Assembly (NCBI GenBank): GCA_950295325.1
Contig: OX485803.1
Location: forward strand, 43,663,554 to 43,727,553
Source of the DNA: Polytrichum commune
Taxonomy: Eukaryota; Streptophyta; Polytrichopsida; Polytrichales; Polytrichaceae
Reading direction: 5' to 3'
Length of the DNA stretch: 64,000 nucleotides
How positions within the stretch are numbered: the stretch's first letter is position 1; each line of letters starts with the position of its first letter. The notes under the pieces are model-generated. The model did no database searches and was not told the origin of the DNA. It saw nothing but the letters and a program-made list of their open reading frames with translations. Shown here one piece after another: positions 1 through 64,000 of this stretch. The translations under genes and the position numbers were made by a program.

Positions 1-90
1 CATTCTTCTTACGGCATCATCTCTCAAGCCTCCTTTGTATTCTATTCCAAACTATTGCTTGCTATCTCTCTCATCATCTTGATACTCTTA

Positions 91-484
91 GAGCATCCTC
101 AGTCGGTCTAGGTAAAGCTCACTGCAAACCAAGACCTATCTTGCTTAAAATGCTCAAAATTTAGAGGGAGTGCACCAAATCTTGCTTAAAAATGGAAAGA
201 TCCTCCCACACTCCCTCTAAATGTCAAAAATTTGGAGGGAGTGTGGGAGGATCTTTCCATTTTTAAGCAAGATTTGGTGCACTCCCTCTAAATTTTGAAA
301 ATGTGGTGTTTTCAATGAGGGATTTCACCTACGTCAAATTTTTACAATTCTTTTTTCTTGAGAAATATCTCACGTTTATTTAGGTGTGCTTCTAATGATG
401 GTAATTTCAGTTTCTAATTTTAGGTCAGTCAAAAGATAGGTTTTGGTTTGCAGTGAGCTTTACCTAGACCGACTGAGGATGCTC
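91..484. mobile_element. Tourist/Harbinger-type MITE with 52-bp terminal inverted repeats
   Basis: The two ends are inverted copies of each other over 52 bp with one mismatch; the outermost bases are GAGCATCCTCAGTCGG. The element is bracketed by the trinucleotide TTA at 88-90 and 485-487, the target duplication typical of the PIF/Harbinger superfamily. It has no coding capacity. A second, independent palindrome fills the left-centre part (see 155-297). Superfamily assignment rests on the TTA duplication and the GAGCATC-type terminus, a common plant MITE end. Confidence 0.85.
155..297. repeat. Near-perfect 143-bp palindrome inside the MITE
   Basis: Base p pairs with base 452-p across almost the whole interval, with only a few mismatches close to the axis near 226. 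The arms are about 70 bases with essentially no loop. A transcript would fold into one long hairpin. It lies off-centre in the surrounding MITE, so it arose separately from the terminal repeats. Confidence 0.9.
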
Positions 485-1129
485 TTACATTGTCTTTTGG
501 TCATATCCTCTTGCATTCTCTTAAGGGCTTCCTTTACTTTACTCTGATTTCACTCGCCCGTTTTCATTCTCTAATTCTTGCTCTTACACCTACTTCTCTC
601 TTCTTTCAAACTCATGCACAATTACGATTTCCTGTCTCTCTCATACACATACACACACACACACACTTGCACATTTAATCCCATTCAAGCTTCAACACAA
701 TCACATTGCTCTCTTCTTATACTCCAAAGAACCACTTCCAATATATGTGTGATAGTCTAAGCCTGCAATCACTGCATTGCCTCACATTACTCCTATCACA
801 GGTGGTAAAGCTATCACTCGTCTTCGGCTCTAACATCCTATAATCAAGTATCTTGCATATTTTTATATATTGCCTATAGCCTCTCGCTAGACAACCTATT
901 GCCAAACTATTCTCATTGAACATGGCATTCTTGCTTCCTCAAACATTAGTATCTTATTTTCATCTTTGGTAGACAGTTATAACCTCTATATGGTGCACGT
1001 TGCATGCTATAACCACTCCTAAATCATATTCATCTAATTATAGCTTGCCAATTCCATCTTGAATCCAAGAGACAAGAAATCAAAAATTTATATTTAGACC
1101 ACAACATAAAATTATGTTGTACAATAAGG
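485..1129. other. Non-coding stretch with an (AC)n tract
   Basis: AT-rich and pyrimidine-rich DNA with a short CA microsatellite near 650-666. Short reading frames here have no recognisable domain. No gene seen. Confidence 0.5.
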
Positions 1130-1510
1130 AAAACACCCATTAACTCACGACCATAACCCTACCTCAATACCCATACATAGCAAAATGACTCAACAACCCA
1201 CTAGTTCACTCCCCCTTTCCAATAACTTTTGGTCAGCACCCCAATGCATAGATGCATAAATTATGCAAATACTCAAACTCCGATGGGGTCAATACATGGG
1301 CAACCAAAGGAAATATATCATATGGGCACCAAATCCCTCTCCCCCTCCATTTGCAACCTTTGCCCACTACAAGGAACAAACACATGCCTCCACCTCCTGT
1401 CCATGTGCACAAACACCACCCTCAACAACATCCAAACAATCAAGCAAAACAAAATGGTATGGCAAATACACAAACTACTCCGGTCCCACTCCTTAACAAA
1501 AGACACACTC
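1130..1510 (+). pseudogene. Decayed fragment of the same LINE family as 5707-7306
   Basis: In one frame from about 1263 the translation LKLRWGQYMGNQRK matches LKFRYAQYMGSHRK of the LINE at 5707-7306. In the next frame the translation gives a C-x2-C-x9-H-x4-C finger ending LHLLSMC, again as in that LINE (HLLSMC). The homologous protein is therefore split by at least one frameshift. Upstream bases also give FW residues at the expected place. Only the linker and zinc-finger region is preserved, so this is a dead 3' fragment. The strand has the same G-poor, C-rich composition as the intact copy. Confidence 0.7.
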
Positions 1511-3629
1511 CTAATTGTAGAGCCACATTTATCAACGATGCAAGGAAAAGACATAATTTCATTGGATGCAAGTGGAGTTGCCAAAGGAAAGAGACATAGT
1601 TTCCAATGATGAGAACAAGGTAGTTGGGAATGAGAAGTTAAGCCCAAGAATGTGGCATCAATTGGGAACATGGCATCAAGCTCAAAACGTGGCATCAACT
1701 GGAAACATGGACTTAAGCCTGAGGAACTGAAGCTAGGGGATGAATGGAAGAGGCCAACAAGATGACCTTTTATAGTAGATTTGAGGATGAAATCAAAAAT
1801 GGACTTCGTAGGGCATTAGAGGATTAAAGGAGTTAGAACCCCTTAGGACAATGGAATAGATGAATTTCCAACAACCAATGGAAAAGGACACCAAAGGGTA
1901 ACTAGTTTTGTAATAGATTTAGGACTCTCTCTCTCTCTCCGACTATGCATTCGAATTAGATATAGATATATTGTTAATTTTGACCAAATTTAACATTTTG
2001 AAAAATCTTAGAATACACATATATTAAGGACTATAAAAAGGAGTCACATAGGACACATAAAGAACCTTATTTGAAGAACAAACATCTTACATGAGCGTTG
2101 CGAAGACTTATCAGGAGTATACTCTTTTTAAAGACTTTCAAAGACTCTTGAAGGACCCCTTGAAGACCTTTTGAAGACCCACCCTTAGACGCTACCTAGG
2201 ATCAACCTTTGGAGACCAAAGGACTTAGAAAATTTCTCAAACATGGACTCCGAGCTTTAGAAAATAGAGACACCAAAAGCACTTGGGCTCTTAAAGTAGA
2301 ATCCAGGGAAACCTAGAAGGCTACTTGATCTCAAAGTATACTTGGGCAGTAGAAGTTAGGAAACATCAAAAGTTACATAAATTCCAAGATTACTTGAATT
2401 TAGGAATACTTGAACTCAAAGATCATTTTAAATTAGAAAGATAGGGAAATATCAAAAGGAGACTTGAGCTCAAGAGATACGTGACTTTAAATGATAGGTT
2501 GTTTGAACTCAAAATAATGCTTAGGCCTAGAGAAGGCCCCAGAGGGGCTACTTAAACTCTAGGGTTTTAACCAAAATTACTTAAAAGTCTCGGAGAAATC
2601 ACGACTTAGGAGCAACTACAAAACAAATGATTTCAAGGATTAGAATGCTTACCAGAATTAGATTGAGCTCAAGAACTTAGAATCTTACCAGATACAACAA
2701 AAATAAATTAATGGAAACACTAAAAGAGAATTTATGAATTTGTGCAATGTTCTCATAGGTTTGTGCTTAATACCAAGAATCTCCAATCACTTGAACAATT
2801 CCAAAGTTATAAGCTAGGTTTGGATTTGGTTACCAAAACTTCTCTCAGTTAGGATTGGATTGTGACCTCAAGGCATACTCAAATTATGACATGTGGAACC
2901 TAATCGGTATGTGTGGAGTCATCGTGAGTGACGAGGCTCAAAGTTTAGGAGGAAATTGTGTGAAGTCATCAAGTAAAACAAATCACATGTCCCTTCATAC
3001 TTGAGATAGTTTTGGAGCTCACATCATACTAAGGCCACATCACACCAATCTAGTGGGTTGTCATGTAAATAGCGATCGTGTGTCACTGTAGCTCGAGTAC
3101 CAACCAACACTAACAAATACAACTAAAACATGGCAAAAACACACATAAACAACACACCTCCACAGAGAAGGAAGAGAATCAAACCCTTGCAAGAGCTCTA
3201 ATTCTCTCTTCAAATGCACATAATGAGTCAAGTTATCTCTCACTTCACCACGGGAGAATCCAAGAGTGTAAGGAAGGGGAGAAGAACTCAAGATTTATTG
3301 CAAAAACATGCAATCTTTACCTCACACAAGCTCTCTCCACACTCACTCATAAGGATTGACTTGGTAAGAATGCCAAGCCAAGGAAGAGACTCCTCACTTA
3401 AGAGCATCTCTCCAACTTTTAAGATTCATCCATCCAAATCTAAATGAATGAAATCCCACGGATAAGGTACGGCCGCCGACGCCGCATACCGTGACAGGGT
3501 TAATATTGAGATAAAAATCATACTTGGAATCATAATTGGTATGGAAGGATCTTGGACTTGAACTAGCATAATTGGGTTTGGAATTACATGAGAAAAATCT
3601 TGACTTGAGCCATTTAAGTTATGGAATAT
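1511..3629. other. Non-coding stretch, degenerate short repeats
   Basis: Contains a (CT)n tract near 1927-1942 and, at about 2270-2720, a loosely repetitive region with recurring words such as TACTTGA and CTCAAAG. A short GC-rich patch at 3463-3507 (GTACGGCCGCCGACGCCGC) stands out from the AT-rich surroundings and may be a remnant of an element end. No convincing gene. Confidence 0.45.
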
Positions 3630-4030
3630 TCTTACACCTAAAATTACACATTGGTGATGATGTTGAGAATCACGAATTCATTCCCCCTAAGACACTTAAC
3701 CTTGGCATTAGGGATTTAGGGAAATATAAACTTGAAATACTTGAGCACCTAATCTACGTAGATTTTCAAGGGAGTAAAGGAATTCTTAGGATTACAAATG
3801 TGCTAGTATAATAGAAACAAAATCACATTGAAGTTTTACATAAGTGTGTTTGGTAAGTAAAGAGTTCAAAGTATACCTGAAAGAAGATACTTCTCCTCAC
3901 CTTAGGGTTAGGGATTGCATCAACACAAATCATAAGGCAAGTTATGACATTATACAATAAGGGTTTTGTATATTCTAAATATCTAAGGTGAGATATTCAT
4001 GTAACCAGTCAAGTAGCGGGTTACACCGTC
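3630..4030. repeat. Dispersed repeat, copy 1 (pair with 32400-32770)
   Basis: Shares a diverged but collinear string of words with 32400-32770: AAGACACTTAAC, ACTTGAGCA, AAGTATACCTGAAAGA, a TTAGGGTTAGG-like block, and a terminal part reading GGTCAAGTA then GGTTACACC. Both copies have the same orientation. No coding sequence is recognised; an LTR fragment is possible but unproven. Confidence 0.6.
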
Positions 4031-4859
4031 TAAGGTTGAGAGATCCTTATGATCATTGAGGTGACCTCAACACTAATGAAAGTAGGCACTCACCTAAGGA
4101 ACCCCCCCCCCCCAAAAGAATACCATCCCCACATGGCCCTAACCATGCCTATGCACCACACAGCCATGCCAATGGCTTGCCAAACTCAAATCCGACATCC
4201 TTATGATTACCACCACCTCCTCAAAGAAAACACTAGAGAAATAATGAGCTTAGGTAGGGTCACCAAGTCTGAAAAGGTATTGGTTTTCCAAAAAATTCAA
4301 AAAAAAAGGAAAGCATCAAGGCTTAATATCCAATGAACCACCTTATCATAACATATGATGATCTTTGTAAACAAGCACAAGCTTTGGTAATGCAGTGCAA
4401 CGAGTTAGAGCATTAGGTAGGTTGAAGTATCAAATCTATTATCTTGAAGGCACGATCTCAAATGATGAACGGAACCAACTGGGTTTGGGCGTGGTAAACT
4501 TGTGACCGTGGTCACAAAATAGGTCTAAGGATACACAATCATCTAGCGAGCGGTCATGGCTCCAAAAAGAAACGAGAGCAACAGGGTGGATCTCACCAAA
4601 CTCAATGAGTAGATGTGAGTATCTGACCAAAACACTTTGGTTAGGTTTCCAAGCGAATTAGTTCCCAAGAATGGTCAGAAAGTAGGTTACAACAACATGT
4701 AAGGAGGGATAGACTAGTCAATGAAACATGAGCGGAGGGGTGGATCTAAGCATACTCAATGAGTGAATAGGTAGATACAATTAGAACCCTCTGGTCATGA
4801 TCCTAGGCAAGTTAGTAACAAGAAGCTATGAAGCAGGTTATGACACCAGGTTACAATGT
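4031..4859. other. Non-coding stretch with a C12 run
   Basis: A run of 12 C at 4102-4113 and otherwise unremarkable sequence. No gene recognised. Confidence 0.4.
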
Positions 4860-4943
4860 TTTTTTTTTTTTTTTTGAGACAGAAGGCCAACCAAGCCAAC
4901 GCCAAATGAATAAAACAAAAGGAAAACGCGCCCTCACCGAGGG
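4860..4943 (-). mobile_element. 84-bp poly(A) retroposon with 15-bp target duplication
   Basis: An 84-bp insert lies between exact 15-bp copies of ACCAGGTTACAATGT (4845-4859 and 4944-4958). Read on the minus strand, it starts CCCTCGGTGAGGGCGCG and ends CTTCTGTCTC followed by about 17 A. Poly(A) plus a long target duplication is the mark of LINE-type retrotransposition. The sequence before the tail resembles the 3' ends of plant LINEs/SINEs, so it is probably a severely 5'-truncated copy. Confidence 0.85.
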
Positions 4944-5449
4944 ACCAGGTTACAATGTCATGTCACAATATAAAAAAGAATAAGAGATGGATCAGATCCC
5001 ATTCATTGGTCCAACCGTGAGATTCTTGGTCCTTGTGATTCGAGCTTAACAACTCGATTTGGATGCCGGGTCAGTTAATTTATGGATAGCATTGTCTTGT
5101 CATGTATAAGTAAAACATCTCATTGCCCACTGACTAATGTAAAGAGAGCCGCTTTTTAGAATATGTATCAAGTCAACACCTTCAAAGAGAGATCCTTGGT
5201 TATCTTATCAATGGACAATGAGCAATTTTGTTTATAAATGAAAAGATAAGCATGTCGTCTTACCTTGAGAAGTCTTAAAAACCAAGGATAACAAGAAAAT
5301 CTGGACTCGAGGCATGCACTAAGTACGAATTTTTAGCATTTGCACCAATTCTCACTCTATATTTCTTTGATTACATTTCCTAACTCTTTTAGGTGTCACA
5401 AAATACATGGACATATAGTCTATGTCATGTCTCATTTTTTATTTGAAAA

Positions 5450-5680
5450 TTTTAATTGCAAAAAATTTGGTATTTAGCGTCACTTACTATTTGGAGTTAC
5501 ACAATGCTATATCTTTTACTATTGATGTAATTGTTTACCAAATAACGTTGCTAATGTTCTATAATGTACAAACAACCACTTTCACATTTGTTGATAAAAT
5601 AAGAGATATGCAGTAAAGATATATAGCATTGTGTAATTTCAAATAGTAATTGACACTAAATACAATATTTAGTATAGAGC
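5450..5680. mobile_element. CACTA-like MITE, copy A
   Basis: The left half (GTATTTAGCGTCACTTACTA from 5471) is the inverse of the right half ending near 5665 (TAGTAATTGACACTAAATAC); the repeats continue inward through TTACACAATGCTATA. The same terminal sequence recurs at 40543-41010, 41926-42156 and 60842-61064. The outer end of this copy is degraded. It abuts the 5' truncation point of the LINE at about 5707. Confidence 0.75.
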
Positions 5681-5794
5681 CTGCTTATTTGAATTCGTCT
5701 TATCATGTTGAATTTACTGATGGAGTGATGGCAGATGATTATCACACTCTACTTATTGGCATTCACACCATAACTGTCATTTTGTGCAAGAGAT

Positions 5795-7138
5795 GTGTCA
5801 CCATATTGCTTCAACCCTCACACTGAATTCCCAGGCTACCAAAACATCCTTAGAGCAGAACTCAACGCCATACTTACAGCGGTTAAAACCATCCGCACCA
5901 CCAAGATAGACACACACATTTTTACAGACAGTCTCAACAGTATATTCCTAATCAACAACCATATTAGACACCCATCATCCCAACACCATCACCCAGACAA
6001 ACTACTCATAGCCGCAATAATTCACCATATCTATTGGACGCCACACAAAATACATATACACAAAGTAAGAGCACACTCGGGTATTTCCGGCAACGAAATC
6101 GCCGACACACTCACCGTCAAAGGGAACCTCCTAGACAAACCAGCCAAAACACCACACATACACATAGCGCACCAAACCCCATACTGGCTAGCCAGTTGTC
6201 CCACCGCCACACATGATGGAGCCATCCGAAACCTTCACACAATTATAACCAAAGAACATGGAATTCGGGAAACTGCAACAGCTAAACATAGATTCCCTTA
6301 CGTAGACAAATGGCTATCAAACGACCAAATACACCACAAACTTTCTAACCACTTTTGGACAAATGATACGGTCATGGATGCACAAATATCCCAAACGTTA
6401 AAATTTAGATATGCCCAATACATGGGCAGCCACAGAAAAAACATCTTTTGGCCAAACACACACCAAAATCCCAACTGCACATTATGTCCCAAAAACGATC
6501 GAGACACATGGCCGCATCTTCTATCAATGTGTGAACACCCCTTCTTAAAGGGCCTATGCATATCCCGACACAACAAAGCCGTACACCTCATCACACAATT
6601 GCTACAAGCCAACAAAAACACCCGTTTCTATACATTAACTAACGCCGGTAAACACAACAACAACCCCTCAGAACAAACAATCCCAAAATGGCTAATTAAA
6701 TGTACATGCCCACAAACCCCTTGCCTATGCCAAGCCAAACTCAAACCAGACATCCTATGCATAATTGATGCCCCAAACAATACACAAACACCCATAGTTC
6801 CATCCCCCACGACCACAATCCAATTTATAGAATTTACTTACTGCCACGATAGATTCCCCGAACAAGCCATTACCCGCAAACACGCCAAATATGACCCACT
6901 CATTAAAACTATACAAGACCTAGGGTGGAAAACCAACCCCCTAATTACCATTACTGTAGGAATAAGAGGAGCCATCCACACCCACTCCATGGAAAAACTA
7001 GCCCACCTCCATATCCCAAAAAACAATATCAAATCCCTCATGAAAAACCTACACATTAACGCCATTAAATACCTCACCTACCTCATACTCAACAAACGAA
7101 AACTTGATAACAAACAATCACCGGTCCCCATCACATAA
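5795..7138 (+). CDS. LINE polyprotein C-terminal part: RNase H - CCHC zinc finger - restriction-like endonuclease
   Basis: An open frame of 447 codons with no true start; it begins at a GTG and is the continuation of a frameshifted upstream frame. Residues 1-110 are an RNase H domain: E22 in RAELNAI, D45 in FTDS, H94 in RAHSG and D104 in NEIAD. At 228-246 there is a C-x2-C-x9-H-x4-C finger (C228, C231, H241, C246). Residues about 315-400 look like a PD-(D/E)XK-type endonuclease: PD at 318-319, E346 in FIEFTY, then KY at 365-366 and a GIRG turn. In LINEs, a CCHC finger followed by this endonuclease marks R2-like groups; with an RNase H domain the best fit is the Dualen/RandI or Utopia type, though without the reverse transcriptase the clade is an inference. 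The intact frame suggests a fairly young copy. Confidence 0.75.
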   Translation: MSPYCFNPHTEFPGYQNILRAELNAILTAVKTIRTTKIDTHIFTDSLNSIFLINNHIRHPSSQHHHPDKLLIAAIIHHIYWTPHKIHIHKVRAHSGISGNEIADTLTVKGNLLDKPAKTPHIHIAHQTPYWLASCPTATHDGAIRNLHTIITKEHGIRETATAKHRFPYVDKWLSNDQIHHKLSNHFWTNDTVMDAQISQTLKFRYAQYMGSHRKNIFWPNTHQNPNCTLCPKNDRDTWPHLLSMCEHPFLKGLCISRHNKAVHLITQLLQANKNTRFYTLTNAGKHNNNPSEQTIPKWLIKCTCPQTPCLCQAKLKPDILCIIDAPNNTQTPIVPSPTTTIQFIEFTYCHDRFPEQAITRKHAKYDPLIKTIQDLGWKTNPLITITVGIRGAIHTHSMEKLAHLHIPKNNIKSLMKNLHINAIKYLTYLILNKRKLDNKQSPVPIT

Positions 7139-7196
7139 AAGGAACTTGGTCAGAACCAAAGAGCCCACCCCTCCGGGGGCATTAGTCTAATGTTGC

Positions 7197-7214
7197 ATCA
7201 CGGTACACCGTGAT
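7197..7214 (+). other. Hairpin in LINE 3' untranslated region
   Basis: ATCACGGT at 7197-7204 pairs perfectly with ACCGTGAT at 7207-7214 around a two-base loop. It lies 58 bases past the stop codon, just after a C-rich/G-rich pair (CCCCTCCGGGGG). LINE reverse transcriptases often recognise 3' RNA structure, so this may be the template recognition signal; that is an inference. Confidence 0.5.
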
Positions 7215-7306
7215 CAACACTAGATCAACGGGCTCAAATTCACGCCGGTATTTGATACGGGCGTTCACTTTTCTTTTCTGAATTCTCTTTCCTTAAGAAA
7301 ATCTTA

Positions 7307-7834
7307 GGGCCGGTTTAGACTTGGAGTCAAGGCTCAAAAATGGGTTGGGGTGAAAGAAATCCACTCCTCTCATTGGTAGAGAGGCTGGGACTCGCCTCTT
7401 CAAGTTTACACCATGAGTTGGGGCCAATTAACAAATAAATTATTTTATTCATCATGACAATGGCCTCAAGCCTTGGAAAAGAGAGCTCCCAACCTTGTGG
7501 ACTCTTTCCCTCTAGTTGAGGCCATTATCAGAGCTTTTATTTGCTTGTAGTAGTTTATTCTTTGAGCATTGAATAGGAGGGGAGACATTCTAAATTTATT
7601 ATACTTTAATCATTATCCATAGAATAGTTCATGAGTACGTTGGAACCTCTCATAACCCTCTCATAATTGCAACCTCCAAATGGCCCCAACCCCACCTAAA
7701 TAGGTTTACACATGAAAGCAATGAATGGAGTTAGGTTACTTTCTTATTAATGACCTTGGGGGCCCATTTGCATGCCACATGGGACATACTGGCCTTCGTT
7801 CACTATGGCCTTGACCCCAAGTCTAAACAAGCCC
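7307..7834. mobile_element. Tourist/Harbinger-type MITE, TSD TTA
   Basis: Left end GGGCCGGTTTAGACTTGG continues to AGTCAAGGC; the reverse complement of the right end reads GGGCTTGTTTAGACTTGG then GGTCAAGGC. The ends agree at 24 of 27 positions. TTA flanks both sides (7304-7306, 7835-7837). Both the duplication and the GGGC-TGTTT-type end fit PIF/Harbinger MITEs. It sits in or directly behind the LINE 3' region. No coding capacity. Confidence 0.85.
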
Positions 7835-7983
7835 TTAGTAAGAGCTCCCCATCAATTACTACCAAATTCAAGTTGTTTATGATACGTGAGGAGTAGCCTG
7901 ATGGATTATGTGGACACAAACCCCCACGTACTTTTTAGGCCCACATAACTCCTTGGGGGTTGAGTATTGTTAGGACACTCCAT

Positions 7984-8135
7984 GACCGTAACATTATTCA
8001 GATACATAACAATGTTCTATGGGACTGACAATATTCCACCCAATATTCTTCACATTCAGACTAAATGTGAGGAATATTTTGTGAAAAACTGACAGTCCCA
8101 CAAAACATTGTTATGGATCTGAATAATGTTATGAC
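7984..8135. mobile_element. Foldback MITE, about 150 bp, family F copy 1
   Basis: Almost the whole interval is palindromic: TAACATTATTCAGATACATA at 7989 onward mirrors the right half ending AATGTTATGAC, with about three mismatches over the outer 39 bases, and the centre also pairs (AATATTC with GAATATT). The same family recurs at 61746-61887. No clear target duplication was seen. Confidence 0.8.
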
Positions 8136-11005
8136 TAACCCTTTTTAATGTTATTTTAGAAAAGGATATCTATCCAAATTTGCATCTTAGTATCCATGTA
8201 GGGTTTATATCTTCATGTGAATATGACTATGTTTCATGGCTGTACTGTTGTGGTGGAGTTGGGGCAAGAGAGAAATGAAATCTTGGGATAGAGGAAGGAT
8301 ATCCAGTAACTTAGAGGAGGTTTCATGAGCAAATGCCAGGCAGTGGCCATGATCATTTGAAAAGGTTGGAAGTTGGAAACGCAATCGGAAGCCAGATCTT
8401 GACAAACGTAACCTTTTCAAGATATTCATAAGCCTCAAAAAACTTTGGCAAGATGCTTTCATGACTTTGTGGCGTGTGGTGATGCGGATGGAAGATTGGA
8501 TACACAGTGAGTTCCTTACGTCTCCCTTTTCACACGCTACGGCCTTTGAATCTTATGGCTCATCTTTTATTGAGGTAAACATAACATTGCTAAGCTCCAC
8601 ATGTCACCTACTTTAGGTTGGAGAATACTTTGGCAAAGGGTGAGGAATAAACATGTTGTTATTTAAAATAAATAAATAAATAAAGAATTCAGTTTTGGAC
8701 CTACGGCAAGGTACCATGCAACAAGACATCTCCTTCACTTGGAAATAGTGAGGGGGCACGAGGCTAGTAATGTTTTGAATGTGCTTTTCAAATAATAGTC
8801 ATCTTTCATATAGGTTTATATCTATGCAAAAACATTGATATCCAAGTTATCTTTCATGCTACCCTTATGCCCTCCTCCCCCACCATGATCACCACCAACT
8901 GTATTTTTCTCACAATACTAGAGTATCTAATCATTCTATATTGCCATCGGTACAAGCTCACACAACAACGTCATGTGTCACTTAAAATTTGCAACAATGG
9001 TAAACTTGTAAAACTTCAAGGACACAAGATGTGTTGTGTGGAAACTTGTATGGTGGTAGGGAAACCAACACAACTTATATGTTGGGAGTCCAACACTAGT
9101 ATGCTATATTATTGAAGGTTTATTGATACACAACCATAATGATGGTCGTTGATGATTATGGTTTATCTCCAGGGTGGTGACTCTTCAAATTACAGCACAG
9201 GTGCTCACGTCACATATCAATGTAAGACTTTATTATACTAAATCAACATATTTGATTTTTTTTTAAAAGCACATGAAAAGTGTCATCCTACAATAATATA
9301 ATGAACTACCTTCCACTTCCGTGTCGCAAATCTTGTTGCAACTTGTCCATTTTTGCTTGTGGTCTCTACTCTAGCTATTTATCACTCTCGTAGATATTCC
9401 TCTCAAGTCAACAACAAAGGCTATGATTCCCAAGCTTTGGTAGGATTCAACATGCAAAGGTGCACCACCTAAGCTCAAAACCCTAAGCTACTATTCCCTT
9501 ACATAGAGCCTTACCTTTGTTGCTTACACACAAGACTAATGTCCATCTCAACAAACATGCAAATCCAATATTTTATTTTATTTTATGTTGTTTTGATTTC
9601 TTATCAATTATTTCACTGACTAAAGTCCAAACTTTGCATGAGACTTGAGCATCCCTATACTTATGGTCTACCTTATTATTTAGCCATAATTCACATATCA
9701 TTATTTTTATATTTCTTTACTATGCTCTAAAATGGACAAAAGTTGTATCAATAGATTTGTCAGCTAATGACCTTTCAAATTATGTTGGTCTTTTCACAAT
9801 CATAAACATTTAAAGGATGTTCACATCTGTCATAAACTATATTGATTACATGTTTAATAATAAGCATTATTAATAAGAAAGTTGTTGCCCCAACAAAGTT
9901 ACTAATTTCCATTAATAAGGAAGCATAAGGTGTATTGATGACAACCACAATCATGACTATCTTACTACATCAAATATGAAACAAGGCGTAGTTGAGGGTG
10001 GTTGTGATGGTTGTAGTTTTCTTCTTTTGGTGGTATGATTTTGTTTGCAGTCACTATGTGGCACATTAAGAAAACTTGAAGACTAAACGATGGGAGATGG
10101 TTTGTCGGAGGCAATTATTCTTAAACAAACCTTAGACTAGAATTCATAAAGCATTGTTCTCCACTCCATGGATTTCACAATACACTAGAGGGCTCTCTCT
10201 CTTCTCACAAAAGATAATTAAGTTCCCTTTACGCGTGCCACGTGTCACTCCTACATTGGTTGAGAACCACTTGAATTCCATGTGGATACAACATTCGAAC
10301 ACTAAAAGAGATGAACTAGAGCACCCTCTACAGTACTAAGAGGGATGAAAAGGTGGGTTGCACACTCTTTCCTCTTTATGCTATCTCAAAGAATGATGTT
10401 TGGTTTACTAGGACTTTGGCTACGAGCATTTCCGACTGATGTAGATAGTTTGATGTTGAATATCAATTCAAGTTGACAGCTTGTGATTACTTGTTGCTTA
10501 TTTATTGAATATTGTTATAATTAGGTATTTGGTATACTAGGTTCTGAGGGGTTGATCACACTAGCCAATTCAAACACCATCTGTAATAGTGTGAAAAGTG
10601 GTGGGCCAACATCTATTTTTTAACATAATCCCCAACAATTTCATGGTTGGAACTGGACGGAAAGTTTGGTATGATTGGGGCATGAGTACTGACATGGTTA
10701 CTAGCTAACAAACATTGGTAGAGGATTTTGGGTTGCAAATGTTGATTGCTCATTAATGTAATGTATATATACCCAAAACCAACACCAAGGAGAGGGAGGG
10801 CATCTCTTGGAAAGAAATCATCACTAGATCACTTCCGAGATTAGGCAAGGTCATAAATCTAAGATTAACATTAAGTGCACTGAGTTTGCTTGGAATGTCC
10901 TTAGAGGGGTGATTATTTGGCATATTTGGTGTGTTGGATGTAGGTTAGCTTTTAGGAATGAAAGCATGGTGCCCAAATGTATTGGTCATAATGCTTGGAG
11001 GGATA
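8136..11005. other. Non-coding stretch
   Basis: AT-rich DNA with an (AAAT)n tract near 8664-8684. Words built on GGTTGTGGTTGT and its complement recur around 9130-9190 and 9930-10015. A 25-base block at 9976-10000 recurs inverted at 11961-11985 with one mismatch. Short reading frames show no known domain. Confidence 0.45.
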
Positions 11006-11250
11006 CACCAGATGAAAACTTATCCATTGCAACCATCCATTGCAACTCAACCATTCTGACTCATGGCAAAGAAATGCATAAATAAATCATTTTCATTGGC
11101 AATTAGAGGGTTTTGGTTATTCATTGTTCAAAAAGCGTAGCCAAAGACCTCATGTGACAACCAAAATGTTTTATTTATGCATTTTCTCGCCATGAGTCGC
11201 AATGGTCAAGTTGCAATGAATGGTTGTAATCAACGAATTTTCTTCTAGTG
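11006..11250. mobile_element. CACTA-type MITE, 245 bp, TSD ATA
   Basis: The left end CACCAGATGAAAAC and the inverted right end CACTAGAAGAAAATTC begin terminal inverted repeats of roughly 90 bp (including CATTGCAACCAT and GACTCATGGC). The trinucleotide ATA flanks the element at 11003-11005 and 11251-11253. A CACTA-like terminus with a 3-bp duplication is the signature of the CACTA (En/Spm) superfamily. Too short to code. Confidence 0.85.
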
Positions 11251-14149
11251 ATACCATCTACATAGGAATGGTGCATCAAAGTTCAATCATGAGGTTTGAT
11301 GAGCTTAGCAATGCAAAAAATCAAAGAGCCCTAGAGGTTGAAATTATTAGCATTTAGTGAATTGGTGAGGTGCTTTGTAAGGGTGACTTCTCTCACCTTC
11401 AACAGAAGTCCCCCCCCCCCCAACACACACACTCAAAAAACAGAACAAGGACAACTACGCCAACATCACTAGACCTAAAACAACACCTAGTAATCTTCTA
11501 TAGTAGGTACATATTGATTGTGAAGATGTATTTCATTTGAACGTGTTATAAGCTGTTGGTTTTTGGCTGCTTACAATTGAAATTTATAATCCTTATAACT
11601 TTTGCATATCGTATTCAAACAATATGTTCTCTTTGATGTGTTGGAATCCTCTTGATCCTGCAAAACTAAAAATATATACTTGATAATAATAATATTTTTT
11701 TTCTCAACACTTATTATGTTGGTTTTAGATTATTGTTGATGGGTGAGGGCTAGGTTTGTCTTTCTCTTTGAGCTAGTCCCCCACCAATCTTATTGATTAT
11801 GGAGTCAGGGGTTCATTTTCATGAGCACCTTGACATGAGCATGAGCATGTCAGAGAGCGTGGACATAGGTTTCATAGGCCTTTGACCACATGGATATAGG
11901 TGATAACATGGTTTTAGGTAGGCTTGCATGTAAGAACAATTATGATATGTGAATTCTAAAGTACCCTCAACTACACCTTGTTTCATAATTCACACTGGGG
12001 TGACTGGAGGTCCAATTTCTTATGTGTAGTTGATTGGCAAAGTAGTAGTCACCTTTGCGATGACACAATAAAAATAAAATCATGTCGTAAATACAATTGT
12101 TACTACAATAACATCCATTGGGTGTCACGCTTAGACGTGATGCAACGTGATGTGACGGCCAAAGGCCGTGTCACATCCATCCTTGGGATGATAAGATGAG
12201 CAACTAGAGAAGGGGGAGAAACATAAAATTGTTTCCATGAAACATGTGGAGGAGGAACCCGAAAAACCTAAGGTTGTTAGATCTTTAAGAAGTCAATCAT
12301 GATCCAAAGTCTTTTGTAATCTTCATAGATTTGGGATCTCAAGAATATTTTTTGCATTCATGGAGCAATTGCAATGGCTTTCCTCTTGGATTCCTATTTC
12401 AAAAATGGTGCAATACCAAGTTATGAAGCTGGAAAATTAAAGACTCTCAATACTATCTTTGATCTTGAATCTCCAATAACCAATGGGCTAATTTGACCTT
12501 ACATGGACCATTTGCATGTGATGTCTCGTAAAAGCCAAGTCAAAGCAACTCCCCAAGGTTTCATCACACAAAAGGTCTAGGATCATGATCCAAAATTTAT
12601 ACCACTTCCCTGCATAAATAATTGAGTCATGACCTTGGTTGCAAAGTTGCCGTGCAAGTTTGCCGACCGCATGCTAACCTTAAAACTCAACCTCCTTGGT
12701 ATAGTATTTAAGCGGATCTTGATGTCTCCTACTCTAAACCTTAAACAACTTGAGTGCCACCCACCACTTCACATTTTTCAAATTATAATTGGCCTATTCG
12801 GTTTCCGCATGCCACAATGATTCAACATTCTCACCCATGTATGACACACACCCCCGATCGCAATATACATTTCTCGTACAGTTCCCCCGTTCCATCATAA
12901 TGTGTAGCATGCATTGGTTTCACTGCTAATCAACGAAACGTTGATGAAGCTAGGATGCAAGTTACTTAAAATGAATGCCTTGGCATTGGCTTGAATCTGA
13001 GTTGCCCGTGGATTGGTGGTCTTTGAAGTTTTTTGGGCCCACGTAATATCTGAAGATAGACATTCGTTACTTTCAATCTTTACTTTGATAATCTCCTTGT
13101 ACCCCCAACTTGTTTTTATGATCCAAGATGACCACCTTTACCATATCAAGAATCCATAGTCATTGGCATGGGTAAGATGCCCTTAGCCATTTTTCCAACT
13201 TATGTTCCTTTCAAGAAATTCTTTTGTTGACCATTTTGGGAAACCCTTTGGCATACAGTTTCCACCACGTAAGCAACACCCGCATTTTTCCCTTCAAGGG
13301 GTCACCACCTCACACCCTTCAAGGGGTGGACAAACATTATCAACCAATTACTTGACATTGAAAACTCCATTTCAGGCCTTATTCTTCACCCAAAAAATTA
13401 GTTATGCGAGATTTCAGTCCTTAGTGAATTTGGCTCCATCCACTGCATATCGAATGGCTTCTCCAATTGACTTCATCATTCCATTAACCATTTGATCTTT
13501 TGATCTTGATATCGTCCTCATCATTGTGCATATGCCAGTTTATGATGGCATTGTGGATTTTTTTGGTTATAGCTTCCGAAAATTTCACCTTTGGCTTTTC
13601 ACTCTTCGTGGATTATAATGAGGCCTAAAAATTCCTCATTGCCTGTATGAATGGGCATGGATAATTGGACCTTCTAAATGAGGAGTCATGTCTATTTTTG
13701 ACCCCATATAAGTAATTGATTCCACATTTGAATGCCATTGCCTTTTATTAAGCAATTTAAATGCCATCACCTAACATCCTGGCTTGTCATCACCTAACAT
13801 CCAATTTTTTTTTCTATCATTATGTTTAATAACACGGTGTACTTATATTTATAAACACAATCTAAACACATTCACAGACACGACAATATTCACACCTCGA
13901 TGCCGCAAAATCTAGTCCAAAATTGGCAAGGCTTTGGCCCCATCACCAATCTTTCAACTCCCCTTGACCTAATTTGGACATTGGGCAAAGTATGCAAGGC
14001 TTGCTAGATCCCAATGTCCCACTTGAGGTAGGGTAGTTGAAAGTGAGGTCAATGAGGCCTCACACCTTATACATGTAGGTTGGGAGGGTCTCACACCCCC
14101 AAGGCCGATCCCCTCTATCCTAACCGTTGGATGCGGTTGCATCCAACGA
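11251..14149. other. Non-coding stretch
   Basis: A C12 run at 11410-11421 and an imperfect palindrome at about 12150-12177 (GATGTGACGGCC / GGCCGTGTCACATC) that could be the edge of an old element. Some translations at 12.6-13.5 kb faintly recall retrotransposon motifs but are broken on both strands. No gene called. Confidence 0.4.
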
Positions 14150-14810
14150 TCAACTTGGAAGAGACATTTGGTCGATTGCAAGGTGGCAATCGACCAAAGC
14201 AAACAACTGCTACTTAACAGTTGACTAAGGGCAATGGATTGTTACTTAGCAATTGACATACGCAGTCAACTTCTGGGTTGCAATCGGCCCATGTCAATTA
14301 TCTTGACAACTATTATTTAGCAATCAACACAAGGCAATCAATTGCTAATTAATAATCAAATTAGTAACCAACAATCGTCTTAGTGTATTTGACTATTGCT
14401 TAGCAGTCGACTGATGATTAGCAGTTGACCTAGGTAGTCAAGTGTTGATTTGCAATCGACATGGTAGTCAATCTAGATTTGACAATTGTTTGGTGCAGTC
14501 AATAGGATAGTCAACACCTATGTGATTTTCATATTAGTGGATATAAAAACCGCCTATCATGTCAACTTTTAGGTGAAGTCGATTTGTTTAGGTTGACCAA
14601 CATGTCGACTTCATCAAACAATCAATATGAATGTCGATTGCCATGTTGCCTTCTAGGGAAAATCGAGTTGTCTAGGTCAATTGCCATGTCAATTGTTAGT
14701 TGTAGTCGATATGGTAGTTGTCTACAAGGGGCAATCGAATCTTTTAGGTTGACTGACATGTTGATTGCTAGTTGTTGCCGATATGGGTAGCCAACTACAT
14801 AGGGAGAGTC
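14150..14810. repeat. Degenerate cluster of GTCGAC/GTCAAC-type motifs
   Basis: Dozens of short words of the form AGTCGACT, CAGTTGAC, CAATCGAC, TAGTCAA in both orientations at 10-30-bp spacing. The same words occur at 29424-29600 and about 30660-30740. Such clusters are typical of subterminal repeats of hAT and CACTA transposons, and this one lies 5' of the hAT fossil at 15589-17639, so it may be that element's left end. Confidence 0.55.
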
Positions 14811-15588
14811 GACAACCTTCAAATTATTTTTGCAATTGTGTGTCATTATATTAAGCTTGGCATGGGGTTGGATATGGCTATTAATACACAATGATCTTTA
14901 TTATTTAGTGTGAGTGAATGCACAAAGATTATAAACCCCCATTTTATTGACATTCGGCATTCTTGCCAACTTTATTTGACCTTGATGGTTTTTACACATT
15001 CGTTGCATGTGGAGAGAGGTAGTGTGCTATATTGATATGGGTACGTGAGACGAATGAAGGCCTTGGTACGTGCCCAAGGAGTGGACTCCAGTGTCCAAAA
15101 AGGCGGAGTACAAATTTACAAGTTGGAATTAGTGTATAGGAAGGACCGTATGGTTGCCAATTTAAGATATAAAAAGAATGACGACAAGATGCGGGTGGTG
15201 GCATTGTGTTGATGTCAAGGGCTGGTTGTCATAGCTTTATTTGTGAGGTGTGGTAGTGTGTGTCTAGCAATTCTGGAGAAAGTTTGGAGGATTATGTTAA
15301 GGAAGTGAGGGATGATGTCAATGGCTTCTAATAACGAGCTTTATGAAGAGCACAGTCCAATGCAAATGGAAGTCAAATTGATCCATCATCCCCCCGCATC
15401 ATCAATGGCAAGGGAGGTTGTATTTGAGTGGACTCCCAGACCCCACATACGTATTCAAAGTCAAATGGGCCTAAAGGAAGGCATGCAAAATTCCAAGAAA
15501 ACGTAAGTTGAATACGAAATAATTACATGCCTTCTACGAGGTTTATATCCCCATTAGCATTGTCCTCCATCTCACATTCATCGAGGTT
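14811..15588. other. Non-coding stretch upstream of hAT fossil
   Basis: Probably the decayed 5' part of the hAT element; no BED zinc finger could be recognised in any frame. A 64-codon frame at 15312-15506 has no recognisable domain. Confidence 0.35.
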
Positions 15589-17639
15589 GTGAAGGCAACC
15601 AAGAAGGCAAGACCTTTATACAAACTCCTAGCCTATCATGTAATACGCAAGATTTTCCTTGTCAATGCATTGTCCAATACCTTAAAATTAGTGGAGTTGA
15701 AGACAAAATCATTCATCTACAAATATGGTTGCATTATTTGTTCAGATGGATGGAAGAATTTTGCCCAACGGCCTTTGATGTACATCATACAAATTTGTTT
15801 GGCAAGTGACGTGTCTTTTTGTTCCATCAGCACAACTGGTAACACAAGGATGCCAACTATGTTGCCTCCAAGGTTAAATGATATATTGCCGGAGTGGATG
15901 CAAGCACTGTAAGGGGACCGCTCTTGATCCTTCCACATGGTTATATGAATATGATTCAGAACAATATACTAACTTTGAATTTTGTGAAAAAAATCCTAAA
16001 CATGTAAAAAATATATTGATCTTCAAAGTCAAGCGATTTATGTTGACGAAAACAATCTTAAAAAGTCTACATACTTTAGAAGACGGTGCAAGTGGTTGTG
16101 CAAGTGGTGATATTATATACGTAATTGTCAAAACTTTGTTGTAAATAAAATAAAATTACATTGAATTAATGATTTTCTAGAAACATATTTGATGACAACC
16201 TCAAATATATATTAAATTCAAGGAACATGAAAAAAAATCAAGTTCTAAATATTTAAGGTCGTGAAATTTACATCCAAAACTAGATCTAGCCATTTTCTTC
16301 GAGGAATAATTTTAATTAAAAGTTTTATAGATCTCATCTTGGTATGCTACATATGAGTATGTAGCACAACAACAAAGGTCATCATGGAAAAACTTTAAAC
16401 AACATTATGCTACTATTTTAAGGCATTGACCCCAAAATTTTATAGTTTTAAGATATTAAAGCATTTTTTTGGTCCACTTTACCATCCTTGCACCCAAGTG
16501 GACCCAAAAAATGTAGTCCAAGTGAACTTCAACAATGCGGTGGCCATGAAAAAATTGGCTAGCAATATTAGCTATGAGTGGCCATACATACATTGGTAAG
16601 GATGTGTAGTGTATTACTTGAACTTGTTGTTGAAGGATTGGGGAAAACAACGATGGGCAAAGGATGTTATGGACAAGGCAAAGTCCGTCGTCAAATACAT
16701 CGAGGCCCACCAATGTCCTACGGCGGTCTTCCTTATTTGCTCGTCCAATTTGAAATTGAAGATGCCTGGGTCCATAAGATTTGCCACCAACTTCATAATG
16801 ATGAATCGATTTGTTAAGATCAAACATCCATTGGAACAAATGGTTGTACATCCTGATTAGCCCACCTACCCAACAAGTTAAGTTTGGGGAGCGATCATCA
16901 GAGGAGAAGTCCTATCAAGTTGTGTCAAATCGAGGCAAATGTGATTGATGACAATTTTTGGGCTAGTTGTGATAATTACCACCACATGTCGGAGGAGGTA
17001 TTGAAAGCTCTGAGAGTGTTTGATGGTGTGGAGCTAGCAATGGGCAAGGCTTGGTTGATGATGATTATTGTTTTTTAATTTTAATTTTAAAAATAAAATA
17101 AGAATGCTTAGCCTTAGAAATCATCCTTTCAATTTAGCCCACAACCTCGGCACATTGGCTAAAGAGGATCTTTATAGCTGGTGGCATATGATGACCACAG
17201 TCCTCCACCATGCAAGAGCAATGTTGAATCCGTATTTATTGGATGACCTTAGCATCCATGAAGATGTCGCCATTAAATCAAGATTCTTGGACACCATAAG
17301 GAGGTTGACCACATGCATTGACAGTCAATAAGGTCGGGTAGTAACCAAATTTCAAGCATTTAAAGAGCATAGAGGTGCATTGCCAATATGCCTTTAGCCA
17401 TGGAAGCCAACATTCCATCCCACGAGTGGTGGGACCTTGTGAGCAATGGTGGCACACAATTGACCCCTTTAACCAAGCATACAATGGCCCAAGTGTGTTC
17501 CTCTTCGTCATGTCATAGGAATTGGAGCGGTTATTCATTTGTGAACAAAAAAGCTAGGAACTGGTTGAATTCAACTAGGGCTAAAATTTGGTTTACATTA
17601 CACCAATGCATAGTTGGTATGGGAGAGGGTGGACTGTGA
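15589..17639 (+). pseudogene. hAT transposase fossil (DUF659 plus hAT catalytic and dimerization regions)
   Basis: Consecutive pieces, in different frames but in the right order, match a plant hAT transposase. At 15589-15912: GCIICSDGWKNFAQRPLMY, the DUF659 SDGW...RPL block. At about 16490-16860: VQVNFNNA, then YYLNLLLKDWGK and a ...GSIRFATNF stretch, equivalent to the DN and C-xx-H-x-LNLxL-EDIGK and TRFATNF motifs. At 16884-17078: IDDNFW and LKALRVFDG, the DDFW...LRxVDG block. At 17068-17331: MLNPYLLDD. At 17388-17639: WWDLVSNGG and RNWSGY...KKARNWL, the C-terminal dimerization region. About 580 bp between the first two pieces (15913-16480) has no match and is probably an insertion. Several frameshifts and stops show it is dead. 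Key residues such as the D of the TDN motif are lost. Confidence 0.75.
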
Positions 17640-20034
17640 CTTAACAATATGATATCTAAGGAGCATGATGTCCGAAGATTATGACTACTTGGCTGACGAG
17701 GACATAAACGATGTTTCATTGGCAAGACTCGGCTGAGATTCTTTGGGGCCTTTGGACAACGGCAACTGTAAGAATGGTTGAGGGAACTTGGGCCTTGACA
17801 TGGGGGATGCACTCAATGTGGCCAATAAAAAGCCAGATGAGTATAAAAAAAGGGTATTTATTGTGCCTAGGGGTTACAAAATATAAATAAGGTACAAGTA
17901 TTATTTATTCTAGCTTTGTAAATGTACTAGGCATATTATTCACAAACTTCTAGTTGTATTTCTACCTTTAGGTCCATAGTCAATTATTTTGAAGTAGGTT
18001 CTCTACAAGAGGTTCAATATATTTCATCCAATATGTGAGTTGAATAATAATCTTGAATTGTCTAAGAATAGGCTCATCAAAGTCAAGTATGATATGTTGT
18101 ATGTAAAACCTAAAGTTCGACTATCTAGAGCCATGAATAATGATTACTCATTGAAATTGAGATGTGATTATGCAATTTTATTTGTTTCTCTAGTAGTAGC
18201 TGAAAGAGTAAAGAAAATAGGGATACCACCAAGACATGGTTTATTTGGCAAGGATCTATAATATGTGCCATAAATTTGGCAATAGGTGGATGGAGTATCA
18301 ACAACCAATTGACCTCTTGGATTGGCCTTCCAATATTGCAATAAGGCTATGTTGGTATCAAAATAAGAATGGGTCAATGTGGACCTACAATTTGATAGAT
18401 CATTTATGGTAGAATTAGAATCCATCTTTGCATGGGCTACAATGATTTATATTGTAAAAAAACATTTGTATGAGTTACATCCAATGGATGAACAAGTGTT
18501 TAATGATTTTGTTAATGATAAATAAATATGGCTTGCTAAGAGTATTTTAGCCATATTTTCCACATGATCTTTTTGGCATATACATATGATTGGGGTCTAT
18601 ATGATTTATTTATTTCTCAATTGGATGTATTCAAAGGTATTTCTTAGCTGCATACTTGTACGTATATCATTTTTAAGAGGAGGAAAATCTTGTATATTAG
18701 GGGTAATAATTTCAAGGTAATGCATGCAAGTGGTTTCTAGCCTTGACAACCCCAAAGATCTATTTGCATTTGATAGTGATGATGTTGCATATGACGTGGT
18801 CCAACATCACCTATCGGGAATTTCTCTAAAGTGTGAATGTGTGTTCCACTACGCCAACAATGGCCATACCCAATGTGACCACAACAACCATATCCAATGT
18901 GTTGATTGAATTTGAACCCAACGTACATGAAGATGTTGTAGCAAAACAAACATGGATGAGGTTGTTAAAAATGATGGCAATCAAATGGATATGGATGAAG
19001 TCCAACCACCCGCTTCTCATATTCATCCATTACTCAATGATGTCCCCTCTCCTACGTTGTCAACAACAAGTCAACAACAATAGAGACTACACCACCCATT
19101 CCCATTCCACATGGTGAGGGCATGTCTAGCATTGTGGCATGCCCAAATTCATTACAAGATAGACTGTCACATTTGGTATGAGGTCAAATGATGGCCTCCG
19201 ACTTGGAGGTTACCTTGGCACAACACATTGCACAACATACCCCAACAATATCATGCATTGTCACTTGGTTGGTCGATGCCATCATTAGTATGTGTGCCCC
19301 TTGAGCCACCTTAGCCCGAGCACCCTTTAATATTGCTTTTACAAACTTTGGTAAAAAAAAAAATTCTAAAGGGAGGTGCGAGCATGCAAGACAACCAGGG
19401 TCACCATGGTTGCCCATCCACCAACAGAGAACTAAAGATGCAACATGATCCAAACCAATGGTATCGATTGGGATACCAACTGTTGGTACTCGACCTAGTC
19501 GACTTTGGGGGGGGGGGGGGCAAAGAATGGTTAAGAAACCAACTCCCGAATGACGATAGCATGTTGTGGATGATGCATCGGGTGTAGGTGAAGCTCTCAA
19601 TGATAGTGATTACCATGCACCTCCCCCAAGATTGGCTGTGGAGGGGGGGGGGTCTCGAAGGACTAGAGATTTTGTACCTCGAGATAACGGTGATGAAGTC
19701 CCATGAGTTAATGTTTGAGGGAATGTTAACTATCTCATAATGTGCATTGGGTTGGATTGGATTGGACTTAAGAGTATTTTGGATTGTGTATGGTTTTTAT
19801 GATAAATAAATCATTTCACATGGTTTATTCACATTTTCTCTATGATACTCCTATGTACGAGTAAGTTTGGACCTAGGTGTTAATGTAAATGCATTAACAC
19901 CAGAGATTGCCTAAGGTGTACAAGTATATGATTTGAACCATACCTAGATAATTATTTAAGATCAAACATTAAGCCTATGCATGACTTTAGTGAATCAACA
20001 CTAAGCCCACATACACCCATACATCCGTTCATAC
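17640..20034. other. Non-coding stretch with two G runs
   Basis: Probably the decayed 3' part of the hAT element plus unrelated DNA. G14 at 19507-19520 and a G run near 19643-19651. Reading frames in 18.7-19.6 kb show no known domain. Confidence 0.4.
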
Positions 20035-20985
20035 ATGCATCCATGCATACAATGGGTATTGCTAATACAAACTTGTAGTAAACTCAAAGTTATAATGCAA
20101 ATACCATATATGGTGAATGAAGTTCTTTTCACATGCAAGTGCATATATTGCATATATTGCGATTGTATCCACAAGCTACCTCCACCACCTTAGAATGTTT
20201 GCTTGGATTGAATTAGCAAACGTAAAACAATATTAGACTGCCACATTGCATATATGTTCATAAGAAAAGTCTCTCCGAAGGACAATTCCAATAGTTGATG
20301 CATCATCAGAGTTCGACACAACACCTATCTAACCAGAGCCAATACTCCTTGTTGTGGATGAACTTTTCCTGCAAGTACTCAAGTCTCTGAATCCCTAGAT
20401 TGTTCAATCGAGCATTTTGAATCCACCATTGAATTGGGATGGCTATGGGCTAGGTAGCGCCGAAAAGATATTTGTAGCCACATTACTCGTGAATTGCTTC
20501 ATCAAGCAATAATGTTCCTCTTACTCCATAGAATCTTTGGTCATTATAAATATCCAATTCATAAAGAGCCAATCAAAATGCATTGTGTACTTCTCTTATT
20601 CCAAAATGAAGGCACCAAACCTTGTTAACTCCCACATATTTACATAGGAGAACCATAAAATAAAAAATCATATCATCCTTCTCAATTACGTCGATGGCAC
20701 ATGGCTTGATTGCCAATATGGGCTTTATCAACTTTTGCATGATATGGTCTTGCACTATGTTGTCGGGAAGGCCAACAATAAATGTACACTCCACAATATA
20801 TTTGCCTGATATGCACAAAACTCACCAACATCCTTCTCATTTGTTCTCCATTTGTAAAACTTGCTATAACAAGCTAGGCCAATGGAAGACTTGGGAATGA
20901 GGCCAATGTGAGGTGTGAGGTGGGGCTTGCTAATATAAGCCCCCATTATAATGATTATGAGCAATTAATATGATATGACTAAGCT
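20035..20985. repeat. Dispersed repeat, copy 1, left of the P-like transposon
   Basis: Collinear and in the same orientation with 29720-30640: shared words include CAATAGTTGATGCATC, CCAAAATGAAGGC, CTCCCAC.TATTTA, GGCCAATGGA and ATATGATATGACTAAGCTAA. Divergence is substantial. On the minus strand both copies give related short translations (KYVG.NK.W.LHFG), so they may be remains of an unidentified coding element. Confidence 0.7.
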
Positions 20986-21459
20986 AACCCTCCTCTCTTG
21001 CACCCCTTGAGCTCTTTTGGCAATCATTCAGCTCCCATCAAACCATGACAGACGGCCCTGGAAGCCCGGGGGGAGCACTCCCCCATTTTTGTTAGTTTAC
21101 GTGCGATCAAATGAAGGGGTATTATAATTGCCTTGGTCCTAAAATTTAGAAAGGGTTTCGAAGTAAAATAGCATCACCAAAATGGGTATTCTGAATTTTA
21201 TAAATAATGAAGGGTAGGTGATAATACTAAATTTTAGCTGAATATTTGATCTACAATAGGCTTGCCAAAAAACAAAAGCAGATGTTAAATTTGTTTGGAA
21301 GTAAATTAGGCTGGTCTTAATGGGATCCAATGTCCTCAATGAATAATGGGGGATGAAAAATAGAGGCCAACAGTTCATCCACAGCCAACGTTCAATCTTC
21401 CCTCGCTTTGCTGTGTCTTGCAGTTTTTTTCACCACTGATAGGGTTTGTTGTGTTTCGA

Positions 21460-22180
21460 GAAACAACCTTGCTAACGTTGCAGTTTGTGTGGGAGGTTTC
21501 TTGTGTTTCCTAAATGAACATTTCTAAGGCTTTAGGTTGTGTCAGGGTTCTTGTCGCCGAAGGTGAACATTGCTAAGGGTTTCGGCTGTTCCAAGTTTCT
21601 TGTCGCAGAAGGTGAACATCGCTAAGGGTTTCTGTAGGTTCAGGGTTGAGGTCGCCGAAGTCGAACATTGCTAAGGGTTTCTGTAGGTTCAGTTGTGAGG
21701 TCGCCGAAGTCGAACATTGCTAAGGGTTGAGGTAGGTTCAGGGTTGAGGTCGCCGAAGTCGAACATTGCTAAGGGTTGAGGTAGGTTCAGGGTTTAGGGT
21801 CGCCGAAGTCGAACATTGCTATAGGGGTTTAGGGTTTTTTGTTGCCGAAGGTGAACATTGCTAAGGGTTGCGCTTGTTTCAAGTTTCTTGGGTTTCTTGA
21901 ATGATACTTGCTAAGGTTTAGGTTTAAGGGTTTCTTGTTGCCGAAGGTGAACATTGCGGAGGGTTAAGCTTCTGTCAGATTTTTTGTGTTTCTTGAAGTA
22001 TCATTGCTAAGGGTTTAGGTTCTGTCTGGTTTATTGTCGCCGAAGGTGAACATTGCTAACCTTGTAGTTTGTGTGTGAGGTATCTTGTGTTTGTTGATTT
22101 ATCATTGTTAACATTGCAGTTTGTATTTGAGGTTTCTTTTGTTGCTTGAATGAACATTGCTAAAGTTGCAGTTGGTGTGC
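21460..22180 (+). repeat. 49-bp minisatellite in transposon 5' leader
   Basis: Units beginning GTCGCCGAAG start at 21553, 21602, 21651, 21700, 21749 and 21799, i.e. 49-50 bp apart; more diverged units continue to about 22060 and half-like variants extend to the array edges. Each unit contains AACATTGCTAAGGGTT, followed by telomere-like AGGGTTTAGG words in some. The motif GTCGCCGAAGGTGA also occurs in the following coding region at 22485-22498, and GAAGGTGAACATTGG at 22316-22330, so the array may have been seeded from the gene. Confidence 0.85.
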
Positions 22181-22241
22181 GAGCTTAGACTAAGGTTTGC
22201 TGTAGGGTTTTAGTGGTACCTTCCAGCTTTGGATTTGAGGT

Positions 22242-23666
22242 ATGGCTGTGATTCCGCCCGATAGGATCACGCTGTGGACGTTGGAGGGGGAGGGTGCAGA
22301 TCCGGAGTACTTTGGGAAGGTGAACATTGGAGGCGCGTCGACGCTGCAGGCACTTCGGATTGCACTAGAAACGAACGATGCATTAGAGTGGCCTTTTGAT
22401 TTTTGGGACGCCGAAGATAAGCGGCGCGTGCGCAAGAAGTTGGAGCGCCTGAACGGGTTTGAGAAAGAAGTGCATGTTATCAAGGTCGCCGAAGGTGATC
22501 TTCCTGGAAACAAGCGTCGTCAACTTGAAGAGGGGTTGTTCACTTCCACCACTGTGGACGCCGCCCCTGCTTTGGAAAATGAAGGCGGAGCCGGAGGCGT
22601 AGGCGTGGATCCACCTCTCCTGCCCGTGGGTTCATCGAGGGTTACTGGAAGCGCAGACTCCGCCGAGGTATATCATAACCCTCTGAAGTCCAAACTCTTG
22701 CCGTTTGAGGTTATGGATCGATATTTGGAGAGGGCAAAGAAGTTGAGGGCGGAGTTGAAGAAGGTCGCCATGTCTGACCACGACTGGTGGTTGAAGACAT
22801 TCGACTTGAATGGCAATGGAGTGGTGAAATTGTGGTGCGGGGAATGCAAAAAGGATTGCGGGGGTGGCAGCAAGGATCACACCAAAGCACATATCGACAA
22901 CTTGTTCAACAATTTTAGGAGATCGCACATTGTCAGCACAGCCCACGTTCGGAATTTTTGTGCTGCCAAGAATGTCAATTTCGATGACCACCCCCAGTCT
23001 GAGGCCAAGAATGGAAGGCCTCTTACCCTAACTCCAGAGGATCATAAACGGTTGATTTCAGAGGGGGTTGAGATATTGGAAGGGGTGAACTCTTCTCTAC
23101 CAGATGGGCATAAAAAATTCACAGTTTTGGGGAATTTAGGGGCAGAGGATACCAGGTGTTATTGGTTCAAAGTGAAGTGCCCATACTGTAGGGACATGAT
23201 GGTCCTCTGCCCACCACGGAAGACACTCGAAGTGAATCTTAGAAATCACCTCAGTGGTCCAAAACACATGAAGGCTGTCGAGGTAGCAGAGCAACTCCTG
23301 AAGGAACCAGCGAGGACGGGTCGAGCTGGGCGCCCAAGTAGGTCCAGCACAACAAGTTCTCACTCCAATCAAAGTGACCTACACACATGGTTTAGGACGG
23401 CTTCATCAAACAGTGTTGAAGGTACACCTGAAGTAGTCAATAGGGTCATTCTTGTTGGTTTGATGTGCTATGGATATCGTGGTCCAACAGTTGAATATGG
23501 GGGTAATTTTTATGTTGTGAATGCTTTACTGAACGACCCCCATTCTGGTGTTGAATGGTATCCGGAACCACATCTTCGTGTCGATGTAGAAGTTCGTGGT
23601 TTAGTTGTGTGCATGTCAATGGTACATTTCGGCATAGAAAGTGTGTTCGCATGGCTATGGGACTAG
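22242..23666 (+). CDS. Transposase N-terminal part with two BED-like zinc fingers
   Basis: A 474-codon frame starting at an ATG just after the minisatellite leader. The first 100 residues are charged and unrecognised. Two zinc fingers of C-x2-C ... H-x5-H type follow: C199/C202 with H229/H235, and C313/C316 with H336/H342; this spacing is that of BED-type DNA-binding fingers of transposases. Between them and at 359-375 are basic, Ser-rich stretches (TGRAGRPSRSS) that could be a nuclear signal or AT-hook-like patch. The last 20 or so residues look like read-out after a frameshift: the next frame (from 23555) overlaps by 112 bp and carries on with a CPMC motif. The two frames were most likely one protein, so this copy is broken, unless an unseen splice joins them. 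GC content is higher than in the flanks. Confidence 0.65.
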   Translation: MAVIPPDRITLWTLEGEGADPEYFGKVNIGGASTLQALRIALETNDALEWPFDFWDAEDKRRVRKKLERLNGFEKEVHVIKVAEGDLPGNKRRQLEEGLFTSTTVDAAPALENEGGAGGVGVDPPLLPVGSSRVTGSADSAEVYHNPLKSKLLPFEVMDRYLERAKKLRAELKKVAMSDHDWWLKTFDLNGNGVVKLWCGECKKDCGGGSKDHTKAHIDNLFNNFRRSHIVSTAHVRNFCAAKNVNFDDHPQSEAKNGRPLTLTPEDHKRLISEGVEILEGVNSSLPDGHKKFTVLGNLGAEDTRCYWFKVKCPYCRDMMVLCPPRKTLEVNLRNHLSGPKHMKAVEVAEQLLKEPARTGRAGRPSRSSTTSSHSNQSDLHTWFRTASSNSVEGTPEVVNRVILVGLMCYGYRGPTVEYGGNFYVVNALLNDPHSGVEWYPEPHLRVDVEVRGLVVCMSMVHFGIESVFAWLWD

Positions 23667-26008
23667 AGCCTTTCCCAAATCTGACTTGCCCTATGTGTGC
23701 CCAGATCCCACGTGAAAATGATTTCAGAATGAGAATCAGAAGAGAGGACCATGCATTGGTTAAGAGAGGCCACAGAACCACTGCAGGAGGGATACGGTTA
23801 GGGTATTTAGGTGTATATGAAGTGTCGAAACATACAAGAGAGTTGGCTAGAAAATATCGGCTAGAAAAGCTACACTACTGGCATGCTAGAACAAGGATTG
23901 TGCAATTGAAGGCCAGAAGACCAACGATGCGTGAGAGTGCCATAAATGCCTCATCAGATAAAAATTTGATGAAATTTTGTAACAATATTATTAGTGCCCA
24001 TCAGATAGGAGCATTTGGAGGCAAACCTGGACTGTGGGACTTCATGAAGGATGTGGCAGGGAACTTGAATAGGAAGGGTAGTGGGAATCGCTATAGCGAA
24101 AATACTAAATGTTTTTCGCAAGCAATGAGGATCTATGGGGGCCGACGTCTATGTGACTTATTTGCCCTCAACTTTGCTGGACCTAGTTATGACACTATTC
24201 GAAGGGAATGTAGAAAAGGCGTACAGTTCATATCAGGGGAACATGCTGAAATCTTTGAATCCATTGCCTGCATCTATTCCGCTGCTAAAGTTGCGCATGG
24301 CATAAGTGGCCCCATCCCGGTTATACTTGCTGAAGATGAAACAAAGGTCAGGGGGCGGGTTTCTTGGGAGGCGAGGTGGGATACTCTGGTGGGGTTTTGT
24401 GGGCCGAAAGAGAATCACACTTGTATCCCTCATTATAAGCCCACTGTCGGAGTTGGTGAGGTAGGGTACAATAAAATGGTAGACTCGTTTAGGCTTGACA
24501 AGGTGGGGGGGTTTGCAAGAGTAATTGTTGTGAACCCCTTGCATGATAAACTTCCTCGATTGGTGTTGGTTGCTTGTTGTACCTGCGGTTGTTTTGATTC
24601 AGGTTGGGTTAGACAACAATGGGATAGAATCGATGAGTTGTGGACAAAACATTGCTATGCGGCTGTGGGTCCCATTATAGGACATGCTAGTGATGGGGAC
24701 TCCCGTAGGAGGCAGTTAATGCTTCTAGATTATAGAGGTTTAGAGGGGCCGAGGTTAAGTGTGGATTGGGAAGGCTGGGTTTTCACTTCATCTATGAATG
24801 TCGATGGAGAAGCAACCGGCTTGCATGACCAAGACTATATTCACAATGGTAAGAAATTGTTGAATCCCATTGATAGCAATGTGCGTACGTTGCGATTAGG
24901 GGGTGATCTGGCCCTTCACCAACACATTTGCCAAGTGTTCAACCGATTCACAGTGGATCAACATGGGTTACTTCAGGAGGATTATGACAGAAAGGACCGG
25001 CAGAATTGGGCTAGTGCTCAAAGATTATGCTCACAGAAAGTTCGAGACTGCCTGCGGTCCCTTCGTGTGTCTACTGATTTGCACCGTGAACGCACACTTG
25101 GAACCGAGATGTACCTAGAGATATGTGCTGACTATATTGATATGTTTCTTTCCCCAAGTCACGACCTTCGATCTCGGATTGTGAAAGCAGGTAAGGTATC
25201 CTTTTTTTTCCGAATCTGGAAATTGTGGATGAGGCACGGTAACCATGGTGTTATGGGAAATACTGAACATGTGGATCCGAAAGTGAACTTCGTTAGTCAA
25301 CAATGCTTCTTGGATATACAGATGTCGTGTCATTTAATAGTTCTGCTTATTTGCCATTTCCGTGACAAGTATCCTCACTTGAGTGTGCCATTCCACTTAA
25401 CTGGTAGTGACTCATGCGAGATATTTTTCTCAAAGGTTGGGGGCATGGTAGGCATGGAGAGGGCTTATGATTTTCATGAATTAGTTGGTTGTGCAAATAT
25501 TGTTAACCATTTGTCGCAGATTGAATATGGACATAATGGGATCAAGTTCGCGAGGGCACACAACAAGATGAAGAACATTTGGGCAAAGTTGCATCCACTG
25601 AGTGAAGGAGAGGGGGAGCCCAACCTTGGAGACTACAGTCTTGTGTCAACCAATGAGGGCGTTGTTCAAGCCTTAAAGCAGGGACTGAAAGAGGCGCAAA
25701 GGGTGATTACTAGTTTAAACATGGCCCCCAATCCACAAGCTGCTGCGAAGCTAAGGGTATGGTTTGATAAACCATGGATAGTTGAGCGGGCGGACAAACT
25801 ATCTTTTGCCTGGGCGGCCACTTCTAAGCCTGTACGCGGTGAGGATGGCGACATGGAAGTCCTTCGAGAAGATATAAATGAAAAGGAGGACGAGTCACAG
25901 CTCCAGGGTGAGCTGCATGATACTGAACCTGCCGCAGTAGAGCATGTGGAAGAGGACCTCATTGATGACGGGGTCCCAGCTCTTGCAATCGTGGAGAGTG
26001 AGACGTGA
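23555..26008 (+). CDS. P-element-like transposase, catalytic region (RNase H fold)
   Basis: An 817-codon frame. Residues 45-48 (CPMC) may belong to a third metal site. The catalytic core shows, in order, motifs like those of P-element/THAP9 transposases: AEDETKVRG at 259-267 (D261) followed by DTLVGF; GHASDGDSRRRQLML with D380; QDYIHNGKKLLN at 426-437, resembling the P-type DPPHLIKNIRN block; and GSDSCEIFFSKVGG with E622, resembling the QDxxENFF block. Proposed catalytic triad D261, D380, E622. The C-terminal tail is acidic. No THAP domain is present; DNA binding would come from the fingers in the upstream frame. The frame ends at a TGA, and the same frame stays open for 241 codons after it. 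The family match is from remembered motifs only, so it is moderate. Confidence 0.65.
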   Translation: MVSGTTSSCRCRSSWFSCVHVNGTFRHRKCVRMAMGLEPFPNLTCPMCAQIPRENDFRMRIRREDHALVKRGHRTTAGGIRLGYLGVYEVSKHTRELARKYRLEKLHYWHARTRIVQLKARRPTMRESAINASSDKNLMKFCNNIISAHQIGAFGGKPGLWDFMKDVAGNLNRKGSGNRYSENTKCFSQAMRIYGGRRLCDLFALNFAGPSYDTIRRECRKGVQFISGEHAEIFESIACIYSAAKVAHGISGPIPVILAEDETKVRGRVSWEARWDTLVGFCGPKENHTCIPHYKPTVGVGEVGYNKMVDSFRLDKVGGFARVIVVNPLHDKLPRLVLVACCTCGCFDSGWVRQQWDRIDELWTKHCYAAVGPIIGHASDGDSRRRQLMLLDYRGLEGPRLSVDWEGWVFTSSMNVDGEATGLHDQDYIHNGKKLLNPIDSNVRTLRLGGDLALHQHICQVFNRFTVDQHGLLQEDYDRKDRQNWASAQRLCSQKVRDCLRSLRVSTDLHRERTLGTEMYLEICADYIDMFLSPSHDLRSRIVKAGKVSFFFRIWKLWMRHGNHGVMGNTEHVDPKVNFVSQQCFLDIQMSCHLIVLLICHFRDKYPHLSVPFHLTGSDSCEIFFSKVGGMVGMERAYDFHELVGCANIVNHLSQIEYGHNGIKFARAHNKMKNIWAKLHPLSEGEGEPNLGDYSLVSTNEGVVQALKQGLKEAQRVITSLNMAPNPQAAAKLRVWFDKPWIVERADKLSFAWAATSKPVRGEDGDMEVLREDINEKEDESQLQGELHDTEPAAVEHVEEDLIDDGVPALAIVESET

Positions 26009-26734
26009 GACATAATTTCCGAGATGCTGAGCAACCACGAAGGACATGTTCGTTCACTCCCTATCCCAGCTATAGTAGAAGCCTTTGTGGAGTTTGATGG
26101 GCACAGGATATTCAAATCTACGTTGGTCGGGCAGCTGAATGGTAACCCATTCTTGTCGAAGGACAGGTTGACACGGGTAAGGAATTCATTGTATTTTAAT
26201 AATAGCGAGGATTATCTAAGAGCAGCTCAATGCTCTAATACATGTTTTGTCGGAATCGGGTCTGATGTCGGAGTATACTTTTTGCAACGCACTACAATTA
26301 CGAGGCCGTCTACAGTGACTGCCGCAAAGAGAAGGGGAAATTCTCTAGCTAAAAAGTCTGGCAGGGTCGCGCCAACACTAAAGGGGGTGGACGAGGGAAC
26401 CTGGTGGGTTGGCCGCATACAAAAGATGCGAAGGCGTGCTAGTGGGACGTCGTGGGGGTCTCTGAAGCACCCCGTGGATATTGCGAACAGGGAGGTATTA
26501 ACAGGCAAAAAAAATACCCTGATTTCTAGTGTAGAAGTCATTTTGCATTATTACACCCGAGCACCCGGTCAATATAAATTCAAGTATAACTTAACAGACT
26601 CTAAATGGATTAGTCTTGAGTCGATAATTACTAATGTCACTCTCACTTATAAGTATGAGACTCAAGTTTACAGCTTGGACAGGGGTGATGCTGAGAACTT
26701 GAATGAGTATGTATTGAACAAGAGAGTGGAATAG
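26009..26734 (+). CDS. In-frame continuation of the transposase after a TGA codon
   Basis: Directly after the stop of the 817-codon frame, the same frame is open for 241 codons; the first ATG is at 26024, only 15 bases past the stop. The sequence is not random-looking: PIPAIVEAFVEFDGHRIFKS is followed by a conserved-looking, basic middle (KKSGRVAPTLKG) and a strand-rich end. It is probably the C-terminal domain of one transposase cut by a point mutation, or a product made by read-through or re-initiation. It ends in TAG at 26732-26734, 16 bases before a good splice donor (AAG/GTAAGA at 26751). No known domain recognised. Confidence 0.5.
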   Translation, partial: DIISEMLSNHEGHVRSLPIPAIVEAFVEFDGHRIFKSTLVGQLNGNPFLSKDRLTRVRNSLYFNNSEDYLRAAQCSNTCFVGIGSDVGVYFLQRTTITRPSTVTAAKRRGNSLAKKSGRVAPTLKGVDEGTWWVGRIQKMRRRASGTSWGSLKHPVDIANREVLTGKKNTLISSVEVILHYYTRAPGQYKFKYNLTDSKWISLESIITNVTLTYKYETQVYSLDRGDAENLNEYVLNKRVE

Positions 26735-26750
26735 CATTCAAAGATATAAG

Positions 26751-27499
26751 GTAAGACCTAAACATTCTCCTCAACTTAGTCTTCTCCTTCAAATCTGGCG
26801 CATATTTGGGCTTCTCCTACTGAACATTAAACTATCTGTTTAAGTCTATGTGGGATGTTAAGGTTAGTTGTGAGTTACGCCTTGAATGATACTAAGGGTT
26901 TAGCAGCTACTAAGGGTTTAGGGGTTTAGGGATTTTGGGTTTGAGTTACATTTTTTAGGGTTGAGCTGCATTGCACAGGGTTGAGCAGGCAGTAAGGGTT
27001 TAGGGGTGTCTAAGGGTTCAGCTACATTTACACAAGTTTGAGGTGCATTGCACAGGGTTTAGAAGGCAGTAAGGGTTTAGGGGTTTCTAAGGGTTGAGCT
27101 ACATTTTTGCAGGGTTGAGGTGCATTGCACAGGGTTTAGAAGGCACTAATGGTTTAGGGGTTTCTAAGGGTTGAGCTACATTTTTGCAGGGTTGAGCTGC
27201 ATTGCACAGGGTGTAGAAGGCACTAATGGTTTAGGGGTTTCTAAAGGTTGAGCTACTGTTGAAAGGGTTGAGCAGGCACTAAGGGTTTAGGAGTTGGTGT
27301 TCTGATCCATCTCTTTTAGCTACAGAGGTTTACTGAGGGTTATACGAATGTTTGAGGGGTGAGGAAGCTTTTATACTAAGGTTTAAGTGGTTGCTTCTAC
27401 CCTAATCTAAGCTCTGAGAGACATTGCTGTGGCTGTGAACAAAGGGTGCGTTTTCTAAACCCTACCATGTGCTTCATTGTTGGGTTCTTCCTTTTGCAG
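26751..27499 (+). other. Probable intron containing the 77-bp minisatellite
   Basis: Donor AAG/GTAAGACC at 26750/26751 and acceptor CTTTTGCAG/GATAC at 27499/27500. The minisatellite units inside carry their own acceptor-like TTTTTGCAG words (near 27109-27117 and 27181-27189). Splicing is inferred from consensus only. Confidence 0.4.
26914..27300 (+). repeat. 77-bp minisatellite
   Basis: Unit starts (AGTAAGGG or ACTAATGG) at 26991, 27068, 27145 and 27222 are exactly 77 bp apart; a shortened unit follows at 27278. Each unit has GGGTTTAGGGGTTTCTAAGG, then GGGTTGAGCTGCATTGCACA. The AGGGTTTAGG words are telomere-like, as in the 5' array, although the units differ. Confidence 0.85.
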
Positions 27500-27686
27500 G
27501 ATACTATGCTAGTGAATTTAGGGATAATTGCTAGGGTTAAGTGTTGTTGGGGGATTCAAAGGGTAATAATTTGGAGGTTTGAGGGTAAAGGTTGAATGGC
27601 CCACCCTATTTCTCAAGTGGTTTTTGTGGCTGATGGTAGGAATTTGGTAACCTCTTCACCCTGCCCCTAATTCCTGAACTGCTGCA

Positions 27687-28196
27687 ATGGAGATGCCACA
27701 AATGAATAAGACCCATATTGTCTTGGATGCACTCCTTGAATATGTCCTTGAATTTTGTTGCCTTTCTGGGTGTCCTTGGGTTCGATACGAGCGTTCTCAC
27801 GTGGACCGGGGCGCACTGCTGAAATTGCTGTCAACTTTGGCGAGTGTTTCGACAAAGACCCGGGAGGATGCTGCAAACACGGTGCAACTCGCAGCGCTCC
27901 GGCTGGCGTCCCATGATGTGCAGCTCATGAAGGGGAGTTTATCTCCAGTGGAGGCGATGTCGCATGCCCTTAATGAATTTGACATCAACATGGACGTCTT
28001 CAGCAAGGATTGGAATGTGGACTCCCCAATCCCGGAACACTTATGCAGAAGCTCGTTGCACGAGCTTAGCGTAGGAGAACTGCGACATCTTCGAAACCTG
28101 ATTTATGGAGGTTGGAATGAGGAGATAGTTGCGCATGGAGGAGTCGGAGAATCCCAGTCCCCGCGTATGTGGCTGACACCGGCACACAGAAGTTAA
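27687..28196 (+). CDS. Second reading frame of the transposon, unrecognised 169-residue protein
   Basis: An ATG-initiated frame on the same strand as the transposase, behind the probable intron. Predicted protein is mostly helical in character (LLKLLSTLASVS; AANTVQLAALRLASHD; ELSVGELRHLRNLIYGGW) with no known domain, signal peptide or membrane segment. Base composition is close to that of the transposase and unlike the flanks. The stop is followed at once by a donor-like AAG/GTAAAT (28198) and an acceptor TTATGCAG at 28311, so transcripts may continue. It could be an accessory protein of the element, or a downstream exon of the transposase in another frame. Confidence 0.45.
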   Translation: MEMPQMNKTHIVLDALLEYVLEFCCLSGCPWVRYERSHVDRGALLKLLSTLASVSTKTREDAANTVQLAALRLASHDVQLMKGSLSPVEAMSHALNEFDINMDVFSKDWNVDSPIPEHLCRSSLHELSVGELRHLRNLIYGGWNEEIVAHGGVGESQSPRMWLTPAHRS

Positions 28197-28840
28197 GGTA
28201 AATGACCCTACCCCTTGATTTTTCGGAACTTTGCGATTGTTTGTGAACATTTGTGTGCACATAATCAACTTGGAATGCCACTGACATCAATGGATTTATG
28301 GTGTTATGCAGGTTTCCAAAAATTTTGCGCATTCAGGGTTGAAGCAATGAAAGGGCTTAGAGTTTAGGAAACTTTTTTCCTTGCATAGATATGGAAGTGT
28401 ATAGCAATATTACAAAGTAGACACGTAGGTTCAGTTGTGAGCCTTGTAAATGAACAATATTGTGTTTTTGAACACAACCCTATACTGTTCAATGAATGTT
28501 ATCCTAACCCTATTCCTCTTGGACTGCTTTTTTGTATGGACTCGTGCATGATGAATGTTTTCATTTCATAACCCTAAACCATGTGTATGTTGATGAGGAA
28601 GGATTTTGGATCAGAATGGTCCATCTTAGTGATTACATATATTTGGCGTAGTTTTGTGTGTTTGAACTTCATGATTCAACACACGGCAATTAATTCCAGG
28701 CTTTCAGTTGACCCTTTGTACATGAGATGTTGTTGCAGCTGGAGTTTTCATCTGTCTTCTCGATGTGAAGTGTTTTTCTTGATGAGGAATTGTCTAAGTA
28801 GGAAAATTTGTTCCCTTGGTTATCCCGATTAGCAATGGGT

Positions 28841-29164
28841 GGATGGCAGCCAAGCGTTCATAGCGACGTTGATTTTTGATCCTTTGATGTCGACTCTTCC
28901 TATCATTGTGAAGCAGAATTCACCAAGTGTTGGATTGTTCACCCACCAATAGGGAACGTGAGCTGGGTTTAGACTGTCGTGAGACAGGTTAGTTTTACCC
29001 TACTGATGCACGGTGCCGCAATAGTAATTCAACTTAGTACGAGAGGAACCGTTGATTCACATAATTGGTCATTGCGCTTGGTTGAAAAGCCAATGGCGCG
29101 AAGCTACCATGTGTAGGATTATGACTGAACGCCTCTAAGTCAGAATCCATGCTAGAAGCGGCGC
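28841..29164 (+). pseudogene. 26S rRNA 3'-domain fragment inside the transposon
   Basis: About 320 bases match the conserved 3' part of plant 26S (25S/28S) rRNA: GGCAGCCAAGCGTTCATAGC, GAAGCAGAATTCACCAAGTG, GGGAACGTGAGCTGGGTTTA, the sarcin-ricin loop AGTACGAGAGGAACC at 29036-29050, and GACTGAACGCCTCTAAGTCA near the end. Similarity starts abruptly near 28841 and stops at 29164. Differences from the usual plant sequence are largely C-to-T or G-to-A (for example CCTTTGATGTCGACTC where CCTTCGATGTCGGCTC is usual), as expected after cytosine methylation of a non-functional copy. Not a working rRNA gene. Confidence 0.9.
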
Positions 29165-29423
29165 TTTTGGAAAATTCATGTCTAAACCCCTAGAAAATAG
29201 GGTTTGATGTTGTATTTATAATGAAGATAGCCTACAAATAATTAGTCCAACAAAAAATTTATAATGAAAAGTAGGGCACATGAAATGAACAAAATTTAGA
29301 AATTTAGGTAAACATAGGCCTACGATAATCAACAAAATTTACATACATAGCCCCCATGTAATAGGGGCTTGAACGCACGTGATCCTCAAACACCATATCT
29401 AGTGCTCCCCCCGAGCCTGGAAG

Positions 29424-29600
29424 TCGACTGCAAACCAACAGTTGGCCATGATAGTTGATTGTTGACCAACAATCCACTAAGGTAATAGACTACTATCCAA
29501 TATTTGACTTGCCTACTTGACTGCTTGTATGGTAGTCATTCAAGGCCATCCACTGATGACTTGTGTAGGACATGCTATGTGCTTACATTAATAAATCTAT
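29424..29600. repeat. GTCGACTG/GTTGAC-type motif cluster
   Basis: The same kind of short motifs as at 14150-14810 (GTCGACTG, GTTGGCC, GTTGATTG, TAGTCA) directly adjoining the transposon's right target duplication. The P-like element therefore inserted into, or beside, an older transposon's subterminal region. Confidence 0.5.
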
Positions 29601-29719
29601 GTATGAATAGTTGCTTAAAATTTCATACATGTTCATAGGAACTGCAAATGAATTTTTTATTTATTTAGTTGATTATTGGGCATTTTATGCCCAACCTGCT
29701 ATTAACCTATAGTACACGT

Positions 29720-30640
29720 AAGTACATACGTACAAAATGTATGGCCAATACAAAAAGTAATGCACTCAAAGTTAAAATGCCACAACCATATAATGATATG
29801 GCCATGAAAATTGGTGTCACATGTGGGAATACATGTTGCAAGTAGTGCACTTCTATTCATGAACTATCTAAACCACGACAATGTGTTTGCTCAAAATAAA
29901 ATGGCAACCTAAAAACAATATGGATCTGATACTATATGTTCACGGCAAAAGTCATTGTAAACAACAAATCCAATAGTTGATGCATCTCCATAGTTTGACA
30001 AGATGCCCATTGCGATGATTCCTATTCTCCACAAGCATGTTTCAAAGGTACAGTGGAGTTGCACGATCCCTACATTGTTCAATTGAGCATGTTGAACCAA
30101 CCACTCAAATGGAATGGCTATCGGCTATGTGATGTTGGAAATAAACCGGTCATTCCTCTAACTTTGATGAATGTGTAAGGACTATGAATGCCCAATTCAA
30201 AAAGAGCCAATTAGGGTGCGATATGTATTTCTCCCATGCCAAAATGAAGGCGCCAAGCCTTGTTAGCTCCCACGTATTTATAAATACATAAGAGACCCAT
30301 AAAATCCCTCAAGGAGGTATCATAGTCGATGTATTGGGATGGATTTCAGGTGATTATTGTTATGGGCTCCATCATCTTGGGACAATATGTTTGGCTACTA
30401 TGTCAACTTGAAAGCTAGGGATAATTGCAAACTCCATCATCTTCTAAAAATTAGTCTTAATGTAGACCAAAATCACCGACCGTCCTTCTCCATTTGTTCT
30501 CCGTATGCAAAGCTTGCTAAAATAGGCTAGGCCAATGGAGAATTTGGAAATAAGGCTAAAGTGAGGTAAGGCTTGCCACATATACGCCCCCATTGCAATG
30601 ATTATGGACAATTAATATGTGATATGACTAAGCTAATGCT
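29720..30640. repeat. Dispersed repeat, copy 2, right of the P-like transposon
   Basis: Diverged direct copy of 20035-20985 (see there). The two copies are not identical enough to be a recent duplication and each is offset differently from the transposon, so they are separate members of one family. Confidence 0.7.
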
Positions 30641-32399
30641 TCAAATGATTCCAAGTTTTGGTTGACTATCGGGTGTTAGTTGATTGGCTTGGACGATTGC
30701 ATTGCAATAGTCATCCATGCAAGTCAACCATTCTTTCAACTGCTAAACCTTGACCCCCAACACTCACACATGGAGGGCCACATAAAATCATGTGTCATGC
30801 CCACAAGGAGCCCACCCACCTCCAAGTGATTTTGAGGACCTTGTATTCCTTGCATATATTGCCCAAATGTATTGGTAATTTGATTAGTCCATAGGTTTGC
30901 TATGAGTGGGAATGAAATGACAAGGGTCACAAATTGAATTAGTTTGTCCAGAAGTATGTATTACAATTTATGTCATATGTGGGGCTTACCGGATGAAGCA
31001 AATGATTTGACACCCAAAGAGGTTGCAAAGAACACTCAAAATGAGGACGACTTTTGTAACGTGTTACAACCAATTCAAGCATTCAATGAATTTCATTGGG
31101 TCCGACAGCCAAGGAGAAAGGTTGATCAGCTCCAACATGGTTACTTGGACCTTGAAGAAAGACCGGCATGCCGCATCCATGACAAGGAAAAACTTTTCCC
31201 ATAGCATTTGTTCAAGGACCTTTGAGACGTTCTCAAGAAAGGGAAAAACCAAACCATAGAACATTCCGAGCCTCTTCCAATCAATTGGAGGATCAACCAA
31301 TGCACCATGCACCAAAAAGAACATTGGGTTTTACAGAGAGTACAAAATTAGCCCTACAATATAGTAGCAGTTTAGTATGTAAATCATACTTGGGCATATG
31401 CTTATATACATTGATATATATAATTACAAGTATATAATGGATTCATGTATGACAATTCTATTATGTTGTTTTTTAATTAGATGAATATGTCAATCGTTAT
31501 AGAAGATACTCATACTGGCTTGTCACATCTGCCTCATTTTCATACCATTTTGATCAAAGCGCGGACTCCCATGCATTTGAAGTTGAAATCTTTGAATTCA
31601 TTATATGTACTCCAGGACCCAACTCTAGAGCCAATCATAGCGAGCAACAATAGAGTTACATTAATGATGGTGAACATGATATCACTTATAAATTAGGCAA
31701 AAGTGCAATTCCCACATTATGTAAAGTTGAATTAAAGATTGCGCATCATAGTCATAGTCATAGGCATATTTTGGAACTATGTGTCCAACAAGCTAGTCAA
31801 ATTTGGAGTCAGTATGAATGAGTTAAGTAGATGAGAAACTAGCTCTCTGATGACAATCCCTTGGATGGACATGACTACCTTAACCAATTTTGGGATGAAT
31901 GTAGTGAATGAAAGTTCATGAGATAAAGATCACATCTATGTATTCACATAAAATGACTCTCATGTACCTCATAGGCACATGAGAATTAAAGCAAGTCAAA
32001 AATCTAAAAATAGAGGAATATGCTAAATTTCTAACAAGGCATACTTACATTACATGAGGAAAATCAAATCAACACAACGGAAGGCCATCAAGTGCAAAGG
32101 GGACTCAAAGATGACAAGAAGGTTGCACGAGGCCACCAAATGGGCTATATCGTCTATCCTTTCACATGTGGGAATGAGCTAAGATTTCACATCACGATAG
32201 GAAGAATTACAACAAAGGGGTTTTGTTAAATAATGAGGGGACATGCCTTTCATTATAATCAATGAATTATAAGGAGAATTTGAGAGTCATGACCAAGTGA
32301 GTTTTGGAATTAAAGTTAGGATAGTTGGACTTTTGGACTTAGCCTATAGAAATGATGGACCTACTTAACCCATATTTTTGAAGAAAAATTATTATTGAG
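30641..32399. other. Non-coding stretch
   Basis: A few GTTGACTATC-type words near 30660-30740, otherwise AT-rich DNA. Overlapping short frames on both strands at 30.9-31.3 kb have no recognisable domain. Confidence 0.4.
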
Positions 32400-32770
32400 A
32401 TACTCAAGTATATTTTACTCCAAGACACTTAACTGTGACATTAGGATTTTAGGAGGACACAATCTTGTACTACTTGAGCATCTAACCCCTTGGATTTCTA
32501 AGAGGAATCTTTGAATTATAATTCTTGAATTTCACACACTTAGAATATAAAATGTGGAATCCTATTGTGATTACATTAAGGTTTTTCTTTTAACCCAAAG
32601 GAATTCAAAGTATACCTGAAAGAGGATACCACTTCTTACCCTTAGAGTTAGGAATTTCACCTCCACCCTTTATGAACCAAGTCATGACTTGATACAATTT
32701 CAAGATAAGATTTTAAAGTCCCATATATTTAAGGCGTGACATTTGTACAACCGGTCAAGTAAATGGTTAC
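32400..32770. repeat. Dispersed repeat, copy 2 (pair with 3630-4030)
   Basis: Collinear with 3630-4030 in the same orientation; the shared end is GGTCAAGTAAATGGTTACACC here and GTCAAGTAGCGGGTTACACC there. No coding sequence seen. Confidence 0.6.
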
Positions 32771-35499
32771 ACCTTTCTTGTTGCTTGAAGAAGCTTTACT
32801 AAGGGAGAGATACATAGCAAGAGTAAAGATCACAACTAGAAGGGAACGAGTTGAGAGATTTACGACATGTAATATATCATATTATCATAAGGTAGTGTTA
32901 AAGGATTATGGAATCGGACTCAACTTGCGTAACATTACTAAGCAATCATGTGCCGTGGAATGCTAGGAGCACAGTCTAAATTTGAGTCTCCATGTTGAGG
33001 ATTTGTACATTCCATAGTTATATCCTCAGGGCCCACCTAACAAATGCACCCCGAACGCACATTGCTTAATAATGTTATATGTAGGGAACTTATTTTTACT
33101 ATAGCCCCTAAATCGACGATGGATAAGTTTACATAAATGCCACAAACCCAAAGCTGATTATGTGTATGGAGCCATCAAGTTATTCATACTTATCCATGCT
33201 TGTAACTAGATGGCCCCATACAGTTTTTAGATAAGGTAAAGTTTGAGACAACGGTTTTGTGTGATTACTTCCAACTGGTATTTTAAGATATAAAGGTGGT
33301 AATGCTATTATTTGGATTCAAACTCTAACAAAATATATTGCAGCTACTGTAGACTTTACAATAGTTTAATAATGGTGATGGTAATTAGAAGCATGACAAA
33401 CACATCAAAGTAACAGCAACCTTCAAAACCTTAAATGCATTAGCAGGCGTCAAGGCAAACATGACCAAGTAATCGGAGTAAGTTCACCACAGGGCCCTGG
33501 CATCTATTCTTTTACATTTGTAATAATCTTGACCGTGTCCACCGGCTACGATGATGTGAGAAAGTTTAAATATACATTATCACCTCATGCCATCCTAGGA
33601 TGGAATCGTTCAGGCGAGCAAAAAACGTGTGCATATGTTGGTCTGTGGTGCTACACTGCCAATGCACTCTCCCTAAAAACCTGCTCTTGTCTTATGGTGT
33701 CTGGTAGCAACAGCCAGTCCCCTTACAGTCATTGTTGTCAGTATGAGAGATGATGATTCAGTTAGAGTCACATGTGTTTATCTTGGTCATTGTGACAATG
33801 CATACATGACTGAAGATTATGTGCCAATGGATAGGATAATCCGGGTGAAAGCCAGTAGTCTTGGAAGTATCTCAGGAACAACACATATTTAGTATATGAG
33901 TTGAATATGCAGCCTTGAATCAACAACTAGTCGATCTGGGCTCTTCATCAGAAAAATGAAACGATTGCAAGAGTCTACGATGCTCCTCTTAATACCTACA
34001 ATTAGCAGTGTGAAAATAAGTTATACAGCAAGCAAACACAAATCAGACATTCTTCTGTGATAATTCCCAACACCAGCAAGAATGACCCATGAAATTATTT
34101 TTGTTTCTACAAATTGAGGATGTCCGACGTGTAGGCTTGTTGCTTCATATCTCAGATGAGCAGCAATATTGCATTGCTAAATTCTGATAGACAACCACCA
34201 TGTAAATGGAACTGTTGCAATTGTGTCCACAAGGGAGGACAACAAGGGTTTAAAATTTTGATATTGAAACCCATTTCTGATGCCAGCCCCTCAATTTTGA
34301 GAAGACCAAATAAATTAGACTTGCAGACTCGACTATAAGCTGCGTGACATTCAAGTTGGACTATAAGGAGGAACTAATTGTCGAACTACGGATGTGGACC
34401 TAAGTAAGCTACAACAAGTTGAGGAATGTCAGAAAGACCAACTTCTTTCTCTGACAAAGAAGGCAATCGGCTACACCTAAGCTAAGTTTATGACTCCAGT
34501 GGTTCGTCTTAATCAGCTTTGATGTGCAATGATTGAGCACTGCAGCCTAACTGAGCATCACCTACTCAAGTCAGGTGCCTCTTCAGCCCAAGTGATCCAA
34601 CTGCAGCTTCTGTGCTAATCTCATGGGTCGAATTCTAACCTACTGCTCTGGAGTCTGCTTTCATTGGTCATTGGGACGCCCATGCATCGTCCGAAGCGTG
34701 TCGTGAGTTGGCGGAAAGATTCAGCGCAGGTTTGCCGTTGATGACGGATGTAAAGCTTTTCTTGACAAACGGACACCAGCTGCTGACCGCATTTGTATTC
34801 CCCCCACCCACTCAAAAAACCAATTTCGACGTTCTTTTAGGTCCGGTTGGATTGTCACCTCTTCCGCTAAGCAACATACAGAGCTTCCTATACACATGAC
34901 AATGAAAACGAAAATTGCGTCTTTTTTTTTACCCATTTTCACCCGTACTGTTTTCTACCATGTAATGTCGTCGTATAACACCTAAGAGCTCGACCAAACT
35001 ATGAAACCTCCTGTGAATGATCATCAGAAGCCGTATTGCAACAAGGTCCAATCCAAATTCCTCTGACACTCGCATCTTGCCATCCATGGGAAGGTACCTT
35101 GGTGCGCTTCCCAACACCTCATCCCTAATTCCTCAAATACCGACAGCATGTCTTTTACCTACAGCTCGTATAACTATGTCGCCCCGCGCCCTGCAGCTTG
35201 TCAACCTTTTGTTCAAATTCAAATTCGCAAATGCTCAATCCGCTACTTCGGGTTTCAGCTTGTTCTCTATAGTCGTGCCTACCCACGGCGTACGTACTTC
35301 CGGACGCCCTCTCCCGAAACTTTGGGAGAACCATCACCGACCAAGCAAATCATAAGTCCTCCACAACCGGGTGTCATCTTGATGAGAACACAACTTGCTG
35401 ATGCTCGTCAGTGCTGAACTTATTGAGAAATACTACATTCTAATTGAAGTGATGGACAGTCCAGCTCGGGAGAAATCCAAAGGCTTTTTCATGTAGATT
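32771..35499. other. Region downstream of the LBD gene
   Basis: GC rises toward 35 kb. The part nearest the LBD stop codon is probably its 3' untranslated region and flank on the minus strand. Reading frames at 34.7-35.4 kb (both strands) are short, overlap each other and match nothing recognised. A T10 run lies near 34921. Confidence 0.4.
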
Positions 35500-38477
35500 T
35501 CACTTCCTCCGAAGAAGGGAAGCGAGGGCTTGCAGGTCCCCTCCCTCGTCTACCTGACCTGCAGGTCCCAGTCCCCCATGAGTCCTGGACTTTTGTAGGG
35601 ATTCCAGGAGGCTCTGTTCGCTGGCAACTGACAATGGCTCCTGCAGGCTGCTGGACGGCATGCCCATGTCGTATTGGTGGTGCATCCCAGCTTGGAGGTA
35701 GTTACCGATCCCCTCCTCCTTCACTCTCGAGTAAGGCCCGGCACCAGAGCCACTTGGCATGCCCATCGAAAGTCCCGAAGTGGGTGACAGCTGCGAGTGA
35801 TCTGCAAGGTGCTGCATGTACTCCACCGCTTGGTTTGCCGTTGCTCCGAAGCCCACCATTCGTTGCTGTAACTGCTGCTGCTGTTGCTGATGATGATGCT
35901 GCTGCTGTTGGTGGTGGTGATGTTCGTGAAGATTTGCGTTGCGATCAGTGAGCTGCGCTTGCACTATTGCGAGCTCCTGCTGCAGTGCTGCTACCTAAAC
36001 GAGCAAATTGCAGATCACTTGTTGTCAAAAGCGGCTTATAGATAACTTCTATATAATATATGTAATACCTGTAGGGTTCAATAGTAGAAAGAGAACAAAA
36101 ACTGCAAGCGAAAGTCATTAAGTTTGACGCCATGGTATTACACTAATTACACGTAGGCACCACGTACGGTCCTCCCTCAGTCGCTTCGCCTGTCCTACTA
36201 CTGTAGAGTTATGAGATCCATCTGGTTCACTCGAACCGATGAACCTCGAGAAGGTTGATTGACGCTCACAAGACTTGAATTGACCTCAGAAACCAAATCT
36301 TAGCTTGATGTGCCTGAATGCCTTTGCAAATATTATGGACGTGACTCTTTCCAAATCAGATACTATTCCGTCAATTTGATGTAGTGGTAAGTAATTACAC
36401 AGTGTTCACAGTCTCCTTGACACCAGATCATTGCACTCATAAGATTTCAAACTGGACAGTCAACCAGTACTGTTTTCAACCTAGGCCGAATCGCTGATGG
36501 ATCCCTCAAAATCATTCATAGAATCTGATTGGAAGTCAAACTATCAATCTGAAGCTGATTGGAAGCGTTCCTCGGAATGACCCCCCGAAAGTCCTAATGA
36601 GATTTCATTATCAACACGTGAAATGGTAGACCATTGTCGTCACAAGAATAAAAGATGTGCAACTGAATTCAGGATGAATATAACACTGGACCTGATATGA
36701 GGTACTCTTTTAGGTAGTTTCCTGCTTACTAATGTTATCGCCACATACTTCGCTCAATTCAAATTTCCCTCAATGAATTATTGAACTTCAGGTACAACCG
36801 CAGCTCTAACTTCAGCACTGAGTTAGTGCTGATGGGATTCTTGAAGAAATGAGCATGACCCATTTCTTTATGGGACTTCAGCTATATTTTAATCAACGGC
36901 AGCGTCCATTGCAGCGGAAATTTACCCCTTGCTAATCCAGCTATGCTTAAAGCCGATGCCAAGATTGACTGTAATCTCAAAACCAGAAAGCCCCTCTATA
37001 TAACTGTTGAAGACACTTACTAGGGTAAGACCCCGAAGATCTCCTAATGGTCATCCCTCCATCATTCAAGTGCCGGTAAACCACAGTCTTGGGTCTGCCA
37101 TGAATCTTCAATTGGTTTTAAGAAAGATTCACCGACAAGAGTCGCGCCATATTACAGGCCAACTGGAGTTCCCGTTATAAGTTTCAGACAATTGGAGTGC
37201 CGCCCCATTGAAATCAATTTCGCGACTTGCACTGTTTCAAGCGCTCCATGTATATCATCAACCTGCCTACATACCTCGTGATATGTCTTGGTAGAGAGTG
37301 GCTCAAAAACAGTTATAAGTAATGTGAAACCTAAAATGTTGCACTGCTCAGTGATCAGACTAGCTGGCCAAAATACCAGGTACTTAGCGAGTCGCCAAGG
37401 GCAACCAGCAGCTACTCCAATTGTATCCGACCTCAAATCCTTGGTTGTAGCTATATAAGATCATGGAACTAGAACCTAAAAAGGATGCTCTCAACCACAA
37501 AAGCTATTCTCGGTCCTTGAGCGTCAAGTGTCCAACACAATGTTTCTTTGGGCTTGTCAAAACAACCTCGATCGGCATTAATTCCTACTGCAATCGCGGC
37601 CTCTTACGACCGTTACAAGCTATGCCTAGCACCTGAATCCAAAGTATCCCCCTGGACCAGGATTTTCTGAAAGAAAAACCCCAAGTGGATTGGTTTACTG
37701 CCACGATTCAGATACGAATTCAGTGTCTGGCACACGAATTCAACATAACAAGATTGAGGTGTCCTAGCCTACGGGGTTTAATTGCAACTGCAGTCAATTC
37801 GATCTCATCGGAAGCTGCCACGGAGATAACAGAAGTTGAGTCCCTTATGATGTACCAAGCTAGATTTGTAGTTCCAGATCGTACATCAATTCAGCCACAA
37901 GAAGCAGCTAGATATCCAAATGGAGAAGAAGACAATTTGTGACTCAGACCCAGTGGCTAAATAAGATACTGCGGGATATGTGAAAATGTCTTCAAGACCA
38001 GTGAGTAATTTAGAGAAAGCACCCCCTTCAGCAAGATTAAATTCCAAGCCTGCGGCTTTGCACGCACTAGCGATTGAAGGAAGTGTGCACCTGCAAACCG
38101 GAGGTCCCAGGGCGGGAGCGGCCCGCAGCACTGTGACTAGGCAAATCCTAACCATCTTGAGTAAACCCAAACCTACTTAGGTTCATGGAGGAAGAACTGA
38201 CCTGTTGCTGGAGGGCAAAAATTGTGGCCACGCAGCCGTAGACAGGATCAGAGAGTCTAGCTTGCGCTTCGTAGCTGATGGTCAGCACAGCATCGCAGCG
38301 TCGTGGCGTCGGAATGTGCAACAACAGCTTGGCCACATTGCTGGCCCCAAAAATCTTGTGCACAGCGGCAAACTTGGCAGCCCCTTGCTCGGCACCGAAG
38401 TAAGGCGCAAAAATGCAACCGCGCACACACTTCCTGCGGAGGAACTTGCAAGCGCCGCACGGCGCTCCACTGCTCAT
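35500..38477 (-). CDS. LBD: Class I LOB-domain (LBD) transcription factor, two exons
   Basis: Exon 1 is 38477-38202 (92 codons) and exon 2 is 35994-35500 (164 codons plus TGA); 256 residues in all, a normal LBD length. Donor CAACAG/GTCAGT and acceptor CGTTTAG/GTAGCA give a phase-0 intron just after FALQQQ, the usual LBD intron site. Residues 7-21 form the C block C-x2-C-x6-C-x3-C ([15 protein letters not shown]), about 36-56 the GAS block ([20 protein letters not shown]), then [13 protein letters not shown] and DPVYGC, and a coiled coil running across the splice junction ([15 protein letters not shown]). This coiled coil marks class I. The [20 protein letters not shown] stretch is closest to the LBD16/18/30-like subgroup, from memory. 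The C-terminal half is His/Gln-rich and variable, probably for activation. LBD proteins are nuclear DNA-binding regulators of organ boundaries and lateral organs. The start chosen is the ATG that gives [10 protein letters not shown]; the frame stays open 207 codons upstream without another ATG. Confidence 0.92.
35995..38201 (-). other. LBD intron, 2.2 kb
   Basis: Bounded by consensus GT (minus strand, at 38201) and AG (at 35995). Long for an LBD gene. Moderate GC, no transposon ends recognised inside. Confidence 0.8.
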
Positions 38478-40542
38478 GGACGTGTTATATCCACTTCCCC
38501 CACTGCCACCCGCTGCAGCTGCTGCGTTTCGACGACCGGAATATTCCTGCGTTCCTGCGCTCCTAGCCTTCGCAGAGCCCCGCGCTGCCTGCTCTAACGC
38601 CCTCTCTCGGTCGGAGCCAGTGTCGGAGCCTGGCTCTCGACCGCCACTGGAGCTGTCCAGATTATTGTGTGCTCCTGTGCTGTCCGATGCAGCAGGAGCT
38701 CCCTGAGACTGCTGGACCCAATTCTTGACCTGCTCTAGTTTCTCTTTGTCCCGCGAGCTCCAGCTCTCTCCCAGATCCTTGTCGCGCGAGGAAGCCCTGC
38801 CCCAACTGCTCTCGAGAGGCTCTCGGCTGGCCTCCCGCCCCCACGGTTGCACCAGCTCCTCGCTCTCGCGGAGCGCCGTCTCGCTGCCCTCCTGTACTGA
38901 GGGCCGCTTGCCTGCTCGGCTGCTCTCTGCCAGCTCGAGAGCGGATGCCACACCCCACTCTTGCTCCTCGCCGCTACCCTGATCGTCCTCGCCCCGCGCC
39001 AGTTCCCGCAGCGTGCCTCTCCCAGGACCCGCCAGCCTGCTACTTGGGCAGCCACGCTTGGCCCCTCCACACGGTGATTGCGTTGTATCCGAATACACCT
39101 AGGGCGGAATTCGACTACATACACACCTCCACATTCACTATACCTGTTGGACTTTGTCCAGGTCGCTTTGTAATCTCGCCCTGTACTGCTGATAAACCTA
39201 GGATGCGATCGAAGCTGGTCATGCAACTTGGTCCTCGAAGTCTGCCAGGTTTGATGGAGCAGTTGCGCACGATGCAGCGAGTCTCCGTTCGGGTTTGTCT
39301 CAAATCTGGACCAGTCTATCATACAACACGCAAATTCTCCGTCTTTGTGCATGGAGCTCGTCCCCAGCCTATTGCTATCCTGGAACAAAACGCATATGTG
39401 GCAGGAGGGAGTGCATGGTCTGTGTAGCTGAATACAGGATTCCGGTGGAGCTTTGCAGTGTCGAAATTGCGGAGGAATCTTTCCTGTCACGATGATGTGG
39501 GTCTGGCAGTATTTCTGGTGTGACGAAGTTGCTCGGTTTAACCTAGCAGCTCTAAGTAGATGCGAGCGATCCAGGTAGAGTATCTGGGCAGCATCATGCG
39601 TATCTTTCTGTCTGCACAATAATAATTAATCCTCCGAAAGTGACGACAAGGGAGCAGCCTAGCTAGATCATGAGGAATGATCAAACAATCATATATTCCA
39701 ACCGTATGCAACCTCCGTTTCTCAAATCTTCTGGTGAGGGTAACAAAGTAGCAGCTGCTGGTTCGTCAGTACTCTTCTGGTCTAGACGAATCCTTAAAAG
39801 GGATCCCTCTGCACAGCTTGGTCGGGTGCTCCTCTTGCGAGCCTCCCTACCGCTTTCCGTTGCATGAAGAGCACCTAGTATCCACCTAGTATCCCTGAAA
39901 CTCCGAGCGAGTGCCACAACCCCAAACCGAAGCCAGAAAACACGCTTGCCCCAGCTATCTATGCCAACCCCACGAGATCGAGCGGCCGACTCTTGCCCGT
40001 CCTAACGCCCCGCTAAAAGCGCTTGCGTACGACTCTCGGGTCCGGAAAAACGAGCGAGTCAGTCCGCTCCAAGAAAAGAGCGCCCAGGCGCAAAGCCGGA
40101 TGCAGGATTCGACTATGTACGAGTGACGGCACAGCGGGAAAGGGAGGGCCTGCGAGCGGGCGGCCGGGCGGGCGCGCGGGTGGGTGGGTTTTGATCCTTG
40201 GGCGTTGGGCTGGGCTGGGCTGCGCGAGGAGCAGGACTACCTTGTAGGAGCCACGACGCCGCGAGTGACGGGTGGGGTGAGGAGTTGAGCTGGGCTTTTG
40301 GATGCAGGTGGTGATGAGCCGTGGAGTGTCGGAGAAGGCAGGCGAGCGGGCAGGCGAGCGGGCGAGCAAGCGGAGGGCAGGGCGCGAGGCTTCCGGGCAA
40401 CGATCGCGATCGCAGGCGACGGAAAGACCTGCTTCTTTTGCTTTGTTTGTTACTTGTTTTTGCTGCGGAATTTGGCGGTGGGCCCTCGCTCGCTCGCTCG
40501 CTCACCCCAGCCCGCAGACTCCTCGTCAAACCCCCTACTACA
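38478..40542 (-). promoter_or_regulatory. GC-rich 5' region and likely promoter of the LBD gene
   Basis: GC content is much higher than in the window at large, peaking at about 39950-40510 with CG-rich simple sequence (GGGCGGGCGCGCGGG near 40168, and CGCTCGCTCGCTCGCTC near 40487). On the minus strand this lies upstream of the LBD start and most likely holds leader and core promoter. The minus frame open from 39098 to the ATG could be leader or an N-terminal extension; it begins just after a possible acceptor (CGCCCTAG/GTGTAT), so an upstream exon cannot be excluded. Long frames on the plus strand here are side effects of high GC. Confidence 0.5.
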
Positions 40543-41010
40543 CACTACACCAACTATCATATTCAGTGCGACTTACTCTTGGGATTTACACGGTGCTCTC
40601 TCTTTTTACTATTGAAATCATTTTCTACCAAGTAAAGTTGCCAATGTTCTATCACTACCAATTTAATCGCCTTATCAACTAAAATGAGCCAATTGGTCCC
40701 CTCAATTTAGTGTAGGGAACGTGATGGGAACGTAATGATTGCTAGTTGGTACAAAAGAATACCCGTTGAGGGTTCTTAAAATACAACTCAACTATTCCAA
40801 TACACCCACACATGTTTATGAAACCATGCAAATAATCAATTGTAATATGGAAGATCTCATCAATTGTGACAAAAGAATTGCCTCATAATGGCCCAATTGG
40901 CTCATTTTAGTTGATAAGGCCATTTTAACATTTGTTGGTAAACTATGAGATGTACGGTAACTAGATACAACATTGCGTAATTCACATTAAATATCATATG
41001 CAGTGTATTG
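40543..41010. mobile_element. CACTA-like MITE, copy B, upstream of LBD
   Basis: Left end CACTACACCAACTATCATAT; inverted right end CAATACACTGCATATGATAT; both continue into the family's GTGTCACTTACT and TTACACAATGCT-type words. Inside is a second, perfect 27-bp inverted repeat, starting CCTTATCAACTAAAATGAGC at about 40670 and mirrored near 40893-40919. No identical 3-bp flank was found. It lies directly beside the GC-rich promoter region of the LBD gene. Confidence 0.75.
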
Positions 41011-41052
41011 TCTGGCAGGGGTACATTTTTGTGATGTTTAGGATAGGGGAAT

Positions 41053-41774
41053 AACACCTACCGAGGGGTAATAGTGAAAATTGGCCCATACAAGTCAGGT
41101 TTGGTTCTCAATATAAGCTTGCCATGCTACATCGTTTATGTATTTGGTGTCACATGCATAATAGCGTCACTTATTATGTTTTTGAGGTGTATGCTAGTGA
41201 CCAACAACTTCACTATTGGTGTCACATGATGGCACTTGGTGTTCAAGTATGCTTACTAATATCTTGGTAGGAGTATGGTCAACAATGTTTTGAGGTGTAC
41301 GCCTATGTTACACAATGGTCTACAAGTTGACTAAATGTGTACACAAATGACACATGGCATTAGTGTGCTCAATAATATCTTCTTCTTGGATACTAAAACG
41401 TGCACACATGACATTAGTGTGCTCCATAATATTTTCCACATGCGTATTAAAACGCAAAACTATCATCTCAAGTATCCCCATGTGCTACACTGACAAAATG
41501 TGAATTAATTCTTGCTTAAGAAGTTACTTATGTTGACAAATGGTATCATATTGACAATTAGCAGACATGACACTTCAAGACCTCTAGGCATATGGTTTAG
41601 GCCCTTTGCAAATCGTGTACGTGACACTAAATACCATAAATGGTGTACTCCATGATTTCTAACCCCGATCGATGGGTTCGTTTAGATTTAAATAAAAATT
41701 TATGGGCTCTACAATATTAAATAGTGTTTACACCATTCCTCCCTCATGTCATCCTCTCCCTCCGGAGGCATTGT
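41053..41774. mobile_element. MITE family X, likely degenerate copy
   Basis: Left end AACACCTACCGAGGGGTAAT; the inverted right end ACAATGCCTCCGGAGGGAGA is a diverged match. Several ORF-free stretches with recurring CACATGACATTAGTGTGCTC words lie between. Pairing of these two ends is tentative. Confidence 0.4.
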
Positions 41775-41818
41775 AAAAATTCACCTACTAAGCATAGAAA
41801 TATGCTAGATAAATGTTG

Positions 41819-42229
41819 ACAACACCTACCAAGGGTGAGGGCGAATCAGGGGGAGGATGAAAATTTTGACTATTATTGTAGAGCTCAAATATTTTTCTTT
41901 TCAACGGTTCAAAGACACATGTATAGTCTACACCATTTATGATATTTAGTGTTGCTTACTATTCATAATTATGCAATGCTAGAACTTCTTACTCTACAAT
42001 TCATTTTTATTTCTTTTACAAAGGTTGAATAGGTTTTTCGGAAATTATAGAACATAAATGACTTTACTTGGTATTATACTATAATCTATGTGAATAGTTT
42101 GAGCACTATGTAACTTTGAATAGTAAGTGACACTAACTACCATAAATAGTGTAGTGACATTGAATTGGGGTAATTCAACAATGAGCCTACATGGTGTCCA
42201 TTCTTACCAATATCCCTTGGTAGGTGTTA
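41819..42229. mobile_element. MITE family X copy, host to a nested CACTA-like MITE
   Basis: Left end ACAACACCTACCAAGGGTGA, inverted right end AACACCTACCAAGGGATATT. The CACTA-like copy C (41926-42156) lies inside it, so X inserted first. Without the inner element it would be about 180 bp, the size of the family member at 43781-43966. Confidence 0.7.
41926..42156. mobile_element. CACTA-like MITE, copy C (nested)
   Basis: Left GTCTACACCATTTATGATAT, inverted right CACTACACTATTTATGGTAG; both continue TTAGTGTNNCTTACTATTCA then on to a TGCT. Terminal repeats about 55 bp. This copy shows the family's outer end most clearly. Confidence 0.8.
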
Positions 42230-43780
42230 GGAAACCAAATTGTACAAATATTGTATAGGCCAAGGGTTTTTTATGAAGTCAAATTGACTCTAATTTGGGG
42301 TCACATACCTTGATTTCAGGTAAGGTTTCTAGCTTGAATGAACTAACATAAATTTGGGGTGGAGGGGAGGGGGTTTTTCTGCACTCCTCATGGTTAACTA
42401 AATAGTCCTACTAGTGTGCGTGGTAAATCAATGTGGGAATATTTAATGTGGGCCGCTTTAGTTTTCTAGTCAAGGTGGAAATAGTGTGGGTCCTTGAGGC
42501 TTCCGACCAACACCTTATATAAAAGAAATAGTCATCTTACATCAAAGGTAGCATAAATAAAACTCACATGGATTTCATAGGAAACAAATTAATGTGGTCC
42601 AAAACAAATTGACAATTATAGATTTGTCGTGGGTTGAAAATCAATATGGGCTGTAAAGAATTATCATAGCCCAAACCAATAGGACTATTCAGTGTAGTTA
42701 TGATGAACCAAATTTCAATATACACCACCCATGCACCTATTTACTCCAAGTTTGGTTTGGGAGGGAGACATGGAGGAAGACCCATGGTTCTATTTCTATG
42801 CAAAGTTATATTTAGAGGGACACCAACCACCTACAAACTACATACCAATGAAGCACAAGCCACAACTACAATGGCATTGACCACCAACTCTTGATAAAAA
42901 AAAAGGGTTGTCAAGGGCAACGTTTTGGCTACAAGTTTTTTGACAAGGTAGGATTTTTGTTTCCTTTCTTTTTTTTTATTTACAAACTAAGCGTATTCAA
43001 TTGCAAGAGGTCACCAAAGTACAACCACTACAAGGAAACTCCTATTACATGTCCCAAGGGGAATCAAGAAATAATAGCCATCTTAGGTCCAACCTTCCAA
43101 AGTAACATGAACATTGCTCCTATGAGCAATAAGACCTTTAATGCACCACACCACATCAAACTCCTTGTGGACATTGCTATAAGCCACATCTGGGGCTTTA
43201 TCGGTAGACCATATGATAGAATGTAGATTGCATGTCTCAATGGCATGAAAGCATGCATTGTTATTTTTGGACAAATACTTATAGCCTACTCAAATTAATT
43301 GTTACTCCAAATCATTTGAATAATCCAAATATGAATGAAATATTTCATAAATTCATGATCCAAAAGTTAGCACTCCAATACTACTTTACTCGTGTCTTCC
43401 TTTCCCAATCCTATCCTCCACTGCTACTACTAATCATTCATCAAATTATCATGTACTAATATGATGTGCCCACCCAAAGTGAGTGACCCAACCTTATATT
43501 CTATATAAGATATGCATCGGCCCATGTCATCCCCTTGCTCTACACCACCTAGGGAAGCTAGAGAGCTTGAAGAAAGGAAGCTTCTCACTGATGAGGAGCT
43601 TCTCACTCATGCATATTCTTTCAAATCTATATACCTTAGCTTTTTACTAGGCTTCTAATGCTTAGATGGCACCTTCGTGGATTCAATGTGGAATGGCTAC
43701 GATGTCAAGCTCTCCATGAAGATCCTAATCTACTTCATGGATCATGTTGGTTAGGATCTTGTTAGGTTGGATTTTGTTCC
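42230..43780. other. Non-coding stretch
   Basis: AT-rich DNA; short frames near 42.7-43.4 kb have no known domain. No gene called. Confidence 0.4.
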
Positions 43781-43966
43781 ACAACACCTACCGAGAGAGG
43801 GATGGTAAAAACATGCCCCTTGTATGTTTATTGTTATTTCATCCCACTTTAATCAACTAGAATAATTTAGACCTCCATCTACCTAAAGTTAAGTTGGCTT
43901 TAAATTATAATCTTTGGATTGTACATAGTAATCAACATTTTCACCCTCCCCATCAATAGGTGTTGT
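43781..43966. mobile_element. MITE family X, 186-bp copy
   Basis: Left end ACAACACCTACCGAGAGAGG; inverted right end ACAACACCTATTGATGGGGA; both then run GGGTGAAAA-like. No target duplication could be fixed. Related copies at 41053-41774, 41819-42229 and 62812-63023. Confidence 0.7.
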
Positions 43967-45054
43967 AAAATCTTACCTGCTCAAGAATGTTGAGAGTTCA
44001 ATACATATCTATGATATATCTGATAATCAAGGAAATTGAATTTTGGCCTTCTGTGGACTCTTGGGTAGGGCACCTGCATGAGTGACAAGATGTACCAGGT
44101 TCAAATACTGGGGTTTCATGATTGAGCCACTTTCCGTGTCTCCAACATGGACTTAGGTGAGATTGATGCCCTAACCTAACACATGGTGAAGCAACTTACT
44201 TATCAAGCTGTTGAGATTTTGGTTATAATTCGAGTAATTTGAATCATTCTCATTTTGAGGTTAATACCTTACAGCTTTTGGTTTGTAGGGGCCTAGCAAT
44301 AGATTGCATCGAGGATGACATCATTGCGCCATGGCCAAGGCTATCCCATGTGAAATCGAACACGTGTTAGATTGGTTAGAACGGTGTCATTTTAGTGGCA
44401 TTTTGGTGTCATGTAGGTATTTTTTTAGTTTAGTGACATGGATTCAAATTATTTAATGGTTGAACGTGTCTCATATTTCTAACAAATCTTGTATAACTCA
44501 ATTTTTTGGGATAAAATTTTGTAGATGCCTCTAAACCCTATATTTAATGTCTTTCTTGTTGAAGAGTGTGAATCTTTCCACTTCACGGGAGAGAAATTAC
44601 AATACACCTAAACTATGAATGCAAATTATACTTTATGACACCATCCCTATGCAAAATTGTTTATGATTATCGCACCTCAAATCATAGATATTCCATTGAA
44701 ATCGGCTAGTGGTCAACTATCCCAGTATCTAGGGATAAAGATTTAGTTAATTTCATGTAGTTGAACATGTGCCACACTTTGTGTTGGAGTGTCCCCTTTA
44801 CAACTCCACTAGATATAAGTTTCCTTCTCTATTTAAGAATATATTATTAGGTAGTCTCAAGTCTTCCAATGGGATCATCAAGTTAATAGAAGTTGCCTCT
44901 ATCTTATCGAGGCCACTACACTTCATTACTCTATGGAATAGCCTATTTGAAGCTATCTTGATGTACTTCTAGTCACATAAGCCATTTGGTTTCTTGGACT
45001 TTAAAGTTCATTCAATTTCATTGAAAAATGTCAAGACATCCATCAAACCCCCAA

Positions 45055-45127
<73 letters not shown>

Positions 45128-45318
45128 TTGATCGTTCATTGGCCACACCCACAAGTAATAGCCCACGCACACAACTGATGCGGGCCACCAATGCACGGTT
45201 CCTACTAGCAGGGGCCACCTTTAGAGTTGATTTAGCTAGTGAGAGCCACTGGATGTAATTAGTGTTGGTACTCACCGTTCATTGATGGCTCACACCAGTA
45301 AGTGTGGTTGGAATATTA
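43967..45318. other. Non-coding stretch with a compound microsatellite
   Basis: Contains (TG)15 directly joined to (AG)19 at 45056-45123. Otherwise AT-rich with no recognised gene. Confidence 0.6.
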
Positions 45319-45815
45319 AGCCTGGTTCGCACCTGGCCTTACGTAGGGGTGTTGTTAAATTCATAAGACCGGTGAGATAGGGTTTGTTGTTTATGTTCAC
45401 ACTGCGAAAGGAAGCACAGGCTGGGTCCGTATTTTTAGCGTGGATATACGTATTCGATGTTCGCACCTACAATGACTAAGACGTACAAGTTGTGACAAGT
45501 GGCATTTGATGTCGATAATATGGAACAGCGGTCACACCTGATAAGAACGTCCGTAGGTAGTGGCGTCGGACGATGTCGCGATCTCTCCAATTGATCCTGT
45601 GGGATTTGGTGTCTCTATCAGTCTGGTTGATTCACGCTGCCATCTTCTGCTCATCCGAAGACATCATGTTCCATCACCTTGTTGTCAATTCTGCCTTGTT
45701 TGTTGTTCTCGGTGGTTCATTTTGTTAATTATTTTTTCGCTGCTTGCGTGTAGTTGAGGGTTCGGTGGTCCTTAAACTCACTTCTGATGATGCACAATTG
45801 AATGGTCAGGCATAG

Positions 45816-45848
45816 TTTAGGGTTTAGGGTTTAGGGTTTAGGGTTTAG
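45816..45848 (+). repeat. Interstitial telomere-type repeat (TTTAGGG)4.7
   Basis: Four exact TTTAGGG units and a partial fifth. This is the common plant telomere repeat. It lies about 500 bp inside the Harbinger element, upstream of its transposase remnant. Confidence 0.95.
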
Positions 45849-45970
45849 AAGAGAACAGTCGCATGCATTGCAGTATTTGAGCATGCCGCGTGAAGGATTA
45901 ATTGGCAATATAGCTTTTCGGAAGTAGATCAAGGCGTTGTGGTTTAGGGTTTTTTGTTTCTACATTATCA

Positions 45971-46639
45971 TTGCACTGTGCTTCACGTGTGGCTGGCTCT
46001 CCCATGCATTTTCTAATGTTTATCGAATTGTTTTTAGGGGGGACGACAATTTACTACATGGATACATTGATGCAACCTGGCTCGATGTTTGCATTTACAG
46101 CGTGGCTCCTTCTTCAACTCCTACATGAACCGCTTTGCTCGAACTTCATTCCTATGGGACCTGAAGCTGAGGAGGATTCCGAGGACCCGTTCATAGGGGT
46201 TGTGGGCACGTTGATGGGCCCTCAGCATGATTCTCATGCATTGTTCACTGCGGGTTTGCATAATTACAGGTTGTGCACCATGTTTCAAATGTTCGATGAA
46301 GACCTGGGGTACTGGATGAGGCCGCGATCAACAACATGGTTTTCGAGATTTTTATTGAAGCAGTACGATGACCACCGCTGGATTCAGATGTTCCGAATGT
46401 CGAAAAAAACAGTCTTTGCATTAGCTGACATCTTGAAGCCTCATGTCCAACGCCAGGACACGCGGTATAGGATAGCAATTCCGGTATTAATACGTGTTGC
46501 TTGTACGTTTTTTAAGTTAACTCACGGTGCTAGTCTCATCGTCTGTAGCGAAATGTTTGTTCACTGCACATTCTTCCCAGATCCATTGCTCGGAGTTGCA
46601 AGACTGTGCCCAAGGACGGAAAAAAGTCCTCGGAAATAG
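45971..46639 (+). pseudogene. Truncated HARBI1-like transposase, N-terminal half
   Basis: The frame is open for 222 codons (first ATG at about 46004). The diagnostic stretch is RWIQMFRMSKKTVFALADIL followed by KPHVQRQDTRYR, IPVLIRVACTFFKLTHGAS and a short F-rich end. It corresponds to the conserved FRMS...LxPxLxRQxTxxRxxIPVExR block at the start of plant Harbinger transposases. The catalytic DDE region that should follow is absent and the frame stops about 30 codons later. An acidic stretch (EAEEDSEDP) precedes the conserved part. Not functional as a transposase; might act as a partial DNA-binding protein if expressed, which cannot be judged here. Confidence 0.7.
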
Positions 46640-46953
46640 CAGAGTATCGAGGATGTTATCTACCGTCGCTCTTTGTTAATGTGCCATGCACAACTCCTTT
46701 ACATAGAACCGCAACTACGTTTCTGGAATGTACAAAATAGGAAGATTTGTAATTAAGTAGAAGCTCCCAGTAGTGCCTGAATTTTCTCAAAGTAAACTGA
46801 CGCTTTCTCACTAAAACCGGTCTTATCTTCAAGCCACGTCGTCGGCCACGTAGGTTCGGCGTTTGCTAACAACCGATGGTGTGAATACGCTGTGAGATAA
46901 TGCCGTAGCACCGCCGGTTCTATCTCACCCTAACACCAGGTGCGAACATACCT

Positions 46954-49900
46954 TTAGCTACTCCAATTCCTTTTCCTCCCACACCTCGAGTCCTCAACCC
47001 TCCTTATTTGTTAAAGTGCCTCATTTTTTGCTAGCCCCAGGCTCGTTGCAGTAATCAGTCACTTTTCCTGGCTATGCAATTGGGAATCAATTGACAAGCT
47101 TTAATTTGTCCCTAAATACAAGCTCCAAACAGCTTTGGCTGAGCTGCGCTGGGAACACTCTCATAATCATGTTCATAACCTGGATTGATTCCTTTGTCTG
47201 CTATGTTTTAAATAGTCACACTACATATCTGCTTAATCACGAGCGATTATGAGATGGTGTGTGGGCCTTATGGGGCCACTCGTCTTAATCGGACATCTAT
47301 ATTTGACATGTAGTTATGAATGTTATGACAACATAAAGATATAAAGATGAGTGTTGCGATGATATTGGAATACGTGCACAAAATATAGTAATCATTCTAA
47401 TTTCAATAGTAAATTCAATCGGGACTTGAGAGGGCCTATTTGAAAATTTTAAAGAGAAAAGCAATCTTCATTTTGGACTCTTACATATTTTGTGTCTCTT
47501 ATTATACATTATTATTAGAAAGTGTTAATAGAAATTTTGGTTAGTTGTGCCACATATTTTGATTACACCAATAGATTTGGATATCTAGAATCTACCTCGA
47601 GTGGTCAAAAACTAGTGCTAATGACCTATAATCTTTGTAGTAAATCATTGTGTGCAATTTATTGTCTTGTCACAAAACCCCTTGAGCTTAAAAGATATTG
47701 TTTCTAAGACAAACCATCACGCACACATTAGAGTAGAGGCCCCCATGACCGATCACTTAAAAGATTATGCGCCAAATCTGGAGAAGTATAAGGTGGTGCA
47801 AATTTTTCCTATGTAGGAAGATAGAAATCAAAAGAATTGCAATTTTTTTGGTAACTTTATTCCTTAAATTGACATCATTATGAATTTTTAAGCCAACAGT
47901 CGGCATGAACATATTACCAATGTCTAAAGTCTGCCATAACAACTCATTTGAACCACTCATTCCTCCTCACTTTAACACTCTAAACCAAGACATGTGTCAT
48001 GATAATATTGGTTATGACCTTATCAAAATATAGTCCTAGCATGATCAAAAATCCGGTACTTCATAAATTGCCGATGGGGTCCTAATCGGGAATAGGCACC
48101 TCTACTATACATGGAAGACCTTCTTGACTAACATACATGCATGATACCCCTCTAACATGTTCAACCAAAAAATATCTAACAAGGTTCAAGAATGATAATG
48201 TTATGTGCATCATTACTCATGATGATTTTTATGATTATTTCTCAAAAAAATCACAAGATGTTTGACAAATAACTATAAGTTTTTTTGGTGAGTGGCTTTG
48301 CCAAAAACAAAGTTTCAATTTGAATGAAGTCATTTTGGGGACCCCCGAATTAGAAATGCATGCACGAGGCCGGACTTCAACCTTGAACACATGTAAAACA
48401 CAAACTATGAGAGAGAGAGAGCGAGGCCCAAGGTCTTTACACACATGGTTGGAAGAGGAGACCATTCCCATACTCCATGTCCATAAGGACATGCAAGAAA
48501 GAGAAGGTTTAGTGCCTACTTATTGATAGGTGGACCGATTAGAGTGACTAGACAATATGGGATTTACAACTCAAAAGGCCATAGTGCTTGAGTTTTCAAG
48601 TTTACATAATAAACGGAGGGTATTTGATGGCACTTAGGGAAGAAAGAGGTAACAAGGGCCTTGGGGAATACGAAGCCTGAGTGTGGTGGGATGTTGAAGA
48701 TTGGTAAATTATGTTGTGGGATGCCTCCCGTGATAAGGATGGGAGAGTTGGCTTTCCACCCTAATTGTTCAAGTTACGGGGAATGAGAACATCGTAGTTG
48801 TCGTGTTTAGAGGATAAATTGTGCCCAAGAGTATCTATCATTATGATAGGTACATTCAATAAATTGAACGGTAGTGGATGATGATGGAAAGATTGGTCAC
48901 TAGTTTATCCGTAGGGGATGTGTCTTATGTGAAGAAGGTATTAAGAGTAGACATACAGTAAATTACATTCAAGAAAATAACAAGTGCATGGGAGAAGCCA
49001 TGAAGGTGTGGTGTTCATTTTAGGTACTAGTATTATGGATGCTTATGTGTACCAAGGTGAACTTCCAAGTTTGGGTGGACCAAAATAAGTGTGTGAACAT
49101 GTGCATGAAGTGTTGTACTATGTTGGTTGGTGCACAATATATTGATATCTATTTTTGGTACAAGAAGAGAGCATGTGGAAGCATGTGTTTATTTGTTACA
49201 ATAGTCTACATATATTAATTGCATAGAGAAAAATGTCAAATTCCAAACTTTATTGTTTTCTATAGATTGGTCCATGGTTTTCCATATCAATTTTTGAGAG
49301 GTTGAGTTAGTTGGGCATTACTTTTGGACCACTCAAGGGGCATGTCTTAGTTGGTGAGCCATTTGGTAGCATTTGGGTAAAAGTTTTGAGCAGAGGAGAC
49401 TATGAAGTTTTCATGTTCATACATTCAAAAATTGCATTGAGGTTTCCGATTGAGCAATCATGTTGGGTTGAGGTTTGGGGGCCAACAACCCAATATGGTA
49501 TCTAATGGCCTATTAGGTGGAATGACATGTGTTGGGTAAATCAACATTGTTTTTTTTGGCAAAATTGAAGGTTGATTCCCTTTCAATTGAGAGGTGACCT
49601 AGTCTCAAACCCCACCGATGTAAAATGCTAAGGGTCAATTTCCATGTATGCCACTCGTCCACCAAATTCAATATGAATAAGGACAAATCCGTCCAAATGT
49701 AGAGGGAATATGGTGCGTAGAGTCCGTATGTACCAACTAGCAACTCCTATCTTCTCAAATTCATACCCACCTACTAACCTCCTCCTCCCAGTTACTAAGG
49801 ATGTAGTTCTAGACCATCATTGGTTCTGTTGAGTCTTTCACCAGTCTTACTCCTTTAGTGACCAACACTTGTAGGTTAAAAATTATTTTATGGACGCATG

Positions 49901-52900
49901 GAACTATAGCAACATATATCCACATCCCTCCACATTCTAGGATACCACCATAATGTGGTTGGATGGCGGCTTATGCTAAACTGCATGCAAACACCTCTGA
50001 CCCGCTATTATCTATAATCTAGTGGGCAAACAACCTATGGAAACTCACCCTAGGTACACCACCAACCCTAGTACATTGTCGAATACTCCAATGCGGACCA
50101 ACTCTTTGTTATGGGGAGTTAAATTCATCCACGTGGCACTCATAAAGGGAGGGCAAACTTCTGGGTGGTTGCCAATTGCTCAATATCATGCCCCATGAGT
50201 GGTCAAATGCCAACACAACCAACCCAAATAGGCTACCAAAGTCTTCAATTGCTACCATGTTCTTGTTAGTGAGCGTTGGATGCACCATGGTGTTCATGCA
50301 TGAATGTTGGCATTCCTTGCTTAGGGGGTGGCAACTGCTTTTGCACATGCCACATCAATGATACATTTTGTCCCATGCATTCACTTCCAACGCCCACAAC
50401 TTACTATATCGTTTTTTATATGTTATATGCATTCCGGTCACACCCATGGCTAACCTTGCCATGTGGTTGCCAAGCACCCTCACACATGCGACATTGGCAT
50501 TTGTTTTTTTTGTCTCAATTAATCAAATGTTGCTTTGGTAGCTTCCCAATAGCCTAACCATGTAACATGTTGAGCCACGTTAGCATCATTGCATATTTAA
50601 TACCTATTTTAGCCCAACTTTACATGTGAATGTGCCCACAATATAACTACAACCACATTTCAAGATGCTACAATATTGTTTTCTAGGTTTTCTTCATGGG
50701 AATACTTGTGGTGGGGGGGTTCGCCCAACACTTTAATATGGTCCAAATAAATAATTTGATCAGCAACACATGGTTGCATGCCATGTTAGTGCACCAACAA
50801 AGACTAAAGATGCTAGCTAATGGCAAGACACTAGAAATCCATCATAATTTGGGTAGCCTACATTGATTGAAATGGACAAGATTTCTCCTACTTTACCATC
50901 TATATGTTTTAAATTAACTCAATCAAGTTGCGGACCACGTGACAAAGAAGTGCCAAGAGGAAAAGTTGATGTTAAAAAAAAGGTATGATTGGTGCACTTG
51001 AGGGGGAGGGGGGGGGGAGATGCTATCATATGAGCAATGAGCTGTGGGATGTATCTTGTGAACAACAAGGGAGACAAATTATTCAAAACACATGCGCTTG
51101 TGTCTTATAATTCGCAATTGAAGTTATTATACTCAAAGGACAAACATGTCAAAGCCTTGACCTTGTGGAACGAAAATGAAGATGTCGCATAGGTATGGTC
51201 AACCCATGCGTTAGCAAGATATTTGGGTAAAAAATACTCTCTGATGTATTTATGAGTAGTTCACAAACATCTAATCAAATATGATTTGCACCCTGAACTT
51301 TTTGGTACAATGTGATGAGATTCATAATTATTGTGTTTTTGTACTTCATTTGAAGATAAAATGAAACTAGGTATGTTGACCAAAATTATATTTACATTTG
51401 GTTTAACTAGTTAGTACTTGGATGATGGAACATATACAAACTTTGGAAAACACATGCTTTTCTAACAAAATATTTAAACAATGCACATTATGCTATCCAT
51501 GCATTAAGCCCTGGTGATGTTTGAGGCTAAGGTTATGAATGTGGCATTTTAGAAGATGATAATGATAGTGCATGGAACCTATCATAGGGTAAGCTCTAAG
51601 ACCCCTAAAGTCTCAAGTATTTGGGCTATAGAGTATTTGTTCATGATCACTACATGCATATTTATGATGTGCAAAGAGTTACGAACACGTAAGGACATTT
51701 TATGGATGGTCTGGAAGAAATGATAGTGGTTAAAAATTCAATGCAATACTAAGTAAATTGTTTATGTGCCATACATAGTTTTTTTGATGAAGCATGTGTG
51801 TCGCGTAATATTCTTAACCCCAGTGACCTGAGGGGTCATCCAAGTCTCACACCTGGCTTTGTGATTCTTAGGTAACTCACATGGGATCCCAAGTCCTAAG
51901 TCCCATGTCACTTGAGGTCAATTTGTGCAATCTTAGCCGTTGAGAGCATGGAAGTTGGAACTTACCACTTCACGTGGGGTTCCAAGTATTAAGTCCCAAG
52001 TATGATATGGATGCCTACATGGCAACATTTTTTGGAGGTGAGGCTCAGGACTTGTGTTGAGAGTTGGGTCAAGCAAAAAGCTAGACCCGACTCTCAACAC
52101 AAGTCCCGTGAATATTTTTGCATAAAATAATCAAGATCCGTCTTCAATGATAATTAACCATATTTAAATGGTGTCTTGAAGCTGAAAAGTTGGGACTTTG
52201 CCTCCATGTTGGGACATGTTAACATGGGTGGGACTTGAGACTTGGGACCCCATTACAACATGCCCTTATAAATTTCAAGAAGAGGTAGGCTCAAGTCCTG
52301 TTAGATTTCGATTTGATATGAACGAGGACGATGCTCCAAGGTGAATTTGATCCTTGTAGAATGTCACTAAGGAGTTGAGCAAGGAGGTAAGTTTTCTCGC
52401 CCATGGGTGTTGCCCCTTGTAAGAATCAATTGTGTTTAGCAATTTGGGCAACAACCCAACCCAAAGCAAACGTGCTCCAAAGATGGCATTCAAGTTCAAT
52501 ATGCGAGACACCCAACATCTAGTCAATGAACTTTGACCACCTCTATAAGAGGCAAATGAATCTCAATTTTGAAATTCAAATTTTCACATGTATGTTTTCC
52601 AATTTTGTACATGTGTGTATATTTTTGTTGATGGTCTACATCCATCCCATCATGCAAATTTAACCCCTAAATATGTAAGCACCATTCTCCTCAAAACTAG
52701 CCTCATATTGTTGTTTCTAAGAGAGATAATTTAGGACTCCATCCGTAGGTGTTTTTTAGCATCCAACCGTATGGATATGATATGGTTCTTTGTATGAGCT
52801 ATTCAAAAACATATCAACCGTCCACGTGGCAATGTGAATGAGAAACTAGTACACATGTGAAGGTATATTGCGCAGGGTCGATGATTGAAAACAAACTTTA

Positions 52901-54161
52901 ACCCTACTGACATCTTTAAATGGATGACATAATGAGATCCACTTAGGATGAAACTTTTTGCAAAAGATTTCCAACTGAATTGTGAACCTTTTAGGCTTGA
53001 AATTTTCATGTTTGCACCAAATGTGATTTTCTGAGAGCCCTTGAAATGTGTAGCTCCGCATTTTACATCCAATCTTACAAAAAATGTTTTAAGTAACTTT
53101 AAAAACTCCAATTACCAATCCCAACATTAAATATTTGAGACAAAAAATAAACTAAATCCTTGCAAAGTTTCATAGCTTTTCAAGTACAAATGAGTGTTGT
53201 TTTCCTATTTGACACGTTTCCTAGTGTATCATGAGGTTTAGTCCAAGTCCAATGAAAGTTGGGGCGTTGGATGCAAAATGAAATTCATTAATTCTAACGA
53301 AAATTTTGCCTCTATCTCAAAAGTCAAAGGTCTCACTCAAAACCAAAACCATAGAAAAAATTGGTCATTTTGGGTCTCTCAAAAATTTAGGGGTTAAGAA
53401 AAACAAGATTTTTAGTAGCTACCCCAATTTGACAACTTCAACTTTGCAACCGTTGAATCTTCTCAAATTTTGTTGGAATGATGATATTTTTCCCCACACC
53501 TGCATTATGAAGTTGGCTCCACATGCAAGTAATTAATCTAAGCAAATGTTGATGATAGTGAACTCGAATGTCCTTAACATCAAGGGTGGTATGAAAATTC
53601 CAAGTTCATTGGAATACACCCCGGGCCAATAAAGGGTTAAGCAAGCGTAGGGCACTCTCTTCCAATATATAGTAAGCTACGAGTTGCGACATCAAACTAC
53701 TGCACAGTCATCACAAAGATATCTTAGACTTAATCCAAAATCCAAGATATTGGAGCATAATGCACACATTGTAGCATCGTGATACATGGTCTCATTTAAC
53801 AACGTTGCTTCGCTTAGTAATGTTATGGTCAAGTCTCATGCACTTGTGGTGTATCCTCATCCATGACCTTACAAAATTTCTCATTTAGCCAAGAAAACCC
53901 TCTTGAGCTATAGGGATCAACTTAGTTTGGATTGTACAATGCACAACAAATATGCACCTTCCCTTCCATAATGTCACTCTTTGCAGCATCACTCCCTCTC
54001 TAATATCCCCAAACCTTACGGAATGGATGTTCTCAGTTTAAATCTTCCTCCTTACTGTCACATATCCCTCAAATATATCGTGAATTTTGACATGAAAACA
54101 ACTCACCAAAAAATTCAAACCATGTGCTCGCACGCATCACATTATCATTATTATCATTATT
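46954..54161. other. Long gene-poor stretch
   Basis: About 7.2 kb of AT-rich DNA without a recognisable gene. It holds a strong hairpin (52048-52106), a G-rich run near 51002-51018 and scattered homopolymers. Short frames at 48.2, 49.3, 50.3, 52.4 and 53 kb show no known domain. Confidence 0.45.
52048..52106. repeat. Hairpin with 23-bp stem
   Basis: GGACTTGTGTTGAGAGTTGG at 52048 onward pairs with GACCCGACTCTCAACACAAG ending at 52106; 22 of 23 pairs match around a 13-base loop. Nearby, GGGATCCCAAGTC (about 51892) and GACTTGGGACCCC (about 52235) are also inverted, so it may be the centre of a larger decayed inverted-repeat element. Confidence 0.75.
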
Positions 54162-55491
54162 GCAATGTTGACTTTGTGTTATTCCATAATATCACATGCT
54201 ACATTAATTCCTATTATCATGTACCCATGTTAATATTGCATACCTCCTTAATATCATGTACACTTTGATTGCCACATGCATGATATTAGGGAGGTTAATT
54301 TGTACAAAGACAAAACTCTAGATGTTTCTTTGGAACTTTCACTAATGGGTAGACCACCTAAAATTCATTTGTAGTTGTGATTGCTCGCAGATTGATACCA
54401 CACCATTTTAAATGGATTCTGCTATTTAAATAGGCTTTACCAAAAAAAAACAGTGCAATTTAATGAGCATCCGACTAAATTTAACCTGCTCAAAACAATA
54501 TGACTTAAATCATGATTGCCGGATGTTCTTTTACATAATAGGATATTTAATCATACGCTTAAATCTTATTACTGTAGGAACATAACTTATTAAAAAAAAA
54601 AAACTGAGTGATATTCATCATCATCATCATCATCAACAATCATAACACCTATTTATTGGATCACAATTGTACTCTTGTGGGAGCTCGCTAAATATACACA
54701 CTCGCAAATACTGTGACCTAGGAATTAGTGTGATCTTTCCGACTTCCAAATAAATATCCAAAACGGTGTAGCTGACCTGGTAAGTTAAGATAATACACGG
54801 TGAGGAGCAGCAGCCTCGGATTCCAAGCGGCTCGCCACCTCTGCTGCTCTTAATTTTGCCCGAGTCGTGAGATAATAATAGCAGGAGGTGAGCTTGCAAG
54901 TGTATAAATGAGCGCGGGTGGGGACGGGGTTTGCGCTCAGGTCCCACCCCGGCCATGCATGTATTTTGTATTTGGAGCTTTCCAAGTACAACAGTAACAG
55001 TGGCGACTCCCGTGCGTATATATGCTGCACATCAATGCATATTCTGTGGCGACGCAACGCAAGTTGATTGAAGCTTAGAAGTTGCTGTATGAGGAGTAGT
55101 GTTGTGTAGCCTGTGCATTGACAAGGGCATCGAATATTCCACTCGCAACTTCCTCACCAGCCAGGTGACATCGGCTACAAGTCAACTTTGATAACTTAAC
55201 CGTTAAATGCCCAACGATTCCTTCCACTTATGTATAGAGGGACTAAAAGAATGCGCTATAAATACCACCACTGCAATTGCCGTTGATTCCCTTCCCTCTC
55301 TCCATGTGTACTACTACAAAAGGTGTAGAAAACCAATGCCGTGGGGGTACACTCCAAACTTTGTAGTATTACACATGCGGCAACCGAAGTGCACGTGATA
55401 TTACGGAGTATTGTAGTGGTAACATGGATACGTGATACTATAGAATTAGTGTAGCATGTGACACTATGGAATAACACAAAGTGCAACATTT
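54162..55491. mobile_element. Foldback element with about 125-bp terminal inverted repeats
   Basis: The left arm (54162-54290) and the inverted right arm (55368-55491) match across their length: ACTTTGTGTTATTCCATA, TCACATGCTACA.TAATTC, then ATCATGTACCCATGTTA, ATATTGCATACCTCCTTAAT and TTTGATTGCCACATGCA correspond to words in the inverse of the right arm. Identity is roughly 75-85 percent by eye. The interior is about 1.08 kb and contains a GC-rich island unlike the arms. Exact ends and target duplication were not resolved. Confidence 0.65.
54790..55160 (+). other. GC-rich island within the foldback element, with a TATA-like box
   Basis: Clearly more GC-rich than its surroundings, with TGTATAAATGAGC at about 54900 followed by GGGTGGGGACGGGG. 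A 37-codon frame starts at the ATG near 54955; frames on the minus strand overlap it. Nothing was recognised. It might be a captured piece of a host promoter and first exon. Confidence 0.35.
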
Positions 55492-55867
55492 TAATGATGT
55501 GGTGTGGTCCACTTCACATGGTCTTCCCGGGCGATGTGGCATATGCATGCACCATCATGCAACAAGTGGCATAAGAGGAAGAAGACAAACAAGAAGAATA
55601 AGAAGGTGACACTCCACATATTGACACATGGCATAATGCGAGGGTGTGGGTTGACTTCTTTGGTGGTGTGCATTGATGACAAAATTTGTCATATAAGGGA
55701 GAGAAATGTCCCAATGAGTGAGATTTGAATTATGAACACCCGTTCCCTAGGGTTTCATAATATTAGAGAGCGAGTGACATTATGGGGGTTGATATTACAG
55801 AGTTTAGGATGTATTTGGTTCAACCCAAGTATTTTGGCTAGACCTCCGTGGTGTCTGTGTAAACTTA

Positions 55868-56366
55868 GGGCCACTTCACATACGAGCCAAGAGCCATGAC
55901 CGTGAAATTGTGAGAGCCCAACAGAAAGTGCCTAAAGGCTGTCCCAAGACACCTCCAAACTCATGTCGTGTGGTCACGGATCCTCACGTGTAGTGTGAAG
56001 CCATATGTGATCAGGCACCCAACCGATTGCTATTTCAATGAATTTCTATTCATGCGAGTCCTCACACATGGAAAAAATACAGTAAATCAACGGTTGTGAG
56101 CATTCGGAGTGCAGTAGTCTCCAAGTTTTGTGTTAGGCCTAGCTCCAAGAGGTGGTTCTTGAAATTAGTCCAAGTGACTATGAAACATGATCCATTCGAT
56201 GCCGTGTAGGAATCCATGTAGACTTTACATCCATCTTGTATTCACATCTCCGTTGGTCCCTTGAGCGTAGTGTGAAGCGAACTTGGACTGGCTCCGCATT
56301 TTCCACCAATGAGAGTGCTTGAAGTGTAATGGTCACGGGCTCTCAGTCTCGTATGTGAAGTGGCCC
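55868..56366. mobile_element. Tourist/Harbinger-type MITE, 499 bp, TSD TTA
   Basis: GGGCCACTTCACATACGAG is perfect at both ends in inverse orientation (19 bp), and similarity continues into GAGAGCC and TGACC words. TTA flanks at 55865-55867 and 56367-56369. No coding capacity. Confidence 0.88.
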
Positions 56367-57306
56367 TTATTCGTCATGGTTGTCTCAGGAGCTCTAGTAA
56401 AAATAACTCCCTTGAAGGTTCAGGTCCAATTCATTTTCAATTCTCAAACAATGTGTGACTTGTCACTCGTTTCATCAATGTAGGGGATCAAGTGGACAAG
56501 AATGTGGATTTAAGAACGGACACCCAAAAGACTTGCGTGTAGAAGAGATTGGACTACATGCTCAAACTTTGTAACCATTTTATGCTCAATTGTCAACATA
56601 ATTGGGGGGGTGAGGGACATGTTTGATCATTCAATAAGGAAATATGAGGTAAATGGTCACGAGCATGGTTTGAATTTGTTATATCCCACAAGAAGCGGGT
56701 GCAAACCTAAGAGTGGTCATTTAAGGCCCGCTTACCTTAAAATGCTTAATCCTCCCAACACTCCACCACCACCTCAAGTGGTCACGGTTTCCGATTTCTT
56801 GTTTTTTGGGTGCACATCACGTGACATAATATTGCTAGATTTCATGCTTCCTTGTCCTTTTAAATAAAAGAGATGCCATGTTCCATGGGGACCTTGCCAC
56901 GACACTAGGATCTAGGCTATCATTTAAAAAAAAAATCACAACGTGTTTATTCCATGCCCTTGGCCATAGTATTCCTTTGTCTAAGGTGAGGGAGCCTAGA
57001 GCACGAGGCTTAGCAATGTGATGGACCCATTAAGTGTTGACAAGATCAAGATTGGACATTATCATTTGTAGCCATAATGACACATAAATTTTTTTATACA
57101 AATTTTGGGGGGTCACTTTCAATAAATAAAATGATATCAAGAAGAAATAAAATACACCCACATATGTGATAAGTTTACCTACACTAATTATTATATTGTA
57201 AAATTTAGTACAAATATTCATTGCATGACACTAGAATTTTCTTAGCCTTCACTTTTGTACTCTTCAAAAGTTTATTGCAATTTAAATCCTCTCAAGGTTT
57301 GTGTTA
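56367..57306. other. Non-coding stretch
   Basis: AT-rich; a frame of 85 codons at 56610-56867 has no known domain. No gene called. Confidence 0.4.
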
Positions 57307-57752
57307 CACTACAAGGGTGGTTGTGGTTGTCGTAGTGGTCAACCACAACAATCGACCAAACTTATAGTTTTTCTCATCCACACTTGTCTTGCACAAATCC
57401 TTGTGGTTGTGGTTGATGTCGGGGTTGGTCTGTTAAATCACAACCTACCATTGGTTTAGGTCTCGGGCTTCAAAGAAAATTAAAGTGGTTATTATATGTG
57501 TTGGCTTTGAAGTGTAGTGTTAAAGTGGTTGCACCCTCAACTTTCTCCTCAAAACTTGGCCTTGAGATTCTCTAGTAATGCCACATGAGCATAGACAACC
57601 ACCCCAAGGGTGAGTTACCACATGGAGTAGGAGGATTGATGGGGTAAGGGGTTGTTGTGCAGGTGGTTAGCATTTGTTAAGTTGTTCCCATGAATAAAAA
57701 AACCAAAGGAAGTAAACCATTACCACTACCACAACCACAACCAGCCCTAGTG
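57307..57752. mobile_element. CACTA-like MITE with GGTTGTGGTTGT ends
   Basis: Left end CACTACAAGGGTGGTTGTGG; inverted right end CACTAGGGCTGGTTGTGGTT; both continue into GT-rich GTAGTGGT. The flanking trinucleotides (TTA and TAA) do not match, so the insertion is not confirmed by a duplication. Related GGTTGTGGTTGT words also occur at 9.1-10 kb. Confidence 0.65.
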
Positions 57753-57895
57753 TAAATAACCCTTCAATTCAACTATGGTTAACCCCTAAATGCCCACATG
57801 AGGCCCAAAGATGGTTGATGAATGATTGAATACAAATGTTTCATTCTAAAAAAAAATGACTAGGAAGGTTGCCAACACATTCATTTGAACTCCAG

Positions 57896-57955
57896 TTTTT
57901 TTAAAAAAAATTTAAATTAAAAAAATATATTAAAAAAATTAAAAAATTAAAAATG
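57896..57955. other. A/T-only tract
   Basis: About 60 bases almost entirely of A and T (TTTTTTAAAAAAAATTTAAA and so on). Low complexity, no gene. Confidence 0.8.
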
Positions 57956-58123
57956 GAAGTAGACCCATCTTGGGATGGTCAAATATGTGAACAGAAGAAA
58001 ACAACAAGTACAAAAAATCACATTTTGTTTTTGTTGAATATCCTACTATATGTATATATAATTTGTCATAGTTCCTACATGCAACATGAGATAGTTGACC
58101 ACCATCCAATTTCAATTACAGGT

Positions 58124-58549
58124 CTATGGTTCACGGTGTGGTAAACAACGATGATCTTGTGATGTGGTGGTGTCAATGGTTGCTTCAGGTACAAACAATT
58201 GACATTCGTATTTGAGAAAATCCTTGAGGTGGAGGTAATCTTGTTTCTTCCCTAAGAGATAGAAAGAATTCCACTCTTTAGCAAGAAAGGCTTCCTTGAT
58301 ATCATCTAATGCGATTCTTGATGTTGTCGGGTTGTCGTGGGTTTCCCAATGACATAGACCCCATGATGCCTTCCACATGCTTGTCAACTTGTACCAAGTG
58401 CTAAATCCTTGTTTGGTCAGATGTCGGGAGAGTGAGGCTCCTTGACTAACTAACCAAGAGGAAGGTAGATGAGCAAGCCGTTGTTGAAAACCTATGGTAA
58501 GCTTAACAACGTATAATTCTATCGGGAGTTCTCCAAATTCGGCCAACAA
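58124..58549 (-). pseudogene. LINE fragment, region following reverse transcriptase
   Basis: An open frame of 141 codons reads LLAEFGELPIELYVVK-like (here MLAEFGELPIELYVVKLTIG), then RLAHLPSSWLV and a series of W-containing helices (WYKLTSMWKASWG, AFLAKEWNSF). The AEFGELPIE...RL pattern is the one seen just after the reverse transcriptase of many LINEs (usually LxxElGxxPL). No reverse transcriptase motif was found next to it in the expected direction. It is a different family from the LINE at 5707-7306. The match is from memory of the family pattern, hence moderate confidence. Confidence 0.45.
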
Positions 58550-60191
58550 AATACAATAGATTGTTGCAGAGCATACTTTGACATATCAATACATGGATTT
58601 GTAAAAGACTCGGATTCTTCATTTCAATTCCAAACCTCATTATTTCATCATGTGTTCAAAACTATGAGTTTTATAAGTGAATGTTAGAGAAATGCTTACA
58701 AATCAACAAATCGATGAAACTTATAAACAACTGTACTTACTCCAGCCACATTGATAGCATCTTAATAACAGTATTCAACAGCTTTGTAGGAGCACCACGC
58801 GCCTTTCAAAACAAAACGGCTTCATTCTGTAGTGGAATTTATGACAGTGTGAACCCCTTGGGCGAGGGGTATCTCCTGAATCCGAGATACTTTTCCCATT
58901 GGTCCTTTATAAACCTGTTAAATATGAATGATTTTCTCAAGCTGGAGATGACTCCTAAGCTTAGGGTTTGGGAAGCCGGCTACGGACGTCAATTTGTTTT
59001 GGTTAAAAAACACAGATTCTGAGCTACTTTAACATTGGAGGGAGGAAGAAACTCGAGAGGGGAAGTGACACCTTAGCAGCCATGCAACTGGTAAGTATAA
59101 GTCTCGGTGTGGGGTCCAACTGCATGTTGTATAAGTTGAAAGTTCACGTTCACAAGTTGACTTACCAGGAGTGTCGTGACAAGCAATAAGCTAATTTGAA
59201 GGGCCTGTGAGAGAGCCTTTGTACGGCCAAGTAACTTAATGTTAGAGAGTGAGACGACGTCGATCCTCTTTTGGCGTGCATGAGGTCCCTTTACCCATGA
59301 TCACAAGCGCATCCGGTAGATGGATCTTGATAAGTGGTTCATTTCTTATATGCAATTGGTATGTGGTTCGGCGAGGATCAAAGAGCAAACACCATATAGA
59401 CACATGTCCGAAAGAGATTGGGTTAGGTTTTCAAATATTGATAACTGCTCTACACTCAACAGTAAAATAAAACTGGAAGGACTTGTGTATATAGTTAACA
59501 AATCAACAAGCACGCACTTCCGATAACCATAGATTAAAATCAAGGGAGGCATAATTTTCAATCTATTTTTTTGTGCCAATGTTTCATTGTAGATTTTCTA
59601 ATACAACAACATGTGTTTTGTTGTGTAAATATAGTCAATGGAAATTGGAGAACATGAAGACCGTACCAAAGAACACCCACACATGTTATTCTCCTTGTGT
59701 TACACATAAGTATTAGTCACACATACATGGAGATTTGGTCGTTGAGTCCCCCTAACTCTCTCTTTAACTACCAATTCATGGAGACAACTATAATTGAAAG
59801 GGGAGGGGAGAATGGGGTAGTAAAAGAACATACCTTCATATATGTGTGTACATGTGTGTATTATAAGGAAAACACCAGTAATGAGATTGGGCTATGATCA
59901 AGGATGCAACGTCCCTCATTCATGTCAACAAAGGGCTGCCATCATATCACTCTCTACCATAAGTTACTATGTATTCCAAGTATTGTCATCTACATGAATT
60001 AGTAGTTGGAAAGTGGGTTAATTGAGAATTTTTGTTGTATTACATGTTTATTAAGGGCAATAGAATGTTGAAAACAAGCCTTGTTCCAGTTATGACATTA
60101 ATGTGAGGAGCCCATAGATATTCGAAATAAAAAGAAAACAATAACAACCAATGAAAGCAGGGGACATTGAGAGTATGAAAGTTATGGATAA
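58550..60191. other. Non-coding stretch
   Basis: A frame of 113 codons at 58681-59022 (plus strand) has no recognised domain; it may lie over further decayed LINE sequence on the minus strand. No gene called. Confidence 0.4.
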
Positions 60192-60350
60192 ATGGTCCGA
60201 GATGACTCTAAACTACTAGATGATAGTGGAGAGGTATCCAAACCGAACATAGTGGTTGGCGGTTTGATTTCCAGTTGTGAAATTGTCTCTTTACTTGACA
60301 TGAAACTAGCCAGGTGGTCAAGCACCTCATGTGTTCCAAAAAAAAGAAAG
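60192..60350 (+). mobile_element. tRNA-like SINE, copy 1
   Basis: Flanked by near-identical 14-bp repeats AAAG(T/C)TATGGATAA at 60178-60191 and 60351-60364, with an A-rich tail (CCAAAAAAAAGAAAG) at the 3' end. Shares TCTAAACTAC, GGAGAGGTA.CC and CTAGCCAGGTGGTCAA with copy 2. Its B-box equivalent reads GGTTTGATTTCC (changed), and the 5' A-box part present in copy 2 is missing, so this copy is probably inactive. Confidence 0.8.
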
Positions 60351-60841
60351 AAAGCTATGGATAAGTCTATAACAATCATAATAGAACTTACATTCAAGTA
60401 AAGAAATATAAATATAATTATATACAATTATTTAATTAACTCAATTTTCTGGGCGGAATTATGGATATCTTTCATGTTGCCGAAAGCTGCAAGTAGCATG
60501 GGCATATCCTCAATGTTTGTAATTGTGAGAATATGAAATTTATTCAAATATTTTCTTCTTCAAATATTCATTGTAGTAAATTTGAAAGAATATTTTAATT
60601 ACTTCACATTCTAACCCACATATCCAATTTTTCTAAGAGCAGATCCACCCATACAACTTATGCAAATTATATTTTCATACCAAACTAGGTCCAGATCTAC
60701 TCAATCTTAGTTTGGACATTCCTTGGACAAACATGAGCACCGAAACTAAATTGAAGGATGCATTGGTCAATCAAAACTGCGAATGTATTATTATTTTGTT
60801 TTGAATGGGAGTTGGATGTCATTCATTGTCTTATGTTATTT

Positions 60842-61064
60842 CACTACACTAAGGATTGATATTAGTGTCACTTACTATTTGGAATTACGCAATCCTATAT
60901 TTGTTTGCTATATATCTAAGTATTTTACTAGAAAATGTCAAATTGGGACCTTATAAATCATCAACAACTTTACATGGTAAAAATTCACATCAATAGAAAA
61001 TAATGTATAGCATTGTGTAAATCAAAATAATAGGTGACACTAAACACCATATTCAATATACTTG
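60842..61064. mobile_element. CACTA-like MITE, copy D
   Basis: Left end CACTACACTAAGGATTGATA, continuing to TTAGTGTCACTTACTATTTG; inverted right end reads AAGTATATTGAATATGG then TTTAGTGTCACCTA. Same family as copies A-C. No matching flank found. Confidence 0.75.
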
Positions 61065-61419
61065 CATGTTTCTATTGTTTCTTGGAACACATAGTCATAA
61101 ATGTCGAACATACGTGAGCTTGCTTGAACACAATATACATCCAAGGGCAAGGAAATACTCAAGGAATGTGAAACATTGGAAGCAAGGATATTGAGGAGAA
61201 ATTTACAAGGAATCATAAGGAGATGATGGATATGAGAGAGGAGGGAGGGAAGGTTGCATGTTGTGTACTTTTGTTGAACTATATGTAGTCATCTTTTGAA
61301 TGAGATGGCACCGAGCTATAATTTTTTTCTCTCTCTAGGTATTTATGGGATATTCGTAACAAGGATTCACTATTGGAAGCACATATGGATAAATAGATGT
61401 AAATTACTAGCCATACATC

Positions 61420-61586
61420 TTTTCTTTTCTTTTAAACACAAGATGCGCTTTTGACCACCTGGCTAGTTTTCCGTCAAGTAGAGAGACGATTTACGGCCGG
61501 GAATCGAACCACCAACCACTCCATTCACTTTGGGTACCTCTCCATTATTATCCGGTAGTTTAGGGTCATGTCCGGCCAATTGCCAT
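61420..61586 (-). mobile_element. tRNA-like SINE, copy 2
   Basis: On the minus strand it begins ATGGCAATTGGCCGG (A-box-like TGGCAATTGG), carries a perfect B box GGTTCGATTCC (61500-61510), and ends in TTTAAAAGAAAAGAAAAG. Flanked by 9-bp CCATACATC at 61411-61419 and 61587-61595. RNA polymerase III boxes, A-rich tail and target duplications together define a SINE. Oriented opposite to copy 1. Confidence 0.85.
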
Positions 61587-61745
61587 CCATACATCACTAT
61601 GTTTGTTTTGAGCATTATTAGAGAGGGATTACATTTATCCCACATAATTGTGTGACAATCAATCAATGCACGTTCTTGATACACTATTAATTTCAAAGAC
61701 TTTTTTATTTTTATTTTTTTATATTACCCTTTGGAATTACAAAAC

Positions 61746-61887
61746 ATGACATTATTCAGATTCATAACAATGTTTTGTGGGATTGACAGTTGTCCATGGA
61801 ATATTCCCATATATTTCCCACATTCAATCTGTTCGGAATAATGTCAGTCCCATAGAACATTGTTGTAGATCTGAATTATGTTATGAG
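61746..61887. mobile_element. Foldback MITE, family F copy 2
   Basis: ACATTATTCAGATTCATAAC at the left mirrors GATCTGAATTATGTTATGA at the right, and the words AACAATGTTTTGTGGGA and TCCCATAGAACATTGTT pair inside. Same family as 7984-8135; slightly more decayed. Confidence 0.75.
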
Positions 61888-62811
61888 TGCCATAATTTTT
61901 CTAGTAAGCAGATGCAACATTTGCAAGCACAAAATGAACAAATCGTCATTCATTGTATAGAACAGAATAATACCTTCACAGTGAGAAGTAATAATATATG
62001 TTCAGAGTTGTAGCATTCCACAAGTTCAAATAATAATCCACAACAACAAAATTAAAAGGTAAGTGACCAAAGTGTGTGTTTCAAAGTAAAGAGATTCTTT
62101 CACCCATCCCAATTATTTTTATTTTTATTTTCAAAAATAGTTTTGTTTCAGTCCCTCCACCCTGAGTCCCAAATTCAAAATACAATAAAATAAAATTACA
62201 AAATAAAAAATAGGTTCCTTATTAACCACTATACATGTAACTCTAAGCAAAAGGAAAAAACCAAGGCGTGGTTTTCCTGGAAATGCACATCTATGGTAGG
62301 CAGCATAATCAAGGGGCTTTATGTGGTCTTATTATGGCTCATTTTTAACAGACTTTGATAAATCGTAATAATTTGAAATTAGCTCCAAAACTCATGGCAT
62401 TGATCTTACCTTTTTTGTATACATTTGTGGAAGCAAAATCATTTTCAACACCCTGAATGCAAGCAGTATAAAGTAATAAACATATATGGGTTAGTGCTTT
62501 TAAAATACCTAAGGTACCGTATCAATTAAGGCACTTAGGTTGCCAAAGTTGAATTGAATGTCATGCCATGTCAACTCCCATGTAACCAACCATTTCGTGA
62601 CACATGGCATCATCACTCAGGAATAAAATCGTCTTATGCTGAAACGATAAGGTACTGTGACATTACATACTGTGGAGGCATGCATGAAAGAAAATGGGCA
62701 ACTTGTGAGGCCTCTATTCCACTTCCAAAATCTCACATGCTAAGGATTTTATTTTATTTTGGTGGGGGAGGCTTAAAGAAGTACTAACTATCCACAATGG
62801 TTTGTTTTCCT
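61888..62811. other. Non-coding stretch
   Basis: AT-rich, no recognised gene; several A-rich blocks between 62140 and 62215. Confidence 0.4.
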
Positions 62812-63023
62812 AATACCTACCGAGGGGGTAATAGTGAAAACTAACCCCCTATAGGTTGGATGTTGATTTATCCCATTTTAAACACACTAGGCTACTACGG
62901 GGCCTATGATCCTGATATAGGGATTAATTTAGCTGGAATAACAATCTCCAAGTTCTATTATAATAAGCAATGTTTTTTTATCCATTCCACCTTTAGTTTG
63001 TCCTCTTCTTTGGTAGGTGTTGT
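62812..63023. mobile_element. MITE family X, 212-bp copy
   Basis: Left AATACCTACCGAGGGGGTAA, then TAGTGAAAA; inverted right ACAACACCTACCAAAGAAGA. The left 40 bases closely match those at 41053 (CCTACCGAGGGGTAATAGTG). No clear flank duplication. Confidence 0.65.
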
Positions 63024-64000
63024 GAACATTCACCTTGTCTACAATTGCACAAAATATTGACTCCTTTCCATATAATGAACTAAAAGGATTGATGAATAGA
63101 ATCCACAAATCGGAAAAGAAGGAAGAGTTGTGGCTTCTCAGTTATTTTGGGGTATGATATGGACCACACCAAAAGTTCCTTTTCGATGAGAAGCAAAACT
63201 CGAACATTGATGTCACTTTGGTATCAAATGTTCCAAGCAAGCAAGTAGTGTTTGTGTAGAATGTTCATCATGTTATATACTTTTGATGGTATCAATGTTT
63301 GGTTTATGCACGCCAATGGAAATGCACCTTAAATTCCATGTAATGCTTGGTAGACAAATTTGATCTCAAAATGTGTTTGTCGGGAGGGTTTATAAGCATT
63401 GTATTATAGTATACATTCCACCAATGGATTTGTAGTTGGAAGGGGGATGATGCCAACCTCTAGGCTAGCGTGAATGAAGAACGCATTACCTTGGTCATAG
63501 CCGCGAGCTCGTATGTGAACATTGGGTAGGTTTACTGAGCAATTGAAGACATATTACTTGTGGTTTGATGAGGATTTCATTTCTTATCAAATTTGGAATG
63601 TATATGGTTTATATGGACCCTCCATTACATCAAAGTAAACACCTTTTGATGCATTGTACCACGTTGTCTAGTTTGAGGAGGTCTGTAATAATTTTGTGCA
63701 TGTTGCCAACTCATCCATTATGAGGAGGTTTGTAACTCTTGCAATGCATGTTTCAATGCATTTTTCAAGCGTATCAAGGCCATTTTGGTATTGTCCCCCC
63801 CCCCCCCCCCTCTCATCGCCTCCTTTTCTATCTCTTCCATTGGCTCTTATTCTCTCCCTCGAGTCCTTGTACACCTTTTTCCCCATTATTCTAGATAACC
63901 ATGTTGTAAATATTTTGGTTTTATAAAATAAATAAAGGGATGCTTCTTGGCACTTTCTTGAACAACTACCCAAATGTCATCAAAGAGTGCCCAATGCATT
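63024..64000. other. Non-coding stretch with a C16 run
   Basis: A run of 16 C at 63795-63810 followed by a pyrimidine-rich stretch. A minus-strand frame over it is an effect of that composition. No gene recognised. Confidence 0.5.

Follow-up and report, generated by a model that had tools for sequence, protein, structure and literature searches.

What kind of transposon underlies a large element bracketed by an 8-bp duplication in the genome of Polytrichum commune, and can it be related to the P superfamily, which is described as mostly restricted to Drosophila (PMC5791352, in part)? The window, meaning the whole 64,000-nucleotide stretch of DNA analyzed here, contains an element of 8,351 bp with 15-bp terminal inverted repeats (TIRs; 14 of 15 positions identical) that lies between two copies of CCTGGAAG (Table 1). 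Very probably, this is an autonomous cut-and-paste DNA transposon, present here as a damaged copy, with a transposase homologous to those of the P-element superfamily.

Table 1. Features of the element, by position in the window. Conservation counts refer to those of the 82 rows of alignment A1 that have a residue at the site.
Feature	Positions	Strand	Basis or remark
Left 8-bp target-site duplication (TSD), CCTGGAAG	21057..21064		Sequence, window scan
5' TIR, CCCGGGGGGAGCACT	21065..21079	+	14/15 with 3' end; common to genome copies
Subterminal internal inverted repeat, ACGTGCGATCAA	21099..21110	+	35-46 bp from 5' end
Tandem repeats with TTTAGGG-like words	21515..22173	+	Upstream of transposase frame
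Transposase, N-terminal part	22242..23666	+	Two Cys/His zinc-finger-like stretches, by eye; open frame runs past frameshift
Transposase, catalytic part (817 aa)	23555..26008	+	Family homology from about residue 18
Codon D261	24335..24337	+	Aligned with catalytic D230 of Drosophila P transposase; D in 75/76
Codon D380	24692..24694	+	Aligned with catalytic D303; D in 78/81
D427-x2-H430	24833..24844	+	Aligned with D339-x2-H342, insertion domain start; 80/81 and 81/81
D619-x2-E622	25409..25420	+	Aligned with D528-x2-E531 (E531 catalytic); 70/72 and 72/72
Transposase, C-terminal module after in-frame stop	26009..26734	+	KSTL...LSKDRLTRV motif, possibly BAH-like
77-bp tandem repeats	26922..27256	+	Between transposase and second gene
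Second gene, 169 aa from ATG	27687..28196	+	Open in 5/6 long copies
Captured 3' end of large-subunit rRNA	28838..29165 (approximate limits)	+	Rfam match 28793-29261, 181.7 bits
3' partner of internal inverted repeat	29369..29380	-	36-47 bp from 3' end; unchanged in 10/14 copies shown
3' TIR, AGTGCTCCCCCCGAG	29401..29415	-	Sequence, genome copies
Right 8-bp TSD, CCTGGAAG	29416..29423		Sequence, window scan

The original prediction held that the TIRs are exactly flanked by the 8-bp repeat, and this is borne out both by the sequence and by a window-wide scan for 15-bp inverted repeats (at least 13 of 15 positions matching, at most 15 kb apart) with the same 8-mer on either side. The scan returned one pair only, which corresponds to the element ends. 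Because this is the sole pair in the window and only 1 of 40 random windows with the same dinucleotide frequencies has one, a chance origin was rejected. The internal inverted repeat is a 12-bp pair with 11 of 12 positions matching, and a pair as good (in matching positions, at an offset of no more than 2) was found in 1 of 200 mononucleotide shuffles. Within it, CGTGCGATCAA is unchanged in 10 of the 14 copies shown.

Left ends were found at 24 places, including the window, in the 407.8-Mb genome searched (about 406 Mb of which is in seven contigs). Among the 23 left-end matches besides the window, 10 start exactly at the first TIR base and 18 start within 3 bases of it; 15 of the 24 additional right-end matches finish no more than 3 bases from the last TIR base. 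For the 18 copies with both ends, again including the window, the duplication is identical at 8 of 8 positions in 10 copies, at 7 of 8 in 4, and unclear in 4. Copies elsewhere therefore share the ends and the 8-bp duplications, and they end at the same bases; copies ending elsewhere, the outcome named as contrary to the original prediction, were not seen. Flanking sequences differ among the copies shown, two copies are nearly identical to that in the window (98-99%), and the shorter copies look like internally deleted derivatives. In the stretches retrieved for four diverged copies, TIRs with a TSD were not seen in three. A diverged copy at C6:18752154 has terminal repeats of about 200 bp and the 8-bp duplication CATTAATG. 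Long terminal repeats are found in Galileo, a member of the P superfamily, and this diverged copy resembles Galileo in that respect, whereas the TIRs of the window subfamily are 15 bp long.

The coding region had been described as a large multi-part transposase. A large transposase is indeed present, but its parts are not exons: the sister copy L009 holds both main frames as a single open frame of 1,497 codons, so the arrangement in the window represents one frame interrupted twice, by a frameshift near 23.6 kb and by a stop at 26006-26008, and an intron/exon reading was rejected. The frame is likewise broken in the long copies L010, L015, L017, and L019. Among 60 protein matches, nine have no stop inside the match and a frame of at least 1,490 codons. 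Comparison of L009 with open pieces of L017, L015, and L019 gave dN/dS values of 0.172, 0.181, and 0.195, respectively (the window row, being out of frame, was left out), and the transposase is under purifying selection between subfamilies (dN/dS of 0.17 to 0.20). The second gene, with dN/dS values of 0.42 to 0.54 between subfamilies, is open in the window, L009, L010, L017, and L019 and shortened in L015. Its 37 relatives include none whose function is named, and the gene was not found in the stretches of four diverged copies. The rRNA segment is present in the window, L009, and L010 and absent from six other aligned copies. Elsewhere in the window, a LOB-domain gene is located at 38151-39098.

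Profile-profile comparison links the family to P transposases. A profile of 41 family sequences (A2) matched the P-superfamily profile with a P value of 7.6e-9 over 407 columns (probability, 95.8), while reversed controls gave 0.33 and 0.25 and the best of 19 column shuffles gave 0.16. The homology is co-linear over the helix-turn-helix (HTH), RNase H, and insertion regions, with the catalytic residues in register and 14% identity to P in the alignment. Compared with single P proteins, A2 matched six of six at a P value of 0.0068 or better, three of the six being the best matches of the cross-search that follows. Profile A1 matched 11 and A2 matched 9 of 120 P proteins (E < 0.005 for 20,000 sequences; reversed, 0/120), and the reciprocal search with the P profile matched 2 of 120 relatives (reversed, 0). 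The Pfam family TNP-like_RNaseH_N matched 2 of the 41 A2 members, the better at 2.6e-4 and the other (P0063) at 0.062, below the cutoff; in that scan 38 families matched up to an E value of 10, several by chance, and three outscored TNP-like_RNaseH_N in E value. The single Drosophila P transposase was missed by hmmsearch with A1 or A2 (E values of 220 and 93), and a search with Pfam PF21787 had no match in this genome or in the control genomes. The window protein itself had no PDB match and no transposase match in a Pfam scan up to an E value of 10, and A1 had no meaningful match among PDB sequences. In a tree of 80 of the 82 A1 rows (two were too short), plant and animal rows are deeply split. 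The strong co-linear match, with the catalytic residues in register, supports the proposal that this is a P-like or sister superfamily member.

The likeness to the Drosophila P element (PDB 6p5a/6pe2; Pfam PF21787, PF21788, and PF21789) extends to 8-bp duplications, shorter deleted copies, the order of HTH, RNase H DDE, and insertion homology, and the presence of terminal and internal inverted repeats, which in Drosophila P are 31 and 11 bp long (PMC7776569, in part). The DDE triad of the superfamily (D230, D303, and E531) and the D-x2-H that opens the insertion domain have conserved counterparts (Table 1), as does D528-x2-E531, and the transposase probably adopts an RNase H fold. D382, two residues past D380, is D in 81 of 81 rows and is an alternative candidate for the counterpart of D303. 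The D-x2-H and D-x2-E spacings are close to those of P; in human THAP9, 40 residues separate the second D from D-x2-H and 239 separate it from E (residue numbers from PMC8230255, in part), compared with 47 and 242 here. The spacing between the first two D residues, however, is 119 rather than 73, and a conserved Cys/His cluster (C282/H288/C290/C344) occupies a stretch there that is absent from P in the alignment. The protein is also longer (about 1,497 versus 751 aa), and the element differs from P in its extra C-terminal module, its second small gene, and its terminal sequence. Judged from these sequences, the transposon appears P-like but divergent from P.

Further differences concern the THAP domain and the GTP contacts. 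A THAP pattern was not found in the L009 protein, and a loose one occurs in four relatives, two of which have it within the catalytic part. The Pfam THAP model had no match in 4 window frames and 36 relatives, many cut at the N terminus, when these were scanned singly with E cutoffs of 10, 1, or 0.1. THAP9, by contrast, is a gene of animals that carries such a domain, and THAP domains are described as restricted to animals (PMC7776569, in part). Some P proteins are also listed without THAP. The GTP-binding residues of the P insertion domain appear to be mostly changed: K385, K400, V401, F443, and N447 are replaced, and the S409 position is aligned but holds S in only 25 of 79 rows. D528 is kept (70/72), and 68 of 76 rows have D or E at the D444 position. 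Among P proteins themselves, only half (21 of 42) have K at position 400. At the C terminus, one relative (P0086) has a BAH match at 3e-5, below the Pfam cutoff, and profile A4 of this region had no meaningful match in the PDB; because of this, a BAH identity is only a lead.

In the mechanism that we envisage, the transposase would recognize the 15-bp terminal repeat together with the internal repeat lying about 35 bp from the end, and the HTH region and zinc modules may serve in place of a THAP domain. As in P, the RNase H-fold site (D261, D380, and E622) would cut both ends and join them at positions 8 bp apart. Movement of the window copy would depend on an unbroken copy to supply the protein, and the shorter copies look like internal deletions that may have been mobilized in this way.

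Among plant transposons, hAT is the usual superfamily with 8-bp duplications, and its short terminal repeats and RNase H DDE domain with a helical insertion would also fit. P and hAT have been grouped together in a single clade among RNase H-like proteins (PMC3985635, in part). However, A2 did not match Hermes, the single hAT sequence compared (P = 0.54, versus 7.6e-9 for the P profile), and no hAT family appeared when the window frames were scanned against Pfam up to an E value of 10. A match to hAT in place of P, which would have run against the original prediction, was therefore not seen with Hermes, and a hAT identity is very improbable. Duplications of nearly the same length are also made by some of the superfamilies MULE, KDZ/Zisupton, Merlin, and Novosib, but the same scan contained no transposase family and the P motifs are in register, making an origin in one of these superfamilies quite unlikely. 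A case for an old repeat that no longer works, or for a domesticated host gene, could be made from the broken frames of the window copy, L010, L015, L017, and L019. The dispersal of left ends with differing flanks in the copies shown, the two copies 98-99% like the window, the internally deleted derivatives, and the nine stop-free matches with long frames make this explanation very unlikely.

A closer alternative is a separate superfamily, sister to P, that shares with it an ancestral DDE enzyme and helical insertion but has its own DNA-binding and C-terminal modules. The missing THAP domain, the Cys/His cluster where P has no stretch, the changed GTP contacts, the deep split between plant and animal rows, and the failure of hmmsearch to detect the Drosophila protein itself all favor it, while the direct cross-detection with P without intermediates and the D-x2-H and D-x2-E motifs, with spacing near that of P, argue for a position within the superfamily. 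We consider a sister superfamily a serious possibility while leaning somewhat against it; the boundary between a deep P clade and a sister is partly a matter of convention. In its fullest form, put forward tentatively, this reading would make the family an ancient sister of P that predates the plant-animal split and remains active in a land plant today. In place of THAP and a GTP-reading insertion, its members would have a zinc cluster within the RNase H domain, further zinc modules toward the N terminus, and a C-terminal domain resembling chromatin readers.

With either placement, this land-plant element is distantly related to the P element of fruit flies and is of a type that is neither among the entries in Table 1 of the plant review PMC9033089 nor listed in a second, PMC10741241 (in part). 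P has been treated as an animal superfamily, and the P-like family reported here occurs in this plant, liverworts, a fern, and animals. This spread allows one to ask which traits of the P mechanism are ancestral, above all the use of GTP and of THAP, and the unbroken frames make the transposase open to testing.

The element is 8,351 bp long and is bounded by inverted repeats of 15 bp (14 of 15 identical), with CCTGGAAG on both flanks, an exact match to the structure described in the original prediction. A scan of the whole window revealed no second such repeat and duplication pair, and 1 of 40 random windows held one. An internal inverted-repeat pair, ACGTGCGATCAA/ACGTGCGTTCAA, lies 35 to 46 bp and 36 to 47 bp from the respective ends and matches at 11 of 12 positions; it was equalled at matching positions in 1 of 200 shuffles, and the core of each partner is intact in 10 of the 14 copies shown. 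Drosophila P likewise carries internal inverted repeats, 11 bp long, beside its terminal ones (PMC7776569).

Other copies with the same ends are present in the 407.8-Mb host genome (64 contigs). Genome-wide, 24 places match the left end; among the 23 outside the window, 10 begin at repeat base 1 and 18 are no more than 3 bases off. The right end has 25, and 15 of the 24 non-window matches end within 3 bases of the final base. Twenty of the 23 non-window left-end places were fetched (all but the three weakest), and the right end was not found in the fetched stretch of three of them (L022, L025, and L026). Among the resulting 18 two-ended copies (17 plus the window), the duplications, scored by eye, match at 8/8 positions in 10, at 7/8 in 4 (L009, L015, L016, and L023), and are unclear in 4 (L021, L024, L027, and L028). 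Five fetched copies are long (table below); the remaining 12 with both ends measure 734 to 3,355 bp (a rough figure for the four unclear copies). In these the ends are retained but much of the interior is missing, as in the deletion derivatives of P. A protein search of the genome gave at least 60 transposase matches, counting fragments of one element separately, and in 9 of 60 rows the match is stop-free within a frame of at least 1,490 codons.

Long copies of the element elsewhere in the genome, and features of the window
Feature	Window position	Strand	Size
Long copy L009			8,315 bp
Long copy L010			8,441 bp
Long copy L015			8,947 bp
Long copy L017			8,126 bp
Long copy L019			7,483 bp
3' end of large-subunit rRNA, inside element	28838-29165
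Frame with RNase H (PF00075) domain	5774-7135	plus	454 aa
LOB-domain transcription factor gene	38151-39098	minus

The transposase is homologous to that of the P superfamily. The window protein alone has no transposase Pfam match and no PDB sequence match. The window frame and 40 relatives were combined into a 41-sequence profile, which aligned with a profile of 42 P proteins at P = 7.6e-9 across 407 columns; reversed controls gave 0.33 and 0.25, and the best of 19 column shuffles gave 0.16. Although active sites played no part in building this alignment, it matches D230-D261, D303-D380, D339-D427, H342-H430, K345-K433, D528-D619, and E531-E622 (Drosophila P, then window catalytic frame; roles of the P residues as in PMC7776569 and PMC8230255). 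In cross searches at E 0.005, an 82-row alignment of relatives (A1) finds 11 of 120 P proteins, the 41-sequence profile finds 9 of 120, and the P profile finds 2 of 120 relatives; no reversed set passes this threshold. All six single P proteins compared with the 41-sequence profile, three of them picked as best in the cross searches, score P 0.0068 to 1.8e-5, and the hAT transposase Hermes scores 0.54. Two of the 41 members match Pfam TNP-like_RNaseH_N (best, 2.6e-4; P0063, 0.062, below the cut-off). However, hmmsearch did not recover the Drosophila P protein alone (E 220 and 93), which counts against P homology.

The family differs from P in several respects. No THAP domain was found by a pattern search of the L009 protein or by Pfam scans of four window frames and 36 relatives, many of them N-terminally cut. 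The P GTP contacts K385, K400, V401, F443, and N447 are replaced, whereas D528 is retained, the D444 position has D or E in 68/76, and S409 is S in 25/79; K400 is itself K in only 21/42 P proteins. Between the first two catalytic aspartates, C282 (76/79), H288 (79/79), C290 (79/79), and C344 (77/79) are nearly invariant and form a putative site that would bind zinc. The C-terminal region KSTL...LSKDRLTRV is common to all 14 aligned plant-type and animal-type sequences. One relative has a BAH score of 3e-5, under the Pfam cut-off, and the relatives P0101 and P0102 have a C-terminal PTM/DIR17-like Tudor domain above it, a predicted chromatin reader of another type within the same transposase family. 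By eye, the first ~80 transposase residues (window 22242-22500) resemble a ubiquitin-like beta-grasp stretch.

Because LOB-domain proteins are a plant family, the LOB-domain gene identifies the window as plant nuclear DNA. The RNase H frame is possibly a retroelement remnant. The rRNA piece has 53 genome matches; nine of them, dispersed, span query 31-348 with 91-92% identity, share their end points, and look like a separate rRNA-derived repeat family.

P elements are credited to plants or algae in older tables. For land plants, Table 1 of PMC9033089 gives Tc1-Mariner, hAT, Sola, MuDR, PIF-Harbinger, and CACTA; P is absent from the list of seven plant TIR superfamilies in PMC10741241 and is given as absent from one angiosperm in PMC11939994. 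A literature search that did not extend to Repbase entries, preprints, or the majority of subscription papers found no land-plant P element report. The window protein has 125 relatives at E <= 0.001, and named sources among the 120 listed are the liverworts Riccia sorocarpa, R. fluitans, and Calypogeia fissa, the fern Adiantum nelumboides, the brittle star Amphiura filiformis, and the hydrozoan Clytia hemisphaerica, along with two eukprot records. Of the 82 A1 rows, 80 were placed in a tree (69 rows unlabelled). In it, a single fully supported change accounts for the eight plant rows (the window and seven named ones), and another for the three animal-labelled rows, one label (a eukprot record) being a guess.

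Diverged copies also occur in the genome. The copy at C6:18752154 (L033 1104 onward, L034 1-202) has terminal repeats of ~200 bp that begin CCCTCCAAGG, an exact 8-bp duplication, CATTAATG, and a transposase 58% identical; three other diverged copies showed no ends in the fetched stretches. The diverged transposase copies of L033/L034 (C6) and L035/L036 (C5) are 99.5% identical only past one point and different upstream; the switch point apparently falls within the reading frame, a pattern that may represent module exchange or a chimera.

Two lesions interrupt the window transposase: a frameshift near 23.6 kb, and a stop at 26006-26008. The frames of L010, L015, L017, and L019 are also broken, at other positions, and that of L009 is a single frame, 1,497 codons long and intronless. 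A second frame, 169 aa counted from ATG, is open in five of six long copies and shortened in L015. None of its 37 relatives has a named function, and a search of chunks from four diverged copies did not find it. It evolves faster (dN/dS 0.42-0.54 between subfamilies) than the transposase, for which L009 against the open pieces gives 0.172 (L017), 0.181 (L015), and 0.195 (L019); among near-identical copies the ratio is 0.53-0.75, from few changes. The between-subfamily values show that the transposase protein was under selection as the subfamilies diverged. The transposase would carry out cleavage, the second gene may have a role of its own, and unbroken copies could complement the broken window copy.
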